Below, one piece after another: positions 1 to 45,553 of a stretch of 45,553 nucleotides of DNA. A program made the position numbers and the translations under genes. The DNA is from Muribaculaceae bacterium Isolate-104 (HZI) (GTDB lineage: Bacteria; Bacteroidota; Bacteroidia; Bacteroidales; Muribaculaceae). The DNA lies in assembly GCA_003762715.1 (NCBI GenBank), contig RIBJ01000063.1, positions 1-45,553 on the forward strand. The letters are read 5' to 3'. The first letter of the stretch is position 1, and each line of letters starts with the position of its first letter. The notes beneath the pieces are model-generated. The model saw nothing but the letters and a program-made list of their open reading frames with translations. It did not search any database and was not told where the DNA came from.

Positions 1-15
1 GGTCTCTTTAACCTT

Positions 16-126
16 ATTCAGGTGGTGATAGCGTAAGGGCTCCACCTCTATCCATTCCGAACAGAGAAGTTAAACCTTACCACGCCGATGATACTGCGAA
101 AGCGGGAAAGTAGGTAACCGCCCCCT
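16..126 (+). rRNA. rrf: 5S ribosomal RNA
   Basis: The conserved 5S core is visible: the GGGCTCCACCTC segment followed by CCATTCCGAACAGAGAAG, then GCCGATG and a GTAGGT close to the 3' end. The terminal helix pairs GGTGGT (21-26) with ACCGCC (117-122). It is the last gene of an rRNA operon whose 16S and 23S genes lie before the window. A strong hairpin with a T-run follows directly. The exact ends are uncertain by a few bases. Confidence 0.95.
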
Positions 127-131
127 TAAGA

Positions 132-168
132 AGAGCCGCGACTCACACGAGCCGCGGCTCTTTTTTTT
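132..168 (+). terminator. Intrinsic terminator of the rRNA operon
   Basis: A 9-bp GC-rich stem (AGAGCCGCG at 132-140 with CGCGGCTCT at 153-161) is followed by a run of eight T. It lies 5 bases after the 5S gene and ends the rRNA transcript before dnaG. Confidence 0.9.
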
Positions 169-185
169 ATATGCTCATTATGTTG

Positions 186-193
186 TAATTTTG
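186..193 (+). promoter_or_regulatory. Promoter -7 element of dnaG
   Basis: TAATTTTG matches the Bacteroidota -7 consensus TAnnTTTG. It lies 21 bases before the dnaG ATG, so the leader would be only about 15 nt. No clear TTTG is present at -33; that region is the T-run of the preceding terminator. Confidence 0.55.
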
Positions 194-214
194 TACTGTA
201 CTTAAAAGATTTGT

Positions 215-2413
215 ATGGGAGCAGCCGGAAGAATAGATAACGCCACCGTTCAGAGGATTTTGGATGCAGCTGACATTGTTGAAGTTGTCAGCGATTATGT
301 GCGTCTTAAAAGGCGGGGCAGCGGATACATTGGGCTTTGCCCGTTTCACAGCGACAGAAATCCCTCATTTTCCGTAAACAAGGCAAAAGGTTTCTGCAAG
401 TGTTTCAGCTGTGGCAAAGGCGGCACTCCCGTCGGCTTCATTATGGAGATAGAGCAGATGACCTATCCCGAGGCTCTGCGTACTCTTGCCAAAAAGTACA
501 ATATAGAGATTGAAGAGCGGGAACTCACGCAGGAAGAGCAGGATGCGGAGAATGCGCGCCAGAGTCTGCTTGCTGTAAATGAGTTTGCGCTGCAAAGATT
601 TGAGCATAATCTTACCGATACCCAGGAAGGTAAGAATATCGGGTATTCGTATTTCAGAGAAAGGGGAATTGATGACCGGATGATAAAGCGTTTCAGGCTC
701 GGCTATTCACTTGAGCGTAGAGACGCATTGTATTCGGATGCTATTGAGGCTGGCTTCAAGGAAAAATTTCTGGAGGAGAGCGGACTTGTAATCAAAAGCG
801 AGCGAGGTGACTGGCGTGACAGATTCCGGGCGCGAGTGATTTATCCTATATTTACAATCAGCGGAAAAGTTGTCGGATTCGGTGGGCGTACCCTGCGGAA
901 AGACAAGGATGTTGCCAAGTACGTCAACAGTCCTGAGTCGGTTGTGTACAGGAAAAGCTATGAACTGTACGGACTGTATCAGGCAAAGCCCGCCATTGTA
1001 AAACAGGATAAGTGCATACTTGTGGAAGGCTACATGGATGTGATTTCCATGCACCAGGCGGGAGTTGAGAATGTTGTTGCCTCATCAGGCACAGCTCTCA
1101 CCGAGGGCCAGATACGTCTCATACACCGTTTCACAGAGAATGTCACGGTTATTTATGATTCCGATGCTGCAGGAATAAAAGCGTCGCTCAGAGGTATAGA
1201 CATGCTTCTTGCGGAGGGAATGAAGATAAAAGTGTTGCTGCTCCCGGACGGAGATGACCCGGATTCGTTTGCGCAGAGTCATTCTTCTTCGCAGGTTGAA
1301 GAGTACATAAGAGACAACGAAACCGATTTTATCGCTTTCAAAACGAAAATACTGCTTGACGGTGTTGAGAACGACCCGATCAGGCGTTCAAATGTTATAA
1401 CGGATATTGTCCGTACAATCTCTGTTATCCCCGACCAGATAATGCGTACGGTATATATTGCCGAATGCAGCCGTACTCTTGGTATCGACGAAAAAGTTCT
1501 CGCCCTCCAGGTCACTAAATTCATAGCCGAAAAGGCGGAAAAAGACTACAATGACGGAGTGCGCCGTAAGAATTATGAAGATGCGCACGCCGGTCAGGCT
1601 CAGCCGTCTGTAGCTGACAACAACCGGGCATTGGAAACTCATCAAAATACGGGTACCAATTATCTTACACCATACGAAAAGGAGCTGTTGCGCTATGTGG
1701 TGCGTTATGGAATGCTCTACCTCGGAGATATGACAAACGAGGCGGGCGACGAGGAAATACAGTTCAATGTTCTCGATTTTGTACGCAATTCAATGGCTGA
1801 CGATGGCATTGAATTTACTACGCCGGACATTAAACGGACCTACGAAATTGCGCAGGAGTACGTCAGTCTGCACTGGATTCACGACAAAACGCATTTTGAG
1901 GAAAAACTAAAGGCGGAAGAACAGGAAAAGATGAATGCAGGTATAGCTAAAATCAAAGCCGAAGCAATTGATTTGTCCGACATACATCGTCTCGAACTTG
2001 AGCTCAAACAACGTGTCGAAAAAGAATTAAAAGACATGAGAAATAATTTTGAGAGCATGTATATGGTCAAGGCATTGGCATCAAGTCCTGACGATACAGT
2101 GCGCCGTATCGCCTCCGATCTTGCAGACGAGAAACATCGCTTAAGCAAGATACACACCAAATTTTCTTCTGTAGAGACAGAACGCGACCGGCTCAAGGAT
2201 CTTGTACCCATGGCGTATTACAACCTTCAGGAAGCTATAATCGAACTGCGCATAAGGGAACTCCGGCGGCAGATACAGACAGAGTGTGCTGTCACACCCC
2301 GAAACGATGCGAAGGTGCTTGAGCTTATGGCAAAGCAAGCCAAGTATAACGAAATGAAAAAAGAGCTCGCCCGTTATCTGGGCGAGCGTATAATAGCTCC
2401 AAAAAAGAGATGA
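215..2413 (+). CDS. dnaG: DNA primase
   Basis: Makes the RNA primers for DNA replication at the fork with the replicative helicase. The 732-aa protein has the usual bacterial DnaG order. An N-terminal CHC2 zinc finger has ligands C42, H45, C63 and C66. The catalytic core follows, then a TOPRIM domain with the EGYMD motif (E271), DSDAAG (D315, D317) and DDPDSF (347-352). A long charged, helical C-terminal region (about 450-732) should hold the helicase-binding domain. It is longer than the E. coli enzyme (about 580 aa), as is common in Bacteroidota. The ATG at 215 is the only start that fits the promoter at 186 and leaves the zinc finger intact. Its 3' end carries, on the other strand, a likely terminator for the convergent argR-argC pair. 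Confidence 0.97.
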   Translation: MGAAGRIDNATVQRILDAADIVEVVSDYVRLKRRGSGYIGLCPFHSDRNPSFSVNKAKGFCKCFSCGKGGTPVGFIMEIEQMTYPEALRTLAKKYNIEIEERELTQEEQDAENARQSLLAVNEFALQRFEHNLTDTQEGKNIGYSYFRERGIDDRMIKRFRLGYSLERRDALYSDAIEAGFKEKFLEESGLVIKSERGDWRDRFRARVIYPIFTISGKVVGFGGRTLRKDKDVAKYVNSPESVVYRKSYELYGLYQAKPAIVKQDKCILVEGYMDVISMHQAGVENVVASSGTALTEGQIRLIHRFTENVTVIYDSDAAGIKASLRGIDMLLAEGMKIKVLLLPDGDDPDSFAQSHSSSQVEEYIRDNETDFIAFKTKILLDGVENDPIRRSNVITDIVRTISVIPDQIMRTVYIAECSRTLGIDEKVLALQVTKFIAEKAEKDYNDGVRRKNYEDAHAGQAQPSVADNNRALETHQNTGTNYLTPYEKELLRYVVRYGMLYLGDMTNEAGDEEIQFNVLDFVRNSMADDGIEFTTPDIKRTYEIAQEYVSLHWIHDKTHFEEKLKAEEQEKMNAGIAKIKAEAIDLSDIHRLELELKQRVEKELKDMRNNFESMYMVKALASSPDDTVRRIASDLADEKHRLSKIHTKFSSVETERDRLKDLVPMAYYNLQEAIIELRIRELRRQIQTECAVTPRNDAKVLELMAKQAKYNEMKKELARYLGERIIAPKKR
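2355..2387 (-). terminator. Terminator of the argR-argC-like operon, inside the 3' end of dnaG
   Basis: An 8-bp stem, GCTCGCCC (2365-2372) with GGGCGAGC (2380-2387), has a 7-base loop. Read on the reverse strand it is followed by a T-rich run (complement of 2355-2363). Only 13 bases separate the two convergent stop codons, so the hairpin falls within the dnaG coding sequence. Confidence 0.65.
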
Positions 2414-2426
2414 CGGATTGCTGAAG

Positions 2427-3368
2427 TTATCTTCCGGTAGCTTTCAGCATAAGACCCACGCGTTCCTGAAGTCCGAACATGAGGTTCATGACATGGACTG
2501 CGGCTGAGGCGCCGCCCTTCAGGCAATCGTCTATTACGGATGATATTACCACTGTGCCGCCTGTTTTGCCTATGTGCAGCAGACATTTGTTTGTTCCGCG
2601 CACCTCTCCGAGGTCCGGATAGCTTTCACTCAAGAAGGTAAAACCGTGGTCTTCGTAAAAAGTATCGTATAAATCCTTGATTTCATCCTCTGCGATAGGG
2701 GTGTCAAGGTATATATTGGCGGCAAGTCCGGAATCCCAGCCGCCTGCGGTGGCTACAAGGCGTATATCGCTGTTGAAACTTGACTGTAGTGAGCGCAGAG
2801 CCTTTTTGGTTTCTTCAATCTCCTCGTGTTCAAGAATTACAGATGCCTCGCCCGGCGCTTCGTCTCCGGTAGTGGCAGATGACACGCAGCTTACATGGAT
2901 GTCACTATTCAGCATCAGGTTTTTTGCAAGCGGCAACAGAGAAAGAAGCATAGCCGAGGCAAACGGTCCGGGAATTGCCGCTCTTGTGGCTCCTCTGACA
3001 AGCGGCTTGCGGTTGAGTTCCGGCAGCGCGTAAATCCAGGGGGAATCATCCTGTTCGGGCATCCTGAAATCAGGAGACATGTCTATGATTTTAAGTGAGT
3101 CCGGTATATCGTGATGTGACATATACCGTTCTGAGTCACCATCCTCTGTAAAACACATGAACAAAACATCAATGTCGGAAGGATTGCGGTCTCCGCAAAA
3201 ACGCATGTATGTTTCTCCGTTAAGGCCTTTGTGGCGTTGTGAGAGCAAAACTCCGTCTTCAGAAGGAGCCGATACCCACATGAGCTCGACATCGGGGTGA
3301 TTTATGAGAATTCTTATCAGCTCGCCGGCGCTGTCTGATTCTCCGCCGACTATTCCAGCTCGTATCAT
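2427..3368 (-). CDS. ArgC-like protein lacking the catalytic cysteine
   Basis: A 313-aa protein related along its length to N-acetyl- (in Bacteroidales probably N-succinyl-) gamma-glutamyl-phosphate reductase of arginine synthesis. Family marks are the N-terminal nucleotide-binding segment (GIVGG, then AGELIRILINHP, about residues 5-25), IYALPELNR (112-120), and the C-terminal TNKCLLH and VHVMNLMFGL segments. Active ArgC has the catalytic cysteine in an N-P-G-C motif. Here that segment reads I-P-G-P-F (132-136), with Pro135 (codon CCG) at the cysteine position. The GDFPRGI-type loop is replaced by GGWDSGL. The reductase reaction is therefore unlikely, and a regulatory or scaffolding role, or decay, are alternatives. 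It follows argR by 30 bases on the same strand. The frame is intact, so it is not an obvious pseudogene. Confidence 0.8.
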   Translation of the reverse strand: MIRAGIVGGESDSAGELIRILINHPDVELMWVSAPSEDGVLLSQRHKGLNGETYMRFCGDRNPSDIDVLFMCFTEDGDSERYMSHHDIPDSLKIIDMSPDFRMPEQDDSPWIYALPELNRKPLVRGATRAAIPGPFASAMLLSLLPLAKNLMLNSDIHVSCVSSATTGDEAPGEASVILEHEEIEETKKALRSLQSSFNSDIRLVATAGGWDSGLAANIYLDTPIAEDEIKDLYDTFYEDHGFTFLSESYPDLGEVRGTNKCLLHIGKTGGTVVISSVIDDCLKGGASAAVHVMNLMFGLQERVGLMLKATGR

Positions 3369-3398
3369 ATTTCGTGTGGTTATTTATGTAAAAGGGTG

Positions 3399-3902
3399 TT
3401 ATTCGCAATAGAGTTCCGCTGCTTTCTGCATTATGGCTGGTGGGATAACCTTTGACAATGTGTCGCAGACCTCCGGTATCGGAGAATTTTCACGCAAGGC
3501 GACAAACACTGTGTCTGCTCCCGCAATGGTTCCGAGAATATATGGTGAATCAAGGTCGTCAATGTCGTATGCCACCCCTCCAGCATAGCCGTTGCGGGTT
3601 CTCACCACCACAAGCTGACCGCTGCACACAACTGATTCTATCGCAACCCTACTCACTTTGTCTACAGTCGCCTGCTCAATGACTTTGTCGGTTGGCAGCC
3701 CGTTGCCGATAACATATCTGTAACCGCCCATCTCCGTTGCCACTTTAGAAGTGCGGAGAGTTTTTAAATCGCGTGACAAGGTTGCCTGCGTCACCAGGCA
3801 GTCTCGTTTGCGAAGGAGATCAAGGAGCTCTTCCTGGCTACCGACGATGTTGTTCAATAAGATGTCCGCAATAGTGGTTAGTCGAGATTGGCGCTTATTC
3901 AT
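3399..3902 (-). CDS. argR: Arginine repressor ArgR family regulator
   Basis: A 167-aa ArgR/AhrC-type regulator. In the family a hexamer binds L-arginine and operator DNA to control arginine genes. The N-terminal winged helix contains SQEELLDLL (22-30) and the recognition region TQATLSRDLKTL (38-49). The C-terminal oligomerisation and arginine-binding domain contains GYAGGVAYDID (105-115) and GTIAGADT (124-131). Typical ArgR has GTIAGDDT, where both aspartates contact arginine; here the first is Ala129. Arginine sensing may thus be altered, which matches the altered ArgC-like partner just downstream. Start at ATG 3902. Promoter proposed at 3944-3951. Confidence 0.9.
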   Translation of the reverse strand: MNKRQSRLTTIADILLNNIVGSQEELLDLLRKRDCLVTQATLSRDLKTLRTSKVATEMGGYRYVIGNGLPTDKVIEQATVDKVSRVAIESVVCSGQLVVVRTRNGYAGGVAYDIDDLDSPYILGTIAGADTVFVALRENSPIPEVCDTLSKVIPPAIMQKAAELYCE

Positions 3903-3943
3903 AATTGTGAAAACAGGTTATATTTCGGCATTTTAATCTGTTG

Positions 3944-3975
3944 CAAATGTAATAAATGTTTTATTATTATACAAC
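3944..3975 (-). promoter_or_regulatory. Promoter and possible operator of argR
   Basis: Reverse-strand TACATTTG (3944-3951) matches TAnnTTTG. About 20 bases upstream there is only a weak GTTG-like -33 (3972-3975). An AT-rich inverted repeat, AATAAA (3951-3956) with TTTATT (3960-3965), touches the -7 element. It might be an ArgR site, but it is short and of low complexity. Confidence 0.4.
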
Positions 3976-4067
3976 ACGCCCTTGTGGCGGAGCAGAGGGA
4001 GCTTATGCGGCGGCTATGATTCTTGGTTGGATAAGGTTGACGGCACACGCATTTAGTAAATTTTGGG

Positions 4068-4098
4068 TTTGGTCTTTCGCATTAATTGGCTAATTTTG
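4068..4098 (+). promoter_or_regulatory. Consensus promoter of the DUF2723 gene
   Basis: TTTG (4068-4071), 19 bases, then TAATTTTG (4091-4098) is a full match to the Bacteroidota -33/-7 promoter. Transcription would start near 4104, giving a leader of about 55 nt before the ATG at 4159. Confidence 0.75.
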
Positions 4099-4158
4099 CA
4101 GCGTCTGCGATGCGTGCTGTTTTCGCAGGTTATGAATTGATTACCATTAATAGCCAAA

Positions 4159-7100
4159 ATGAAGCGCTACAATATCCTTAATAATGTTTTTGGCTGGCTC
4201 TGCTTTGTCATTGCCGCTGTTACCTATCTGCTTACAATAGAGCCTACTGCGAGTTTTTGGGACTGTCCCGAATTTATTTTGCAAGCTTTCAAACTTGAAG
4301 TCGGACACCCGCCGGGCAACCCTATCTTCATGCTCGCCGGGCGTTTCTTTGTAAACTTTGCGGGGGGAGATGTCAGCAAGGTGGCAGCTTGCGTAAACAC
4401 AATGTCGGCATTGCTTAGCGCCGCTACTATACTGCTGTTGTTCTGGACTATAACTCATCTGGTGCGCAGGCTGCTGGTCAAAGACGATGCAGTGGCGGTG
4501 TCTTTGCCGCGAATGGCGGTTATATTCGGCTCCGGTTTTTGCGGCGCACTCGCTTATACATGGAGCGACACCTTTTGGTTTTCGGCGGTAGAGGGCGAGG
4601 TCTACGCGTTTTCTTCATTCTGCACGGCATTGGTATTCTGGCTCATTCTTAAATGGGAAAACCGAGCTGATTTGCCTCACAGCGACAAGTATCTTGTGCT
4701 CATAGCCTACGCTATCGGCATATCCATAGCGGTTCATCTGTTAAATCTCCTGTGCATACCAGCTATAGTCCTTGTGGTATATTACCGCAAGTGGAAGAAC
4801 ACAACCGGCAAAGGTTCGCTTGCAGCCCTGCTGGTGAGCTGTGTCATTGTCGGTCTTATCCTTTACGGACTTGTGCCCGGATTTATAGAGATAGCGCAGT
4901 ATTTTGAGCTGTTGTTTGTAAATGTGTTCCATTTCGGGTTTAACAGCGGCACACTTATATACGCATTTCTGCTTGTGTGTTCTTTTGTTTGGGCAATACA
5001 CTCGCTTTACCGGCAGAAGAACCTCTCAGCCATACGCTGGTCCGTTCTTGTGAGTATAACTCTCAGCGGAATGCTGTTTATCGGTGACAGCCTGTGGATT
5101 GCGTTTGTACTCACCGCGGCTTTGGTTTGGTGGCTGTTTACAGCAAAAAAACTTCCTGTGCGCATCCTTACATTAGTGGTGATGAGCACATTCGTCATAT
5201 TTATCGGCTATTCGTCATATGCGTTGCTGCTCATCCGCTCGTCGGCGCACACACCTATGAACCAGAACGCTCCGGACAATGTGTTTTCGCTTGCTTCGTA
5301 CCTTAACCGCGAGCAGTACGGCGACCGCCCGCTGTTTTATGGCATGACTCTGAACTCAGAGCCGGTATATCAGATTGCAAACGGAGTGCAGCAGCCTGTT
5401 GTTAAAGAGGGCAAGGCATTGTATGAAAAAACGGTTAAGAGCTCTGATGACGAGCCGGACTCGTACACCCTCACCGGATATAAAAAAGACTACACAATGA
5501 CTCCGGAGCTGAACATGCTGTTCCCCCGTATATACAGCAGTACTGATCCTCATCCTGACGCTTACCGCGACTGGATTGGCATGCGCGGCAGACCTGTCGA
5601 GGCTACTGCCTATGTGGATGCCGACGGCAATGCGATTCAGAAAAAGACACTTATAAAGCCGACATTCGCCGAAAATCTCCAGTTCTTCCTCACATATCAG
5701 CTCAATCACATGTACTGGCGCTATTTCATGTGGAATTTTGCAGGGCGTCAGAATGACATACAGGGCAACGGAGAAGTTAATCAAGGTAACTGGATCAGCG
5801 GCATTCCGTTTATTGACAATCTCCGTCTTGGCGACCAGTCGCTTTTGCCTGACGAGTATGGCAAAGGAAACAAAGGTCACAACGTGTTCTTCATGCTGCC
5901 CCTCTTGCTTGGTATAATAGGACTTGGCTGGCAGGCGTTTACCTCGAAGAGGGGGATAGAACAGTTCTGGGTGGTGTTCTTCTTGTTTTTCATGACCGGC
6001 ATAGCGATAGTTCTATATCTGAACCAAACTCCTTCTCAGCCGCGCGAGCGTGATTATGCGTTTGCCGGGTCGTTCTACGCTTATGCTATCTGGATAGGCA
6101 TGGGAGTGGCAGGGCTATGGCGCATGTTCATGTCGCTGTTTGCCGGTGATTCAAAAAAGGTGACAGAGTCGAAAAAAAACAGAATGAAACTTATAGGCGC
6201 GGCTGTGGCATGTGTTATCGGGCTGCTTGTGCCGCTTCAGATGGTGTCGCAGACATGGGATGACCATGACCGCTCCAACCGCTATACCACACGCGATTTT
6301 GGCAACAACTATCTTAATTCACTTGATGAGAACGCCATTGTATTCACCAATGGCGACAATGACACATTCCCGTTGTGGTACGCTCAGGAAGTCGAGGGTA
6401 CCCGTACCGATGTGAAGGTTGTGAATCTGTCGTATCTTACCACGCCGTGGTATGTCGACCAGATTCGTATGCCGTCGTATGAGGCTCCAGGCATTGACAT
6501 GCAGGCGAAGCCGACCGACTATGCCTATGACAAGCTGCAGTACAGTTATGTGCTCAGCCCTGACACCATGTCTGTAAATGTATTGTCATCACTTCGCAAT
6601 CTTTATTCTCCGGAGGCGAGGACAAATGAATGGGGTGTCCCCATTATAAAATATGCCAACATGTATGTGCCTGTCGATACGGAGGCTATGGTAAAAGCCG
6701 GACGTATAAACGCCGACGAGGCTGCCGCAGCCGATGAGCTGATACCGATAGACATGACAGCCACACGCGGGCTGACTCTGAGTCAGGTTATGGCTCTTGA
6801 CATGATTGGCACTTCTGCAGCAAACGGTTGGAACCGTCCGGTGTATTTTGCCATGACTGTGCCTGAGCGGTATTACCTCGGGCTGTCGCCATATCTGCGC
6901 AACACCGGTCTCGCTTATGAAGTAGGACCGATACGTAATCCGAACGGTGAAGTCGGTGTCAATCTTGACAAGATGTACACCAATATTACCGAAAAGTGGC
7001 AGTGGGGAGGACTTGACAAGGTAGATGACCCTTCAAAAATATATCTTGATGAAACAGTCCGCCGTATGGTCACGACCCATCGTTCTGCTATGCTTGACCT

Positions 7101-7611
7101 TGCCACAGCCTATCTGATGCAGGCTCTTGAAAGCGAGATGATGCTTGACCGCGACAGTGCCGGTACATACCTGAATGATTTCTCCCGGGCGGAGCTGCCA
7201 AAAATAAAAGCAGACAGTTATAGCCGCGCCCTGAAGATTCTTGATCTCATGCGCGAGAAACTTCCGGAGTCGGCTATGCCGTACTCTGTGTCGGTAGGGC
7301 AGAGCATCGGAGACCTTTACCTGCGTATCGGCGAGGCTACCGGAAATGATGACGCGACAGAAACCGGGCTTGAAATCCTCCGCAAGGAGATAGACCGGTA
7401 CGCACGCAATGTTGTCTACTATCAGAGTCTGTCCCCGTCTCAGTACAATACTCTTCCAGTGGCAGACCGCTACATAGACCAGACATATCTGCTTGTTCTT
7501 TTCCAGACTTATGCGGCAGGAGGCGGCGATGCCGACGAAATGCAGCAGCATCTTGAGGATCTGGGAGTGGATATTGCCCGCATGGCTCGTTTCCAGCAGC
7601 GTACCAAATAG
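4159..7611 (+). CDS. DUF2723 multi-spanning membrane protein, probable GT-C-type glycosyltransferase
   Basis: A large 1150-aa membrane protein of the DUF2723 family. The N-terminal third is strongly hydrophobic with repeated membrane helices. Early in it come the acidic DCPEF motif (D35, E38) and HPPG (50-53), a layout like the acidic loop of GT-C enzymes that use lipid-linked sugars. More helices lie around 590-720. A large soluble C-terminal part follows, with a TNGDNDTFPLWY segment and helical repeats near the end. Human TMEM260, which shares the DUF2723 domain, is a protein O-mannosyltransferase. A role in the general O-glycosylation of exported Bacteroidota proteins is therefore a reasonable inference, not proven here. 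It is first in a forward run ending at 9990. Its 3' end may overlap the next gene if that gene uses an upstream start. Confidence 0.85.
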   Translation: MKRYNILNNVFGWLCFVIAAVTYLLTIEPTASFWDCPEFILQAFKLEVGHPPGNPIFMLAGRFFVNFAGGDVSKVAACVNTMSALLSAATILLLFWTITHLVRRLLVKDDAVAVSLPRMAVIFGSGFCGALAYTWSDTFWFSAVEGEVYAFSSFCTALVFWLILKWENRADLPHSDKYLVLIAYAIGISIAVHLLNLLCIPAIVLVVYYRKWKNTTGKGSLAALLVSCVIVGLILYGLVPGFIEIAQYFELLFVNVFHFGFNSGTLIYAFLLVCSFVWAIHSLYRQKNLSAIRWSVLVSITLSGMLFIGDSLWIAFVLTAALVWWLFTAKKLPVRILTLVVMSTFVIFIGYSSYALLLIRSSAHTPMNQNAPDNVFSLASYLNREQYGDRPLFYGMTLNSEPVYQIANGVQQPVVKEGKALYEKTVKSSDDEPDSYTLTGYKKDYTMTPELNMLFPRIYSSTDPHPDAYRDWIGMRGRPVEATAYVDADGNAIQKKTLIKPTFAENLQFFLTYQLNHMYWRYFMWNFAGRQNDIQGNGEVNQGNWISGIPFIDNLRLGDQSLLPDEYGKGNKGHNVFFMLPLLLGIIGLGWQAFTSKRGIEQFWVVFFLFFMTGIAIVLYLNQTPSQPRERDYAFAGSFYAYAIWIGMGVAGLWRMFMSLFAGDSKKVTESKKNRMKLIGAAVACVIGLLVPLQMVSQTWDDHDRSNRYTTRDFGNNYLNSLDENAIVFTNGDNDTFPLWYAQEVEGTRTDVKVVNLSYLTTPWYVDQIRMPSYEAPGIDMQAKPTDYAYDKLQYSYVLSPDTMSVNVLSSLRNLYSPEARTNEWGVPIIKYANMYVPVDTEAMVKAGRINADEAAAADELIPIDMTATRGLTLSQVMALDMIGTSAANGWNRPVYFAMTVPERYYLGLSPYLRNTGLAYEVGPIRNPNGEVGVNLDKMYTNITEKWQWGGLDKVDDPSKIYLDETVRRMVTTHRSAMLDLATAYLMQALESEMMLDRDSAGTYLNDFSRAELPKIKADSYSRALKILDLMREKLPESAMPYSVSVGQSIGDLYLRIGEATGNDDATETGLEILRKEIDRYARNVVYYQSLSPSQYNTLPVADRYIDQTYLLVLFQTYAAGGGDADEMQQHLEDLGVDIARMARFQQRTK

Positions 7612-7621
7612 AGCAACCGTA

Positions 7622-8245
7622 TTGGCACACTTCATAGAACAGCCGCCGCTTTTGTATCGCCTCCTTTTTCCGGAGGCGATATGGCGTTTGCGCCGCAACA
7701 GACGAAAGGTTGTTTATCTGACTTTTGACGACGGTCCGATACCGGAGGTGACTCCATGGGTGCTTGACCTGCTTGACAGCCATGGAATAAAAGCTACTTT
7801 CTTTATGGTGGGAGACAATGTGAGGCGCAATCCCGAGTTGCTTGCGGAGGTAAAGCGCAGGGGGCACAGTTACGGAAACCACACAATGCATCATCTTCAA
7901 GGATTTAAAGTGCGCGGCATTACCTACATGAGGGACATAACCGAGGCAGCTGCTCTGATAGACAGCCGTTTGTTCCGACCTCCGCACGGACTGGTGAGGT
8001 GGTCGCAGGCAAAGGCTATAAAACGACATTACAATATTGTGATGTACGACCTTGTGACGCGAGACTACAGCAAGAGGCTATCCCCGCAGGATGTTCTCGA
8101 CAATGTCAGGAAATATACGAGAGATGGCTCAATAATTGTGTTTCATGACTCGTTGAAGGCAGAAAAAAATCTCAGGTCCGCTCTTCCTGCGGCTATAGAA
8201 TGGCTGAAATCCGAAGGGTATGAGTTTCTCCCGATGCCAATGTGA
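7622..8245 (+). CDS. Polysaccharide deacetylase family protein (NodB domain)
   Basis: A metal-dependent deacetylase of the carbohydrate esterase 4 type, acting on N-acetyl sugars of peptidoglycan or envelope glycans. All NodB motifs are present: TFDDGP, the metal pair in NHTMHH, FRPPHG, a YDLVTRDYS segment, and FHDS near the end. The frame is open upstream into the DUF2723 gene, with ATGs at 7511 and 7529. Family similarity begins only at HFIEQPP, so I favour the TTG at 7622, which lies 10 bases after the upstream stop; this start is uncertain. There is no signal peptide, so the protein may be cytoplasmic or released in another way. Its 3' end overlaps queG by 26 bases, which suggests translational coupling. 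Confidence 0.85.
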   Translation: MAHFIEQPPLLYRLLFPEAIWRLRRNRRKVVYLTFDDGPIPEVTPWVLDLLDSHGIKATFFMVGDNVRRNPELLAEVKRRGHSYGNHTMHHLQGFKVRGITYMRDITEAAALIDSRLFRPPHGLVRWSQAKAIKRHYNIVMYDLVTRDYSKRLSPQDVLDNVRKYTRDGSIIVFHDSLKAEKNLRSALPAAIEWLKSEGYEFLPMPM

Positions 8246-9167
8246 TTATACGGAGCTGGCGCCGGTGCTTACAGGCAGCGCGGTGGGAGCATACGCCTAT
8301 GGTGTCGCTTCGGCTCAAAGCGTGGATGCTGCCGATATCGCTCTTTATAACGGCTGGCTATCGCAGAAATATAATGCCGGCATGGCTTATATGGAGCGCA
8401 ATTCCGATGTCAGAACAAATCCGGACAAACTGCTTGAAGGAGCCAAAACTGTAATAGTGTGTGCGTTCGCGTATCCGCGCCCCGGAAGTATTGAATGGGG
8501 AGAGGGAGCGTTGCGCATAGCTTCTTACGCGCTCGGCGATGATTACCACGAAGTGCTGAGGCGCCGTCTTGACATAGCTGCCGCTGAAATAAAACGGATG
8601 TGGGGCGGCGAGTGTAGAGTGTGTGTGGACACCGCACCGTTGCGCGAACGCTACTGGGCGGTGAAAGGAGGTCTCGGCTATATTGGTCTTAATGGTCTGC
8701 TGATGTTGCCCGGAGCCGGCAGCTGTTTTTTTCTCGGCACAATATTGTCTACCGTATCTGTATCTCCGAAAGAGCCTCTGGAAATGAACTGCGGAAACTG
8801 TCGGCGTTGCATTGCGTGCTGTCCTGCAAGTGCTATAAAGGATACGGAGTACGGTCGCACGGTTGTTGATTGCAACAAATGCCTGTCGTGCCTTACAATA
8901 GAGCTTCGCGGGGAGTTGCCTGAGGGAACCAGGCTGCGCGACAGGCTGTATGGGTGTGATATGTGCCAGTCGTCATGTCCCCACAACCGGCTGACTGCCG
9001 CTCCGGAGCCTCTTCCTGAGTTCAAACCACGTAGCAGCCTGCTGAATCTCAAAAAGGAGCAAGTTGAAAACATGACACAAGAGGAGTATTCAAAGTTGTT
9101 CAAGGGGTCGGCGATAAAAAGGGCGAAACTGGAGGGTCTCAGGCGCAATGCGCGGGCGTGTGACTAA
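8220..9167 (+). CDS. queG: Epoxyqueuosine reductase
   Basis: Performs the last step of queuosine synthesis, reducing epoxyqueuosine in the tRNA wobble position using cobalamin and two 4Fe-4S clusters. The 315-aa protein has the N-terminal cobalamin-binding region (RIASYALGDDYHEVLRRRL, then the DTAPLRERYWAVKGGLGYIG stretch) and a C-terminal ferredoxin part. The cluster cysteines lie in CGNCRRCIACCP, CNKCLSC and CDMCQSSCPHN. It is of the short type without the C-terminal HEAT-like repeats, as is usual in Bacteroidota. The ATG at 8220 lies inside the end of the deacetylase gene. Its TAA stop is part of a putative promoter for the next gene. Confidence 0.95.
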   Translation: MSFSRCQCDYTELAPVLTGSAVGAYAYGVASAQSVDAADIALYNGWLSQKYNAGMAYMERNSDVRTNPDKLLEGAKTVIVCAFAYPRPGSIEWGEGALRIASYALGDDYHEVLRRRLDIAAAEIKRMWGGECRVCVDTAPLRERYWAVKGGLGYIGLNGLLMLPGAGSCFFLGTILSTVSVSPKEPLEMNCGNCRRCIACCPASAIKDTEYGRTVVDCNKCLSCLTIELRGELPEGTRLRDRLYGCDMCQSSCPHNRLTAAPEPLPEFKPRSSLLNLKKEQVENMTQEEYSKLFKGSAIKRAKLEGLRRNARACD

Positions 9168-9172
9168 CTTTG
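9165..9172 (+). promoter_or_regulatory. Possible -7 element of the ZIP transporter gene
   Basis: TAACTTTG matches TAnnTTTG, and its first three bases are the queG stop codon. It lies 38 bases before the ATG at 9211. No TTTG is present at -33, so the call is weak. Confidence 0.35.
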
Positions 9173-9210
9173 TGTCGCGGCGGGCGTTATAAGCATATAT
9201 ACGAATTGTA

Positions 9211-9990
9211 ATGGACGGACTGACTGTGGGGCTGCTTGTGCCGGTTGTCGGAACAACGTTGGGAGCCTCTTTTGTTTACGCATTAAAAGACCGTATTCCG
9301 GCGAAAATCAATAACATTTTCATGGGTTTTACCGCCGGGGTCATGATTGCGGCTGCTGTATGGTCGCTGCTTATACCGAGTATGGAGATGACGGGCGGAG
9401 ACGGGCTTGCCGCGGTAATGCCTGCTGTCGGCGGATCCGTGCTTGGGGTAGTGTTTCTTCTTGCTATGGATTATGCCGTGCCTCATCAGCATGGTGCGGA
9501 TTCGTCAAGCGAGGGGCCGCGAAGCAAAATGTCACGTACATGGAAGCTCGTTCTTGCCATAATACTGCACAATATTCCTGAGGGCATGGCAATCGGTGTG
9601 GCTTTTGCTGCGGTAATGGAGGGCAGTTCGTACCTGTCTGTAGCCGGGGCGCTGGCTTTGTCCATAGGCATATCCATACAGAATGTTCCGGAAGGTGCTA
9701 TAGTGTCATTGCCTTTGCGCGATGCGGGAAATTCCAAAAACAGAGCTTTCGGTATAGGCTTTCTGAGCGGTGTTGTGCAGCCGGTCGCTGCGCTGTTGAC
9801 GATATGGCTCGCATCGGTTATTGTGCCTCTTATGCCTTTGTTGCTTGCGTTTGCCGCCGGTGCAATGATATATGTAGTTGTCGAGGAGCTTATTCCCGCG
9901 TCTGCTCATGGACCTCATTCAAATCTCGGGCCCATAGGGTTTGTTGCCGGATTTCTACTTATGATAATGCTGGATGCGGCGCTGAATTGA
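9211..9990 (+). CDS. ZIP family divalent metal transporter
   Basis: A 259-aa inner-membrane protein of the ZIP family (zinc, iron or manganese uptake), nearest in layout to the short GufA/ZupT-type members. About eight membrane helices are visible. The two conserved metal-site helices carry HNIPEGMAIG and QNVPEGAIVS. A histidine-containing loop (HQHG, then SSSEGPRSK) lies between the early helices. The metal specificity cannot be read from the sequence. It is the last gene of the forward run and ends at a shared bidirectional terminator. It may be driven by its own weak promoter overlapping the queG stop. Confidence 0.9.
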   Translation: MDGLTVGLLVPVVGTTLGASFVYALKDRIPAKINNIFMGFTAGVMIAAAVWSLLIPSMEMTGGDGLAAVMPAVGGSVLGVVFLLAMDYAVPHQHGADSSSEGPRSKMSRTWKLVLAIILHNIPEGMAIGVAFAAVMEGSSYLSVAGALALSIGISIQNVPEGAIVSLPLRDAGNSKNRAFGIGFLSGVVQPVAALLTIWLASVIVPLMPLLLAFAAGAMIYVVVEELIPASAHGPHSNLGPIGFVAGFLLMIMLDAALN

Positions 9991-10003
9991 CTTTCACATA
10001 ATA

Positions 10004-10038
10004 AAACCGGGCATTGGCGTTGCGCCGATGCCCGGTTT
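10004..10038. terminator. Bidirectional terminator between the ZIP gene and glnN
   Basis: A near-perfect 16-bp stem (10004-10019 with 10023-10038, one G:U pair) with a 3-base loop, A-rich before and T-rich after. It sits between convergent stop codons and would serve both strands. Confidence 0.85.
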
Positions 10039-10058
10039 CAATTAAAACGTTATGCCGG

Positions 10059-12248
10059 TTACCGGATGAACAGGAGTTCGCGGTATTTTGGCAGAGGCCA
10101 CATCTCGTTGTCTACCATAAGTTCAAGTTTGTCAATGTGGTAGCGTATTGTTGTCATGTGGGGCACAACTGTGTCGTGGTATGCGATAGCTTTTTCGCGT
10201 TCGCTTTCAAGCTTGTTTGCAATGCGGCGGGCATCAACCATAGCGCTGACCTCTTCCTTTATTACAGACATGTGCGATGCGATTTTTTCCACGGTGCTTA
10301 TGTCGGCTCCGGCAATGCTGTCAAACTTTTCGGCGGAGAAAATGCTCTTTATGCGGCAGATGTTGTCAAGCAGTATCGACTGATAGCGGGTGGCAACAGG
10401 AATCACATGGTTTATGGCGAGGTCGCCGAGCACTCGTGCCTCAATCTGTACTTTCTTGGTGTACATCTCCCATTTCACTTCATTGCGGGCAGCGAGTTCC
10501 ACCTCTGAGAACACGCCGGTTGTGCGGAACATGTCGATGGATGATTTCAGCTGGTAGGCATCGAATATAAGCGGAACGCTTGTTTCGCAGTCGAGACCGC
10601 GCCGCGCCGCTTCCTCTTTCCATTCGTCAGAGTATCCGTTGCCGTCAAAATGAATAGCCTTGCTCGTTTTAATCAGCGAACGAATCTCTTCAATCAAAGC
10701 CTGATTCAGATTTTCTCCGGCTTTTATGCGGGCGTCCACTTTTGTTTTGAAGTCAATGAATTGTTCTGCAACGGCTGCGTTCAACGCTATCATTGCGGCT
10801 CCGCAGTTGGCGCTTGAACCTACTGCGCGGAATTCAAAACGGTTGCCGGTGAACGCAAACGGAGATGTGCGGTTACGGTCGGTAGTGTCGAGTGTGATTT
10901 CAGGAATCTGTGACACATTGAGGTTGAGACCCTCGCGGTTGTCAAGGTCAGCTAGTTCGGCATTGGTGGAATTTTCCACGGTGTCGAGAATCTGTGACAG
11001 CTGCGAACCCATGAATATGGATATTATAGCGGGGGGAGCCTCATTAGCTCCGAGACGGTGGGCGTTTGTCGCAGACATTATGGAAGCCTTCAGCAGTGCG
11101 TTGTGGCGGTGGACTGCTGCCATTACGTTTGCCACAAAGGTGAGGAACCGGAGATTGTCCTTGCGGGTTTTGCCGGGAGAGAAAAGCAGGATGCCGCTAT
11201 CTGTTCCGAGGCTCCAGTTGTTGTGCTTGCCGGAGCCGTTGATGCCGGCAAACGGCTTTTCATGCAGCAGCACACGGAAATGGTGGCGGCGGGCAACCTC
11301 TGCCATTACCGACATTATGAGCTGGTTGTGGTCGTTGGCAAGGTTACATTCCTCAAAAATCGGTGCCAGCTCGAACTGGTTCGGCGCGACTTCGTTGTGG
11401 CGGGTCTTTGCCGGAATTCCGAGTTTGTGCGCTTCAATCTCGAGGTCAAGCATGAATGCTTCCACTCTTGAGGGAATCGACCCGAAATAGTGGTCTTCAA
11501 GCTGCTGGTTCTTGGCGGATTCGTGTCCCATGAGGGTTCGTCCGGTGAGCATCAGGTCGGGACGGGCAGAGTACAAAGACTCGTCGACAAGAAAGTATTC
11601 CTGTTCCCAGCCGAGGAACGCTTTTACATGTTTTACCTCCGGGTAAAAATAATTTGCCACTGCTGTTGCCGCGCGGTCAACACTGTTGAGGGCGCGCAGC
11701 AGGGGGGTCTTGTAGTCAAGCGACTCGCCGGTGTATGATATGAAGATAGTGGGTATGCACAGTGTGTTTCCGAGGATGAACGCGGGAGACGAGATGTCCC
11801 AGGCGCTGTATCCGCGCGCTTCGAAAGTGTTGCGTATTCCTCCGTTAGGGAAGCTGGACGCGTCGGGTTCCTGCTGAACAAGCAGCTTGCCGTTGAAGTT
11901 TTCCACAACACCACCTTTGCCGTCATGATCTACAAACGCATCATGTTTTTCGGCGGTTGTTTCGGTAAGGGGCTGAAACCAGTGGGTGTAGTGGCGGGCA
12001 CCGTTGTCGATAGCCCATTTTTTCATGCCTTCGGCAACACTGTCTGCCACTTCGCGGGGCAGCGGTTCCTTGTTGTCAATGGCATTGCACAGCGCCTCAT
12101 AAGTTTTTGCGGGGAGGTATTCAAACATCTTCTGACGGTTGAACACATACTTGCCGTAGTACTTTTCAGGTCTTTCTGCCGGTATCTCTACCGGGTCTGC
12201 CTTGCGGTTGAAGGCTTCATCGACTACTTTAAATCTCAGTTGCGACAT
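10059..12248 (-). CDS. glnN: Glutamine synthetase, type III
   Basis: Converts glutamate and ammonia to glutamine using ATP. The 729-aa length and sequence (N-terminal YYGKYVFNRQKMFEYLP, the GARHYTHWFQPLT block near residue 85, and the central NGSGKHNNWSLGTD and RLGANEAPPAI blocks) mark the long GSIII class typical of Bacteroidales, not the roughly 450-aa GSI class. The C-terminal helical extension of the class is present. Start at ATG 12248. It lies 103 bases downstream of dapL on the same strand. That gap is AT-rich and shows no clear TAnnTTTG element, so glnN may share the dapFL transcript or use another sigma factor. Confidence 0.97.
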   Translation of the reverse strand: MSQLRFKVVDEAFNRKADPVEIPAERPEKYYGKYVFNRQKMFEYLPAKTYEALCNAIDNKEPLPREVADSVAEGMKKWAIDNGARHYTHWFQPLTETTAEKHDAFVDHDGKGGVVENFNGKLLVQQEPDASSFPNGGIRNTFEARGYSAWDISSPAFILGNTLCIPTIFISYTGESLDYKTPLLRALNSVDRAATAVANYFYPEVKHVKAFLGWEQEYFLVDESLYSARPDLMLTGRTLMGHESAKNQQLEDHYFGSIPSRVEAFMLDLEIEAHKLGIPAKTRHNEVAPNQFELAPIFEECNLANDHNQLIMSVMAEVARRHHFRVLLHEKPFAGINGSGKHNNWSLGTDSGILLFSPGKTRKDNLRFLTFVANVMAAVHRHNALLKASIMSATNAHRLGANEAPPAIISIFMGSQLSQILDTVENSTNAELADLDNREGLNLNVSQIPEITLDTTDRNRTSPFAFTGNRFEFRAVGSSANCGAAMIALNAAVAEQFIDFKTKVDARIKAGENLNQALIEEIRSLIKTSKAIHFDGNGYSDEWKEEAARRGLDCETSVPLIFDAYQLKSSIDMFRTTGVFSEVELAARNEVKWEMYTKKVQIEARVLGDLAINHVIPVATRYQSILLDNICRIKSIFSAEKFDSIAGADISTVEKIASHMSVIKEEVSAMVDARRIANKLESEREKAIAYHDTVVPHMTTIRYHIDKLELMVDNEMWPLPKYRELLFIR

Positions 12249-12351
12249 AAGCGTTAGCGATTAATTTGGTTTTAAATGATTTTTGTTGAAATTTTCGATC
12301 TCTCTAATGGTTTCGGTTAATCATCACGTTGAGATTTCCAATTGTTGTTTA

Positions 12352-13587
12352 TCACATGTGTGCGGCGAGCCTTTTAATGCGTTCCACCGCTTCTGCGGTG
12401 TTTTCGCGGGAAGAAAAGGCAGTGAGCCTGAAATATCCTTCGCCGGAGGGTCCGAATCCCACGCCGGGGGTGCCTACAACATGGCATTTTGACAGCATGA
12501 GGTCGAAAAATTGCCATGAAGAAAGGTTGCCGGGCGTCTTTATCCAGATATATGGCGCGTTTATGCCGCCTCGGCATCTTATGCCCGCTTGGGCGATGCC
12601 TTCGCGCAGCATACGCGCGTTTTCCATATAATAGTCAATAGTGTCGCGTATCTGTTTCTGCCCTTCCTCGCTGTAAAGGGCTTCGGCGGCACGTTGTGAA
12701 ATATAGCTTGCGCCATTGAATTTGGTGCACTGGCGGCGGTTCCACAATGCGTTTAGTTCCACGGTTTTGCCGTCGGCATCAATGCCTTTCAGTTCGTGGG
12801 GCACGACGGTGTATCCGCATCGCACTCCGGTGAATCCGGCGGTTTTTGAAAAACTGCGAAATTCGATAGCCACCTCTTTTGCTCCTTCTATCTCGTAGAT
12901 AGAGTGGGGCACATCGGCTTCGGAGATATATGCTTCATAAGCGGAGTCAAACAGAATCAGCGCGTTGTGGCTTTTAGCATAATCTACCCAGGCTTTCAGC
13001 TGAGTGCGGGTCAGAGTGGTGCCGGTGGGGTTGTTCGGGTAGCAAAGATATATGATGTCGGGAGCCATAGCGGGCAGTGAGGGCACAAAAGAGTTTTCTT
13101 CGCTGCACGGCAGGTATTCTATGCGGCTCCATTTGCCGTCGGTAAGAGAGCCTGCTCTTCCGGACATTACGTTGGTGTCGATATACACGGGATATACGGG
13201 GTCGGTTACAGCGACCTTGCATTCGGAGGAAAATATATCGCCTATGTTGCCGGTGTCGCTTTTTGCTCCGTCGCTGACAAACACTTCGTCGGCAGAGATG
13301 TCTATGCCGCGTTTCCAGTAGTCGTGTTCTACTATTTTTTCGCGCAGAAACATGTAGCCCTGTTCAGGTCCGTAGCCTTTGAACGTGGAGGCATCGGCTT
13401 CATCGGCGACAGCCTTGTGCATGGCTTCTACCGCAGCGGGGCAAATGGGGCGTGTCACATCGCCTATGCCCATTCTTATAATCGGTTCTCCTTTGTGGGT
13501 CGATGCGAATGTCTCGACTCTTCTGGCTATCTCCGAGAAGAGGTAGCTTGCCGGAAGTTTGATGAAATTGTCGTTTATTCTAATCAT
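12352..13587 (-). CDS. dapL: LL-diaminopimelate aminotransferase
   Basis: A PLP enzyme that makes LL-diaminopimelate from tetrahydrodipicolinate in one step, bypassing the succinylase or acetylase branch of lysine and peptidoglycan precursor synthesis. The 411-aa protein shows [11 protein letters not shown] near the N terminus, CYPNNPTGT in the middle, and the lysine that binds PLP in SFSKTAGF (about K248). The frame stays open 30 bases upstream, but the ATG at 13587 gives the family start (MIRINDNF). It leaves a 7-base gap to the dapF stop, so the two form an operon in pathway order (DapL makes the substrate of DapF). Confidence 0.96.
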
Positions 13588-13594
13588 GTGTCTG

Positions 13595-14434
13595 TCAGAT
13601 TTCAATTGTGCCTTCAAATACAGTGGTGGCGCCTCCGGTCATGTATACATGCCCGTCTGTGCTCCATTCAATGCCGAGGTCTCCGCCAGGCAGACTTACA
13701 GTCACTTTGCGTCCGGCGCGTCCGGTAACCGCCGCGGCTATTGCTGTTGCGCAGGCTCCAGTGCCGCAAGCCATAGTTTCTCCGCTGCCTCTCTCCCACA
13801 CTCGCATAGTGATGTGTTCGGGCGAGTCGATGCGGGCAAACTCAATGTTGGCTCTGTCGGGCCACATGGGATGTTTTTCGAGTTCGGCTCCAAGATGGTG
13901 GACGTTGTCTGTTGATAGGTCTTCGGTAAAAATGACTCCGTGAGGATTGCCCATTGACACGGCAGTGATTGCCGTTGTGCCGCGAGATGTTTCGACCGGA
14001 GCCTCGACAACTCGTTCGGCAGTCGCGATAACCGGAATGTCCGCGGGGTTTAGATTCGGGCATCCCATGTCTACTGTCACAGATTCTACAAGATTGTCTT
14101 TTGTGTGAAGGTCCAGAGTCTTTATTCCGGCGAGGGTTTCGAGTGTAATCGTTTTTTTATCGGTGAGCCGTTTGTCAAAAACGAATTTTCCTACGCATCG
14201 GCTGCCGTTGCCGCACATTTTTGCTTCTGAGCCGTCGGCGTTGAAAATGCGCATTTTGAAGTCAGCGCAGTCAGAGGGGCATATAAGTATTATGCCATCG
14301 CCGCCTATGCCTGTGTGGCGGTCGCTGAGACGCATTGACAGCTGCGGCAGGTTGTCCGGCTCTTCATCCAGACAGTTTATGTATATGTAGTCGTTGCCGA
14401 TGCCATGCATCTTGGTGAAAGTGATTTCTTTCAT
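13595..14434 (-). CDS. dapF: Diaminopimelate epimerase
   Basis: Converts LL- to meso-diaminopimelate for lysine and peptidoglycan. The 279-aa protein has both cysteines of the two-base mechanism: C74 in MCGNGSRC and C223 in MACGTGACA. Other family marks are [11 protein letters not shown] at the start and GNPHGVIF in the middle. It is first in the dapF-dapL operon. A reverse-strand TACCTTTG (14478-14485) about 44 bases upstream is a plausible -7 element. Confidence 0.97.
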
Positions 14435-14477
14435 CTGATTGACGGGTTGATTCTGGCAGGTGTCAGAAATTATGGCG

Positions 14478-14485
14478 CAAAGGTA
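14478..14485 (-). promoter_or_regulatory. Possible -7 element of the dapF-dapL operon
   Basis: Reverse-strand TACCTTTG matches TAnnTTTG. There is no TTTG at the expected -33 position. The leader would be about 35 nt. Confidence 0.4.
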
Positions 14486-14800
14486 GCAAAATGTCGCTGA
14501 TGAGCCGGAATATTAGTGTTAAAAATTTGCGAAAGGCTGATGACTGATGAATTATGTAAGAAAGGTGTATGTTTATTCATAAATACTGCATGTAAGGCGG
14601 CGAAAATGGGGTGTCGGTGTTTTAACATTAATTTTGAGTTTCATTTTGTAAGCCAATAGGTGAAATTGATTTCAGAAATGAAAGAAATGACGTGCTTTTT
14701 GGCTTTAAACTTTCATATTATAACGTATAAAAGGTGCATGCGCTGCAAAACTATGTTTAAAAACATGATTTTCATATATATAAATCGGCTGAAAATATTA

Positions 14801-14808
14801 TATCTTTG
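14801..14808 (+). promoter_or_regulatory. Intergenic promoter -7 element
   Basis: TATCTTTG is a perfect TAnnTTTG match in a gene-free stretch. No TTTG is found at -33. Transcription would begin near 14814, upstream of the hairpin at 14897-14936. Confidence 0.4.
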
Positions 14809-14813
14809 TAACG

Positions 14814-14940
14814 CAAAACAAAACAAATAAGACTTTTTCATACTACGTAAGATTAGACATTCAGATAAAATCCACTGACGTTAAGTACTATGTGTAAATG
14901 ATTGAGGGCTGACCGGGAGGTCGGCCCTCAGTCATTGTAA
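14814..14940 (+). ncRNA. Putative small RNA ending in a long hairpin
   Basis: Proposed from a -7 element at 14801 followed by an 18-bp stem (14897-14914 with 14919-14936, two G:U pairs, GGGA loop). The transcript would be about 125 nt. There is no T-run after the stem, so the hairpin may be a structural or processing element and not a terminator. It could also be a leader of the lipid kinase gene at 15066, although that gene has its own promoter element. The RNA family is not recognised. Confidence 0.3.
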
Positions 14941-15049
14941 GAGCCAAATAGATTCGCTGTACCGTGGATTGCCTATATATAATAAGGTGTGTGGCGTCAT
15001 TGGAATTTATAATTTTTAGCGGGTTGAGAGAAATGTGAGATAAAAGCCG

Positions 15050-15057
15050 TAATTTTG
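15050..15057 (+). promoter_or_regulatory. -7 element of the lipid kinase gene
   Basis: TAATTTTG ends only 8 bases before the ATG at 15066, so the transcript would have almost no leader. Confidence 0.5.
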
Positions 15058-15065
15058 CGGGCGAA

Positions 15066-16037
15066 ATGGAAACCAAACGCTGCTTATTGATAATAAATCC
15101 GATATCAGGTACCACAAACAAGCGTGGTCTTGATAAATTGGTGCGCGAGCGCCTGCAGGGCAGCGGTATGGAGATAGATGCCGCATGGACAACAGCCCGT
15201 GGCGATGCCACTCGTTTTGCCCGCGAAAGTGTGGAAAAAGGCTATCACACTGTTATGGTGGCAGGCGGGGACGGGTCGGTCAACGAGACTGCGAAGGCTC
15301 TGTGCGGGTCGCAGACGGCGCTGGCAATATTGCCGTGCGGTTCGGGCAACGGGCTTGCCCGTCATCTTGATATTCCGGTAGATATAGAGGCGGCGCTGGA
15401 TATTGTAGCAGAAAACCATATAGTGGCGTGTGATTACGGCACGGCAAACGACATGCCTTTTTTCTGTACTTTCGGCATGGGGTTTGATGCGGCAGTGAGC
15501 CAGAAATTTGCGGCACAGAAGCAGCGCGGGTTTATCACATATATAAAAAGCGCTTTTGAGGAGTTTCTCAAGTTCAGTGCCGAGGAGTACATTATCTCGG
15601 CAAATGGCAAGGTGCTTACTGAAAAAGCTTTTGTTGTGGCTGTGTGCAATGCGTCGCAGTACGGCAACAATGCTTATATAGCTCCACGGGCGTCGATGAC
15701 CGACGGGCTGCTGGATGTCACCATAATACATTCGGGTAACCCGCTGACAACAGCCCTTGTGGGGGTTGATTTGCTTACCGGCTATATTGACCGGAATACT
15801 CTGATACATACATTCCGCACCACAGAGGCTACGATTACACGCAAATCGCCCGGCCCCGCTCATATAGACGGCGAGCCTATGACCATGGGAGTCACTACGC
15901 GTATAGAAAGTCATCCTGGCGCTTTGCGCATTTACACTCCTTCGGCAGAGCGTCCTTTCCGCCCGATAATCACACCCATGATGTCGCGCGTAAAGGAGGT
16001 GGGTTACAATCTGTCTAAGCTGTTTGCGAAGCGTTGA
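15066..16037 (+). CDS. Diacylglycerol kinase family lipid kinase
   Basis: A 323-aa soluble lipid kinase of the DagK/YegS type (DAGK catalytic domain), which phosphorylates a membrane lipid such as diacylglycerol. Motifs in order are INPISGT near the N terminus (about 10-16), the nucleotide-binding loop GGDGSVNE (about 67-74) and PCGSGNGLARHL (about 90-101). The C-terminal lid region contains DGLLDV and HIDGEP. The usual GGDGT has Ser for Thr, a conservative change. The lipid substrate cannot be decided from sequence. Nearly leaderless expression is likely, given the promoter at 15050. Confidence 0.9.
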   Translation: METKRCLLIINPISGTTNKRGLDKLVRERLQGSGMEIDAAWTTARGDATRFARESVEKGYHTVMVAGGDGSVNETAKALCGSQTALAILPCGSGNGLARHLDIPVDIEAALDIVAENHIVACDYGTANDMPFFCTFGMGFDAAVSQKFAAQKQRGFITYIKSAFEEFLKFSAEEYIISANGKVLTEKAFVVAVCNASQYGNNAYIAPRASMTDGLLDVTIIHSGNPLTTALVGVDLLTGYIDRNTLIHTFRTTEATITRKSPGPAHIDGEPMTMGVTTRIESHPGALRIYTPSAERPFRPIITPMMSRVKEVGYNLSKLFAKR

Positions 16038-16061
16038 GGGGTGGATTCGGGATATAAATAC

Positions 16062-16069
16062 TAACTTTG
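16062..16069 (+). promoter_or_regulatory. -7 element of ychF
   Basis: TAACTTTG matches TAnnTTTG and lies 32 bases before the ychF ATG. No clear -33 TTTG. Confidence 0.45.
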
Positions 16070-16100
16070 CAGTAGCAAAAAACGAATTAAACTAAATACA

Positions 16101-17204
16101 ATGGCATTAAAATGCGGCATAGTCGGATTGCCGAATGTAGGCAAATCCACCCTATTCAACTGTCTGTCAAACTCCAAAGCCCAGTCGGCAAACTTTCCAT
16201 TCTGTACCATAGAGCCGAATGTCGGGGTGATAACGGTGCCGGACGAGCGTCTGAACCGGCTTGTAGAAATCTGTAATCCGCGAAGCATAGTGCCCGCGAC
16301 AGTGGAGATTGTAGATATTGCCGGGCTTGTCAAAGGCGCGAGCAAAGGCGAGGGTCTCGGCAATAAGTTTCTTGCCAATATCCGGGAGACAGACGCCATA
16401 ATCCATGTGCTCCGCTGTTTTGATGATGACAACATTACCCATGTGGACGGCTCTGTCAATCCTGTGCGCGACAAGGAAATCATTGATTATGAGCTGCTGA
16501 TAAAAGATTTGGAGACGGTAGACGCCCGTATCGCAAAAACCTATAAGCAGGCGCAGACCGGTGGTGACAAAACCGCGAAAATGCAATATGAGGTGCTTGC
16601 AAAAATAAAAGATGCGCTTGAAGCAGGCAAGCCGGCGCGTTCGGTGGAGCTTGAAACACCGGATGAAGAAAAGTTTGCGCGCGAGTTGTTTCTTCTCACT
16701 TCCAAGCCGGTGCTTTATGTGTGCAATGTCGACGACTCTTCAGCGGCTGTCGGCAACGCTTATGTGGATGCTGTACGGGAAGCAGTCAAGGCGGAAAATG
16801 CCGGGGTGCTGGTTGTGGCGGCGCAGACCGAGGCGGAGATTGCCGAGCTCGAGACTTTTGAGGACAGAAAGGAATTTCTTGAGTCAATAGGGCTTGAGGA
16901 GTCCGGCGTGGCTCGACTGATTCGTGCGGCATACGCTCTCCTTGACCTCCAGACATTCTTTACTGCCGGAGCCGACGAGGTAAGAGCCTGGACTTTTCTT
17001 CGCGGCAGCAAGGCTCCAAAGTGTGCCGGCGTGATACACACCGACTTTGAGAAAGGATTTATACGCGCCGAGGTAATCAAGTATGACGACTATGTTGAAC
17101 TCGGTTCGGAAGCGGCTGTGCGCGCCGCCGGCAAAATGGGGGTCGAGGGCAAGGAGTATGTAGTGGCAGACGGCGACATCATGCATTTTCTGTTTAATGT
17201 GTAG
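16101..17204 (+). CDS. ychF: YchF/OLA1 family ribosome-associated ATPase
   Basis: A 367-aa Obg-related P-loop NTPase of the YchF branch, which prefers ATP over GTP, binds ribosomes and is linked to oxidative stress responses. The G1 loop GLPNVGKST is at residues 8-16 and the G3 motif [10 protein letters not shown] near 70. The N-terminal G domain is interrupted by a coiled-coil insertion (about 130-190), and a TGS domain ends the protein ([31 protein letters not shown] region). Length and layout are standard. It stands alone, with its own promoter and a strong hairpin after it. Confidence 0.96.
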
Positions 17205-17239
17205 TGCAGCAATAATCGCCACCGTATATAAACCGAAAA

Positions 17240-17270
17240 AGGAGGAGCCGCGGGTTGCCCGGCTCCTCCT
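17240..17270 (+). terminator. Hairpin after ychF
   Basis: A 10-bp outer stem, AGGAGGAGCC (17240-17249) with GGCTCCTCCT (17261-17270), plus an inner GGG/CCC pairing. The T-run is poor on the forward strand and better on the reverse strand. It lies 35 bases after the ychF stop. Confidence 0.6.
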
Positions 17271-17604
17271 CTCACGTTTCAACTATTTATTTATGAGAGC
17301 TCTGCCGCCCGGTATCACTACCCGACTCGCAGAGACGAGGGATGTTGAAAATTAATGCTGCTTACTGCTTGAAAAATCTCATTCTTAGGATTATGCGTTC
17401 ATAATCTCCAACTTTCATGAGTATAACAACCCCGGAGGTCAAATGGACGTGATTTATCCACTAAAAGAGATTAAAAGATGCAAAACCGGCGGCAAACCTA
17501 TTAAAAGGGGCGGCAACATGCGGCATAATTTTGCCAAAAAACAGAAAAAAGCGTATCTTTGTGCGCTATAATCCAAGCCAATCAAAAAAATATCAAATAA
17601 ATCA
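17271..17604. other. Intergenic region before the PpiD-like gene
   Basis: 334 bases with no convincing gene. The right end holds two successive -7-like elements, TAATTTTG (17526-17533) and TATCTTTG (17554-17561). I see nothing definite in the left two thirds. Confidence 0.5.
17530..17561 (+). promoter_or_regulatory. Consensus promoter of the PpiD-like gene
   Basis: TTTG (17530-17533), 20 bases, then TATCTTTG (17554-17561). The leader would be about 38 nt before the ATG at 17605. Confidence 0.7.
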
Positions 17605-19677
17605 ATGGCAACATTAGAAAAAATCAGAAGCAAATCAGTGCTTTTGCTTGTAATCATCGGTCTGGCGCTTGTGGCGTTCATAATCGGTGACTTCTTCACA
17701 TCCGGCAGAACTATCTTCGGCACCGGTACTACCGTTGCAAAAGTCGGAGGACAGAAAATAGACGTTCAGGAATTCCAGCAGCGCATGGAGCAGGCCAACC
17801 AGCAGGTTCAGCAGAGCGGTCAGAAAGTGGACCAGGCTGTGCTTCAGCAGCAGGTGCTCGGCGCCATGGTAGGTGAAAAGCTTTTCAAGAAAGAGATGGA
17901 AGATCTCGGTTTGAAAGTAACCGATGCCGAACTTACCGACGCTATGCTCGGCAGCGGCTCTTTTTATCTTGACGGCATGCTTCGCCAGCAGGGTATCGAA
18001 AGTGCCCGCGCATTACACGATATGGCATACAACCCGGTGAACTACGGTATAGACGAGGCAAGCGCGGCGCAGCTCCGCCAGTACTGGCTGTCGCTTGAGG
18101 CGCAGATGGAAGAAAGCCTGCTGCGTCAGAAATTCAACAACCTGTTCATGGGCACACTGACCGCAAACGAGCTTGACGCAAAAGCGTTGTACGAAGAAAA
18201 TGCGGCTACAGCTGTTGTGGCGTATGCAATGAAAGATTTCTCTACTCTTTCCGACGATGACTATGCAGTTACCGATAAGGAAATTCAGGCAGAGTGGGAG
18301 AAAAACAAACAGAACTATGTGCTTGACGCGCCCCAGCGAGCTATCAGCTATATCGCAGTTGAAATCGCTCCCTCGGCAGAGGATGTGACCGCTGCAGAAA
18401 AAGAGGTTGAGGACGCAATCGACGCTCTTAAGTCTCAGCCTGCTACAGAAGGCCTTGTCGACAAAGTGGATTTTATAGTAAACCGCAACAAGGTGGCAGC
18501 CTCTTCAATACTTGACACCCGTCTGAAAAAGTTTGCCGACAGCACATCTGTAGGCAATGCCGCTCTGGTGTCGCGCATCGGCAATGATTTCACTCTTGCA
18601 AAACTTATCGGCAAGTCTGTGGAGACAGACTCTGTCAGTGTAAATATCTTTGCGGTTCGCGGCAGCCGTGCCACAGCCGACTCTATTATCCGCGAACTCA
18701 ATGGCGGCAGAGTGTCAATAGACAGCATTTCTGCTATCGCCGGCGTGGAATCGGTTCAGAAGGACCTCAATCTTTCGCTCCTTGACCCGCAGGTAGCATC
18801 ACTGCGCGACGCTCTCGCGAGCGCTACCACCGGCACATACTTTATTCCTGACACAACTTCCGCCGAAGGCGCGCTTGTAGTTAGAGTAAACAGCCGCAAG
18901 GCACCGGTAACAGTTTATGACATCGCGGAAATCCGTTACACAGCAGAGCCCTCACGCGCTACTGTGAACAAACTCGAAGCCGATCTCCAGACATTCATAA
19001 ACAACAACAAGACCGCTGCCGATTTCGTGGCTAACGCATCGGAAGCCGGTTACCAGACATTCCCCACAATAGTGAGCTCGTCAACACCTCAGATTGACAA
19101 CATCCCTGCAAGCCGCGCTGCGGTACACTGGGCAATGGATGCCAAGAAAGGTAGCGTGTCACCGATATTCGGCGAGGAAACCGACGGCCGGTTCATCGTT
19201 GTGGCTCTCAGCGACATCTACGACGGCTATATGCCTGCCACCGCTCCTAATGTAAAATCTTACCTTGCTTCGGAGGTTAGAAACAACAAAAAGGCTGCTG
19301 CCCTTATAGAGCAGTACAAAGGCAAAGCAAATGACCTTGCCGGCTATGCAAGCCTCATGGATGCCAAAGTCGACACCACAATGGTAAACTTCGGTCAGCT
19401 TTCAATCTACAATCCCGGAGTAGGCGGTCCTGATTTTGCAGCTACAGTAAATGTTACCGAACCCGGCAAACTTGCGGGCCCCATAAAGGGCAGCACCGGT
19501 GTGGTTGTGTTCAATGTTGTGAATGTGGACAAGGAGGGCAGACCCTACAGCTTTGAGGAAAACGCGCTCAACTACAACCGCACTCGTGGTGCCGCAATGC
19601 TCGGAAACAATCTTCAGCTGTTGCTGCTCGGAAACCAGAAAGTTGAAAACAACCTTATGAAATTCTTCCGCGACTAA
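17605..19677 (+). CDS. ppiD: PpiD/SurA-like membrane-anchored periplasmic peptidyl-prolyl isomerase
   Basis: A 690-aa protein that should help newly exported proteins fold at the periplasmic face of the inner membrane. A single N-terminal membrane anchor (about 12-30) is followed by a SurA-type N-terminal chaperone domain rich in Gln and helices (about 45-210). A middle region of charged helices comes next, then one or two degenerate parvulin-like domains (about 340-440 and 445-560, the latter with KKGSVSPIFGEETDGRFIVVALSDIYDGY). The C-terminal helices (600-690) probably pack back onto the chaperone domain. Catalytic parvulin residues are not clearly conserved, so it may act mainly as a chaperone. 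It has its own promoter and terminator. Confidence 0.85.
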   Translation: MATLEKIRSKSVLLLVIIGLALVAFIIGDFFTSGRTIFGTGTTVAKVGGQKIDVQEFQQRMEQANQQVQQSGQKVDQAVLQQQVLGAMVGEKLFKKEMEDLGLKVTDAELTDAMLGSGSFYLDGMLRQQGIESARALHDMAYNPVNYGIDEASAAQLRQYWLSLEAQMEESLLRQKFNNLFMGTLTANELDAKALYEENAATAVVAYAMKDFSTLSDDDYAVTDKEIQAEWEKNKQNYVLDAPQRAISYIAVEIAPSAEDVTAAEKEVEDAIDALKSQPATEGLVDKVDFIVNRNKVAASSILDTRLKKFADSTSVGNAALVSRIGNDFTLAKLIGKSVETDSVSVNIFAVRGSRATADSIIRELNGGRVSIDSISAIAGVESVQKDLNLSLLDPQVASLRDALASATTGTYFIPDTTSAEGALVVRVNSRKAPVTVYDIAEIRYTAEPSRATVNKLEADLQTFINNNKTAADFVANASEAGYQTFPTIVSSSTPQIDNIPASRAAVHWAMDAKKGSVSPIFGEETDGRFIVVALSDIYDGYMPATAPNVKSYLASEVRNNKKAAALIEQYKGKANDLAGYASLMDAKVDTTMVNFGQLSIYNPGVGGPDFAATVNVTEPGKLAGPIKGSTGVVVFNVVNVDKEGRPYSFEENALNYNRTRGAAMLGNNLQLLLLGNQKVENNLMKFFRD

Positions 19678-19710
19678 GCCATAAGGTCGCTGGACATCAA
19701 ACCATACACT

Positions 19711-19748
19711 CAGCCCGGCGGTAGAACATCTTCCGTCGGGCTGTTTTT
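19711..19748 (+). terminator. Terminator of the PpiD-like gene
   Basis: An 11-bp stem, CAGCCCGGCGG (19711-19721) with CCGTCGGGCTG (19733-19743), is followed by five T. It lies 33 bases after the stop. Confidence 0.85.
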
Positions 19749-19767
19749 AAACAACCTATTAATATTG

Positions 19768-20970
19768 ATGAAATCCATACGAGAGCTTTACCGAATCGGC
19801 ACAGGACCGTCAAGCAGTCATACCATGGGTCCCCGCAGGGCATCAGCAATGTTTGCCGAAAGAACCGGCGGCGCGTCAAAATACATTGTCACTTTGTATG
19901 GCGCTCTTGCCGCAACAGGCAAAGGACACCTTACGGATGTCGCCATTACCGACACCCTTTCTCCGCTCGCCCCGGTTGAAATCGAGTGGCAGCCGAATGT
20001 GTTTCTGCCATATCATCCGAACGGCATGAAATTTACCGCGATGGATGCTGAAGGCAATAAGACTGATGAGTGGACTGTATTCAGCATCGGTGGCGGAGAG
20101 CTTGCCGAAGAGGGCAACAGAGGCACATTGTCGCCGGATGTGTACACAATGAATACAATGACCGATATTCTCGAATGGTGCAATGAAACCGGTAAGTCGT
20201 ACTGGGAGTATGTCGAGGAGTGCGAAGGCCCGGAAATATGGGATTTTCTTGCGACTGTGTGGCAGACAATGTGTGCGGCAGTGGAACGCGGGCTTGACAA
20301 GGAGGGCGTGTTGCCCGGCACGTTGAATCTCAGGCGGCGCGCAGCCACATACCATGTGCGAGCGTCAGGCTACAAGAGCAATCTCCAGAGTCGCGGGCTG
20401 GTATTTTCCTATGCCCTGGCTGTAAGCGAGGAGAATGCGTCCGGAGGCGAGATAGTAACCGCACCCACATGCGGTTCGTGCGGAGTGGTGCCGGCTGTGC
20501 TCTATCACCTCAAGAAGAGCCGCGATTTCTCTGATGCGCGCATATACCGTGCTCTCGCTACAGCGGGGCTTATTGGCAACGTGGTCAAGCATAACGCCTC
20601 CATAGCCGGTGCCGAAGTGGGCTGTCAGGGTGAGGTCGGTGTGGCATGTGCAATGGCGGCTGCGGCATCAAACCAACTGTTTGGAGGTAGCCCGGCGCAG
20701 ATAGAGTATGCGGCGGAAATGGGGCTTGAACATCATCTCGGCATGACATGCGACCCGGTGTGCGGACTCGTTCAGATACCATGTATAGAACGCAACGCTT
20801 ATGCAGCCGCACGCGCGCTTGACGCCAATCTGTACTCGGCATTCACAGACGGTGGACACCGGGTGTCTTTTGACCGAGTGGTGGAGGTCATGAAGCAGAC
20901 CGGACATGACCTGCCTTCCATTTATAAAGAGACCGGCGAGGGCGGACTCGCCAGAACCTGGAACAACTGA
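19768..20970 (+). CDS. sdaA: L-serine ammonia-lyase (iron-sulfur serine dehydratase)
   Basis: Deaminates L-serine to pyruvate and ammonia with a catalytic 4Fe-4S cluster. The 400-aa protein is the fused single-chain form. The N-terminal beta domain has the IGTGPSSSHTMGP motif (residues about 10-22). The C-terminal alpha domain carries the cluster cysteines in APTCGSCG, GCQGEVG and MTCDPVCGLVQIPCIERN. The ATG at 19768 is used; an in-frame TTG directly before it is less likely. Transcription probably continues into the glycosyltransferase gene 16 bases downstream. Confidence 0.95.
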   Translation: MKSIRELYRIGTGPSSSHTMGPRRASAMFAERTGGASKYIVTLYGALAATGKGHLTDVAITDTLSPLAPVEIEWQPNVFLPYHPNGMKFTAMDAEGNKTDEWTVFSIGGGELAEEGNRGTLSPDVYTMNTMTDILEWCNETGKSYWEYVEECEGPEIWDFLATVWQTMCAAVERGLDKEGVLPGTLNLRRRAATYHVRASGYKSNLQSRGLVFSYALAVSEENASGGEIVTAPTCGSCGVVPAVLYHLKKSRDFSDARIYRALATAGLIGNVVKHNASIAGAEVGCQGEVGVACAMAAAASNQLFGGSPAQIEYAAEMGLEHHLGMTCDPVCGLVQIPCIERNAYAAARALDANLYSAFTDGGHRVSFDRVVEVMKQTGHDLPSIYKETGEGGLARTWNN

Positions 20971-20986
20971 CATCAGAAACCTCGGT

Positions 20987-22201
20987 TTGAAGATTCTTCT
21001 TGTCAATAAATTCTACTATCGTCGTGGCGGCGATTGCGTTCATTTTCTCGCATTGGAGAAGTTGTTGCGCAATGCCGGACATGAGGTGGCGGTGCTGACA
21101 ATGCGCAGTGGCAGCAATATGCCTTTGCGTTCAGACGATTATGAGGTTGGCGAAGTGAGCATGACCGGGACTGTGACATCAACGCTCAAGGCTGCCTGCC
21201 GCATACTCGGCTGGGGGATAGACAAGGTTGTCAGGCGCGCTTTGAATGAGTTCCGTCCCGATGTGGTGCATTTACACAATATACATTCATACATTTCGCC
21301 GCGAGTGGCTCAACTTGCCCGCGAGGCGGGTTGTAGAGTGGTGTGGACTCTTCATGACTACAAGCTGCTGTGTGGAGCATACTCATTTTTATGCGGAGGC
21401 AAGATTTGTACTGATTGCATAGCCAATTCTCCGTTTGCCATGGTGAGGCGAAGATGTATGAAAAATTCGCTTTCGGCTTCGGTGCTTGCCTATGCCGAAG
21501 CCAAGGTGTGGAGCCGTCGTCGAATATCGTCATGGGTAGATGCCTTTATCTGTCCGAGCGAGTTCATGCGAGAAAAAATGATTGAGGGCAGATTTGAATC
21601 ACACAGGCTGCATGTGCTAAACAACTTTGTTGATACAGAGGTGTTTAATGCCGGCAGTGAAAAGCGTGATGGGGTATGCTACATCGGGCGTCTCTCTGCT
21701 GAAAAGGGGGTGGATATTCTTGCAAAGGTAGCGGCAGAAGCGGCATTTCCTTTGACAATAGCCGGAACCGGTCCATTGGAAAAAGACCTCAAAAGCAGTT
21801 ATGGCAGCTGCGAGAACATCCGTTTTGCAGGGCAGCTTGGAGAGCATGAGGTGGCGGGGGTGCTGCGCAAATGCAAAGTGAGCGTAATGCCCTCTGTTTG
21901 TTATGATAACAATCCGCTGTCGGTAGGGGAGTCTTTTTGTTGCGGCACACCTGTAGTCGCGTCCCGGCTTGGCGGACTCACAGAGCTGGTAAGTCCGGAA
22001 AACGGGCTGCTGTTTTCCGCCGGCAATGAGGAGTCAATGCGGCGTGCTATATTGCAGAGCCTTAAATTGCCGTGGGACAATGCCTCTATATCATCTGAGG
22101 CGCGGCAACGTTTTTCTCCTGAGGCATATTGCCGGAGTATTCTACGGTTGTACGGGAGTCAAGCAGGCTGTAATACAGCGACACCACTGAATCGCAAATA
22201 G
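20987..22201 (+). CDS. Glycosyltransferase family 4 protein
   Basis: A GT-B fold sugar transferase, probably for envelope or capsular polysaccharide. N-terminal LKILLVNKFYYRRGG with the glycine-rich donor-side loop, then HLHNIHSY, a cysteine-rich insertion (CGGKICTDCI) seen in some GT4 enzymes, and VCYIGRLSAEKGVD. Near the C terminus comes the nucleotide-sugar site with an E-x7-E-like segment (SVGESFCCGTPVVASRLGGLTELV). The frame is open back to an ATG at 20906 inside sdaA, but family similarity begins at the TTG at 20987, which I prefer (404 aa). The last 116 bases overlap the 3' end of the convergent kinase-fusion gene. The final 15 residues look like an extension beyond the family core. 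Confidence 0.88.
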   Translation: MKILLVNKFYYRRGGDCVHFLALEKLLRNAGHEVAVLTMRSGSNMPLRSDDYEVGEVSMTGTVTSTLKAACRILGWGIDKVVRRALNEFRPDVVHLHNIHSYISPRVAQLAREAGCRVVWTLHDYKLLCGAYSFLCGGKICTDCIANSPFAMVRRRCMKNSLSASVLAYAEAKVWSRRRISSWVDAFICPSEFMREKMIEGRFESHRLHVLNNFVDTEVFNAGSEKRDGVCYIGRLSAEKGVDILAKVAAEAAFPLTIAGTGPLEKDLKSSYGSCENIRFAGQLGEHEVAGVLRKCKVSVMPSVCYDNNPLSVGESFCCGTPVVASRLGGLTELVSPENGLLFSAGNEESMRRAILQSLKLPWDNASISSEARQRFSPEAYCRSILRLYGSQAGCNTATPLNRK

Positions 22202-23474
22202 ATTCGGCGCTCATTCTGGATGTGTCAAACACAGCATGGTAGTTGCGCGGGTCATCCCACCGCTTGCCGGTGTAGTAAGCGTAGTGAGAACTCCTTTCTG
22301 AGTTTATGCGGGCTACTGTAGCGCGAGCCTTTTCAGGTGCTATTCCGTAGTAGTCCACGGCTCTCTTTTCCTTGTACTCTGTTGACGCGTGAAGATATAT
22401 GTGCAGGCAGTCGGGCTTGTCCTGAAGAACATAATCGCTGCATCTGCCAACTATAACGCACGATGATTGTCCGGCAATTTGTCTAATTACCCGGCTTTGC
22501 GCTACAAAAAGAGCGTCGTTTATGTTGATGCTGCGCTCCACCGGCACCGAATAATCATGAAAAATCATTTCGTAAAGCAGGCTGTGCGAAAGTTTCTGGT
22601 CGTACTCCCTTACTTTTGCCTCGCTGAACCCGGATTCTTTCGCAACCATAGCCATCATGGCATTGTCGACAAATCGTATACCGAGTTTTTCGGCAATCAT
22701 CTTGCCTATGTCATGACCGCCGCTGCCGTATTCCCGCGCAATTGTGATGACGCAGTGTTCCCTTTCCGGAGTAATGCCGTGCAGAGCCGGTCTGTCAGCA
22801 GCATCTCTCTCCCACCTTTCTATGAAACCGAGTCTTGGTTTTATAATTCTTATAAGCGGTCCGGTGAACAGAGCCGCGGCAAGGGTTCCTTCGCGCACTC
22901 CGTCAATTTGTCCGGCAAGAATCCATGAGCAGCCCGCTGCAAGTACCACAAGCGAGATATCAAACATAATCTTTACAGTGCCGAACTCTTTTTTGAACCG
23001 TTTTGATGCCACATGAACGAAGTACTCACCGCTTACCATTGACACATCTGCGATAACCTCAAGCGAGATGCCGACAGCCATACTGACACATCCGAGAGCT
23101 ATGGTAGAAAGTTTCATGAGATAGTTTTCAGGGTGGTAAAAGCCCAGCATGCCCATTGTAATGTCAACGAACAGACCGAACACCACCGACACCGGCAGCT
23201 GCATTATAAGACCGATTTTGTTGTCTTTTATCCCTTGCCTGCCGAGCATAAGCATCTGTCCTGCCATAAGAGCGAGGTTAAGAATCAAAATGAATGTTCC
23301 CATGGAGAGAGTAGTGTTGATGCTGAGAACGTATGGAATGCTCGAAATAGGGGATGTGCCTACCAGCGATTTGGTTATGAGGCTGACTCCGAGCGATATC
23401 ATAAACAGGGAGACCAAAAAAACGAAATATCTGCGCAACAGTTCGTTCCGGGAGCGTGTACTACTATTTTCCAT
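22086..23474 (-). CDS. YczE/YitT-like membrane domain fused to a cytidylate kinase-like domain
   Basis: A 462-aa two-part protein. Residues about 10-225 form at least five hydrophobic helices of the YczE/YyaS/YitT (DUF6198-like) type (SLFMISLGVSLITKSLVGTSP at the start). Residues about 240-445 form a cytidylate kinase-like P-loop domain. Its nucleotide loop is REYGSGGHDIG (about 247-257), followed by DNAMMAMVAKESGFSE and a VIVGRCSDYVL segment. The substrate of the kinase part is unknown; this group is not the housekeeping Cmk. The frame runs 264 bases further upstream, but the ATG at 23474 is the first that fits the membrane domain and the -7 element at 23507-23514. The end overlaps the GT4 gene by 116 bases, antiparallel. 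Confidence 0.88.
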   Translation of the reverse strand: MENSSTRSRNELLRRYFVFLVSLFMISLGVSLITKSLVGTSPISSIPYVLSINTTLSMGTFILILNLALMAGQMLMLGRQGIKDNKIGLIMQLPVSVVFGLFVDITMGMLGFYHPENYLMKLSTIALGCVSMAVGISLEVIADVSMVSGEYFVHVASKRFKKEFGTVKIMFDISLVVLAAGCSWILAGQIDGVREGTLAAALFTGPLIRIIKPRLGFIERWERDAADRPALHGITPEREHCVITIAREYGSGGHDIGKMIAEKLGIRFVDNAMMAMVAKESGFSEAKVREYDQKLSHSLLYEMIFHDYSVPVERSININDALFVAQSRVIRQIAGQSSCVIVGRCSDYVLQDKPDCLHIYLHASTEYKEKRAVDYYGIAPEKARATVARINSERSSHYAYYTGKRWDDPRNYHAVFDTSRMSAESICDSVVSLYYSLLDSRTTVEYSGNMPQEKNVAAPQMI

Positions 23475-23506
23475 AATTTCAAAACGGCGTTTGACAAACG
23501 CTGCTA

Positions 23507-23514
23507 CAAAATTA
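23507..23514 (-). promoter_or_regulatory. -7 element of the kinase-fusion gene
   Basis: Reverse-strand TAATTTTG, 33 bases upstream of the ATG at 23474. It supports that start over the longer open frame. Confidence 0.5.
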
Positions 23515-23579
23515 CAAAAAAACACAGAGGCTATGGCTGCCCAAGCCCGGTACAGGCTTCTTTTTCCACAGACAATTGC

Positions 23580-23587
23580 TATTTTTG
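23580..23587 (+). promoter_or_regulatory. -7 element of the DUF2130 gene
   Basis: TATTTTTG matches TAnnTTTG and lies 41 bases before the ATG at 23628. The -33 region is only a T-rich stretch. Confidence 0.45.
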
Positions 23588-23627
23588 CAGGAGAATTTAC
23601 AAAACCACACTTCCGTAAGCCTTGTAT

Positions 23628-25019
23628 ATGAAAGAACTGAGATGTCCCCACTGCAAAGAAGTTTTTCAGGTAGATGATGCCGCCTTTGAGTCTATTGCGT
23701 CGCAAGTACGCAGCGCTGAATTTGAAGCCGAGTTGCATCTGCGGGCAGAAGAGCTGAAAAAGAGTCTGTCAGCTGACTTTGAGGTGAGTCGCGAGCGGGT
23801 GCGTAATGAGTTTGAAAAGAAATTGCTTAGCCGTGAAAGTGATTTGCAGAAGCGAGACAATGAAATTTCTTTGCTAAAAGAGCGTATGGCGGCAATAGAT
23901 TCGCAGAAATCGCTTGAAATGACCAATCTGCTGGCAAAAAAAGATGCGGATATACAGGCTTTGAAGCGGCAGCTTGAGCAAAGAGATGACAAACAGCGGA
24001 TTGTGTTGCTTGAACAGCAGAAAGAGAATGATGAACTGCTGAAAAGAAAAGACGAGGAGCTTGCCGATTTGCGAAACTCGCTTGAGCGTCAACGCCTGGA
24101 GGCAGAAGCGAAAAGGTCGTCGCTTGAGGTTGAACATCAAAATCTTATAAAGGCAAAGGACAAAGAGATAGACCTTTACAAGAGTTTTCGCACGGGGTTG
24201 TCTGTAAAGCTCATCGGTGAAGACCTTGAGCAGCATTGCGCCGTGGAGTTCGAGCGGGCGCAGGCAAACGGTCTTTTCCCTTGTGCAGCTTTCGGAAAAG
24301 ACAATGACACGCGACCGGGCGGCACTAAAGGCGATTTCATTTTCCGCGACTATATCGGTGGGGTGGAGTATATCTCGATAATGTTTGAGATGAAAAACGA
24401 GGATCCCGAATCGGTCAACAAGCACAAAAACATAGATTTCCTTGCCAAACTTGACAAGGACAGAACCGAAAAGGGGTGCGAGTACGCGGTTCTGGTGACT
24501 ATGCTTGAGAAAGAAAACGAGCTTTATAATAAGGGGATAGTCAATATGTCGCACCGATATCCGAAAATGTATATAATACGCCCGTCTATGTTCATAGAGC
24601 TGACCGCACTGCTGTGTCAGGCATCAAAAAAAGGCTTTGAAGAAATAGCTTCGCTTAAAGACGAGCTTGCCGTGGCGCGGTCGCAGAGCATAGACATCAC
24701 CAATTTTGAAAAACGCCGAGACCAGTTTGTCGAACAGTTCACCAAGCTCGTGAACGACCACCAGAAAAAGCACAACGATGCGATGGATGAGATAGACAAG
24801 GTGATAGCGGCTCTGGAAAAACAGGCTGCCGCGTTGAGAAAAGTGAAAGGCATATTCGAGACATCCAATCAAAAAATCATTAAGGCAGGCGATGCAGCGG
24901 AAAATAACTTCACTATAAAGAAACTCACATACGGCAATCCTACTATGAAAGCCCGTTTTGAGGAGGCGCGCCGCATTTCGGCATCGAACGGCGGCGAGAT
25001 ACCCGACACCGCTGACTGA
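23628..25019 (+). CDS. DUF2130 protein, coiled-coil with PD-(D/E)XK-like core
   Basis: A 463-aa protein of the DUF2130 family, function unestablished. It starts with a short CPHC motif (6-9). A long charged coiled coil follows (about 25-185) with heptad-like Glu, Lys and Leu. A globular domain comes next, with GTKGDFIF (D236) followed by the IMFEMKNE strand (E254, K256). A D-x(n)-E-x-K pattern of this kind is typical of PD-(D/E)XK nuclease folds; that is my inference. A second helical region runs to the C terminus. The ATG at 23628 is preferred to an in-frame TTG six bases upstream. It stands alone between its own promoter and a bidirectional terminator. Confidence 0.85.
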   Translation: MKELRCPHCKEVFQVDDAAFESIASQVRSAEFEAELHLRAEELKKSLSADFEVSRERVRNEFEKKLLSRESDLQKRDNEISLLKERMAAIDSQKSLEMTNLLAKKDADIQALKRQLEQRDDKQRIVLLEQQKENDELLKRKDEELADLRNSLERQRLEAEAKRSSLEVEHQNLIKAKDKEIDLYKSFRTGLSVKLIGEDLEQHCAVEFERAQANGLFPCAAFGKDNDTRPGGTKGDFIFRDYIGGVEYISIMFEMKNEDPESVNKHKNIDFLAKLDKDRTEKGCEYAVLVTMLEKENELYNKGIVNMSHRYPKMYIIRPSMFIELTALLCQASKKGFEEIASLKDELAVARSQSIDITNFEKRRDQFVEQFTKLVNDHQKKHNDAMDEIDKVIAALEKQAAALRKVKGIFETSNQKIIKAGDAAENNFTIKKLTYGNPTMKARFEEARRISASNGGEIPDTAD

Positions 25020-25023
25020 AGAT

Positions 25024-25066
25024 AAAAGAGCGGGGCTCCCGGCAAATGCCGGGGCTCCGCTCTTTC
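25024..25066. terminator. Bidirectional terminator between the DUF2130 and OmpA-domain genes
   Basis: Two stacked stems: AAAGAGCGG (25025-25033) with CCGCTCTTT (25057-25065), and CCCGGC (25038-25043) with GCCGGG (25048-25053). T-rich flanks occur on both sides, between convergent genes. Confidence 0.8.
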
Positions 25067-25084
25067 TGTGAATGTGTATCACAA

Positions 25085-25789
25085 TCAGTAATCTACATGA
25101 ATTTCTGCTCTGCGGTTGTGGGGCGCGTCGCCGTAGTCGGTAGTCACTCCGGCTCCGGAGGCGCTCACATTTTCGGCAGGAACTCCGTGAGATACAAGGT
25201 AGTCGCCTACGCTCTTGGCTCGCCGTTCACTCAAACGTCTGTTGAAGTCAGCCGAGCCTGAAGGGTCGGCATATCCGGTAACGGTTATGCTGGCGCCGTT
25301 CTTTGAGGCTTCATCGGCGAGTTTGTTAAGGGTGGCGTTTTCAGGTACGCTGTTGTTGGATTTGGCAAAGAAGTAAACAAAGTTTTCAGGACGACCTTTG
25401 ACTTTGGGCACTATCTTGCGCACAACTGTCTGAGGTACCGCCACCATTTTCCCGGCTGCCCGGTTGAATACAGCCGAGGCGTTGCCAAACGCTGCTTTGG
25501 CGCCGTTGAGTCTGCCTCCGGCGTTCATGGCTTTCTGGTATGCGAGCGGCTGCTGCGCGGGGTTGTTGTAGTGGTGTCGGGCAAGTCCGATAGCACCAAC
25601 CAAGATGGCTGCGGCTACAAGAAATCCACAAACCCAGCCAATCCAGCCGAATCCGGATTTAGTTTTTGAATTTGCTGCGGCAGGGGGTGGTGTTGCAGGT
25701 GGATAAGCGCAACTCTGTCTGTGTGCCTTTGCTTCTACCGGATCATCGTATTCCGGGAGCTCTTTAAGATTGTAATCAGGAGTTTTCAT
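25085..25789 (-). CDS. OmpA-domain protein with a single membrane anchor
   Basis: A 234-aa protein. A cytoplasmic N-terminal part (1-45, rich in Pro and Ala) is followed by one membrane helix (about 47-69). A linker rich in Ala and Asn comes next, then an OmpA/MotB-like peptidoglycan-binding domain (about 130-234) with VTGYADPSGSADFNRRLSERRAKSV and the terminal NRRAEIHV. There is no beta-barrel and no signal peptidase site. It probably sits in the inner membrane and reaches into the periplasm to bind peptidoglycan. The frame is open 102 bases further upstream into a terminator-like hairpin, so the ATG at 25789 is preferred. Confidence 0.85.
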   Translation of the reverse strand: MKTPDYNLKELPEYDDPVEAKAHRQSCAYPPATPPPAAANSKTKSGFGWIGWVCGFLVAAAILVGAIGLARHHYNNPAQQPLAYQKAMNAGGRLNGAKAAFGNASAVFNRAAGKMVAVPQTVVRKIVPKVKGRPENFVYFFAKSNNSVPENATLNKLADEASKNGASITVTGYADPSGSADFNRRLSERRAKSVGDYLVSHGVPAENVSASGAGVTTDYGDAPHNRRAEIHVDY

Positions 25790-25826
25790 AGAGCGGTGTT
25801 TTAAATAGTTATTAGAAACCTTTGAT

Positions 25827-25858
25827 ATAAAAACAAAGAGCCGGGGCAAGCGGCTCTT
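25827..25858 (-). terminator. Terminator after cysK
   Basis: An 8-bp stem, AAGAGCCG (25836-25843) with CGGCTCTT (25851-25858), and on the reverse strand a T-rich tract after it. It separates cysK from the OmpA-domain gene. Confidence 0.75.
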
Positions 25859-25934
25859 AATAACGTTTAATTCTTTTTCAAAAAATGTCAACGCTCAGCG
25901 GCTGTATGCGTCGCCGGGTAGACGCGCGTTTCCG

Positions 25935-26876
25935 CTACAGGCGGTCAAAATCAAAGAGTTCGGTGGAGAGGTAGCGTTCGCCGGTGTCGGGCAGAAGCAC
26001 AACTATTGTCTTGCCGGAGTTTTCCTCTTTGCAGGCTTCGGTTATGGCGGCGTGCATGGCTGCTCCGGAAGATATTCCTACAAGCAGCCCTTCCCTGGCG
26101 GCAAGCATTCTCGCGGTGCGAGCGGCATCGCTGTCGGTAACGCGCACTATTTTGTCCACAACATCCGCACTGTAGTTTTTCGGTATGAATCCGGCTCCGA
26201 TTCCCTGTATGCCGTGCGGCCCGGGTTTGCCTCCACTCAGTACCGGGGAGCTGTCAGGCTCCACTGCGATTGCCTTTATTTCGGAATTGTGCGCCTTGAG
26301 TGCGCGGGCTGTGCCGCAGAGGGTGCCTCCGGTGCCGACACCTGCAATAAATATGTCGACACAGCCGTCTGTGTCGCGCCATAATTCTTCGCCGGTGGTT
26401 TTACGGTGTATCTCAGGGTTCGCCGGATTTTCAAACTGCTGGGGTATGAATGCTCCCGGTGTGTTTTCTTTTAACTCCTGCGCTTTTTTTATAGCGCCCG
26501 CCATTCCTTCGGCTCCGGGTGTCAGGATGAGGTTGGCTCCAAGTGCTTTCAGCAGTTTCTGCCGCTCCACGCTCATGGTCTCCGGCATGGTCAGGGTGAG
26601 GCGGTAGCCTTTCGCAGCTGCTACCCATGCGAGACCTACTCCGGTGTTTCCGCTTGTAGGCTCTATAATCATGGCTCCGGGGCTGAGAGCGCCGGAACGC
26701 TCGGCTTCTTCTATCATGGCGGCGGCTATACGGTCCTTGACGCTGCCTCTGGGATTGAAAAATTCTATTTTGGCGAGAATGCGGGCATGTGCTCCGGTTT
26801 CAAGCGCAATGTTTCTGACCTCAAGCAGGGGAGTGTTGCCGATAAGATCTGTCAGGCTGGTGTGGATGCGAGTCAT
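25935..26876 (-). CDS. cysK: Cysteine synthase A (O-acetylserine sulfhydrylase)
   Basis: A PLP enzyme that makes L-cysteine from O-acetylserine and sulfide. The 313-aa protein has the PLP lysine K47 in NPRGSVKDR, the substrate loop TSGNTG (about 74-79), the phosphate-binding GVGTGGT, and the C-terminal GISSGAA with [11 protein letters not shown]. Length is standard. It starts 9 bases after the stop of the upstream sugar-phosphate transferase, so the two are probably co-transcribed, although their functions are not obviously linked. A clear terminator follows. Confidence 0.96.
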
Positions 26877-26885
26877 AATGGTGTG

Positions 26886-28280
26886 TCAATAAGCGTTTTC
26901 GTCACCGGCGAGCATGTTTATCGCCGTGCGGACTATTATTTTCAAATCAAGCATGAACGACCAGTTTTCTATGTACCATACATCGTGTTCCACTCTCCGT
27001 TCCATTTTCCACAGATGGTCGGTGGTGCCACGGTAGCCGTTTACCTGCGCCCAGCCGGTAATGCCCGGCTTCACCGAGTGACGGAGCATGTACCGGTCGA
27101 TAATCTCGCGGTAGTATTCGGTGTGGCTGACCATGTGCGGCCGAGGGCCCACAACAGACATGTTGCCGACAAGCACGTTGAAAATCTGCGGCAGTTCGTC
27201 GAGGCTGGAATGCCTTAGGAACTTCCCTACGGCTGTTACCCTCGGGTCATTCTTCTCAACCGGAGACTCATCGGCAGGATTGTAGCGCATGGTGCGGAAT
27301 TTCAGGCAGGAAAACGGCTTGCCCATATAACCGGTGCGTGTCTGTCTGTAAAACACCGGACCCTTTGAAGATGTTTTAATGGCTATTGCCACCGGAACAA
27401 AAATCAGCGGAAACAGAATTGCTCCTACCGTTGCTACCGCTATGTCAAGCGCCCGTTTGGCAGTCCGGGCGGTGAAGTTGTCGAGGGGAGGGCGGCAGAC
27501 TGGCATCACAGCCATGTTGCCGAGGGTGTCCAACGCGAATCCGCATGCCACATATCTGGACATCTGAGGCACATAGTAGTACTGCGCTCCGTTTGCGTCA
27601 GCCGCCGAAATAGCAGCTCTGAGCCCCTGTTGGTCATCGCCGGGCAATGTACAGAAAATCTCGTCTATTCTGTTCTCGCGCACATATCTGTCAAGCTCTC
27701 CTATGGCACCGTAGTAAATGTCACCAATGCCGCCGTCAGGGTGGCTTTGGTCGAACACAGCCAGCACCTTGTAGCCGAAGCCGGGGTCGTAGTTGAGCTG
27801 TTCAAGCAACCGGGAGGCAGTGTCGTTGTTGCCGACTATTACCACCCGGCTGTAATTACGCCCTCTGCGCCTGAATAACTTCAGCAGTGAGCGGGCTATG
27901 GTGCGGCTTAGCGGCAGAAGTACAAGAGCCGACGCGTAGAAATAGCACAGGCTGTCCCAAGCTACTCCGTCGGTGGCGGTTATGTACAGCAGGGCTATGA
28001 ATACCAGGGCATGGCATCCGGCGGCATGAACGGCATCGGTGGCGGTACGCTCCATTTTCAGCGCTCTGTAACGCGAGCGGGCGAAGAGCCTCCACCCGGC
28101 GGGTATCCATGCGAGCAGTGCCGGAGCAATCACCGCGCCACTCAACCAAAGCTGCGCCTGTGAGGCAGACATGAGCAATGATGAGACAATGTATGCGGCA
28201 GCCATTGCCGAGATGTCAAATCCCGACAGCACCACCGGCACCATTTTCCCATATCTCCTCCTGCGTTCAATTCCTGTCAT
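26886..28280 (-). CDS. Polyprenyl-phosphate sugar-1-phosphate transferase (WcaJ-like)
   Basis: A 464-aa inner-membrane enzyme expected to start exopolysaccharide or capsule synthesis by moving a sugar phosphate to undecaprenyl phosphate. Four or five N-terminal helices (about 12-130) are followed by a Rossmann-like CoA-binding domain ([14 protein letters not shown], about 145-158). The catalytic bacterial sugar transferase domain follows, starting [16 protein letters not shown] (about 275). It has the [25 protein letters not shown] and [12 protein letters not shown] blocks. The sugar cannot be told. No polysaccharide gene cluster surrounds it; the GT4 gene at 20987 is the nearest related gene. 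It is followed closely by cysK. Confidence 0.92.
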
Positions 28281-28309
28281 TGCCTTGTTTTAAGCTGTGT
28301 ATGTGAAAG

Positions 28310-28338
28310 AATAGCGGAGGAAGGCTGCCTCCGCTATT
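28310..28338 (-). terminator. Hairpin between the DUF349 gene and the sugar-phosphate transferase gene
   Basis: An 11-bp stem, AATAGCGGAGG (28310-28320) with CCTCCGCTATT (28328-28338), lies just after the DUF349 stop. The T-run on the reverse strand is weak. Confidence 0.6.
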
Positions 28339-28353
28339 GTATGTTCAGTCTTT

Positions 28354-30156
28354 TCAGAGTCTGGACGAAATCATCTCCATTTTGCGGGATATTTCAGCTA
28401 TCTCGTCGCGCAGTCTCTGGGTTTTGCGTTCAAGTTCGCGCATCATTGAGTCGCCGCTCTTGGACTTGAAGTTGAAGAATCCGAGGTTGTTCTCGTATGT
28501 CTGCAATTCGTTTTTGCGCTGTTCGCATATTCTTGCAAGGCGGTCGCGCTCTTTGCGCAGGCGGGTCTTGTCATCGCCGATTTCCTCTACCGAGGCTTCG
28601 AAGGCGTTCATGCGCGCGCGGGTTTCATGTACGTCAAGTTTGTCAAACAGCTCGCCCACAACCTTGCGGTACTCCTCATAGAGTTTTTCTTTGGATTTCA
28701 TCGGCACATGTCCGGTAGCCTGCCATGATGCTCTGAGCTCATGGAGCTGTTTCACGGCATCGGTGCGCTCGGTGGTGTCGTCGGGCGAGTTGAGCTGTTG
28801 CAGGCGCGCCACAATTTCTTTTTTGGTCTTGAGGTTTGCCTGTTCGGTGTGGCGAATGTCGGCTGTGGCTTTTTTCTTGCGGTCAAAGAAGGTGTTGCAG
28901 GCGGTTCGGAACCGGGTCCACACCTCTTCGCTGTTTTTGCGGGGCACCGCGCCGATGGTTTTCCACTTTTCCTGAAGCGCGAGAATCGCGTCGGTGGTTT
29001 TGCGCCATTCGGTGCTGTCCTGCATCTTTTCAGCCTGTTCGCATATTTCGGTCTTGAGTCTGAGATTTTCACTCATGTCCTCTTTGCTGCGTTTGAAAAA
29101 CTCTGCCTTGCGGGCGAAGAAGTCATCGCAAAGCGCTCTGAACCGCGCAAACAGCTCGTTATTGACCTTGCGGGCGGCAAATCCGATTGTTTTCCATTCT
29201 TCCTGCGCGGCAAGTATGGTTTTTGTCATCTCGTCCCAGGCGGCGAAAGTTGACGGAGCGTTGAAGTCAAGCTCTTCGATGCGGCTGCATATGGCAGCCT
29301 TGGCGTCCTCGTTTTCGCGTTCGCGTTTTTTGCGTTCCTCGAAGTGAGCCTGATAGCGTTTGTTAATTTCCGCGCTGTGGTCCTTGAATGTAGCCCATAT
29401 ATCCTCGCGGATGTCTTTTGCCACCGGTCCTATGTTGCGCCATTTGTCATGAAGCTCCTGCAGGCGTTTGAATGCGGTGATTACGTCAGGCTCGTTTATC
29501 AGCTCTGCCGCTTCTGCCACAAGAAGCTGCTTTTCGGCAAGATTTTTCTTGAAGTCATAGTCGCGCAGTTCTTTGTTGACCTTCCACTGGTCGTAGAATT
29601 TCTCTACGGTGTCCTGATAGCTTTTCCACATGGCGGTGGTGTGCTGCGGGGGCACATCTCCTATTTCCTTGAACTCAGACTGGAGGTCCTTTACTCTCTG
29701 ATAGTGTTTGTTTACATTGTCGGTGTCGGCACTCAGGGTGTCGATTTCGGCTATAATCTCCTGCTTGCGTTCGTAGTTGCGGGTCTGCTCGGCTTCGACT
29801 CTGGCTCTCTGCTCGGCTTTTTTGTCCTTGGCGGCGGCAAGAGCTTCCTTGAATTTTGCCTCAACGGCATCGGGCTGCGGCTCAAATGCCTCGGGGACAT
29901 TGCCGGCTTCGACAAAAGCAGCCTTGGCTTTGCGCATCTCTTCGTTGTGGAGCATATAGAACTGTTGCTTGATACGCGCAATGTCGTCGGTGTTGATTTC
30001 AGTTTCGGCGGCACACAATGCCTCGAGACTGCCAAGAAGTTCTTCCTTGGACTGTACGTTTTCTTTTTCTGTTACAGTAGCCTGAGCGGTGTCTGCGGAG
30101 GCAGTGCCCTCAGCGTCGGTGGGTTTAAGCGCTTGTGCGCTATCAAGCATTTCCAT
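28354..30156 (-). CDS. DUF349 repeat protein
   Basis: A 600-aa, almost entirely helical, highly charged protein with about six DUF349 repeats. The repeat unit is visible as WKxIGxVPxK-type segments (for example EFKEIGDVPPQ, KWRNIGPVAKD, EWKTIGFAARK, KWKTIGAVPRK and SWQATGHVPMK), each followed by a W/Y..F...C..FF helix. The N-terminal part (1-60) is acidic and low in complexity. A C-terminal coiled coil (about 520-600) ends with NNLGFF and arginine-rich heptads. The function of the family is not established. The ATG at 30156 (or at 30150) is used; the open frame continues upstream but is unlike the family. Confidence 0.85.
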   Translation of the reverse strand: MEMLDSAQALKPTDAEGTASADTAQATVTEKENVQSKEELLGSLEALCAAETEINTDDIARIKQQFYMLHNEEMRKAKAAFVEAGNVPEAFEPQPDAVEAKFKEALAAAKDKKAEQRARVEAEQTRNYERKQEIIAEIDTLSADTDNVNKHYQRVKDLQSEFKEIGDVPPQHTTAMWKSYQDTVEKFYDQWKVNKELRDYDFKKNLAEKQLLVAEAAELINEPDVITAFKRLQELHDKWRNIGPVAKDIREDIWATFKDHSAEINKRYQAHFEERKKRERENEDAKAAICSRIEELDFNAPSTFAAWDEMTKTILAAQEEWKTIGFAARKVNNELFARFRALCDDFFARKAEFFKRSKEDMSENLRLKTEICEQAEKMQDSTEWRKTTDAILALQEKWKTIGAVPRKNSEEVWTRFRTACNTFFDRKKKATADIRHTEQANLKTKKEIVARLQQLNSPDDTTERTDAVKQLHELRASWQATGHVPMKSKEKLYEEYRKVVGELFDKLDVHETRARMNAFEASVEEIGDDKTRLRKERDRLARICEQRKNELQTYENNLGFFNFKSKSGDSMMRELERKTQRLRDEIAEISRKMEMISSRL

Positions 30157-30238
30157 ATACAAATGTGGTATAATAATATGAGTGGAACTCTGTACGACAG
30201 AGCCGACAATGAAATATTGCGGCAAAATATCGCGGTGT

Positions 30239-30246
30239 CAAATTTA
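30239..30246 (-). promoter_or_regulatory. Possible -7 element of the DUF349 gene
   Basis: Reverse-strand TAAATTTG matches TAnnTTTG and would give a leader of about 75 nt. No -33 TTTG is found at the right distance. Confidence 0.35.
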
Positions 30247-30354
30247 GGTAAAAAAATTAAACATCCCGCATTTTTAGCAAAAAAAGTGGCATTCGGCTGG
30301 CATCGGCACAGTATTACACAAGCACCAAGCAATGGGGCTTTGTGAGTGGTGTGG

Positions 30355-31083
30355 TCAGATGTCGGGATTTTTGGAGTGGTTTTTCTTCATGGCTTCGGTA
30401 ACATAGTTGGTGAGGTAGACTGTAAACAGCGGAAATATGATCATGCCGCTCATTGGCAGCACCACGGCTACGATTTTTCCGGCAACGGTCATCGGCGATA
30501 TGTTGCAGCCGACGGTGGAGAGGTTCATGCCGCTCCACCACAGGGCTGTCCAGTAGGAGTTGACCTCGGGATTGACCCCATGCTCGCGGGCGTAGAAAAT
30601 CAGGGAACAGTAGTAGCACAGGAGTATCATTATGCTGAGGTAGCTCATGAAAAGGCTTGTAACGGCGTTGCTCGACAGGTAGCCCATGACGATTGATAGC
30701 GCGAGGGCTCCGCGAGCGAGCGGAATGAAGCGCACAAAGTAGAGGGCATCGTAGCTGAGCGGTATGTCGAGGTGGTTTATGATGTTGAGGTAGGGAATTG
30801 AGAGCAGCAAAAAGACTATGCGGTGAAAGAAGAAGCGCGATTTATCGGGCGCGTAAATGAGTCCGACGAAGAAGTCGAGCATGAAAAACACGCACACCCA
30901 AAACTGAAATTGCATGTATGAGTTGTTTTCCATGAACGGCACCGTTTCAAAGGTGTCTATGGAAATCCACACTATGAGCAGCACCGAGAGTGCCAGCACT
31001 ATGAGGTTCATGAGCATTTGCAGGCGTTTGCCCCGGCGGGGCGGCGCGGGCTGAGTGACTGTGGCGGGTGTGTGTGATGACAT
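30355..31083 (-). CDS. Six-helix ion channel of the voltage-gated type with a non-canonical selectivity filter
   Basis: A 242-aa membrane protein with the layout of a voltage-gated-like cation channel subunit. Helices lie at about 22-42, 58-78, 85-103, 112-135 (S4-like, with only R118 and R124), 141-165 and 200-226. A pore loop lies at 178-197. The filter position reads TVGCN (190-194), where potassium channels have TVGYGD. Ion selectivity is therefore open; sodium, mixed cations, or loss of conduction are all possible. The last helix ends in a short basic tail. It stands alone on the reverse strand, downstream of the tRNA pair but separated from it by a terminator. Confidence 0.75.
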   Translation of the reverse strand: MSSHTPATVTQPAPPRRGKRLQMLMNLIVLALSVLLIVWISIDTFETVPFMENNSYMQFQFWVCVFFMLDFFVGLIYAPDKSRFFFHRIVFLLLSIPYLNIINHLDIPLSYDALYFVRFIPLARGALALSIVMGYLSSNAVTSLFMSYLSIMILLCYYCSLIFYAREHGVNPEVNSYWTALWWSGMNLSTVGCNISPMTVAGKIVAVVLPMSGMIIFPLFTVYLTNYVTEAMKKNHSKNPDI

Positions 31084-31184
31084 AACAGCAGGTTTATGAA
31101 GCGAAGCCTATGAGCCACCCGGCGGGGTGGCTGAGCTGTTTTTACAACGTCTGAGTGGCGGTTTTGGTTGGCTCGCGCGGCACA

Positions 31185-31220
31185 ATAAAAGAAGGTATTC
31201 CCAAAATGGAAATACCTTCT
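31185..31220 (-). terminator. Terminator of the tRNA-Val pair
   Basis: A stem GAAGGTATT (31191-31199) with AATACCTTC (31211-31219), followed on the reverse strand by a T-rich tract (complement of about 31185-31190). It starts 14 bases after the second tRNA. Confidence 0.8.
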
Positions 31221-31233
31221 TCTGAAACCTAAG

Positions 31234-31308
31234 TGGGCGCTGAGGGATTCGAACCCCCGACCCTCTGCTTGTAAGGCAGATGCTCTGAACCAGCTGAGCT
31301 AAGCGCCC
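31234..31308 (-). tRNA. tRNA-Val (UAC anticodon)
   Basis: 75 nt read on the reverse strand. The acceptor stem GGGCGCT pairs with AGCGCCC and the discriminator is A. The D-loop has AGCTGG, the anticodon stem is TCTGC/GCAGA with loop CTTACAA (anticodon UAC), and the T-arm has GGTTCGAATCC. The CCA end is not encoded. It is identical over its length to the copy at 31379. Confidence 0.96.
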
Positions 31309-31378
31309 GAAACGGGATTGTTGTTTTGTATGCTTTCGCGGCTTTGGGATTTGTTCAAGATTCTCTAATCTTGCCGAG

Positions 31379-31453
31379 TGGGCGCTGAGGGATTCGAACC
31401 CCCGACCCTCTGCTTGTAAGGCAGATGCTCTGAACCAGCTGAGCTAAGCGCCC
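31379..31453 (-). tRNA. tRNA-Val (UAC anticodon), second copy
   Basis: Same sequence and fold as the copy 70 bases away. It is first to be transcribed from the promoter at 31474-31504. The spacer between the copies is unlike the tRNA flanks, so only the tRNA itself is repeated. Confidence 0.96.
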
Positions 31454-31473
31454 TGTCAGCTGCGAAAGCGATG

Positions 31474-31504
31474 CAAAGGTACGACTATTTTTTCTATCTC
31501 CAAA
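31474..31504 (-). promoter_or_regulatory. Consensus promoter of the tRNA-Val pair
   Basis: On the reverse strand TTTG (complement of 31501-31504), 19 bases, then TACCTTTG (complement of 31474-31481): a full match. The start of transcription would be near 31467, 14 bases before the mature tRNA. Confidence 0.8.
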
Positions 31505-31837
31505 TTTTTTGGCAAAAAATGTTTCAAAAAAAAGATTTTTGTGTGTTTTGGAGGTGTTTCCGGGTGTGCATACGGGTGGATGGGATGAAAAAACGGTCGC
31601 GAGGTTCCTCCCGGAAGCCCGCGGCCGATGCGTGTAAAAACAACGAAATATTGTCCAAATAGATTACCGAATAGCGCTCTGCCTGTGTTTAGGTGTCAGA
31701 AGCGCGTATTAACGCTGTTCTTGTAAATTCGTATAATTATCCGATGCAAAATTACATACAAAACAGCGCGCCGCCTATACCTAAATGAGGGTATTTTACG
31801 CAGTTATTGCCCGGTCGCCGCTACTTAAAAGTAGGTA
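31505..31837. other. Gene-free region between the tRNA pair and luxS
   Basis: 333 bases with only low-quality short frames. One reverse-strand TAATTTTG (complement of 31747-31754) could be an extra promoter toward the tRNAs. A short stem CTACT/AGTAG (31821-31834) lies just after the luxS stop and may be a weak terminator. Nothing else is recognised. Confidence 0.5.
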
Positions 31838-32320
31838 TCAGCGGGGGTATGAGAGGTTTTGAGGGGCTGGATTGGCAAGAATTTCATCGAAATACGCTGC
31901 CGCTGCCGCTTTCGCTCCTTCAAGATCCATGAAGGAGTAGTTGCCGCAGTCGTGCGGTGTCGCTCCGGGAATTTCGCCTTCAAAGTGGCGTATGAATGCG
32001 AATGTGTCGCGCAGGAGATCCAGAATGTCGGCAGGGGAGAGGCTGCCCTGGAGTATCAGGTAGTTTCCGGTGAGGCACCCCATTGGCCCCCAGTAGACCA
32101 CTTTGTCGCTCCAGTCGGAGCGGTTTCTGAGGTATGTTGCGGCGAGGTGTTCTATTGCGTGGAGAACCGGTCCGGTGAGGGGTGTGCCTCGGTTGGGCTC
32201 GGTCATGCGGATGTCGAATGTGGTGAGGCAGTCGCCGCCGGGGGTTGTGTCGCGCCGCGAAACGAAGACCCCTCTGCACAGGCGGTTGTGGTCGATAGTG
32301 AAGCTCGGTATTTTTTTCAT
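31838..32320 (-). CDS. luxS: S-ribosylhomocysteine lyase
   Basis: Splits S-ribosylhomocysteine into homocysteine and the precursor of autoinducer-2. The 160-aa protein has the metal ligands H54 and H58 in HAIEH (with E57) and C125 in HDCGNYSF. The catalytic C82 lies in PMGCLTGNY; the residue after this Cys is Leu where many homologues have Arg or Gln. It starts 2 bases after the mtnN stop. The pair is a complete S-adenosylhomocysteine detoxification route in order of use. Confidence 0.96.
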   Translation of the reverse strand: MKKIPSFTIDHNRLCRGVFVSRRDTTPGGDCLTTFDIRMTEPNRGTPLTGPVLHAIEHLAATYLRNRSDWSDKVVYWGPMGCLTGNYLILQGSLSPADILDLLRDTFAFIRHFEGEIPGATPHDCGNYSFMDLEGAKAAAAAYFDEILANPAPQNLSYPR

Positions 32321-32322
32321 GT

Positions 32323-33015
32323 TCAGAGTTCTGATTGTTCAGGCAGTTCGGCGAGCAGGGCAGAAAGCGCCTCGAAGGTGTGTCGTGGGGCGTCTTCCCA
32401 GAAGTTTTCATACTGGGCAATGTTGTCGGCGGCTCCGGGGGTGTCGCTTATTACGCGGAGGCAAACGAAAGGCACATTGCGAAGGTGGCACACATGGGCA
32501 ATCGCGGCGCTTTCCATGTCAACGGCGAGTGCGTCGGGGTATAGCCCGAGGATGTGTTTCACTTCGGCGGGGGTGCTGATGAATCTGTCGCCGGAGCAAA
32601 CGAGTCCGCGTTTAATGCCCCGGACGGTGGCGCAGGGTAGGCGCAGCACAGCGGCGGGCGGGGTGAAGAAGCGCGGGCATCCGGCGGCATCGCCCTCTTC
32701 TGTGCCGGGTCCGCACCAGATGTCGTGGTAGGCTATGCGGTCGGCGAGCACTACGTCAAGAATGCCGGCGGCGCCTGTGCCTCCCGCCACGCCTGTATTT
32801 ATAATAAGGTGTGGGTGAAAGGTGTCAATCATTGCAGCGGTGCCAACCGCGGCATTTACTTTGCCAATGCCGCACTTCATTATGCACACCTTGCGGCCGC
32901 CTATAGTGCCGGAGTAGAATGTGAATCCTTTTTCTTCTGTAATCTGTGGCATGTACAGTGAGGGGGTGAGCAGTCTCAGCTCTTTTTCCATAGCCACAAT
33001 TATGCCTGTAGTCAT
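32323..33015 (-). CDS. mtnN: 5'-methylthioadenosine/S-adenosylhomocysteine nucleosidase
   Basis: Removes adenine from S-adenosylhomocysteine and methylthioadenosine. Its product from the former is the LuxS substrate. The 230-aa protein has the N-terminal GIIVAMEKEL with the catalytic-site glutamate, the CGIGKVNAA block, NTGVAGG, SGDRFI, the DMESAAIAHV active-site helix, and VISDTPG. The frame is open 192 bases further upstream, but the ATG at 33015 gives the family start. A reverse-strand TACCTTTG at 33065-33072 is the probable -7 element of this mtnN-luxS operon. Confidence 0.95.
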   Translation of the reverse strand: MTTGIIVAMEKELRLLTPSLYMPQITEEKGFTFYSGTIGGRKVCIMKCGIGKVNAAVGTAAMIDTFHPHLIINTGVAGGTGAAGILDVVLADRIAYHDIWCGPGTEEGDAAGCPRFFTPPAAVLRLPCATVRGIKRGLVCSGDRFISTPAEVKHILGLYPDALAVDMESAAIAHVCHLRNVPFVCLRVISDTPGAADNIAQYENFWEDAPRHTFEALSALLAELPEQSEL

Positions 33016-33064
33016 TTTGGTCGTTTTTTTGTGGGTGTCGGTCAGACAGTTGATTTTATTTATG

Positions 33065-33102
33065 CAAAGGTACCCAAAAAGCGGATTTTTTTGGTACATT
33101 TG
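33065..33102. promoter_or_regulatory. Divergent promoters of mtnN-luxS and the esterase gene
   Basis: Reverse-strand TACCTTTG (33065-33072) points to mtnN and forward TACATTTG (33095-33102) points to the esterase at 33121. The two elements are 22 bases apart, so the promoters overlap back to back. The forward leader would be only about 10-15 nt. Confidence 0.5.
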
Positions 33103-33120
33103 CTGCAAAACTATGTGAAT

Positions 33121-33963
33121 ATGAGTTTGACAAGATTTATTATCGGAGCGGCTGTGGCAGCCGTGGCATGTGTCGGCGCGCAGAGCGCGGCGGCTACCGA
33201 AAAGCATCAGGGCGATACTGTTACGGTGTCGGGAAAGTATATTGACAGACCTATGAAAGTAACGGTTGTAACACCGGAGTCATACCTTCAGGAGGCGGAC
33301 ACTACCCGCTATCCGGTGCTTTATCTGCTTAACGGCCATGGCGGTGACTACCGCAACTGGAGCCGTATAGTGAGTCTTGACGATATTGCCGACGAGTTCG
33401 GGTGCATAATAGTCTGCCCTTCGGGATTCAACAGCTGGTACTGGGATTCGCCTGAAATGCCGGGATTGCAGATGGAGAGCTTTATAACCGAGGAGCTTGT
33501 GCCTTATATTGATTCTAATTACCGCACGCGCACCGACCGGCTGGGTCGTGCTGTGACAGGATTCAGCATGGGCGGTCATGGCGGTCTGTGGCTGGGAATA
33601 CGGCACAGCGATATGTTCGGCAGCGCCGGCTCTACCAGCGGCGGCGTGAATATCATTCCTTTTCCGAAGAACTGGAGTATGTCCAAGTCGCTCGGCGAGT
33701 ATGAGGACAACAAGGTTCGCTGGGAGGCTCATACGGTAAAGAATCTTGTAGACAGTATCAAGCCGGGGCAGCTCAATATAATTTTCGACTGCGGCACTGA
33801 GGATTTTTTCTATAAGGTGAATTGTGACCTTGACAGTGCGCTCAATGCCAGAAAAATACATCATGTGTACATTACGGCTCCGGGAGCCCACAACGGCGAG
33901 TACTGGAGCCGCAGCATCTACCCTCAGCTGCGTTTTTTCAGAGAAATCTGGGGCAAGGAGTAA
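33121..33963 (+). CDS. Secreted esterase of the esterase D/XynC type
   Basis: A 280-aa alpha/beta hydrolase. An N-terminal signal peptide (about 1-25, SAAA before TEKHQ) sends it to the periplasm or beyond. The nucleophile serine lies in GFSMGGHG, the acid is probably in FDCGTEDFF, and the histidine lies in PGAHNGEYW. An oxyanion LLNGHGGDYRNW segment is present near residue 70. Close relatives deacylate carbohydrate esters, but no glycan-use genes stand beside it, so the substrate is unknown. The ATG at 33121 follows a forward -7 element; the frame is open 90 bases upstream without signal-peptide character. Its stop codon directly abuts that of dgt. Confidence 0.88.
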   Translation: MSLTRFIIGAAVAAVACVGAQSAAATEKHQGDTVTVSGKYIDRPMKVTVVTPESYLQEADTTRYPVLYLLNGHGGDYRNWSRIVSLDDIADEFGCIIVCPSGFNSWYWDSPEMPGLQMESFITEELVPYIDSNYRTRTDRLGRAVTGFSMGGHGGLWLGIRHSDMFGSAGSTSGGVNIIPFPKNWSMSKSLGEYEDNKVRWEAHTVKNLVDSIKPGQLNIIFDCGTEDFFYKVNCDLDSALNARKIHHVYITAPGAHNGEYWSRSIYPQLRFFREIWGKE

Positions 33964-35298
33964 TCAGTTGTTGATTTTCAGGCTCATGCCGTTGAGGCGG
34001 CGGTACAGGTCGAGGGCGTAGACATCGGTCATGCCGCTTACATGGTCTATCACCGCCTGTATCTTGCCGTACAGATCCGGAGCGTTGACTTCGTACTGCT
34101 GCGGCACTTTGCTCAGAAGCAGCCGCGAATAGTTCAGCGCCGGATAGCGCACCGCGTGGATGAGTTTTTCCATAAGGAATGTTATGATGCTTGTACCGGC
34201 AAGCTCAATGTCAACAACATCGGGGGCGCGGTATATTTTGTCCCATGACAGGTCGGCGCATCTGCGGTAGCCTTCTCTTGCGGTGGGGCGGATGTGGTCT
34301 ATGAGGCAGCCGGAGAACTCGCCGGCGAGTATGGTTTTCTCATTGTCTACGAAGGCGTCAGCGCATTCCTGCACGAGTACGCCTATCACGCATGAACGCA
34401 GATATGCTATTTTTTCGTTGGGGTCGTCAAGCCTGCTCATTGTGGCGCGCAGACGGTCAATGCGCTGGCTGTCGAAAAATCCGAGCAGGAGCTCTATTAC
34501 GCGGTCGCTCTCTATTATGCCGAGTTTGTGCGCGTCTTCAATGTCCATGACCTCGTAGCATATATCGTCGGCGGCTTCGACAAGATACACAAGCGGGTGT
34601 CTGGCGTATTTCATGTACGGGCTGTCGAGGCGTTTGATACCCAGCGCTGTAGCCACTTTTTCAAAGCTATCTTTTTCTGAGGCGAAGAAGCCGAATTTGT
34701 TTTTTTCGGCGGCGAGAGAGCTTTCGTAGGGGTATTTTACAATGGAGGCGAGGGTGGAGTAGGTCATGGCGAATCCTCCCGGGCGCCTGCCGTTGAACTG
34801 GTGTGTGAGGAGGCGGAAAGCGTTTGCGTTGCCGTCAAAGTGCACAAGGTCAGACCATTGTTCCGAAGAGAGGCTTCCCTGCAGCTCCCGCCCGGCGCCT
34901 TCGCTGAAGAATGTGGAGATGGCTTTTTCTCCGCTGTGACCGAAAGGCGGGTTGCCGAGGTCGTGGGCAAGGCATCCGGCGGCTACAATCTCGCCCAGCG
35001 CGTCAAGTTTGTGCGCCCATGGTTCAGTTTTGTGCCGCTCCTTCAGCACAAGCGAAGCCTCGTTGGCAAGCGAGCGTCCTACACAGGCTACTTCGATGCT
35101 GTGGGTCAGTCTGTTGTGTACAAATATGCTTCCCGGCAGGGGGAATACCTGAGTTTTGTTTTGCAGCCGCCGGAAAGGCGAGGAGAATACCAGTCGGTCG
35201 TAGTCGCGTGTAAAATCCGAGCGTTGTCCTTTGCGGTTGTCGCGGTACTCCTCAAGCCCGAAACGGGTGTCGCATATAAGTCTGTTCCATTCCATCAT
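33964..35298 (-). CDS. dgt: Deoxyguanosinetriphosphate triphosphohydrolase family protein
   Basis: A 444-aa HD-domain dNTP triphosphohydrolase that splits dNTPs into nucleosides and triphosphate. Metal-site motifs are HNRLTHSIEVA (about 61-71) and AHDLGNPPFGHSGE (about 110-123), with the second aspartate in YLVEAADDICYEVMD. The N-terminal DYDRLVFSSPFRRLQNKTQV segment is typical. Enzymes of this group also serve in nucleotide-depletion antiviral systems, but this copy looks like the housekeeping form. It is convergent with the esterase with no bases between the stop codons. A terminator separates it from the AAA+ gene upstream. Confidence 0.93.
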   Translation of the reverse strand: MMEWNRLICDTRFGLEEYRDNRKGQRSDFTRDYDRLVFSSPFRRLQNKTQVFPLPGSIFVHNRLTHSIEVACVGRSLANEASLVLKERHKTEPWAHKLDALGEIVAAGCLAHDLGNPPFGHSGEKAISTFFSEGAGRELQGSLSSEQWSDLVHFDGNANAFRLLTHQFNGRRPGGFAMTYSTLASIVKYPYESSLAAEKNKFGFFASEKDSFEKVATALGIKRLDSPYMKYARHPLVYLVEAADDICYEVMDIEDAHKLGIIESDRVIELLLGFFDSQRIDRLRATMSRLDDPNEKIAYLRSCVIGVLVQECADAFVDNEKTILAGEFSGCLIDHIRPTAREGYRRCADLSWDKIYRAPDVVDIELAGTSIITFLMEKLIHAVRYPALNYSRLLLSKVPQQYEVNAPDLYGKIQAVIDHVSGMTDVYALDLYRRLNGMSLKINN

Positions 35299-35354
35299 GC
35301 TGCAAAGATAGCAATTAAGCGGGTATTGGAAAGCTGCTTGTCAAAATAAACGGA

Positions 35355-35402
35355 TAAAAATTGGAGGAGACTGTGTGGCGCATCCACGTCACAGTCTCCT
35401 CC
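35355..35402 (-). terminator. Terminator of the AAA+ gene
   Basis: A 13-bp stem, GGAGGAGACTGTG (35363-35375) with CACAGTCTCCTCC (35390-35402), followed on the reverse strand by an AATTTTTA tract. It lies 14 bases after the AAA+ stop and insulates dgt. Confidence 0.85.
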
Positions 35403-35416
35403 GGTGTGCAATAGTA

Positions 35417-37117
35417 TCAGAATCCCATTTTAGGGCGATTGTTCTGAGATATCCTCTCATGCTGGCAGGTTGTAATTATCTCTTGAATGTCGGTGGTGTC
35501 TTTGACGGAAAGGATGGCTTTGACGGTGTGTTTGCGTACAATGTTTTCAATTTCACCGCCGGAAAGGTCGAACCTGGTGGCAAGAGTGCGGGCGTCAGGC
35601 TCAGCGAGAGCGGGAAGCATTGTCTGCCATATTTTAGCCCGCGACTCAAGAGTGGGTTTGTCGAAACGAATCTTGTAAAGAAAGCGGCGCTCGAAAGCCT
35701 TGTCAAGATTGGTGGTGAGGTTTGTGGTTGCAATCATAATGCCTTCGAGTGTTTCCATTTCCTGAAGTATTATGTTCTGGATGGAGTTTTCCATTTTGTC
35801 AACGGCGCGGGCTGCCCCTTCCATTCTGACTCCCAACACGGCATCAGCCTCATTGAAAAGCAGTATCGGCGCGAGTTTCGAGTTTTTGCAGATGCTGCGG
35901 TAACGGTCAAAGAGGGTTTTGATGTTTTTTTCGCTTTCGCCCACCCAGCAGCTTTTAATCTTGTCGACATCGACACGCATGATGTCGCGACCGGTCTGCC
36001 GCGCAATCTGATAGACGGTCTCTGTCTTGCCTGTGCCGGGAGCTCCGTAGAAGATGCAGCAGAACCCCGGGCGCATGCCGGCGGAGCGGAGACGGGTCTG
36101 CACTTCATTGAACCGGCTCTCTGAAAGGATAGAAGACAGCTCGGTTATCTGGTCGCGTTCGGAAGCATTGTATATCAGGCTTTTCTCAGCAAGGGTGTCG
36201 GCTTTGATGAGCCCTTTGTCGGATTTTCCGACATTATTCAGGTTCAGCTCACAAAGTAGCTCTTCTTTCGCCATGTCTGTGAGTTTGAAGGCATCCGAAC
36301 GGGCCATTCCATCCTCATTGACGTTTTCAATGAGCTTATACCTAAAGAGAGGTAGAGAGCGGTTGCGAAAACCGCTTTTTATATAGCTTGGAATTTTTTC
36401 ATTGTCGTATATGTCATCAATATTGTGAAACATGATATGGTCGTCGCTGTTCTCAACGTATAGGTGAGCCATGAATATAAACAGCAATAACATCTCATTA
36501 TCAAGATTATAGTTGCCCAGGCGTTTGGCAAACTCTGTGTCGTGGATTTCATGGAGCAACTCCATGGTCTGTCGCATCAGCGATTCGTTTGTCAGCTCGT
36601 CATCGTCTTTTTCGTTCATCAGTTGGTCAAACCGGTCGAAGAAGGCTTGGGTATCAGGAACCGGCTCCGTGACATGGACATAGGGCTGGTTTTTGCGAAG
36701 AGCGTCGAGTACCTCGCCCGGCACCCGGTAGCTTAACGAGTTCCGGCTACGCGAAGCCCGGATATAGTGATTGGATTCAAGGACATCTATATCACCTGAC
36801 AGCCGCAGTATTCTTGTTGTGCGACATCCGGCATATTTTGCAATTTCTGAAATCATGATGCGGCTGTCTTCGCTGCGGTCAACGAATATTGAAAGCAGCA
36901 CAACCTGCATTGGCGTGAGGTTAAGCTTGCGTGCGGCGTATTTTATGTGTGTCGAAGCCGTGTCGAAAAAATCACTGTCAAGATTAGAATCTTCGGCAAG
37001 CTCAACGATGTGCTCGAAGCATTCCAGAATGCTTTTTTGGGGTTTGGCATTCCTTGCAACGTTCTTCTGTTTCGATACGTCAGCGGTATTTGCTTTCTGA
37101 AGTCCTGATTCTCTCAT
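35417..37117 (-). CDS. AAA+ ATPase with long N-terminal region and altered Walker B motif
   Basis: A 566-aa protein. Residues 1-310 are helical, with a winged-helix-like stretch near 70-130, and are not recognised otherwise. Residues about 320-550 are a classic AAA+ module: Walker A GAPGTGKT (358-365), a pore-like WVGESEKN (391-398), Walker B ILLFNEADA (418-426), sensor 1 ATTN (463-466) and RR arginine fingers (477-478). The usual Walker B Asp is Asn422, while the catalytic Glu423 remains. This could slow ATP hydrolysis or reflect a known variant of this Bacteroidales group. It follows prfH by 75 bases on the same strand, with its own possible -7 element, and ends at a strong terminator. A remodelling or unfolding role is inferred only. 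Confidence 0.85.
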   Translation of the reverse strand: MRESGLQKANTADVSKQKNVARNAKPQKSILECFEHIVELAEDSNLDSDFFDTASTHIKYAARKLNLTPMQVVLLSIFVDRSEDSRIMISEIAKYAGCRTTRILRLSGDIDVLESNHYIRASRSRNSLSYRVPGEVLDALRKNQPYVHVTEPVPDTQAFFDRFDQLMNEKDDDELTNESLMRQTMELLHEIHDTEFAKRLGNYNLDNEMLLLFIFMAHLYVENSDDHIMFHNIDDIYDNEKIPSYIKSGFRNRSLPLFRYKLIENVNEDGMARSDAFKLTDMAKEELLCELNLNNVGKSDKGLIKADTLAEKSLIYNASERDQITELSSILSESRFNEVQTRLRSAGMRPGFCCIFYGAPGTGKTETVYQIARQTGRDIMRVDVDKIKSCWVGESEKNIKTLFDRYRSICKNSKLAPILLFNEADAVLGVRMEGAARAVDKMENSIQNIILQEMETLEGIMIATTNLTTNLDKAFERRFLYKIRFDKPTLESRAKIWQTMLPALAEPDARTLATRFDLSGGEIENIVRKHTVKAILSVKDTTDIQEIITTCQHERISQNNRPKMGF

Positions 37118-37144
37118 AGCGTTTTTTGTTTACGATTTACGATG

Positions 37145-37152
37145 CAAATTTA
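37145..37152 (-). promoter_or_regulatory. Possible -7 element of the AAA+ gene
   Basis: Reverse-strand TAAATTTG, 27 bases before the ATG at 37117. A TTTG (complement of 37167-37170) is present but only 14 bases away, which is too close for the consensus spacing. Confidence 0.35.
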
Positions 37153-37192
37153 TTGCGGAGGTGTATCAAAAGGCGATACAGTGTATAAAAAA

Positions 37193-37798
37193 TTACAATG
37201 GACCCGAAAATTTTTTGACGGGATTGCCACGTTTGAGACTGTCGTGGCTGCTCCACCGGCGCGATTGCGAATCGGCAATGGCTTTGTTGTTAAGTAGGCG
37301 TAATTTCAATAGTAGTCTTTCGCGGGCAAGTGTTTTGTTTTGCAACTGTGAGCGTTCTTCAGAGCATTTTACCGACAGACCGGTAGGTGTATGGGTTGCA
37401 CGCACCGCTGTCTCAACCTTGTTGACGTTCTGACCGCCTTTGCCGCCGGAGCGACATGTTTCGTAAGCAATGTCAGATTCTTCAATCTTAGGCAGTTTCA
37501 CTTCGTCAAAGAAGCTGATGCCGACAAACCAGTTGCTGCGCCTGTGAGTCGGTCGAAACGGGTTTCTGGTAGACCGCCAGAGAATAGTGCCCTGCCAGTC
37601 TTTTACAATAGGCGGTGAAAACGCTTCGTCGGAGGCGAAAGTCATTGACATAAAGCATCCGCCTTCTTGGTTGTGCGGCTCACAATCTGCAAGTTGCAGA
37701 TTAGGGATTGCTTTGAGCAGTTCATGTGCCACGAGCGTAACGGCTCTGGCACATTCCACCGGACCACGCCCGGCTGTTATCTGTATGTAGTGCTTCAT
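37193..37798 (-). CDS. prfH: Release-factor homologue PrfH
   Basis: A 201-aa class I release factor relative. It retains the peptidyl-tRNA hydrolysis domain with GGQ (121-123, in [11 protein letters not shown]) but lacks the stop-codon-reading domain 2 of RF1 and RF2. PrfH paired with RtcB2 has been shown elsewhere to free ribosomes whose 16S rRNA is cleaved in the decoding centre, after which RtcB2 reseals the rRNA. A distinct N-terminal half (1-100, starting [13 protein letters not shown]) is typical of PrfH. The C-terminal basic tail is present. Its ATG overlaps the rtcB2 stop by 4 bases (ATGA), so the two are translationally coupled. Confidence 0.93.
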
Positions 37799-38997
37799 AA
37801 TTTTCCGTTGTCTTTGATGTTGAGTCGGGGTTTTATCATAGCGATGACTTCGACTGTCGGTCGGATAAGTTCGAGAATCTCCCCGGTGGGTTTGTAAGCC
37901 ATAGGCGATTCATCAAGAGTACTTGCGCAGACAGATGACGAATAGATGCCGGTCATAGCGCTTTCAAATTCACTCATCGATATTTGCTTTTTTGCCTGGG
38001 TGCGGCTCATGATGCGTCCGGCGCCATGTGGAGCGGTGTTGAGCCACTTCTCATTACCTTTTCCGATGCAGATTGCAATGCCGTCACGCATATTGAACGG
38101 TATTGCCACCTTTCGCCCCTCGGACGCGTCAATCGCTCCTTTGCGCAACATCGGCACGTTGTCTGCTACTGATATGTAATTGTGGGTGGTAAATAGCGAT
38201 TCCGTGCATTTGGCTTTACACAGTTTTTTGAGAATAGCGAATATGCGGTCGCGGATAATCTGATGATTATAAAGGGCGTATGCCTGCGCGATAGTCATAT
38301 CCGAGAGATAGCCGCGTAAAGAATCTCCCCAAAGATAGCCTATGTATTTGGCTCGTTTGGGATTTTGCGCTATATTGCGCCAATGGTTTGCTGTTTTGAC
38401 ACCGAGATTGCGCGACCCGCAGTGAATGGTCAGCCAGCCTTCTCCGGTTTCGGCATCCTCTCCATACTCAATGAAATGATTGCCTCCGCCGAGTGTGCCG
38501 ATACTTTTGTAAAATAAGCCTTCCTGAAGTTTGATACGGCGGCAGAAGTCGGTTATGAATCGGGCGTCTATGCGCGGAGCCTCATTGATTAGGTCGGGAG
38601 CGGCGGAGCGAGCCTTCTGATATTGTGAATTTAGAAAGCGGAACAACTCTTTTTCATTGAGCGAATTTTTTTGGCAAACCTCCATGCCTGTAGGTATAGC
38701 CTCTCTGATGCGGTGGTCGAGCAGAGGAAAGTCTGCCGGATTGACAGCGCACGAAAGACGGTGCATAGAAATGGTGCAGCCTATGTCAACGCCTACATGG
38801 TCGGGATTGACATACATTCCAATCGGATAGGCTGTGCCTACATTGCACGAATTTCCGGCGTGGACATCGGGCATCTGCACGATTGGCACTCCCTCCATTG
38901 CGGGGTGGTCGCATTGCGCTGTGATCCAATCAAGAGCGGGCTGCTCTATGTTATCGGTGAAAATTTCAGCCGACGTTGTTTTTCCTGTAATTATCAT
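37795..38997 (-). CDS. rtcB2: RNA ligase RtcB2 (PrfH-associated RtcB)
   Basis: Joins a 2',3'-cyclic phosphate or 3'-phosphate RNA end to a 5'-OH end using GTP and manganese. The 400-aa protein has the metal and active-site motifs MPDVHAGNS (44-48 core), DIGC (C74), GGGNHF (170-175) and IHCGSR (H192). The guanylated histidine is about H324 in [11 protein letters not shown]. It is shorter than typical archaeal RtcB, as RtcB2 proteins are. With prfH directly after it, its target is probably 16S rRNA cut by a ribotoxin. The ATG at 38997 is used; the open frame extends 42 bases more without similarity. It is divergent from a WYL regulator, with an inverted repeat between them. Confidence 0.92.
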
Positions 38998-39031
38998 ATA
39001 GTTCTGTTTTTGTCGCAAAGTTGAAAAGCAT

Positions 39032-39052
39032 GTGCGCAACTGATTTGCGCAC
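39032..39052. promoter_or_regulatory. Perfect inverted repeat between rtcB2 and the WYL gene, probable operator
   Basis: GTGCGCAA (39032-39039), 5 bases, then TTGCGCAC (39045-39052): an exact dyad in the 97-base divergent gap. It overlaps the -33 TTTG (39044-39047) of the WYL promoter. It also lies where the -33 of an rtcB2 promoter would be, given a near-consensus reverse -7 (CAACTTTG, complement of 39016-39023). A dimeric regulator bound here could act on both genes. Confidence 0.65.
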
Positions 39053-39076
39053 CGCCGGAAAAAATTATTATTTTTG
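39044..39076 (+). promoter_or_regulatory. Promoter of the WYL regulator gene
   Basis: TTTG (39044-39047), 21 bases, then TATTTTTG (39069-39076), close to consensus, 18 bases before the ATG. The -33 element lies within the inverted repeat, which suggests autoregulation. Confidence 0.6.
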
Positions 39077-39094
39077 TAAAAAAAATATCAGATT

Positions 39095-40129
39095 ATGCCA
39101 CTCAATCGCGCCACTCTTATACGAATATCGACCATTGACAAGTGTCTTCAGAACCATTATCGCCGGTGGACTATCAACGACCTGATAGATGCCTGTACCG
39201 ATGCGCTGGCGGAATTTGAGGGCAGGAGCAATCCGGTGAGCCGCCGCACGTTTCAAAACGACCTCGCTTTGATGCGCAGCGACCGCTTGGGGTATAATGC
39301 TCCGATAGTGGTGCGCGAAAACAAATACTATGAGTACGAAGACCCCGATTTCAGCATCACACATCTCCCGCTCAATGATGAAGGGCTTGATGCCCTCAAT
39401 TCGGCTCTTGACATATTGCGACAGCTACAGGGGTTTCCGCAGTTGGCGCAATCTATCGACACCATAAGCAAGCTCAACGAGCAGATTTCACGGCACACTG
39501 GCACATCGGCTCCGGCAATGGATATGGAGCATGTTGCCGGATATAAAGGAGCAAAATTTATAGGCGACATTTACGACGCGGTGCGTAAACAGCAGACTAT
39601 CATTATCGAATACCAGTCGTTCAAGGCTCGACATCCGGACTCATTGGCTGTGTATCCGTATTTGCTCAAGGAGTACCGCAACCGGTGGTTTTTAATAGGA
39701 GAGAAAGCCTCCAATCGCGTACCGCAGGTAAATATCTTCGCGCTCGACCGCATACAGTCGGTTGCGATTGACAAAGAGCATCCCTTCAAGAAATGCGTTG
39801 CATTTGACCCTGAACACTTCTTTGACGACACAGTCGGAGTAACTAAAGGAATCCATGATAAAGCCCGGCGTGTAGTTATTAAAATCGACCGCCAACAGGC
39901 TCCGTATGTAGAGTCAAAGCCATTTCATAAGTCGCAGAAAGTGGAGCAACGCTTCCGGGACGGCTCAATACAGCTCTCGCTCAAGGTGGTTATAAACAAC
40001 GAGCTTGAGCGACTTATTCTCGGCTACGGCGGTCACGCCGAAGTCATTGCACCGCCTGAGTTTCGGGAACGTGTAGCCGAAAGTGTTCGCATCGCCGCCC
40101 GTCATTACAATTTTAAATCCGAGGAGTAG
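39095..40129 (+). CDS. WYL-domain transcriptional regulator
   Basis: A 344-aa regulator. The N-terminal winged helix (about 8-75, with NPVSRRTFQNDLALM as the likely recognition region) is followed by a WYL domain (about 155-250) and a C-terminal WCX-like dimerisation region (about 260-340). The WYL triad position reads W-F-L in RNRWFLIGEK. WYL domains often sense nucleic acid or nucleotides, and such regulators control repair and antiviral genes in many bacteria. Divergence from rtcB2-prfH and the shared dyad make that operon its likely target. The AT-richer region of unknown genes begins just after it. Confidence 0.92.
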   Translation: MPLNRATLIRISTIDKCLQNHYRRWTINDLIDACTDALAEFEGRSNPVSRRTFQNDLALMRSDRLGYNAPIVVRENKYYEYEDPDFSITHLPLNDEGLDALNSALDILRQLQGFPQLAQSIDTISKLNEQISRHTGTSAPAMDMEHVAGYKGAKFIGDIYDAVRKQQTIIIEYQSFKARHPDSLAVYPYLLKEYRNRWFLIGEKASNRVPQVNIFALDRIQSVAIDKEHPFKKCVAFDPEHFFDDTVGVTKGIHDKARRVVIKIDRQQAPYVESKPFHKSQKVEQRFRDGSIQLSLKVVINNELERLILGYGGHAEVIAPPEFRERVAESVRIAARHYNFKSEE

Positions 40130-40307
40130 CTCAAATCTGAAAAGTAAATCTATATCGCTTATGGTCACTTCATAGTCATATATGAGGGGAGTAATTGCAA
40201 TATGACACATTGGATATGACCATTTATTGGGAGATAGTTCTAATTACATCTCCTCTCTTGAATAAACTATATTTCTTTCTTGCCATGATAATACCAGATG
40301 ACTGTTT

Positions 40308-40658
40308 TTAATGATGGATTTTTATGAACCGAATAATCGAGGTGTAAATCAGCAAACCGATTGAATGGATGGTGTTCAGCAGCAGTATGAAAAACCACCA
40401 TGTCAATCCGGCTCCATAGCGGCTATTGAACACGAGATTGTAGCTCAATATGGCATTATAGGCTATCATCACAATCAGGTTGACAAACGCTGCTCTCGGT
40501 CTGACCCTGTGACACAGCCATGTCGATAATAGCGACAGCGTATAAGTCGCACCAAGCAACGCAGTATCCTCGTTCCAGCCTTCTGCCATACAACTTATAA
40601 TCGCCAAGAGGAGAAACACAAGCCACCATATCCAAAATCGTTTATCGGTCAGTTTCAT
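40308..40658 (-). CDS. Small multi-helix membrane protein, unknown
   Basis: 116 aa with about four hydrophobic helices: FWIWWLVFLLLAIISCM near the start, LLGATYTLSLLSTWLC, FVNLIVMIAYNAILSY and WWFFILLLNTIHSIGLLIY. It ends with a basic tail. No family is recognised. It is the last gene of the reverse-strand operon that begins beyond 45318. The ATG at 40658 overlaps the end of the preceding frameshifted gene by 17 bases; an in-frame TTG lies three codons upstream. Confidence 0.65.
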   Translation of the reverse strand: MKLTDKRFWIWWLVFLLLAIISCMAEGWNEDTALLGATYTLSLLSTWLCHRVRPRAAFVNLIVMIAYNAILSYNLVFNSRYGAGLTWWFFILLLNTIHSIGLLIYTSIIRFIKIHH

Positions 40659-41528
40659 GGTGTTCAAGGAGTTTTCGGGTTGAGTTTATGATGTCTTTCC
40701 ATGACGCGCCGTCAAGGTCAAAAGACAGGGCACGGTCATAATCCCAGTCAAGACCTTTGCCATCGGTGGATTTCCGGGTGGGCAAAATCTCCAGAGTGCG
40801 GCTGTCGTGTTTCAGAAGCACACCTGTGGAGTGTTGGTAAAGCTGTCGCCATGAGCGTTGCTTCATGGCTTTGATCAGTTCTGCGTTTTTCATTTCCACA
40901 TATTTGCCATACAGACTTGCATGGAATATTTCCATGAGAGTATTCTCAAATTCTCCGTTACCACAGTCTATGGGGAGGAATTTAATCGGAAGACTCGCAG
41001 TGACATTATATACTGTAACAAATATATATTCCTTGTCAATGCGGTAAATACGACACCTTCCAGTGCCATCCAACTCCGGGCAACTGTCGTTGTATTTTCG
41101 ATTGATCTTTCGCCACCGATATATTGCTAAGACAATCGCAGCGATAACGAATATTGCGACCGAACCATATGACGGGCCATCATAATATTCAAACACCGTC
41201 ATATTATTCTCCGGATTATCTTTCTGATATACCACACCTATGCTGTCGCCAACGGCAAAACCATTGGCATGCATACCACCTTTATATGTTACACCATTCA
41301 CTGTAAAGTTGTAATGTATTATAGGACCACTGTTGCCTATATAGCCGATATTTGAAATCACAGTCGATGTATGTTCCGGATTTGCCGACAAAGCATTGTA
41401 TTTGCGATTCTGGAAATATAGGCCCCCAATAAAAAAAGCACAAGAATCAGCAGCATGGCACCGAATGGCAAGTGCCTCTGCCCCCGCCGTCCAAAGAAAA
41501 ACCGATATATTTTGCTGTCAGATTTCAT
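40642..41528 (-). CDS. Membrane-anchored DUF3592-like protein split by a -1 frame change
   Basis: Two frames together make one sensible protein. Frame A starts at ATG 41528, 3 bases after the upstream stop, and encodes a basic head and a membrane helix (GAMLLILVLFLLG). It then runs out at a stop about 45 codons later. Frame B, one base back, reads from about 41430 to 40642 and encodes GGLYFQNRKYNALSANPEHT. An extracytoplasmic NFTVNGVTYKGG...VGDSIGVVYQKDNPENN part like DUF3592 follows, then a second helix (SVAIFVIAAIVLAIY) and a soluble domain. The switch point has a U UUU UUA slippery heptamer (41436-41430) in frame A, followed by a run of five G. It could be programmed -1 frameshifting, a one-base indel, or a sequencing error. 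Without the switch, frame B has only a TTG start at 41391. Confidence 0.7.
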
Positions 41529-41531
41529 TAT

Positions 41532-42629
41532 TTATCCATGTTGATGCACTCCGAAAATTTCAAGTTTGCTTTCGTCAAGATTTATAAGTATGTCAACTTC
41601 ATCACTTCCGCCATCTTCCAGACATATCAGTTCTTTATCATTGTTTAAGTAGCCGTTGGTCATATATCTCTCAATAAGCTCTTTGCTGACAAGAATAATG
41701 TAAGCATATTGAATATCCTCAGAATCTTTCCATCCGAAAAACTGATGACGATATTTATTATACGGGTATGCGGTATATTCCAAACTCCCCGATGGATGCT
41801 CTATCAGATAATCCCCGCTTTCAGCCGGTTTTATTGAGTCGGTGAAATGCTTTATGAGTATTTCTCTCGCTCTTTCATATTGTGATTGTGTCAGTCTGAA
41901 GAACTCAGGTTCGCTAATTCCCCACGAAGCGACTTTTTCGTAATCGCTAAAGATGATGTCATCAGAATCCACAGGCATTACAATCATTTTATCTGCCCCT
42001 GTTTCTCCTTCCGGTATATCATTCCACATATCATTGCGACTATCATAGACATATTCATCATATTCCGATTTTACCAATAGTGTAAATGCACTTTCGTTAT
42101 GGGAATACAGAATGTGTATATCTCCAAAATGAGAGGTGGTATCGGAAAGCACACCTATCTCAGCCAAACTATCAGGATAGCGGTCGTTTTCTTTATGATA
42201 ATCGTTAATGCGTTCAATTACATAGTTTTCAGTATGGGTTGAATCCTTAACGGCATAATAGAGTAGTCCGGTGCCAATTGCCAAGATGACAATATAGATA
42301 AGCCCTTCTATCTTAATTATTTTTAGTTTTTCTTGTTTAGAAAGCTGTCGGATAAACATCAATGGGATTTGCGACACAACAAACGACACTACCGTAACAG
42401 TAGCTGCAAACATAAACCTATACATGACATATTCCCTCCAAGGGTGCAGGTCAATGTTAAGTGCATTTACACTCAATCCCATAAGTGTAAAGAACAGAGC
42501 AAAAAATAATGCCGGCAGAAACAGTACAAAGACAGCCACTTTATATAAGTACACTCCCGGCTTTGGCCATTTAACCATAAGTACGATAAGTGCAATGACT
42601 GCACACAAAATCAAGATGATTGGTATCAT
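41532..42629 (-). CDS. Unknown protein with four N-terminal membrane helices and a soluble C-terminal domain
   Basis: 365 aa. Hydrophobic helices lie at about 2-18, 28-52, 70-92 and 108-127. A soluble domain then runs to the end, rich in Asp, Glu and Tyr. Residues about 137-160 (VIERINDYHKENDRYPDSLAEIG) look like the processed-helix region found in pseudopilin-like and related Bacteroidota proteins, a weak resemblance. No family is recognised with confidence. It lies 1 base from the small gene upstream and 3 bases from the frameshifted gene downstream, so it is inside an operon. Confidence 0.75.
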   Translation of the reverse strand: MIPIILILCAVIALIVLMVKWPKPGVYLYKVAVFVLFLPALFFALFFTLMGLSVNALNIDLHPWREYVMYRFMFAATVTVVSFVVSQIPLMFIRQLSKQEKLKIIKIEGLIYIVILAIGTGLLYYAVKDSTHTENYVIERINDYHKENDRYPDSLAEIGVLSDTTSHFGDIHILYSHNESAFTLLVKSEYDEYVYDSRNDMWNDIPEGETGADKMIVMPVDSDDIIFSDYEKVASWGISEPEFFRLTQSQYERAREILIKHFTDSIKPAESGDYLIEHPSGSLEYTAYPYNKYRHQFFGWKDSEDIQYAYIILVSKELIERYMTNGYLNNDKELICLEDGGSDEVDILINLDESKLEIFGVHQHG

Positions 42630-42630
42630 A

Positions 42631-42870
42631 TCAGCGGGCTATTAAAATCAGAAAAACCGCAAAAACAAGGAAGCCGAGAAAACCGTTGGCAAGGTTGTTG
42701 TCGGCATGGTCTATGTTGCTGAAATCGTCCGAACCATAACGTATTTGCTTGTATGATACTTTACGCCCTTGACGGAACAGTCGCAGACATCCATACCGAA
42801 GCCCGGCTCCGATATGCAGAATTGCACTGCCGAACCATGAACGAATAAATATCCCAGCTTTAAATTCCAT
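42631..42870 (-). CDS. Small membrane protein, unknown
   Basis: 79 aa. A short N-terminal stretch (GSAILHIGAGLRYGCLRLF) is followed by a polar, basic middle (KVSYKQIRYGSDDFSNIDHADNN region) and one C-terminal helix (GFLGFLVFAVFLILIA). The frame fits tightly between its neighbours (15 bases and 1 base), which supports it as a real gene. No family is recognised. Confidence 0.6.
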   Translation of the reverse strand: MEFKAGIFIRSWFGSAILHIGAGLRYGCLRLFRQGRKVSYKQIRYGSDDFSNIDHADNNLANGFLGFLVFAVFLILIAR

Positions 42871-42885
42871 GTCCTATTATATGAC

Positions 42886-43746
42886 TTAGCGCTCGATTGC
42901 CCCTATTTTTATAATCTTATTAGTGGAGCCATCGACTTCCATATACAGGATGTCAGTCACGTTATCATCGTTAGGCTTAGGTTTGAACTTTACCTCGAAT
43001 GAATACTTTTCCAGCGGAAGTCCTGTAAAGCCGTCTTGAGGTTCTATATGAATTGTCTTATAAGCGTGCCGTAAGTCGGTATCATTCATAATAATGGGGA
43101 AAGCACCGGCAGACAGTTCTTCGGCAAGCTCTTTGGTGCAATACTGCCCATACAGTCTTTTCAAGTCTGCCTGTGACGCGCTTACTGCTCTTTCGTTCAG
43201 ATACAGAGCCATGAAGTCTGCCACTACATAAAAGCCATCAACGCCCATATATACATCAATGACAATGATATTTGATGTGCCGTCGGGCAGAATTTGGTAC
43301 AGCATATTCCATCCATCGTCCGTGTCGGGAAGAAAGCAACCAAACGACAAGTAAATAGCGGAGTCAGAGGACCAAAAGACTTCACCTCCCCACTGCATCA
43401 TATATTCACCCTCGTTGCCGACCAAATCTTTCGTGCGAATTTCCTTGTCGGAGTACACGATATTTCTGTCATACGACAGGGTAAGAAATACGGATGAATC
43501 TCTTACAGCCCAGTCATGTCTTCCAACGATTACATCATTGGAATCTTTTAATGCTTTTATTGTCCAGTGGCCTATAACGGTATCTTCTACAACCTTGCCT
43601 CTGACAACCTGAGGAACGGTTGCAACTACGGTGTCCTCCGCCGTTTGCTGTGGCGCGACACTTTCGGTTTTACGACCTCCGCCACATCTAACGACCACGA
43701 CAGACAGAATAAGTATCAGAATAATTATGCCAATCAATTTTTTCAT
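42886..43746 (-). CDS. Exported or membrane-anchored unknown protein
   Basis: 286 aa from the ATG at 43746. A strongly hydrophobic N terminus (KKLIGIIILILILSVVVVRC) ends in a cysteine followed by GGG, so it may be a lipoprotein with a poor lipobox or a signal-anchored protein. The rest is a soluble, beta-rich domain with many Asp and Tyr, probably periplasmic. No family is recognised. An ATG at 43758 would overlap the upstream gene by 8 bases; the ATG at 43746 leaves a 4-base gap. Confidence 0.7.
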   Translation of the reverse strand: MKKLIGIIILILILSVVVVRCGGGRKTESVAPQQTAEDTVVATVPQVVRGKVVEDTVIGHWTIKALKDSNDVIVGRHDWAVRDSSVFLTLSYDRNIVYSDKEIRTKDLVGNEGEYMMQWGGEVFWSSDSAIYLSFGCFLPDTDDGWNMLYQILPDGTSNIIVIDVYMGVDGFYVVADFMALYLNERAVSASQADLKRLYGQYCTKELAEELSAGAFPIIMNDTDLRHAYKTIHIEPQDGFTGLPLEKYSFEVKFKPKPNDDNVTDILYMEVDGSTNKIIKIGAIER

Positions 43747-43750
43747 AATA

Positions 43751-44812
43751 TCAATCATTTGTAATCCATAGTTCAGTCATTTCCTTATAATATGCCTGCA
43801 TTGCCGGATTGTCAAGTCGGGCGATGGCTTCGTCGATGATTTTGCGAGATTGTGGAGTATATGTATAATAGAATCCAAGCGGTCTTGTCAAGGTCATTGA
43901 TTTGTAGTCACGATTATCGTAAACCCACTTCAAGACCTTTTTAGGCTGTGGCAAGAATACATATTTGAAAAAATGATAAACGAATGATTCATAGGAAGCC
44001 GCATCAACCCGATTTCCCAAATCGTTCCATCGGTCAAGCACTTTATTATCTGAATAAGGATAGCGGGTCAGTGAGAGCATATCATTCATTAGTTTCCATT
44101 CCTTTTTACAGTCTGAACATAATCTGAACGCTCCATCTTCAGATCCGTCTTCCATAGTTATGTCGATTTTACCGTTAGGATTTATGTTACAAGTCATTGA
44201 TGCCATTTGAGAGTAGGAGGTTGTGTCCTCGTCGGTATTGATGTTATGTTCTATTTCCTTGTATTCATAGTTGTATGTAAATTCATGGTCTGCGATAAAA
44301 TATATCAAAGTATGCTCGGCGCATATTAACTCTGTTGAGTCTGACGGATTATCTAATAAATCCGACTTATCCCAATCGTTACCCGCGAACATCGCGTCAA
44401 TCAGATGTCCGTCAGTATCGTATGTGGCAATATACACATCTTCGGCATCGCTGAAAAGATATTTGTATTGACATAGGATTACATTATCGTTTATTTGACG
44501 GACAGATACAAGATATGCAGATGCGGTATCCGACGGGGTAAAGTCAGAAGTGATTACGCCTCTTAGCAATGAACACTGTTCAGGGGTGGTAAGAAGAAAA
44601 TCACGGTCAGATGGGGCCGGCAAAGAATCATCTTTAGCTATAAGCGATTCATATTCTATGCCGAGCTTCTTTAGGAACTCAAAAGACCTGTTGTCATCTA
44701 TCGCTGCAATCGAGTCATGGCTGGGATCCTTCGATACCGACACAGAGCCTTTGCCCTTGCACGAGATACACAAGGTCAATATAGCTGTAATTATCAAAAG
44801 TAGATGTTTCAT
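43751..44812 (-). CDS. Putative lipoprotein, unknown
   Basis: 353 aa with a typical lipoprotein signal: MKHLLLIITAILTLCIS, then a cysteine at about 18 followed by KGKG and a Ser/Asp-rich stretch. The mature part is acidic and soluble, with a CSDCKKEW motif near residue 235 and a helical C terminus (KIIDEAIARLDNPAMQAYYKEM). No family is recognised. Its ATG overlaps the stop of the truncated upstream gene by 4 bases, showing the operon was once continuous with it. Confidence 0.72.
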   Translation of the reverse strand: MKHLLLIITAILTLCISCKGKGSVSVSKDPSHDSIAAIDDNRSFEFLKKLGIEYESLIAKDDSLPAPSDRDFLLTTPEQCSLLRGVITSDFTPSDTASAYLVSVRQINDNVILCQYKYLFSDAEDVYIATYDTDGHLIDAMFAGNDWDKSDLLDNPSDSTELICAEHTLIYFIADHEFTYNYEYKEIEHNINTDEDTTSYSQMASMTCNINPNGKIDITMEDGSEDGAFRLCSDCKKEWKLMNDMLSLTRYPYSDNKVLDRWNDLGNRVDAASYESFVYHFFKYVFLPQPKKVLKWVYDNRDYKSMTLTRPLGFYYTYTPQSRKIIDEAIARLDNPAMQAYYKEMTELWITND

Positions 44813-45318
44813 GGCTGTTGTTTTATCGGAGCCGGTCTAACAGCTTCGTTTTGCATTACGTTTTCAAGCATGTCCCTGACGGTCTGCTGAACTTTGATTT
44901 TTAGATATACCGATTCTTGTCGGTTATGGTCGATGGTTTTCAGATACAACGTATTGTTGTTATGCCAGAAAATAGTGCGAAGTCCGGATTCATCGCTCTG
45001 ACAATAAGGTTCTTCACCACTGTATTGAAGGCTCTTGTATGACTCAAATTCATATATGAAATTTCCATCGCGACGAAAAAATCTCAAATCCAAAGGCCAG
45101 TCACAATCATAGCCAACCTGTGACACATAAATCCCATTGGTGTTTACAGCCGTGGGACAAGCCGCGCGACAGATATATTTACCATTCTCAGAATCAAACC
45201 ACCATATTGCATCGTCATGCGGCGATTCAGGGATAATGAAACCATATAATTTCAGTTCAGGCAGAAATGTTAGACATCGTTTGTTAAAACCAAAATCCGG
45301 GTTATCATAGATAGCATA
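44809..45318 (-). pseudogene. 5'-truncated gene for an unknown protein, first of the operon
   Basis: An open frame of 169 codons with protein-like composition, starting at YAIYDNPDFGFNKRCLTF. It has Trp-rich and acidic segments, and a Gln-rich end. It has no ATG anywhere. A TAA lies directly before the first codon (45319-45321), and the only conventional start is a GTG at 45126 in the middle of the domain. The N-terminal part and any signal peptide are therefore missing. The likely cause is the insertion sequence whose transposase end lies 130 bases upstream. A shorter product from the GTG (105 aa) is possible. No family is recognised. Confidence 0.6.
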
Positions 45319-45413
45319 TTAAACCTAAACCTATATATAGCGGCTGAGCAAAAAGAAAAAGGCTCGCCCATATTATTATTTTCCTCAGTCATGATTTTGA
45401 ACACAAGGACATG

Positions 45414-45450
45414 AACACAGGTGTTAGGCGCATGGTAAAAAACCTGTGTT
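45414..45450 (-). terminator. Hairpin at the end of the transposase gene
   Basis: AACACAGGT (45414-45422) pairs with ACCTGTGTT (45442-45450), with a 19-base loop. It begins at the transposase stop codon. There is no long T-run, so termination is a tentative reading. Confidence 0.4.
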
Positions 45451-45553
45451 TAGGCATAAAGATTACATAGTCTGAAAATGAAAAATTTAGTGTCGTTCAC
45501 GCCGTGCAATTTAGCTCGGAATGCTTTAATTTTAGAGTTCATGGATTCGGCAG
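45450..45553 (-). CDS. Transposase, ISL3/ISAon1-like, C-terminal fragment (continues outside the window)
   Basis: 33 codons plus stop run on the reverse strand from the window edge: AESMNSKIKAF, then RAKLHGVNDTKFF and IFRLCNLYA. This matches the usual C terminus of ISL3-type DDE transposases. In those the ES-N-KIK-FR part carries the last catalytic glutamate (here the E of AESMN) and is followed by a basic helix. The N-terminal and central parts lie beyond base 45553, so completeness cannot be judged. Confidence 0.75.
   Translation of the reverse strand, partial: AESMNSKIKAFRAKLHGVNDTKFFIFRLCNLYA

What the first reader, a model, noticed from the sequence alone, without database searches (positions are those of the whole stretch)
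37193..40129. RtcB2-PrfH ribosome-repair pair under a divergent WYL regulator with a perfect dyad between them
Seen: rtcB2 and prfH overlap by 4 bases. A WYL regulator starts 98 bases away on the other strand. An exact 8-bp inverted repeat (39032-39052) covers the -33 element of the WYL promoter and the expected -33 of rtcB2. Known: PrfH-RtcB2 rescues and repairs ribosomes cut in the 16S decoding centre, and WYL regulators often respond to nucleic acid signals in repair and antiviral loci. Inference: this is an inducible ribosome-damage response in which the regulator may sense RNA or DNA ends or nucleotides produced by a ribotoxin or phage.
Basis: partly seen in the sequence, partly recalled or inferred. 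Interest (0 to 1): 0.7.

Follow-up and report, generated by a model that had tools for sequence, protein, structure and literature searches.

The report
Shared switch for bacterial RNA-repair genes
A gut bacterium carries a ribosome-repair gene pair beside a regulator gene, and a mirror-image DNA signal between them recurs in front of RNA-repair genes in many relatives, which suggests that one kind of regulator controls RNA repair across the phylum Bacteroidota.

Summary
rtcB and prfH overlap by 4 bases; a divergent WYL-WCX regulator starts 97 bases away; the exact dyad GTGCGCAA-N5-TTGCGCAC lies between. In same-family genomes the dyad is kept at 26 of 28 testable loci and an adjacent WYL at 22 of 29. 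Genome-wide, 45 of 54 exact dyads in 198 genomes sit at promoters of this WYL family, RtcB ligases, a partner AAA ATPase or one unknown protein; one serves a second RtcB operon of the same genome. Distant relatives of the WYL (41-48% identical) across Bacteroidota often carry the dyad at their own promoters and before RtcB, TROVE/Ro60, RlaP and kinase-like genes. Geometry differs: at targets the dyad sits 9-10 nt before TAnnTTTG; at the close regulators' own promoters it overlaps a canonically spaced -33. The best fold match is DriD, an ssDNA-triggered activator. I infer a DriD-like activator of an RNA-repair regulon that limits its own expression. Corrections: the dyad is not at -33 spacing for rtcB; this RtcB fails NCBI's RtcB2 model; canonical rtcB-prfH pairs elsewhere lack the dyad (0 of 27). 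Binding, activation and ligand are untested.

The parts
37193..37798 (-). prfH, ribosome-rescue release factor (201 aa; GGQ motif visible in the sequence)
   Evidence: TIGR03072 185 bits, cut-off 166.65; nearest solved chains are release factor H 9mor and 7sa4
37795..38997 (-). rtcB, RNA ligase paired with prfH (400 aa), divergent from NCBI's RtcB2 model
   Evidence: PF01139 197.5 bits; TIGR03073 75.3 bits, cut-off 271.8
35417..37117 (-). AAA ATPase (566 aa), 75 nt downstream of prfH on the same strand; likely operon partner
   Evidence: PF00004 79.8 bits; follows prfH in 13 of 29 window-type loci, some copies incomplete, and lies directly across the dyad from WYL in L115-L117, where rtcB-prfH is not in between
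39016..39023 (-). -7-like element CAACTTTG of the rtcB promoter
   Evidence: gap of 13 nt from the dyad's nTTG, 23 of 26 family loci with at most 1 mismatch
39032..39052 (.). operator dyad GTGCGCAA-CTGAT-TTGCGCAC
   Evidence: exact; conserved in family and phylum
39044..39047 (+). -33 element TTTG of the WYL promoter, inside the dyad
39069..39076 (+). -7 element TATTTTTG of the WYL promoter
39095..40129 (+). WYL-WCX transcription factor (344 aa), predicted N-terminal DNA-binding domain, DriD-like
   Evidence: PF13280 and PF25583; model pLDDT 79, pTM 0.56; Foldseek best hit 8tp8 DriD, E 9.1e-15, TM-score 0.47 over the whole chain

Best explanation
The WYL protein regulates an RNA-repair regulon. 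It binds the TGCGCA-N7-TGCGCA dyad, probably as a dimer. On target promoters (rtcB-prfH, with the AAA ATPase behind them, and the second RtcB operon) the dyad takes the place of the -33 element at a fixed distance from TAnnTTTG; there the liganded protein probably helps sigma-RNA polymerase, as DriD and PafBC do. On its own promoter the dyad overlaps a canonical -33, so binding there probably limits its own expression. The signal is probably a single-stranded nucleic acid made when RNA or ribosomes are cut; PrfH then frees the stalled ribosome and RtcB reseals the RNA. Shown by computation: conservation, regulon content, promoter phasing, fold resemblance. Inferred: binding, activation, ligand and the repair step in this host.
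For: Of 29 fetched window-type loci in the family, 22 have the divergent WYL (L065 cut by a contig end, L069 beside broken rtcB-prfH) and 26 of 28 testable have the dyad. Exact dyads occur in 30 of 31 genomes with the close WYL against 10 of 167 others, 5 of which carry a 40-42% WYL. Genome-wide, 45 of 54 exact sites lie at WYL, RtcB, AAA or P297 promoters (control pattern in 1 of 198 genomes). In 80 phylum-wide loci, 28 of 32 dyads outside the WYL promoter lie directly upstream of RNA-repair genes (3.2% expected). Target gap of 9 nt in 20 of 21 close cases, 9 or 10 nt in 24 and 11 of 41 distant ones; WYL gap of 16 nt in 12 of 12 close cases. Best fold hit DriD. In G182 and G092 an intact WYL lies away from a dyad-bearing rtcB-prfH whose own WYL is lost or broken, consistent with action in trans.
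Against: No binding or expression data. [quoted passage not shown] johnsoniae (PMC7366714, passage), so a missing -33 is weak evidence in distant species. 27 of 65 distant WYL promoters lack the dyad within 250 bases, the others are mixed in geometry (gaps 15/16 and 8/9), and 21 of 65 distant loci, Bacteroides members among them and some on short contigs, show no RNA-repair gene. L043 and L062 have rtcB-prfH without dyad or adjacent WYL. G020 and G165 have a dyad before RtcBb but no WYL found at the threshold. The tree-based test of dyad against RtcB presence is not significant, with little power. The whole-chain TM-score to DriD is low (0.47).
Confidence: 0.62

Rival explanations
1. The WYL protein is a repressor at all its sites, relieved by a nucleic-acid ligand, as reported for WYL proteins of phage-defence systems.
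For: The dyad overlaps the -33 region at both promoters of the window; WYL proteins are described as repressors of phage defence in a passage of PMC11888443; BrxR and CapW are lower-ranked fold hits.
Against: Fixed 9-10 nt phasing to TAnnTTTG at targets, unlike the spacing at the close regulators' own promoters, with no TTTG at -33 spacing on the rtcB side of the window; the best fold matches are the activators DriD and PafBC.
Confidence: 0.28
2. The dyad is bound by another regulator, for example the second WYL (WYLb), and the window WYL is only a fellow target.
For: WYLb lies beside RtcBb in several genomes.
Against: Exact dyads follow the window-type WYL across 198 genomes; dyads lie in the WYL family's own promoters across the phylum; by eye the N-terminal ~90 residues are the best conserved part of the protein.
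Confidence: 0.07
3. The conserved dyad is mere conserved promoter sequence of related genomes without regulatory meaning.
For: Close homologues share intergenic sequence.
Against: The dyad recurs before unrelated genes (RtcB, TROVE, RlaP, AAA) in distant families with flanks diverged.
Confidence: 0.03

Closest known systems
DriD (Caulobacter crescentus WYL activator; 8tp8, 9pfq)
   Same: wHTH-WYL-WCX; palindromic site; sites overlap -35 at a constant distance from -10 with poor -35 matches (PMC12340889 preprint, passages); best fold hit
   Different: The DriD regulon is DNA-damage response; here the targets are RNA-repair genes; ligand unknown here
PafBC and SiwR (mycobacterial WYL activators)
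   Same: Domain layout; action through a motif near -26 instead of a -35 (PMC11804915 and PMC10693628, passages)
   Different: PafBC is a heterodimer with DNA-damage targets and another motif
RtcR (regulator of rtcBA / rsr-yrlBA-rtcBA in Proteobacteria)
   Same: Divergent regulator of RtcB and Ro60 genes; [quoted passage not shown]
   Different: CARF plus sigma-54 activator AAA domains; only WYL and WCX found here
RtcB2-PrfH operon of E. coli
   Same: Release factor plus RNA ligase as neighbours; protects against colicin E3 (PMC9223846, listing and passages)
   Different: Window RtcB fails TIGR03073; that paper's text holds neither 'WYL' nor 'regulator'; canonical pairs in the phylum lack the dyad (0 of 27)

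Membership tests
PrfH (TIGR03072) | score above the curated equivalog cut-off | tested here: met
   185 against 166.65 bits
PrfH (TIGR03072) | rtcB immediately upstream, overlapping or close | tested here: met
   4-base overlap; the feature itself from PMC1586002, passages
RtcB superfamily (PF01139) | score above cut-off | tested here: met
   197.5 against 27 bits
RtcB2 (NCBI TIGR03073) | score above cut-off | tested here: not met
   75.3 against 271.8 bits
DriD/PafBC-type WYL activators | wHTH + WYL + WCX | tested here: met
   Pfam WYL and WCX; no Pfam HTH call, but the model has an N-terminal helix-strand domain and DriD is the best fold hit
DriD/PafBC-type WYL activators | site overlapping the -35/-33 region at constant distance from -10/-7 | tested here: met
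   from sequence; no transcription start was mapped
DriD/PafBC-type WYL activators | ssDNA binding in the WYL domain and activation | not testable with these tools
   needs biochemistry
RtcR | CARF and sigma-54 activator AAA domains | tested here: not met
   only WYL and WCX found

The most novel reading that the evidence does not exclude
Bacteroidota use one WYL-family activator, bound to a conserved TnCGCA-N7-TGCGnA dyad that replaces the -33 element, as a phylum-wide RNA-damage response controlling RtcB ligases, PrfH, Ro60/TROVE, RlaP nucleotidyltransferases and kinase-like proteins; its WYL domain senses broken RNA directly, a functional counterpart of RtcR.
Probability: 0.4. Interest if true: 0.85.

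Novelty: new variant of a known kind. Interest (0 to 1): 0.7.

Why it matters
RtcR is the studied regulator of RNA repair in Proteobacteria; the papers I could search do not describe how Bacteroidota switch RNA repair on. A WYL regulator with a defined operator and promoter grammar would make this testable, give a route to the signal for ribosome or RNA damage, name new candidate repair genes (the AAA ATPase, the P297 family), and extend WYL sensing from DNA damage and phage defence to RNA damage.

Tried and rejected
Considered and rejected: chance dyad; the dyad as the rtcB -33 (spacing wrong); PrfH as the defining partner. For the last, 29 PrfH loci from 395 phylum genomes were first read in 3.4-3.6-kb pieces (a dyad in 2 of 29, about 1 kb downstream of prfH), which barely reach the rtcB promoter, so I fetched up to 10 kb each: RtcB was found in 27 of 29, and 0 of 27 have a dyad before it. 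PADLOC and NCBIfam point to an IetA-like ATPase, below the NCBIfam cut-off; the AAA fold search gave only generic AAA hits. The sign test of dyad against RtcB on the WYL tree was not significant. P297 proteins: no Pfam or PHROGs family. Literature searches for WYL with RtcB, PrfH, TROVE, RlaP or Bacteroides listed no paper on such a regulon (two searches listed 12 of 29 and 10 of 34 papers; judged by titles, abstract starts and the passages cited). Burroughs and Aravind 2016 and Tian et al. 2022 are not held and were not read; the former may mention WYL genes near RNA-repair operons, since a later paper cites it where WYL domains are named.

Rows dropped or limits: 2 of the 31 over-cut-off PrfH places (G149:C48, G125:C21, contig ends) were not fetched. 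L039 and L040 hold the canonical type and were left out of the window-type counts. A2 holds 51 of these 80 loci plus the window protein. Several RtcBb loci were fetched because they held a dyad, so unbiased RtcBb counts rest on PrfH-fetched loci (13 of 15); G117 (fetched for its dyad) and the partial G093, G132 and G145 are outside both. Genome lists and the region table were typed by hand from earlier calls.

Full report
Observation. The minus-strand pair rtcB (37795-38997) and prfH (37193-37798) overlaps by 4 bases, and a WYL gene (39095-40129) runs the other way, 97 bases from the rtcB start codon. The exact dyad GTGCGCAA-CTGAT-TTGCGCAC lies at 39032-39052 and is the only match in the window even with 3 mismatches allowed, where 0.37 are expected. 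prfH passes the NCBI model; the RtcB is a clear PF01139 member but far below the RtcB2 model TIGR03073. The regulator has WYL and WCX domains. Of 15 close named relatives, 7 carry Muribaculaceae titles (among them Paramuribaculum intestinale), 5 'Bacteroides sp.' MAG, 2 Porphyromonadaceae and 1 Bacteroidales, so the host is probably a member of the Muribaculaceae (inference).

Conservation in the family. PrfH above the curated cut-off occurs in 31 of 198 same-family genomes. I fetched 29 of those 31 places plus two partial ones. Two of these 31 regions hold canonical-type pairs with no WYL and no dyad found (L039, L040; L040 is a short contig). Of the 29 window-type loci, 22 have the WYL gene next door (in L065 it runs off the contig end; in L069 rtcB and prfH are broken), one has a broken WYL (L052), one is split between contigs (L047 and L174), and five show none (L041, L043, L059 at a contig end, L061, L062). 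TGCGCA-N7-TGCGCA lies before rtcB (before WYL in L069) in 26 of 28 testable loci; the two without it (L043, L062) also lack an adjacent WYL. L041, L059 and L061 keep the dyad without an adjacent WYL, and their genomes carry a close WYL on another contig. In G182 and G092 the dyad-bearing rtcB-prfH has lost or broken its WYL while an intact WYL sits elsewhere beside a broken rtcB, which suggests action in trans.

The regulon. The own genome has one other RtcB gene, on contig C65. Its start lies 62 bases from the start of the same kind of dyad, and it is followed by a DUF6847 protein, a second WYL (WYLb) and an ADP-ribosylglycohydrolase. In PrfH-fetched loci this second RtcB (RtcBb, about 35% identical to the first) has TGCGCA-N7-TGCGCA upstream in 13 of 15 cases. 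Among 8 RtcBb orthologues from genomes without the close WYL, fetched without regard to dyads, 5 keep one of 12/14 or better; among 8 more distant ones (46-63% identical) none reaches 10/14. A genome-wide scan for TGCGCAAN5TTGCGCA over 198 genomes found 54 distinct sites; 45 lie at promoters of WYL, RtcB, RtcBb, the AAA ATPase or a 297-residue unknown protein (P297); 9 are unassigned, 7 of them inside reading frames of 100 codons or more. The control pattern occurred in 1 of 198 genomes. Exact dyads are present in 30 of 31 genomes with the close WYL and 10 of 167 others, of which G017, G034, G117, G146 and G180 carry a 40-42% identical WYL. In L115-L117 the AAA ATPase sits directly across the dyad from WYL, and it follows prfH in 13 of 29 window-type loci, so the ATPase at 35417-37117 probably belongs to the system.

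Phylum-wide. T[GA]CGCA-N7-TGCG[TC]A lies within 250 bases upstream of WYL in 12 of 15 close and 38 of 65 distant loci, against 0 of 80 for each of two palindrome controls. RtcB is in 13 of 15 and 36 of 65 loci. Recurrent neighbours by Pfam, one representative each, are TROVE (Ro60), RlaP (two families), Band_7, an AAA_33 kinase-like protein and Thg1, besides RtcB. Of 90 dyads, 86 lie 130 bases inside to 250 bases upstream of the called start of WYL or of an RtcB, TROVE, RlaP, AAA or AAA_33 gene; of the 32 outside the WYL promoter 28 do, with 3.2% expected in these loci. Against this: 21 of 65 distant loci, a Bacteroides clade among them, show no RNA-repair gene, and the tree-based test of dyad against RtcB is not significant, with few informative pairs. 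Canonical rtcB-prfH pairs elsewhere in the phylum have no dyad before rtcB in 27 of 27 loci where RtcB was found (29 fetched).

Promoter grammar. The Bacteroides consensus is TAnnTTTG at -7 and TTTG at about -33 (PMC7366714, passage). In family loci with the dyad, TTTG inside the dyad is followed by TAnnTTTG 19-21 nt on, on the WYL side, in 24 of 26 with at most 1 mismatch, while the rtcB side has the -7-like element at 13 nt in 23 of 26. In the named loci the gap from the dyad end to TAnnTTTG, at most 1 mismatch, is 9 in 20 of 21 close targets and 9 or 10 in 24 and 11 of 41 distant targets, but 16 in 12 of 12 close WYL promoters, without mismatch; distant WYL promoters (44 counted) are mixed. 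So the dyad's TTG is not the rtcB -33. A fixed phase without -33 fits an activator; overlap with a good -33 fits self-limitation. The same passage says that the -33 could not be identified in F. johnsoniae, which weakens the point for distant species.

Fold and mechanism. The WYL model (pLDDT 79, pTM 0.56, linker 90-148 poor) matches DriD best (8tp8, E 9.1e-15, TM-score 0.47 over the whole chain), then PafBC, BrxR and CapW. DriD is described as an ssDNA-triggered activator whose sites overlap poor -35 elements at constant distance from -10 (preprint PMC12340889, passages); PafBC and SiwR act near -26 (passages). R197 before W198 is invariant in A1 and A2; in SiwR conserved WYL arginines are needed for activation; that R197 corresponds to them is my reading, not a test. 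By analogy the ligand here is a single-stranded nucleic acid, perhaps broken RNA, as RtcR senses cyclic-phosphate tRNA fragments (PMC7790460, passages). Ligand, binding and activation are inference.

Novelty. The parts are known kinds. A WYL regulator with an RNA-repair regulon and this operator was not found in my searches, but two key papers are not held, one of which may have noted WYL neighbours. PMC6514570 (one section read) lists TPR, nucleotidyltransferase and two further accessory genes around PrfH-RtcB, but no WYL and no AAA ATPase. I rate the finding a new variant of a known kind.

Noticed in passing
L111:6223-6636 (own genome G000:C11:14222-14608): 137-aa protein about 50% identical to the WYL DNA-binding half, without WYL/WCX, with a near-dyad upstream, beside ORFs that look ParA- and PcfJ-like by eye; 17 such N-half-only rows appear. 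A possible competitor of the regulator on a mobile element.
   Followed up: partly
L114, L119, L186, L192, L195, L228: P297 family: about 297-aa proteins of unknown function under or beside the same dyad, mostly divergent to a 40-45% identical WYL.
   Followed up: partly
L109:7158-10997 (own genome C65): Second operon: dyad, RtcBb, DUF6847, WYLb, ADP-ribosylglycohydrolase.
   Followed up: partly
L061/L069 (G182) and L052/L141 (G092): Paired loci in which rtcB-prfH survives at one place and the WYL at another, the other parts being broken or lost.
   Followed up: partly
L329:3127 and L330:6879: Dyad about 1 kb downstream of a canonical prfH in two genomes of one genus; the gene there was not examined.
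   Followed up: no
window 33964-35298: dGTP triphosphohydrolase gene next to the AAA ATPase; link to the regulon not examined.
   Followed up: no
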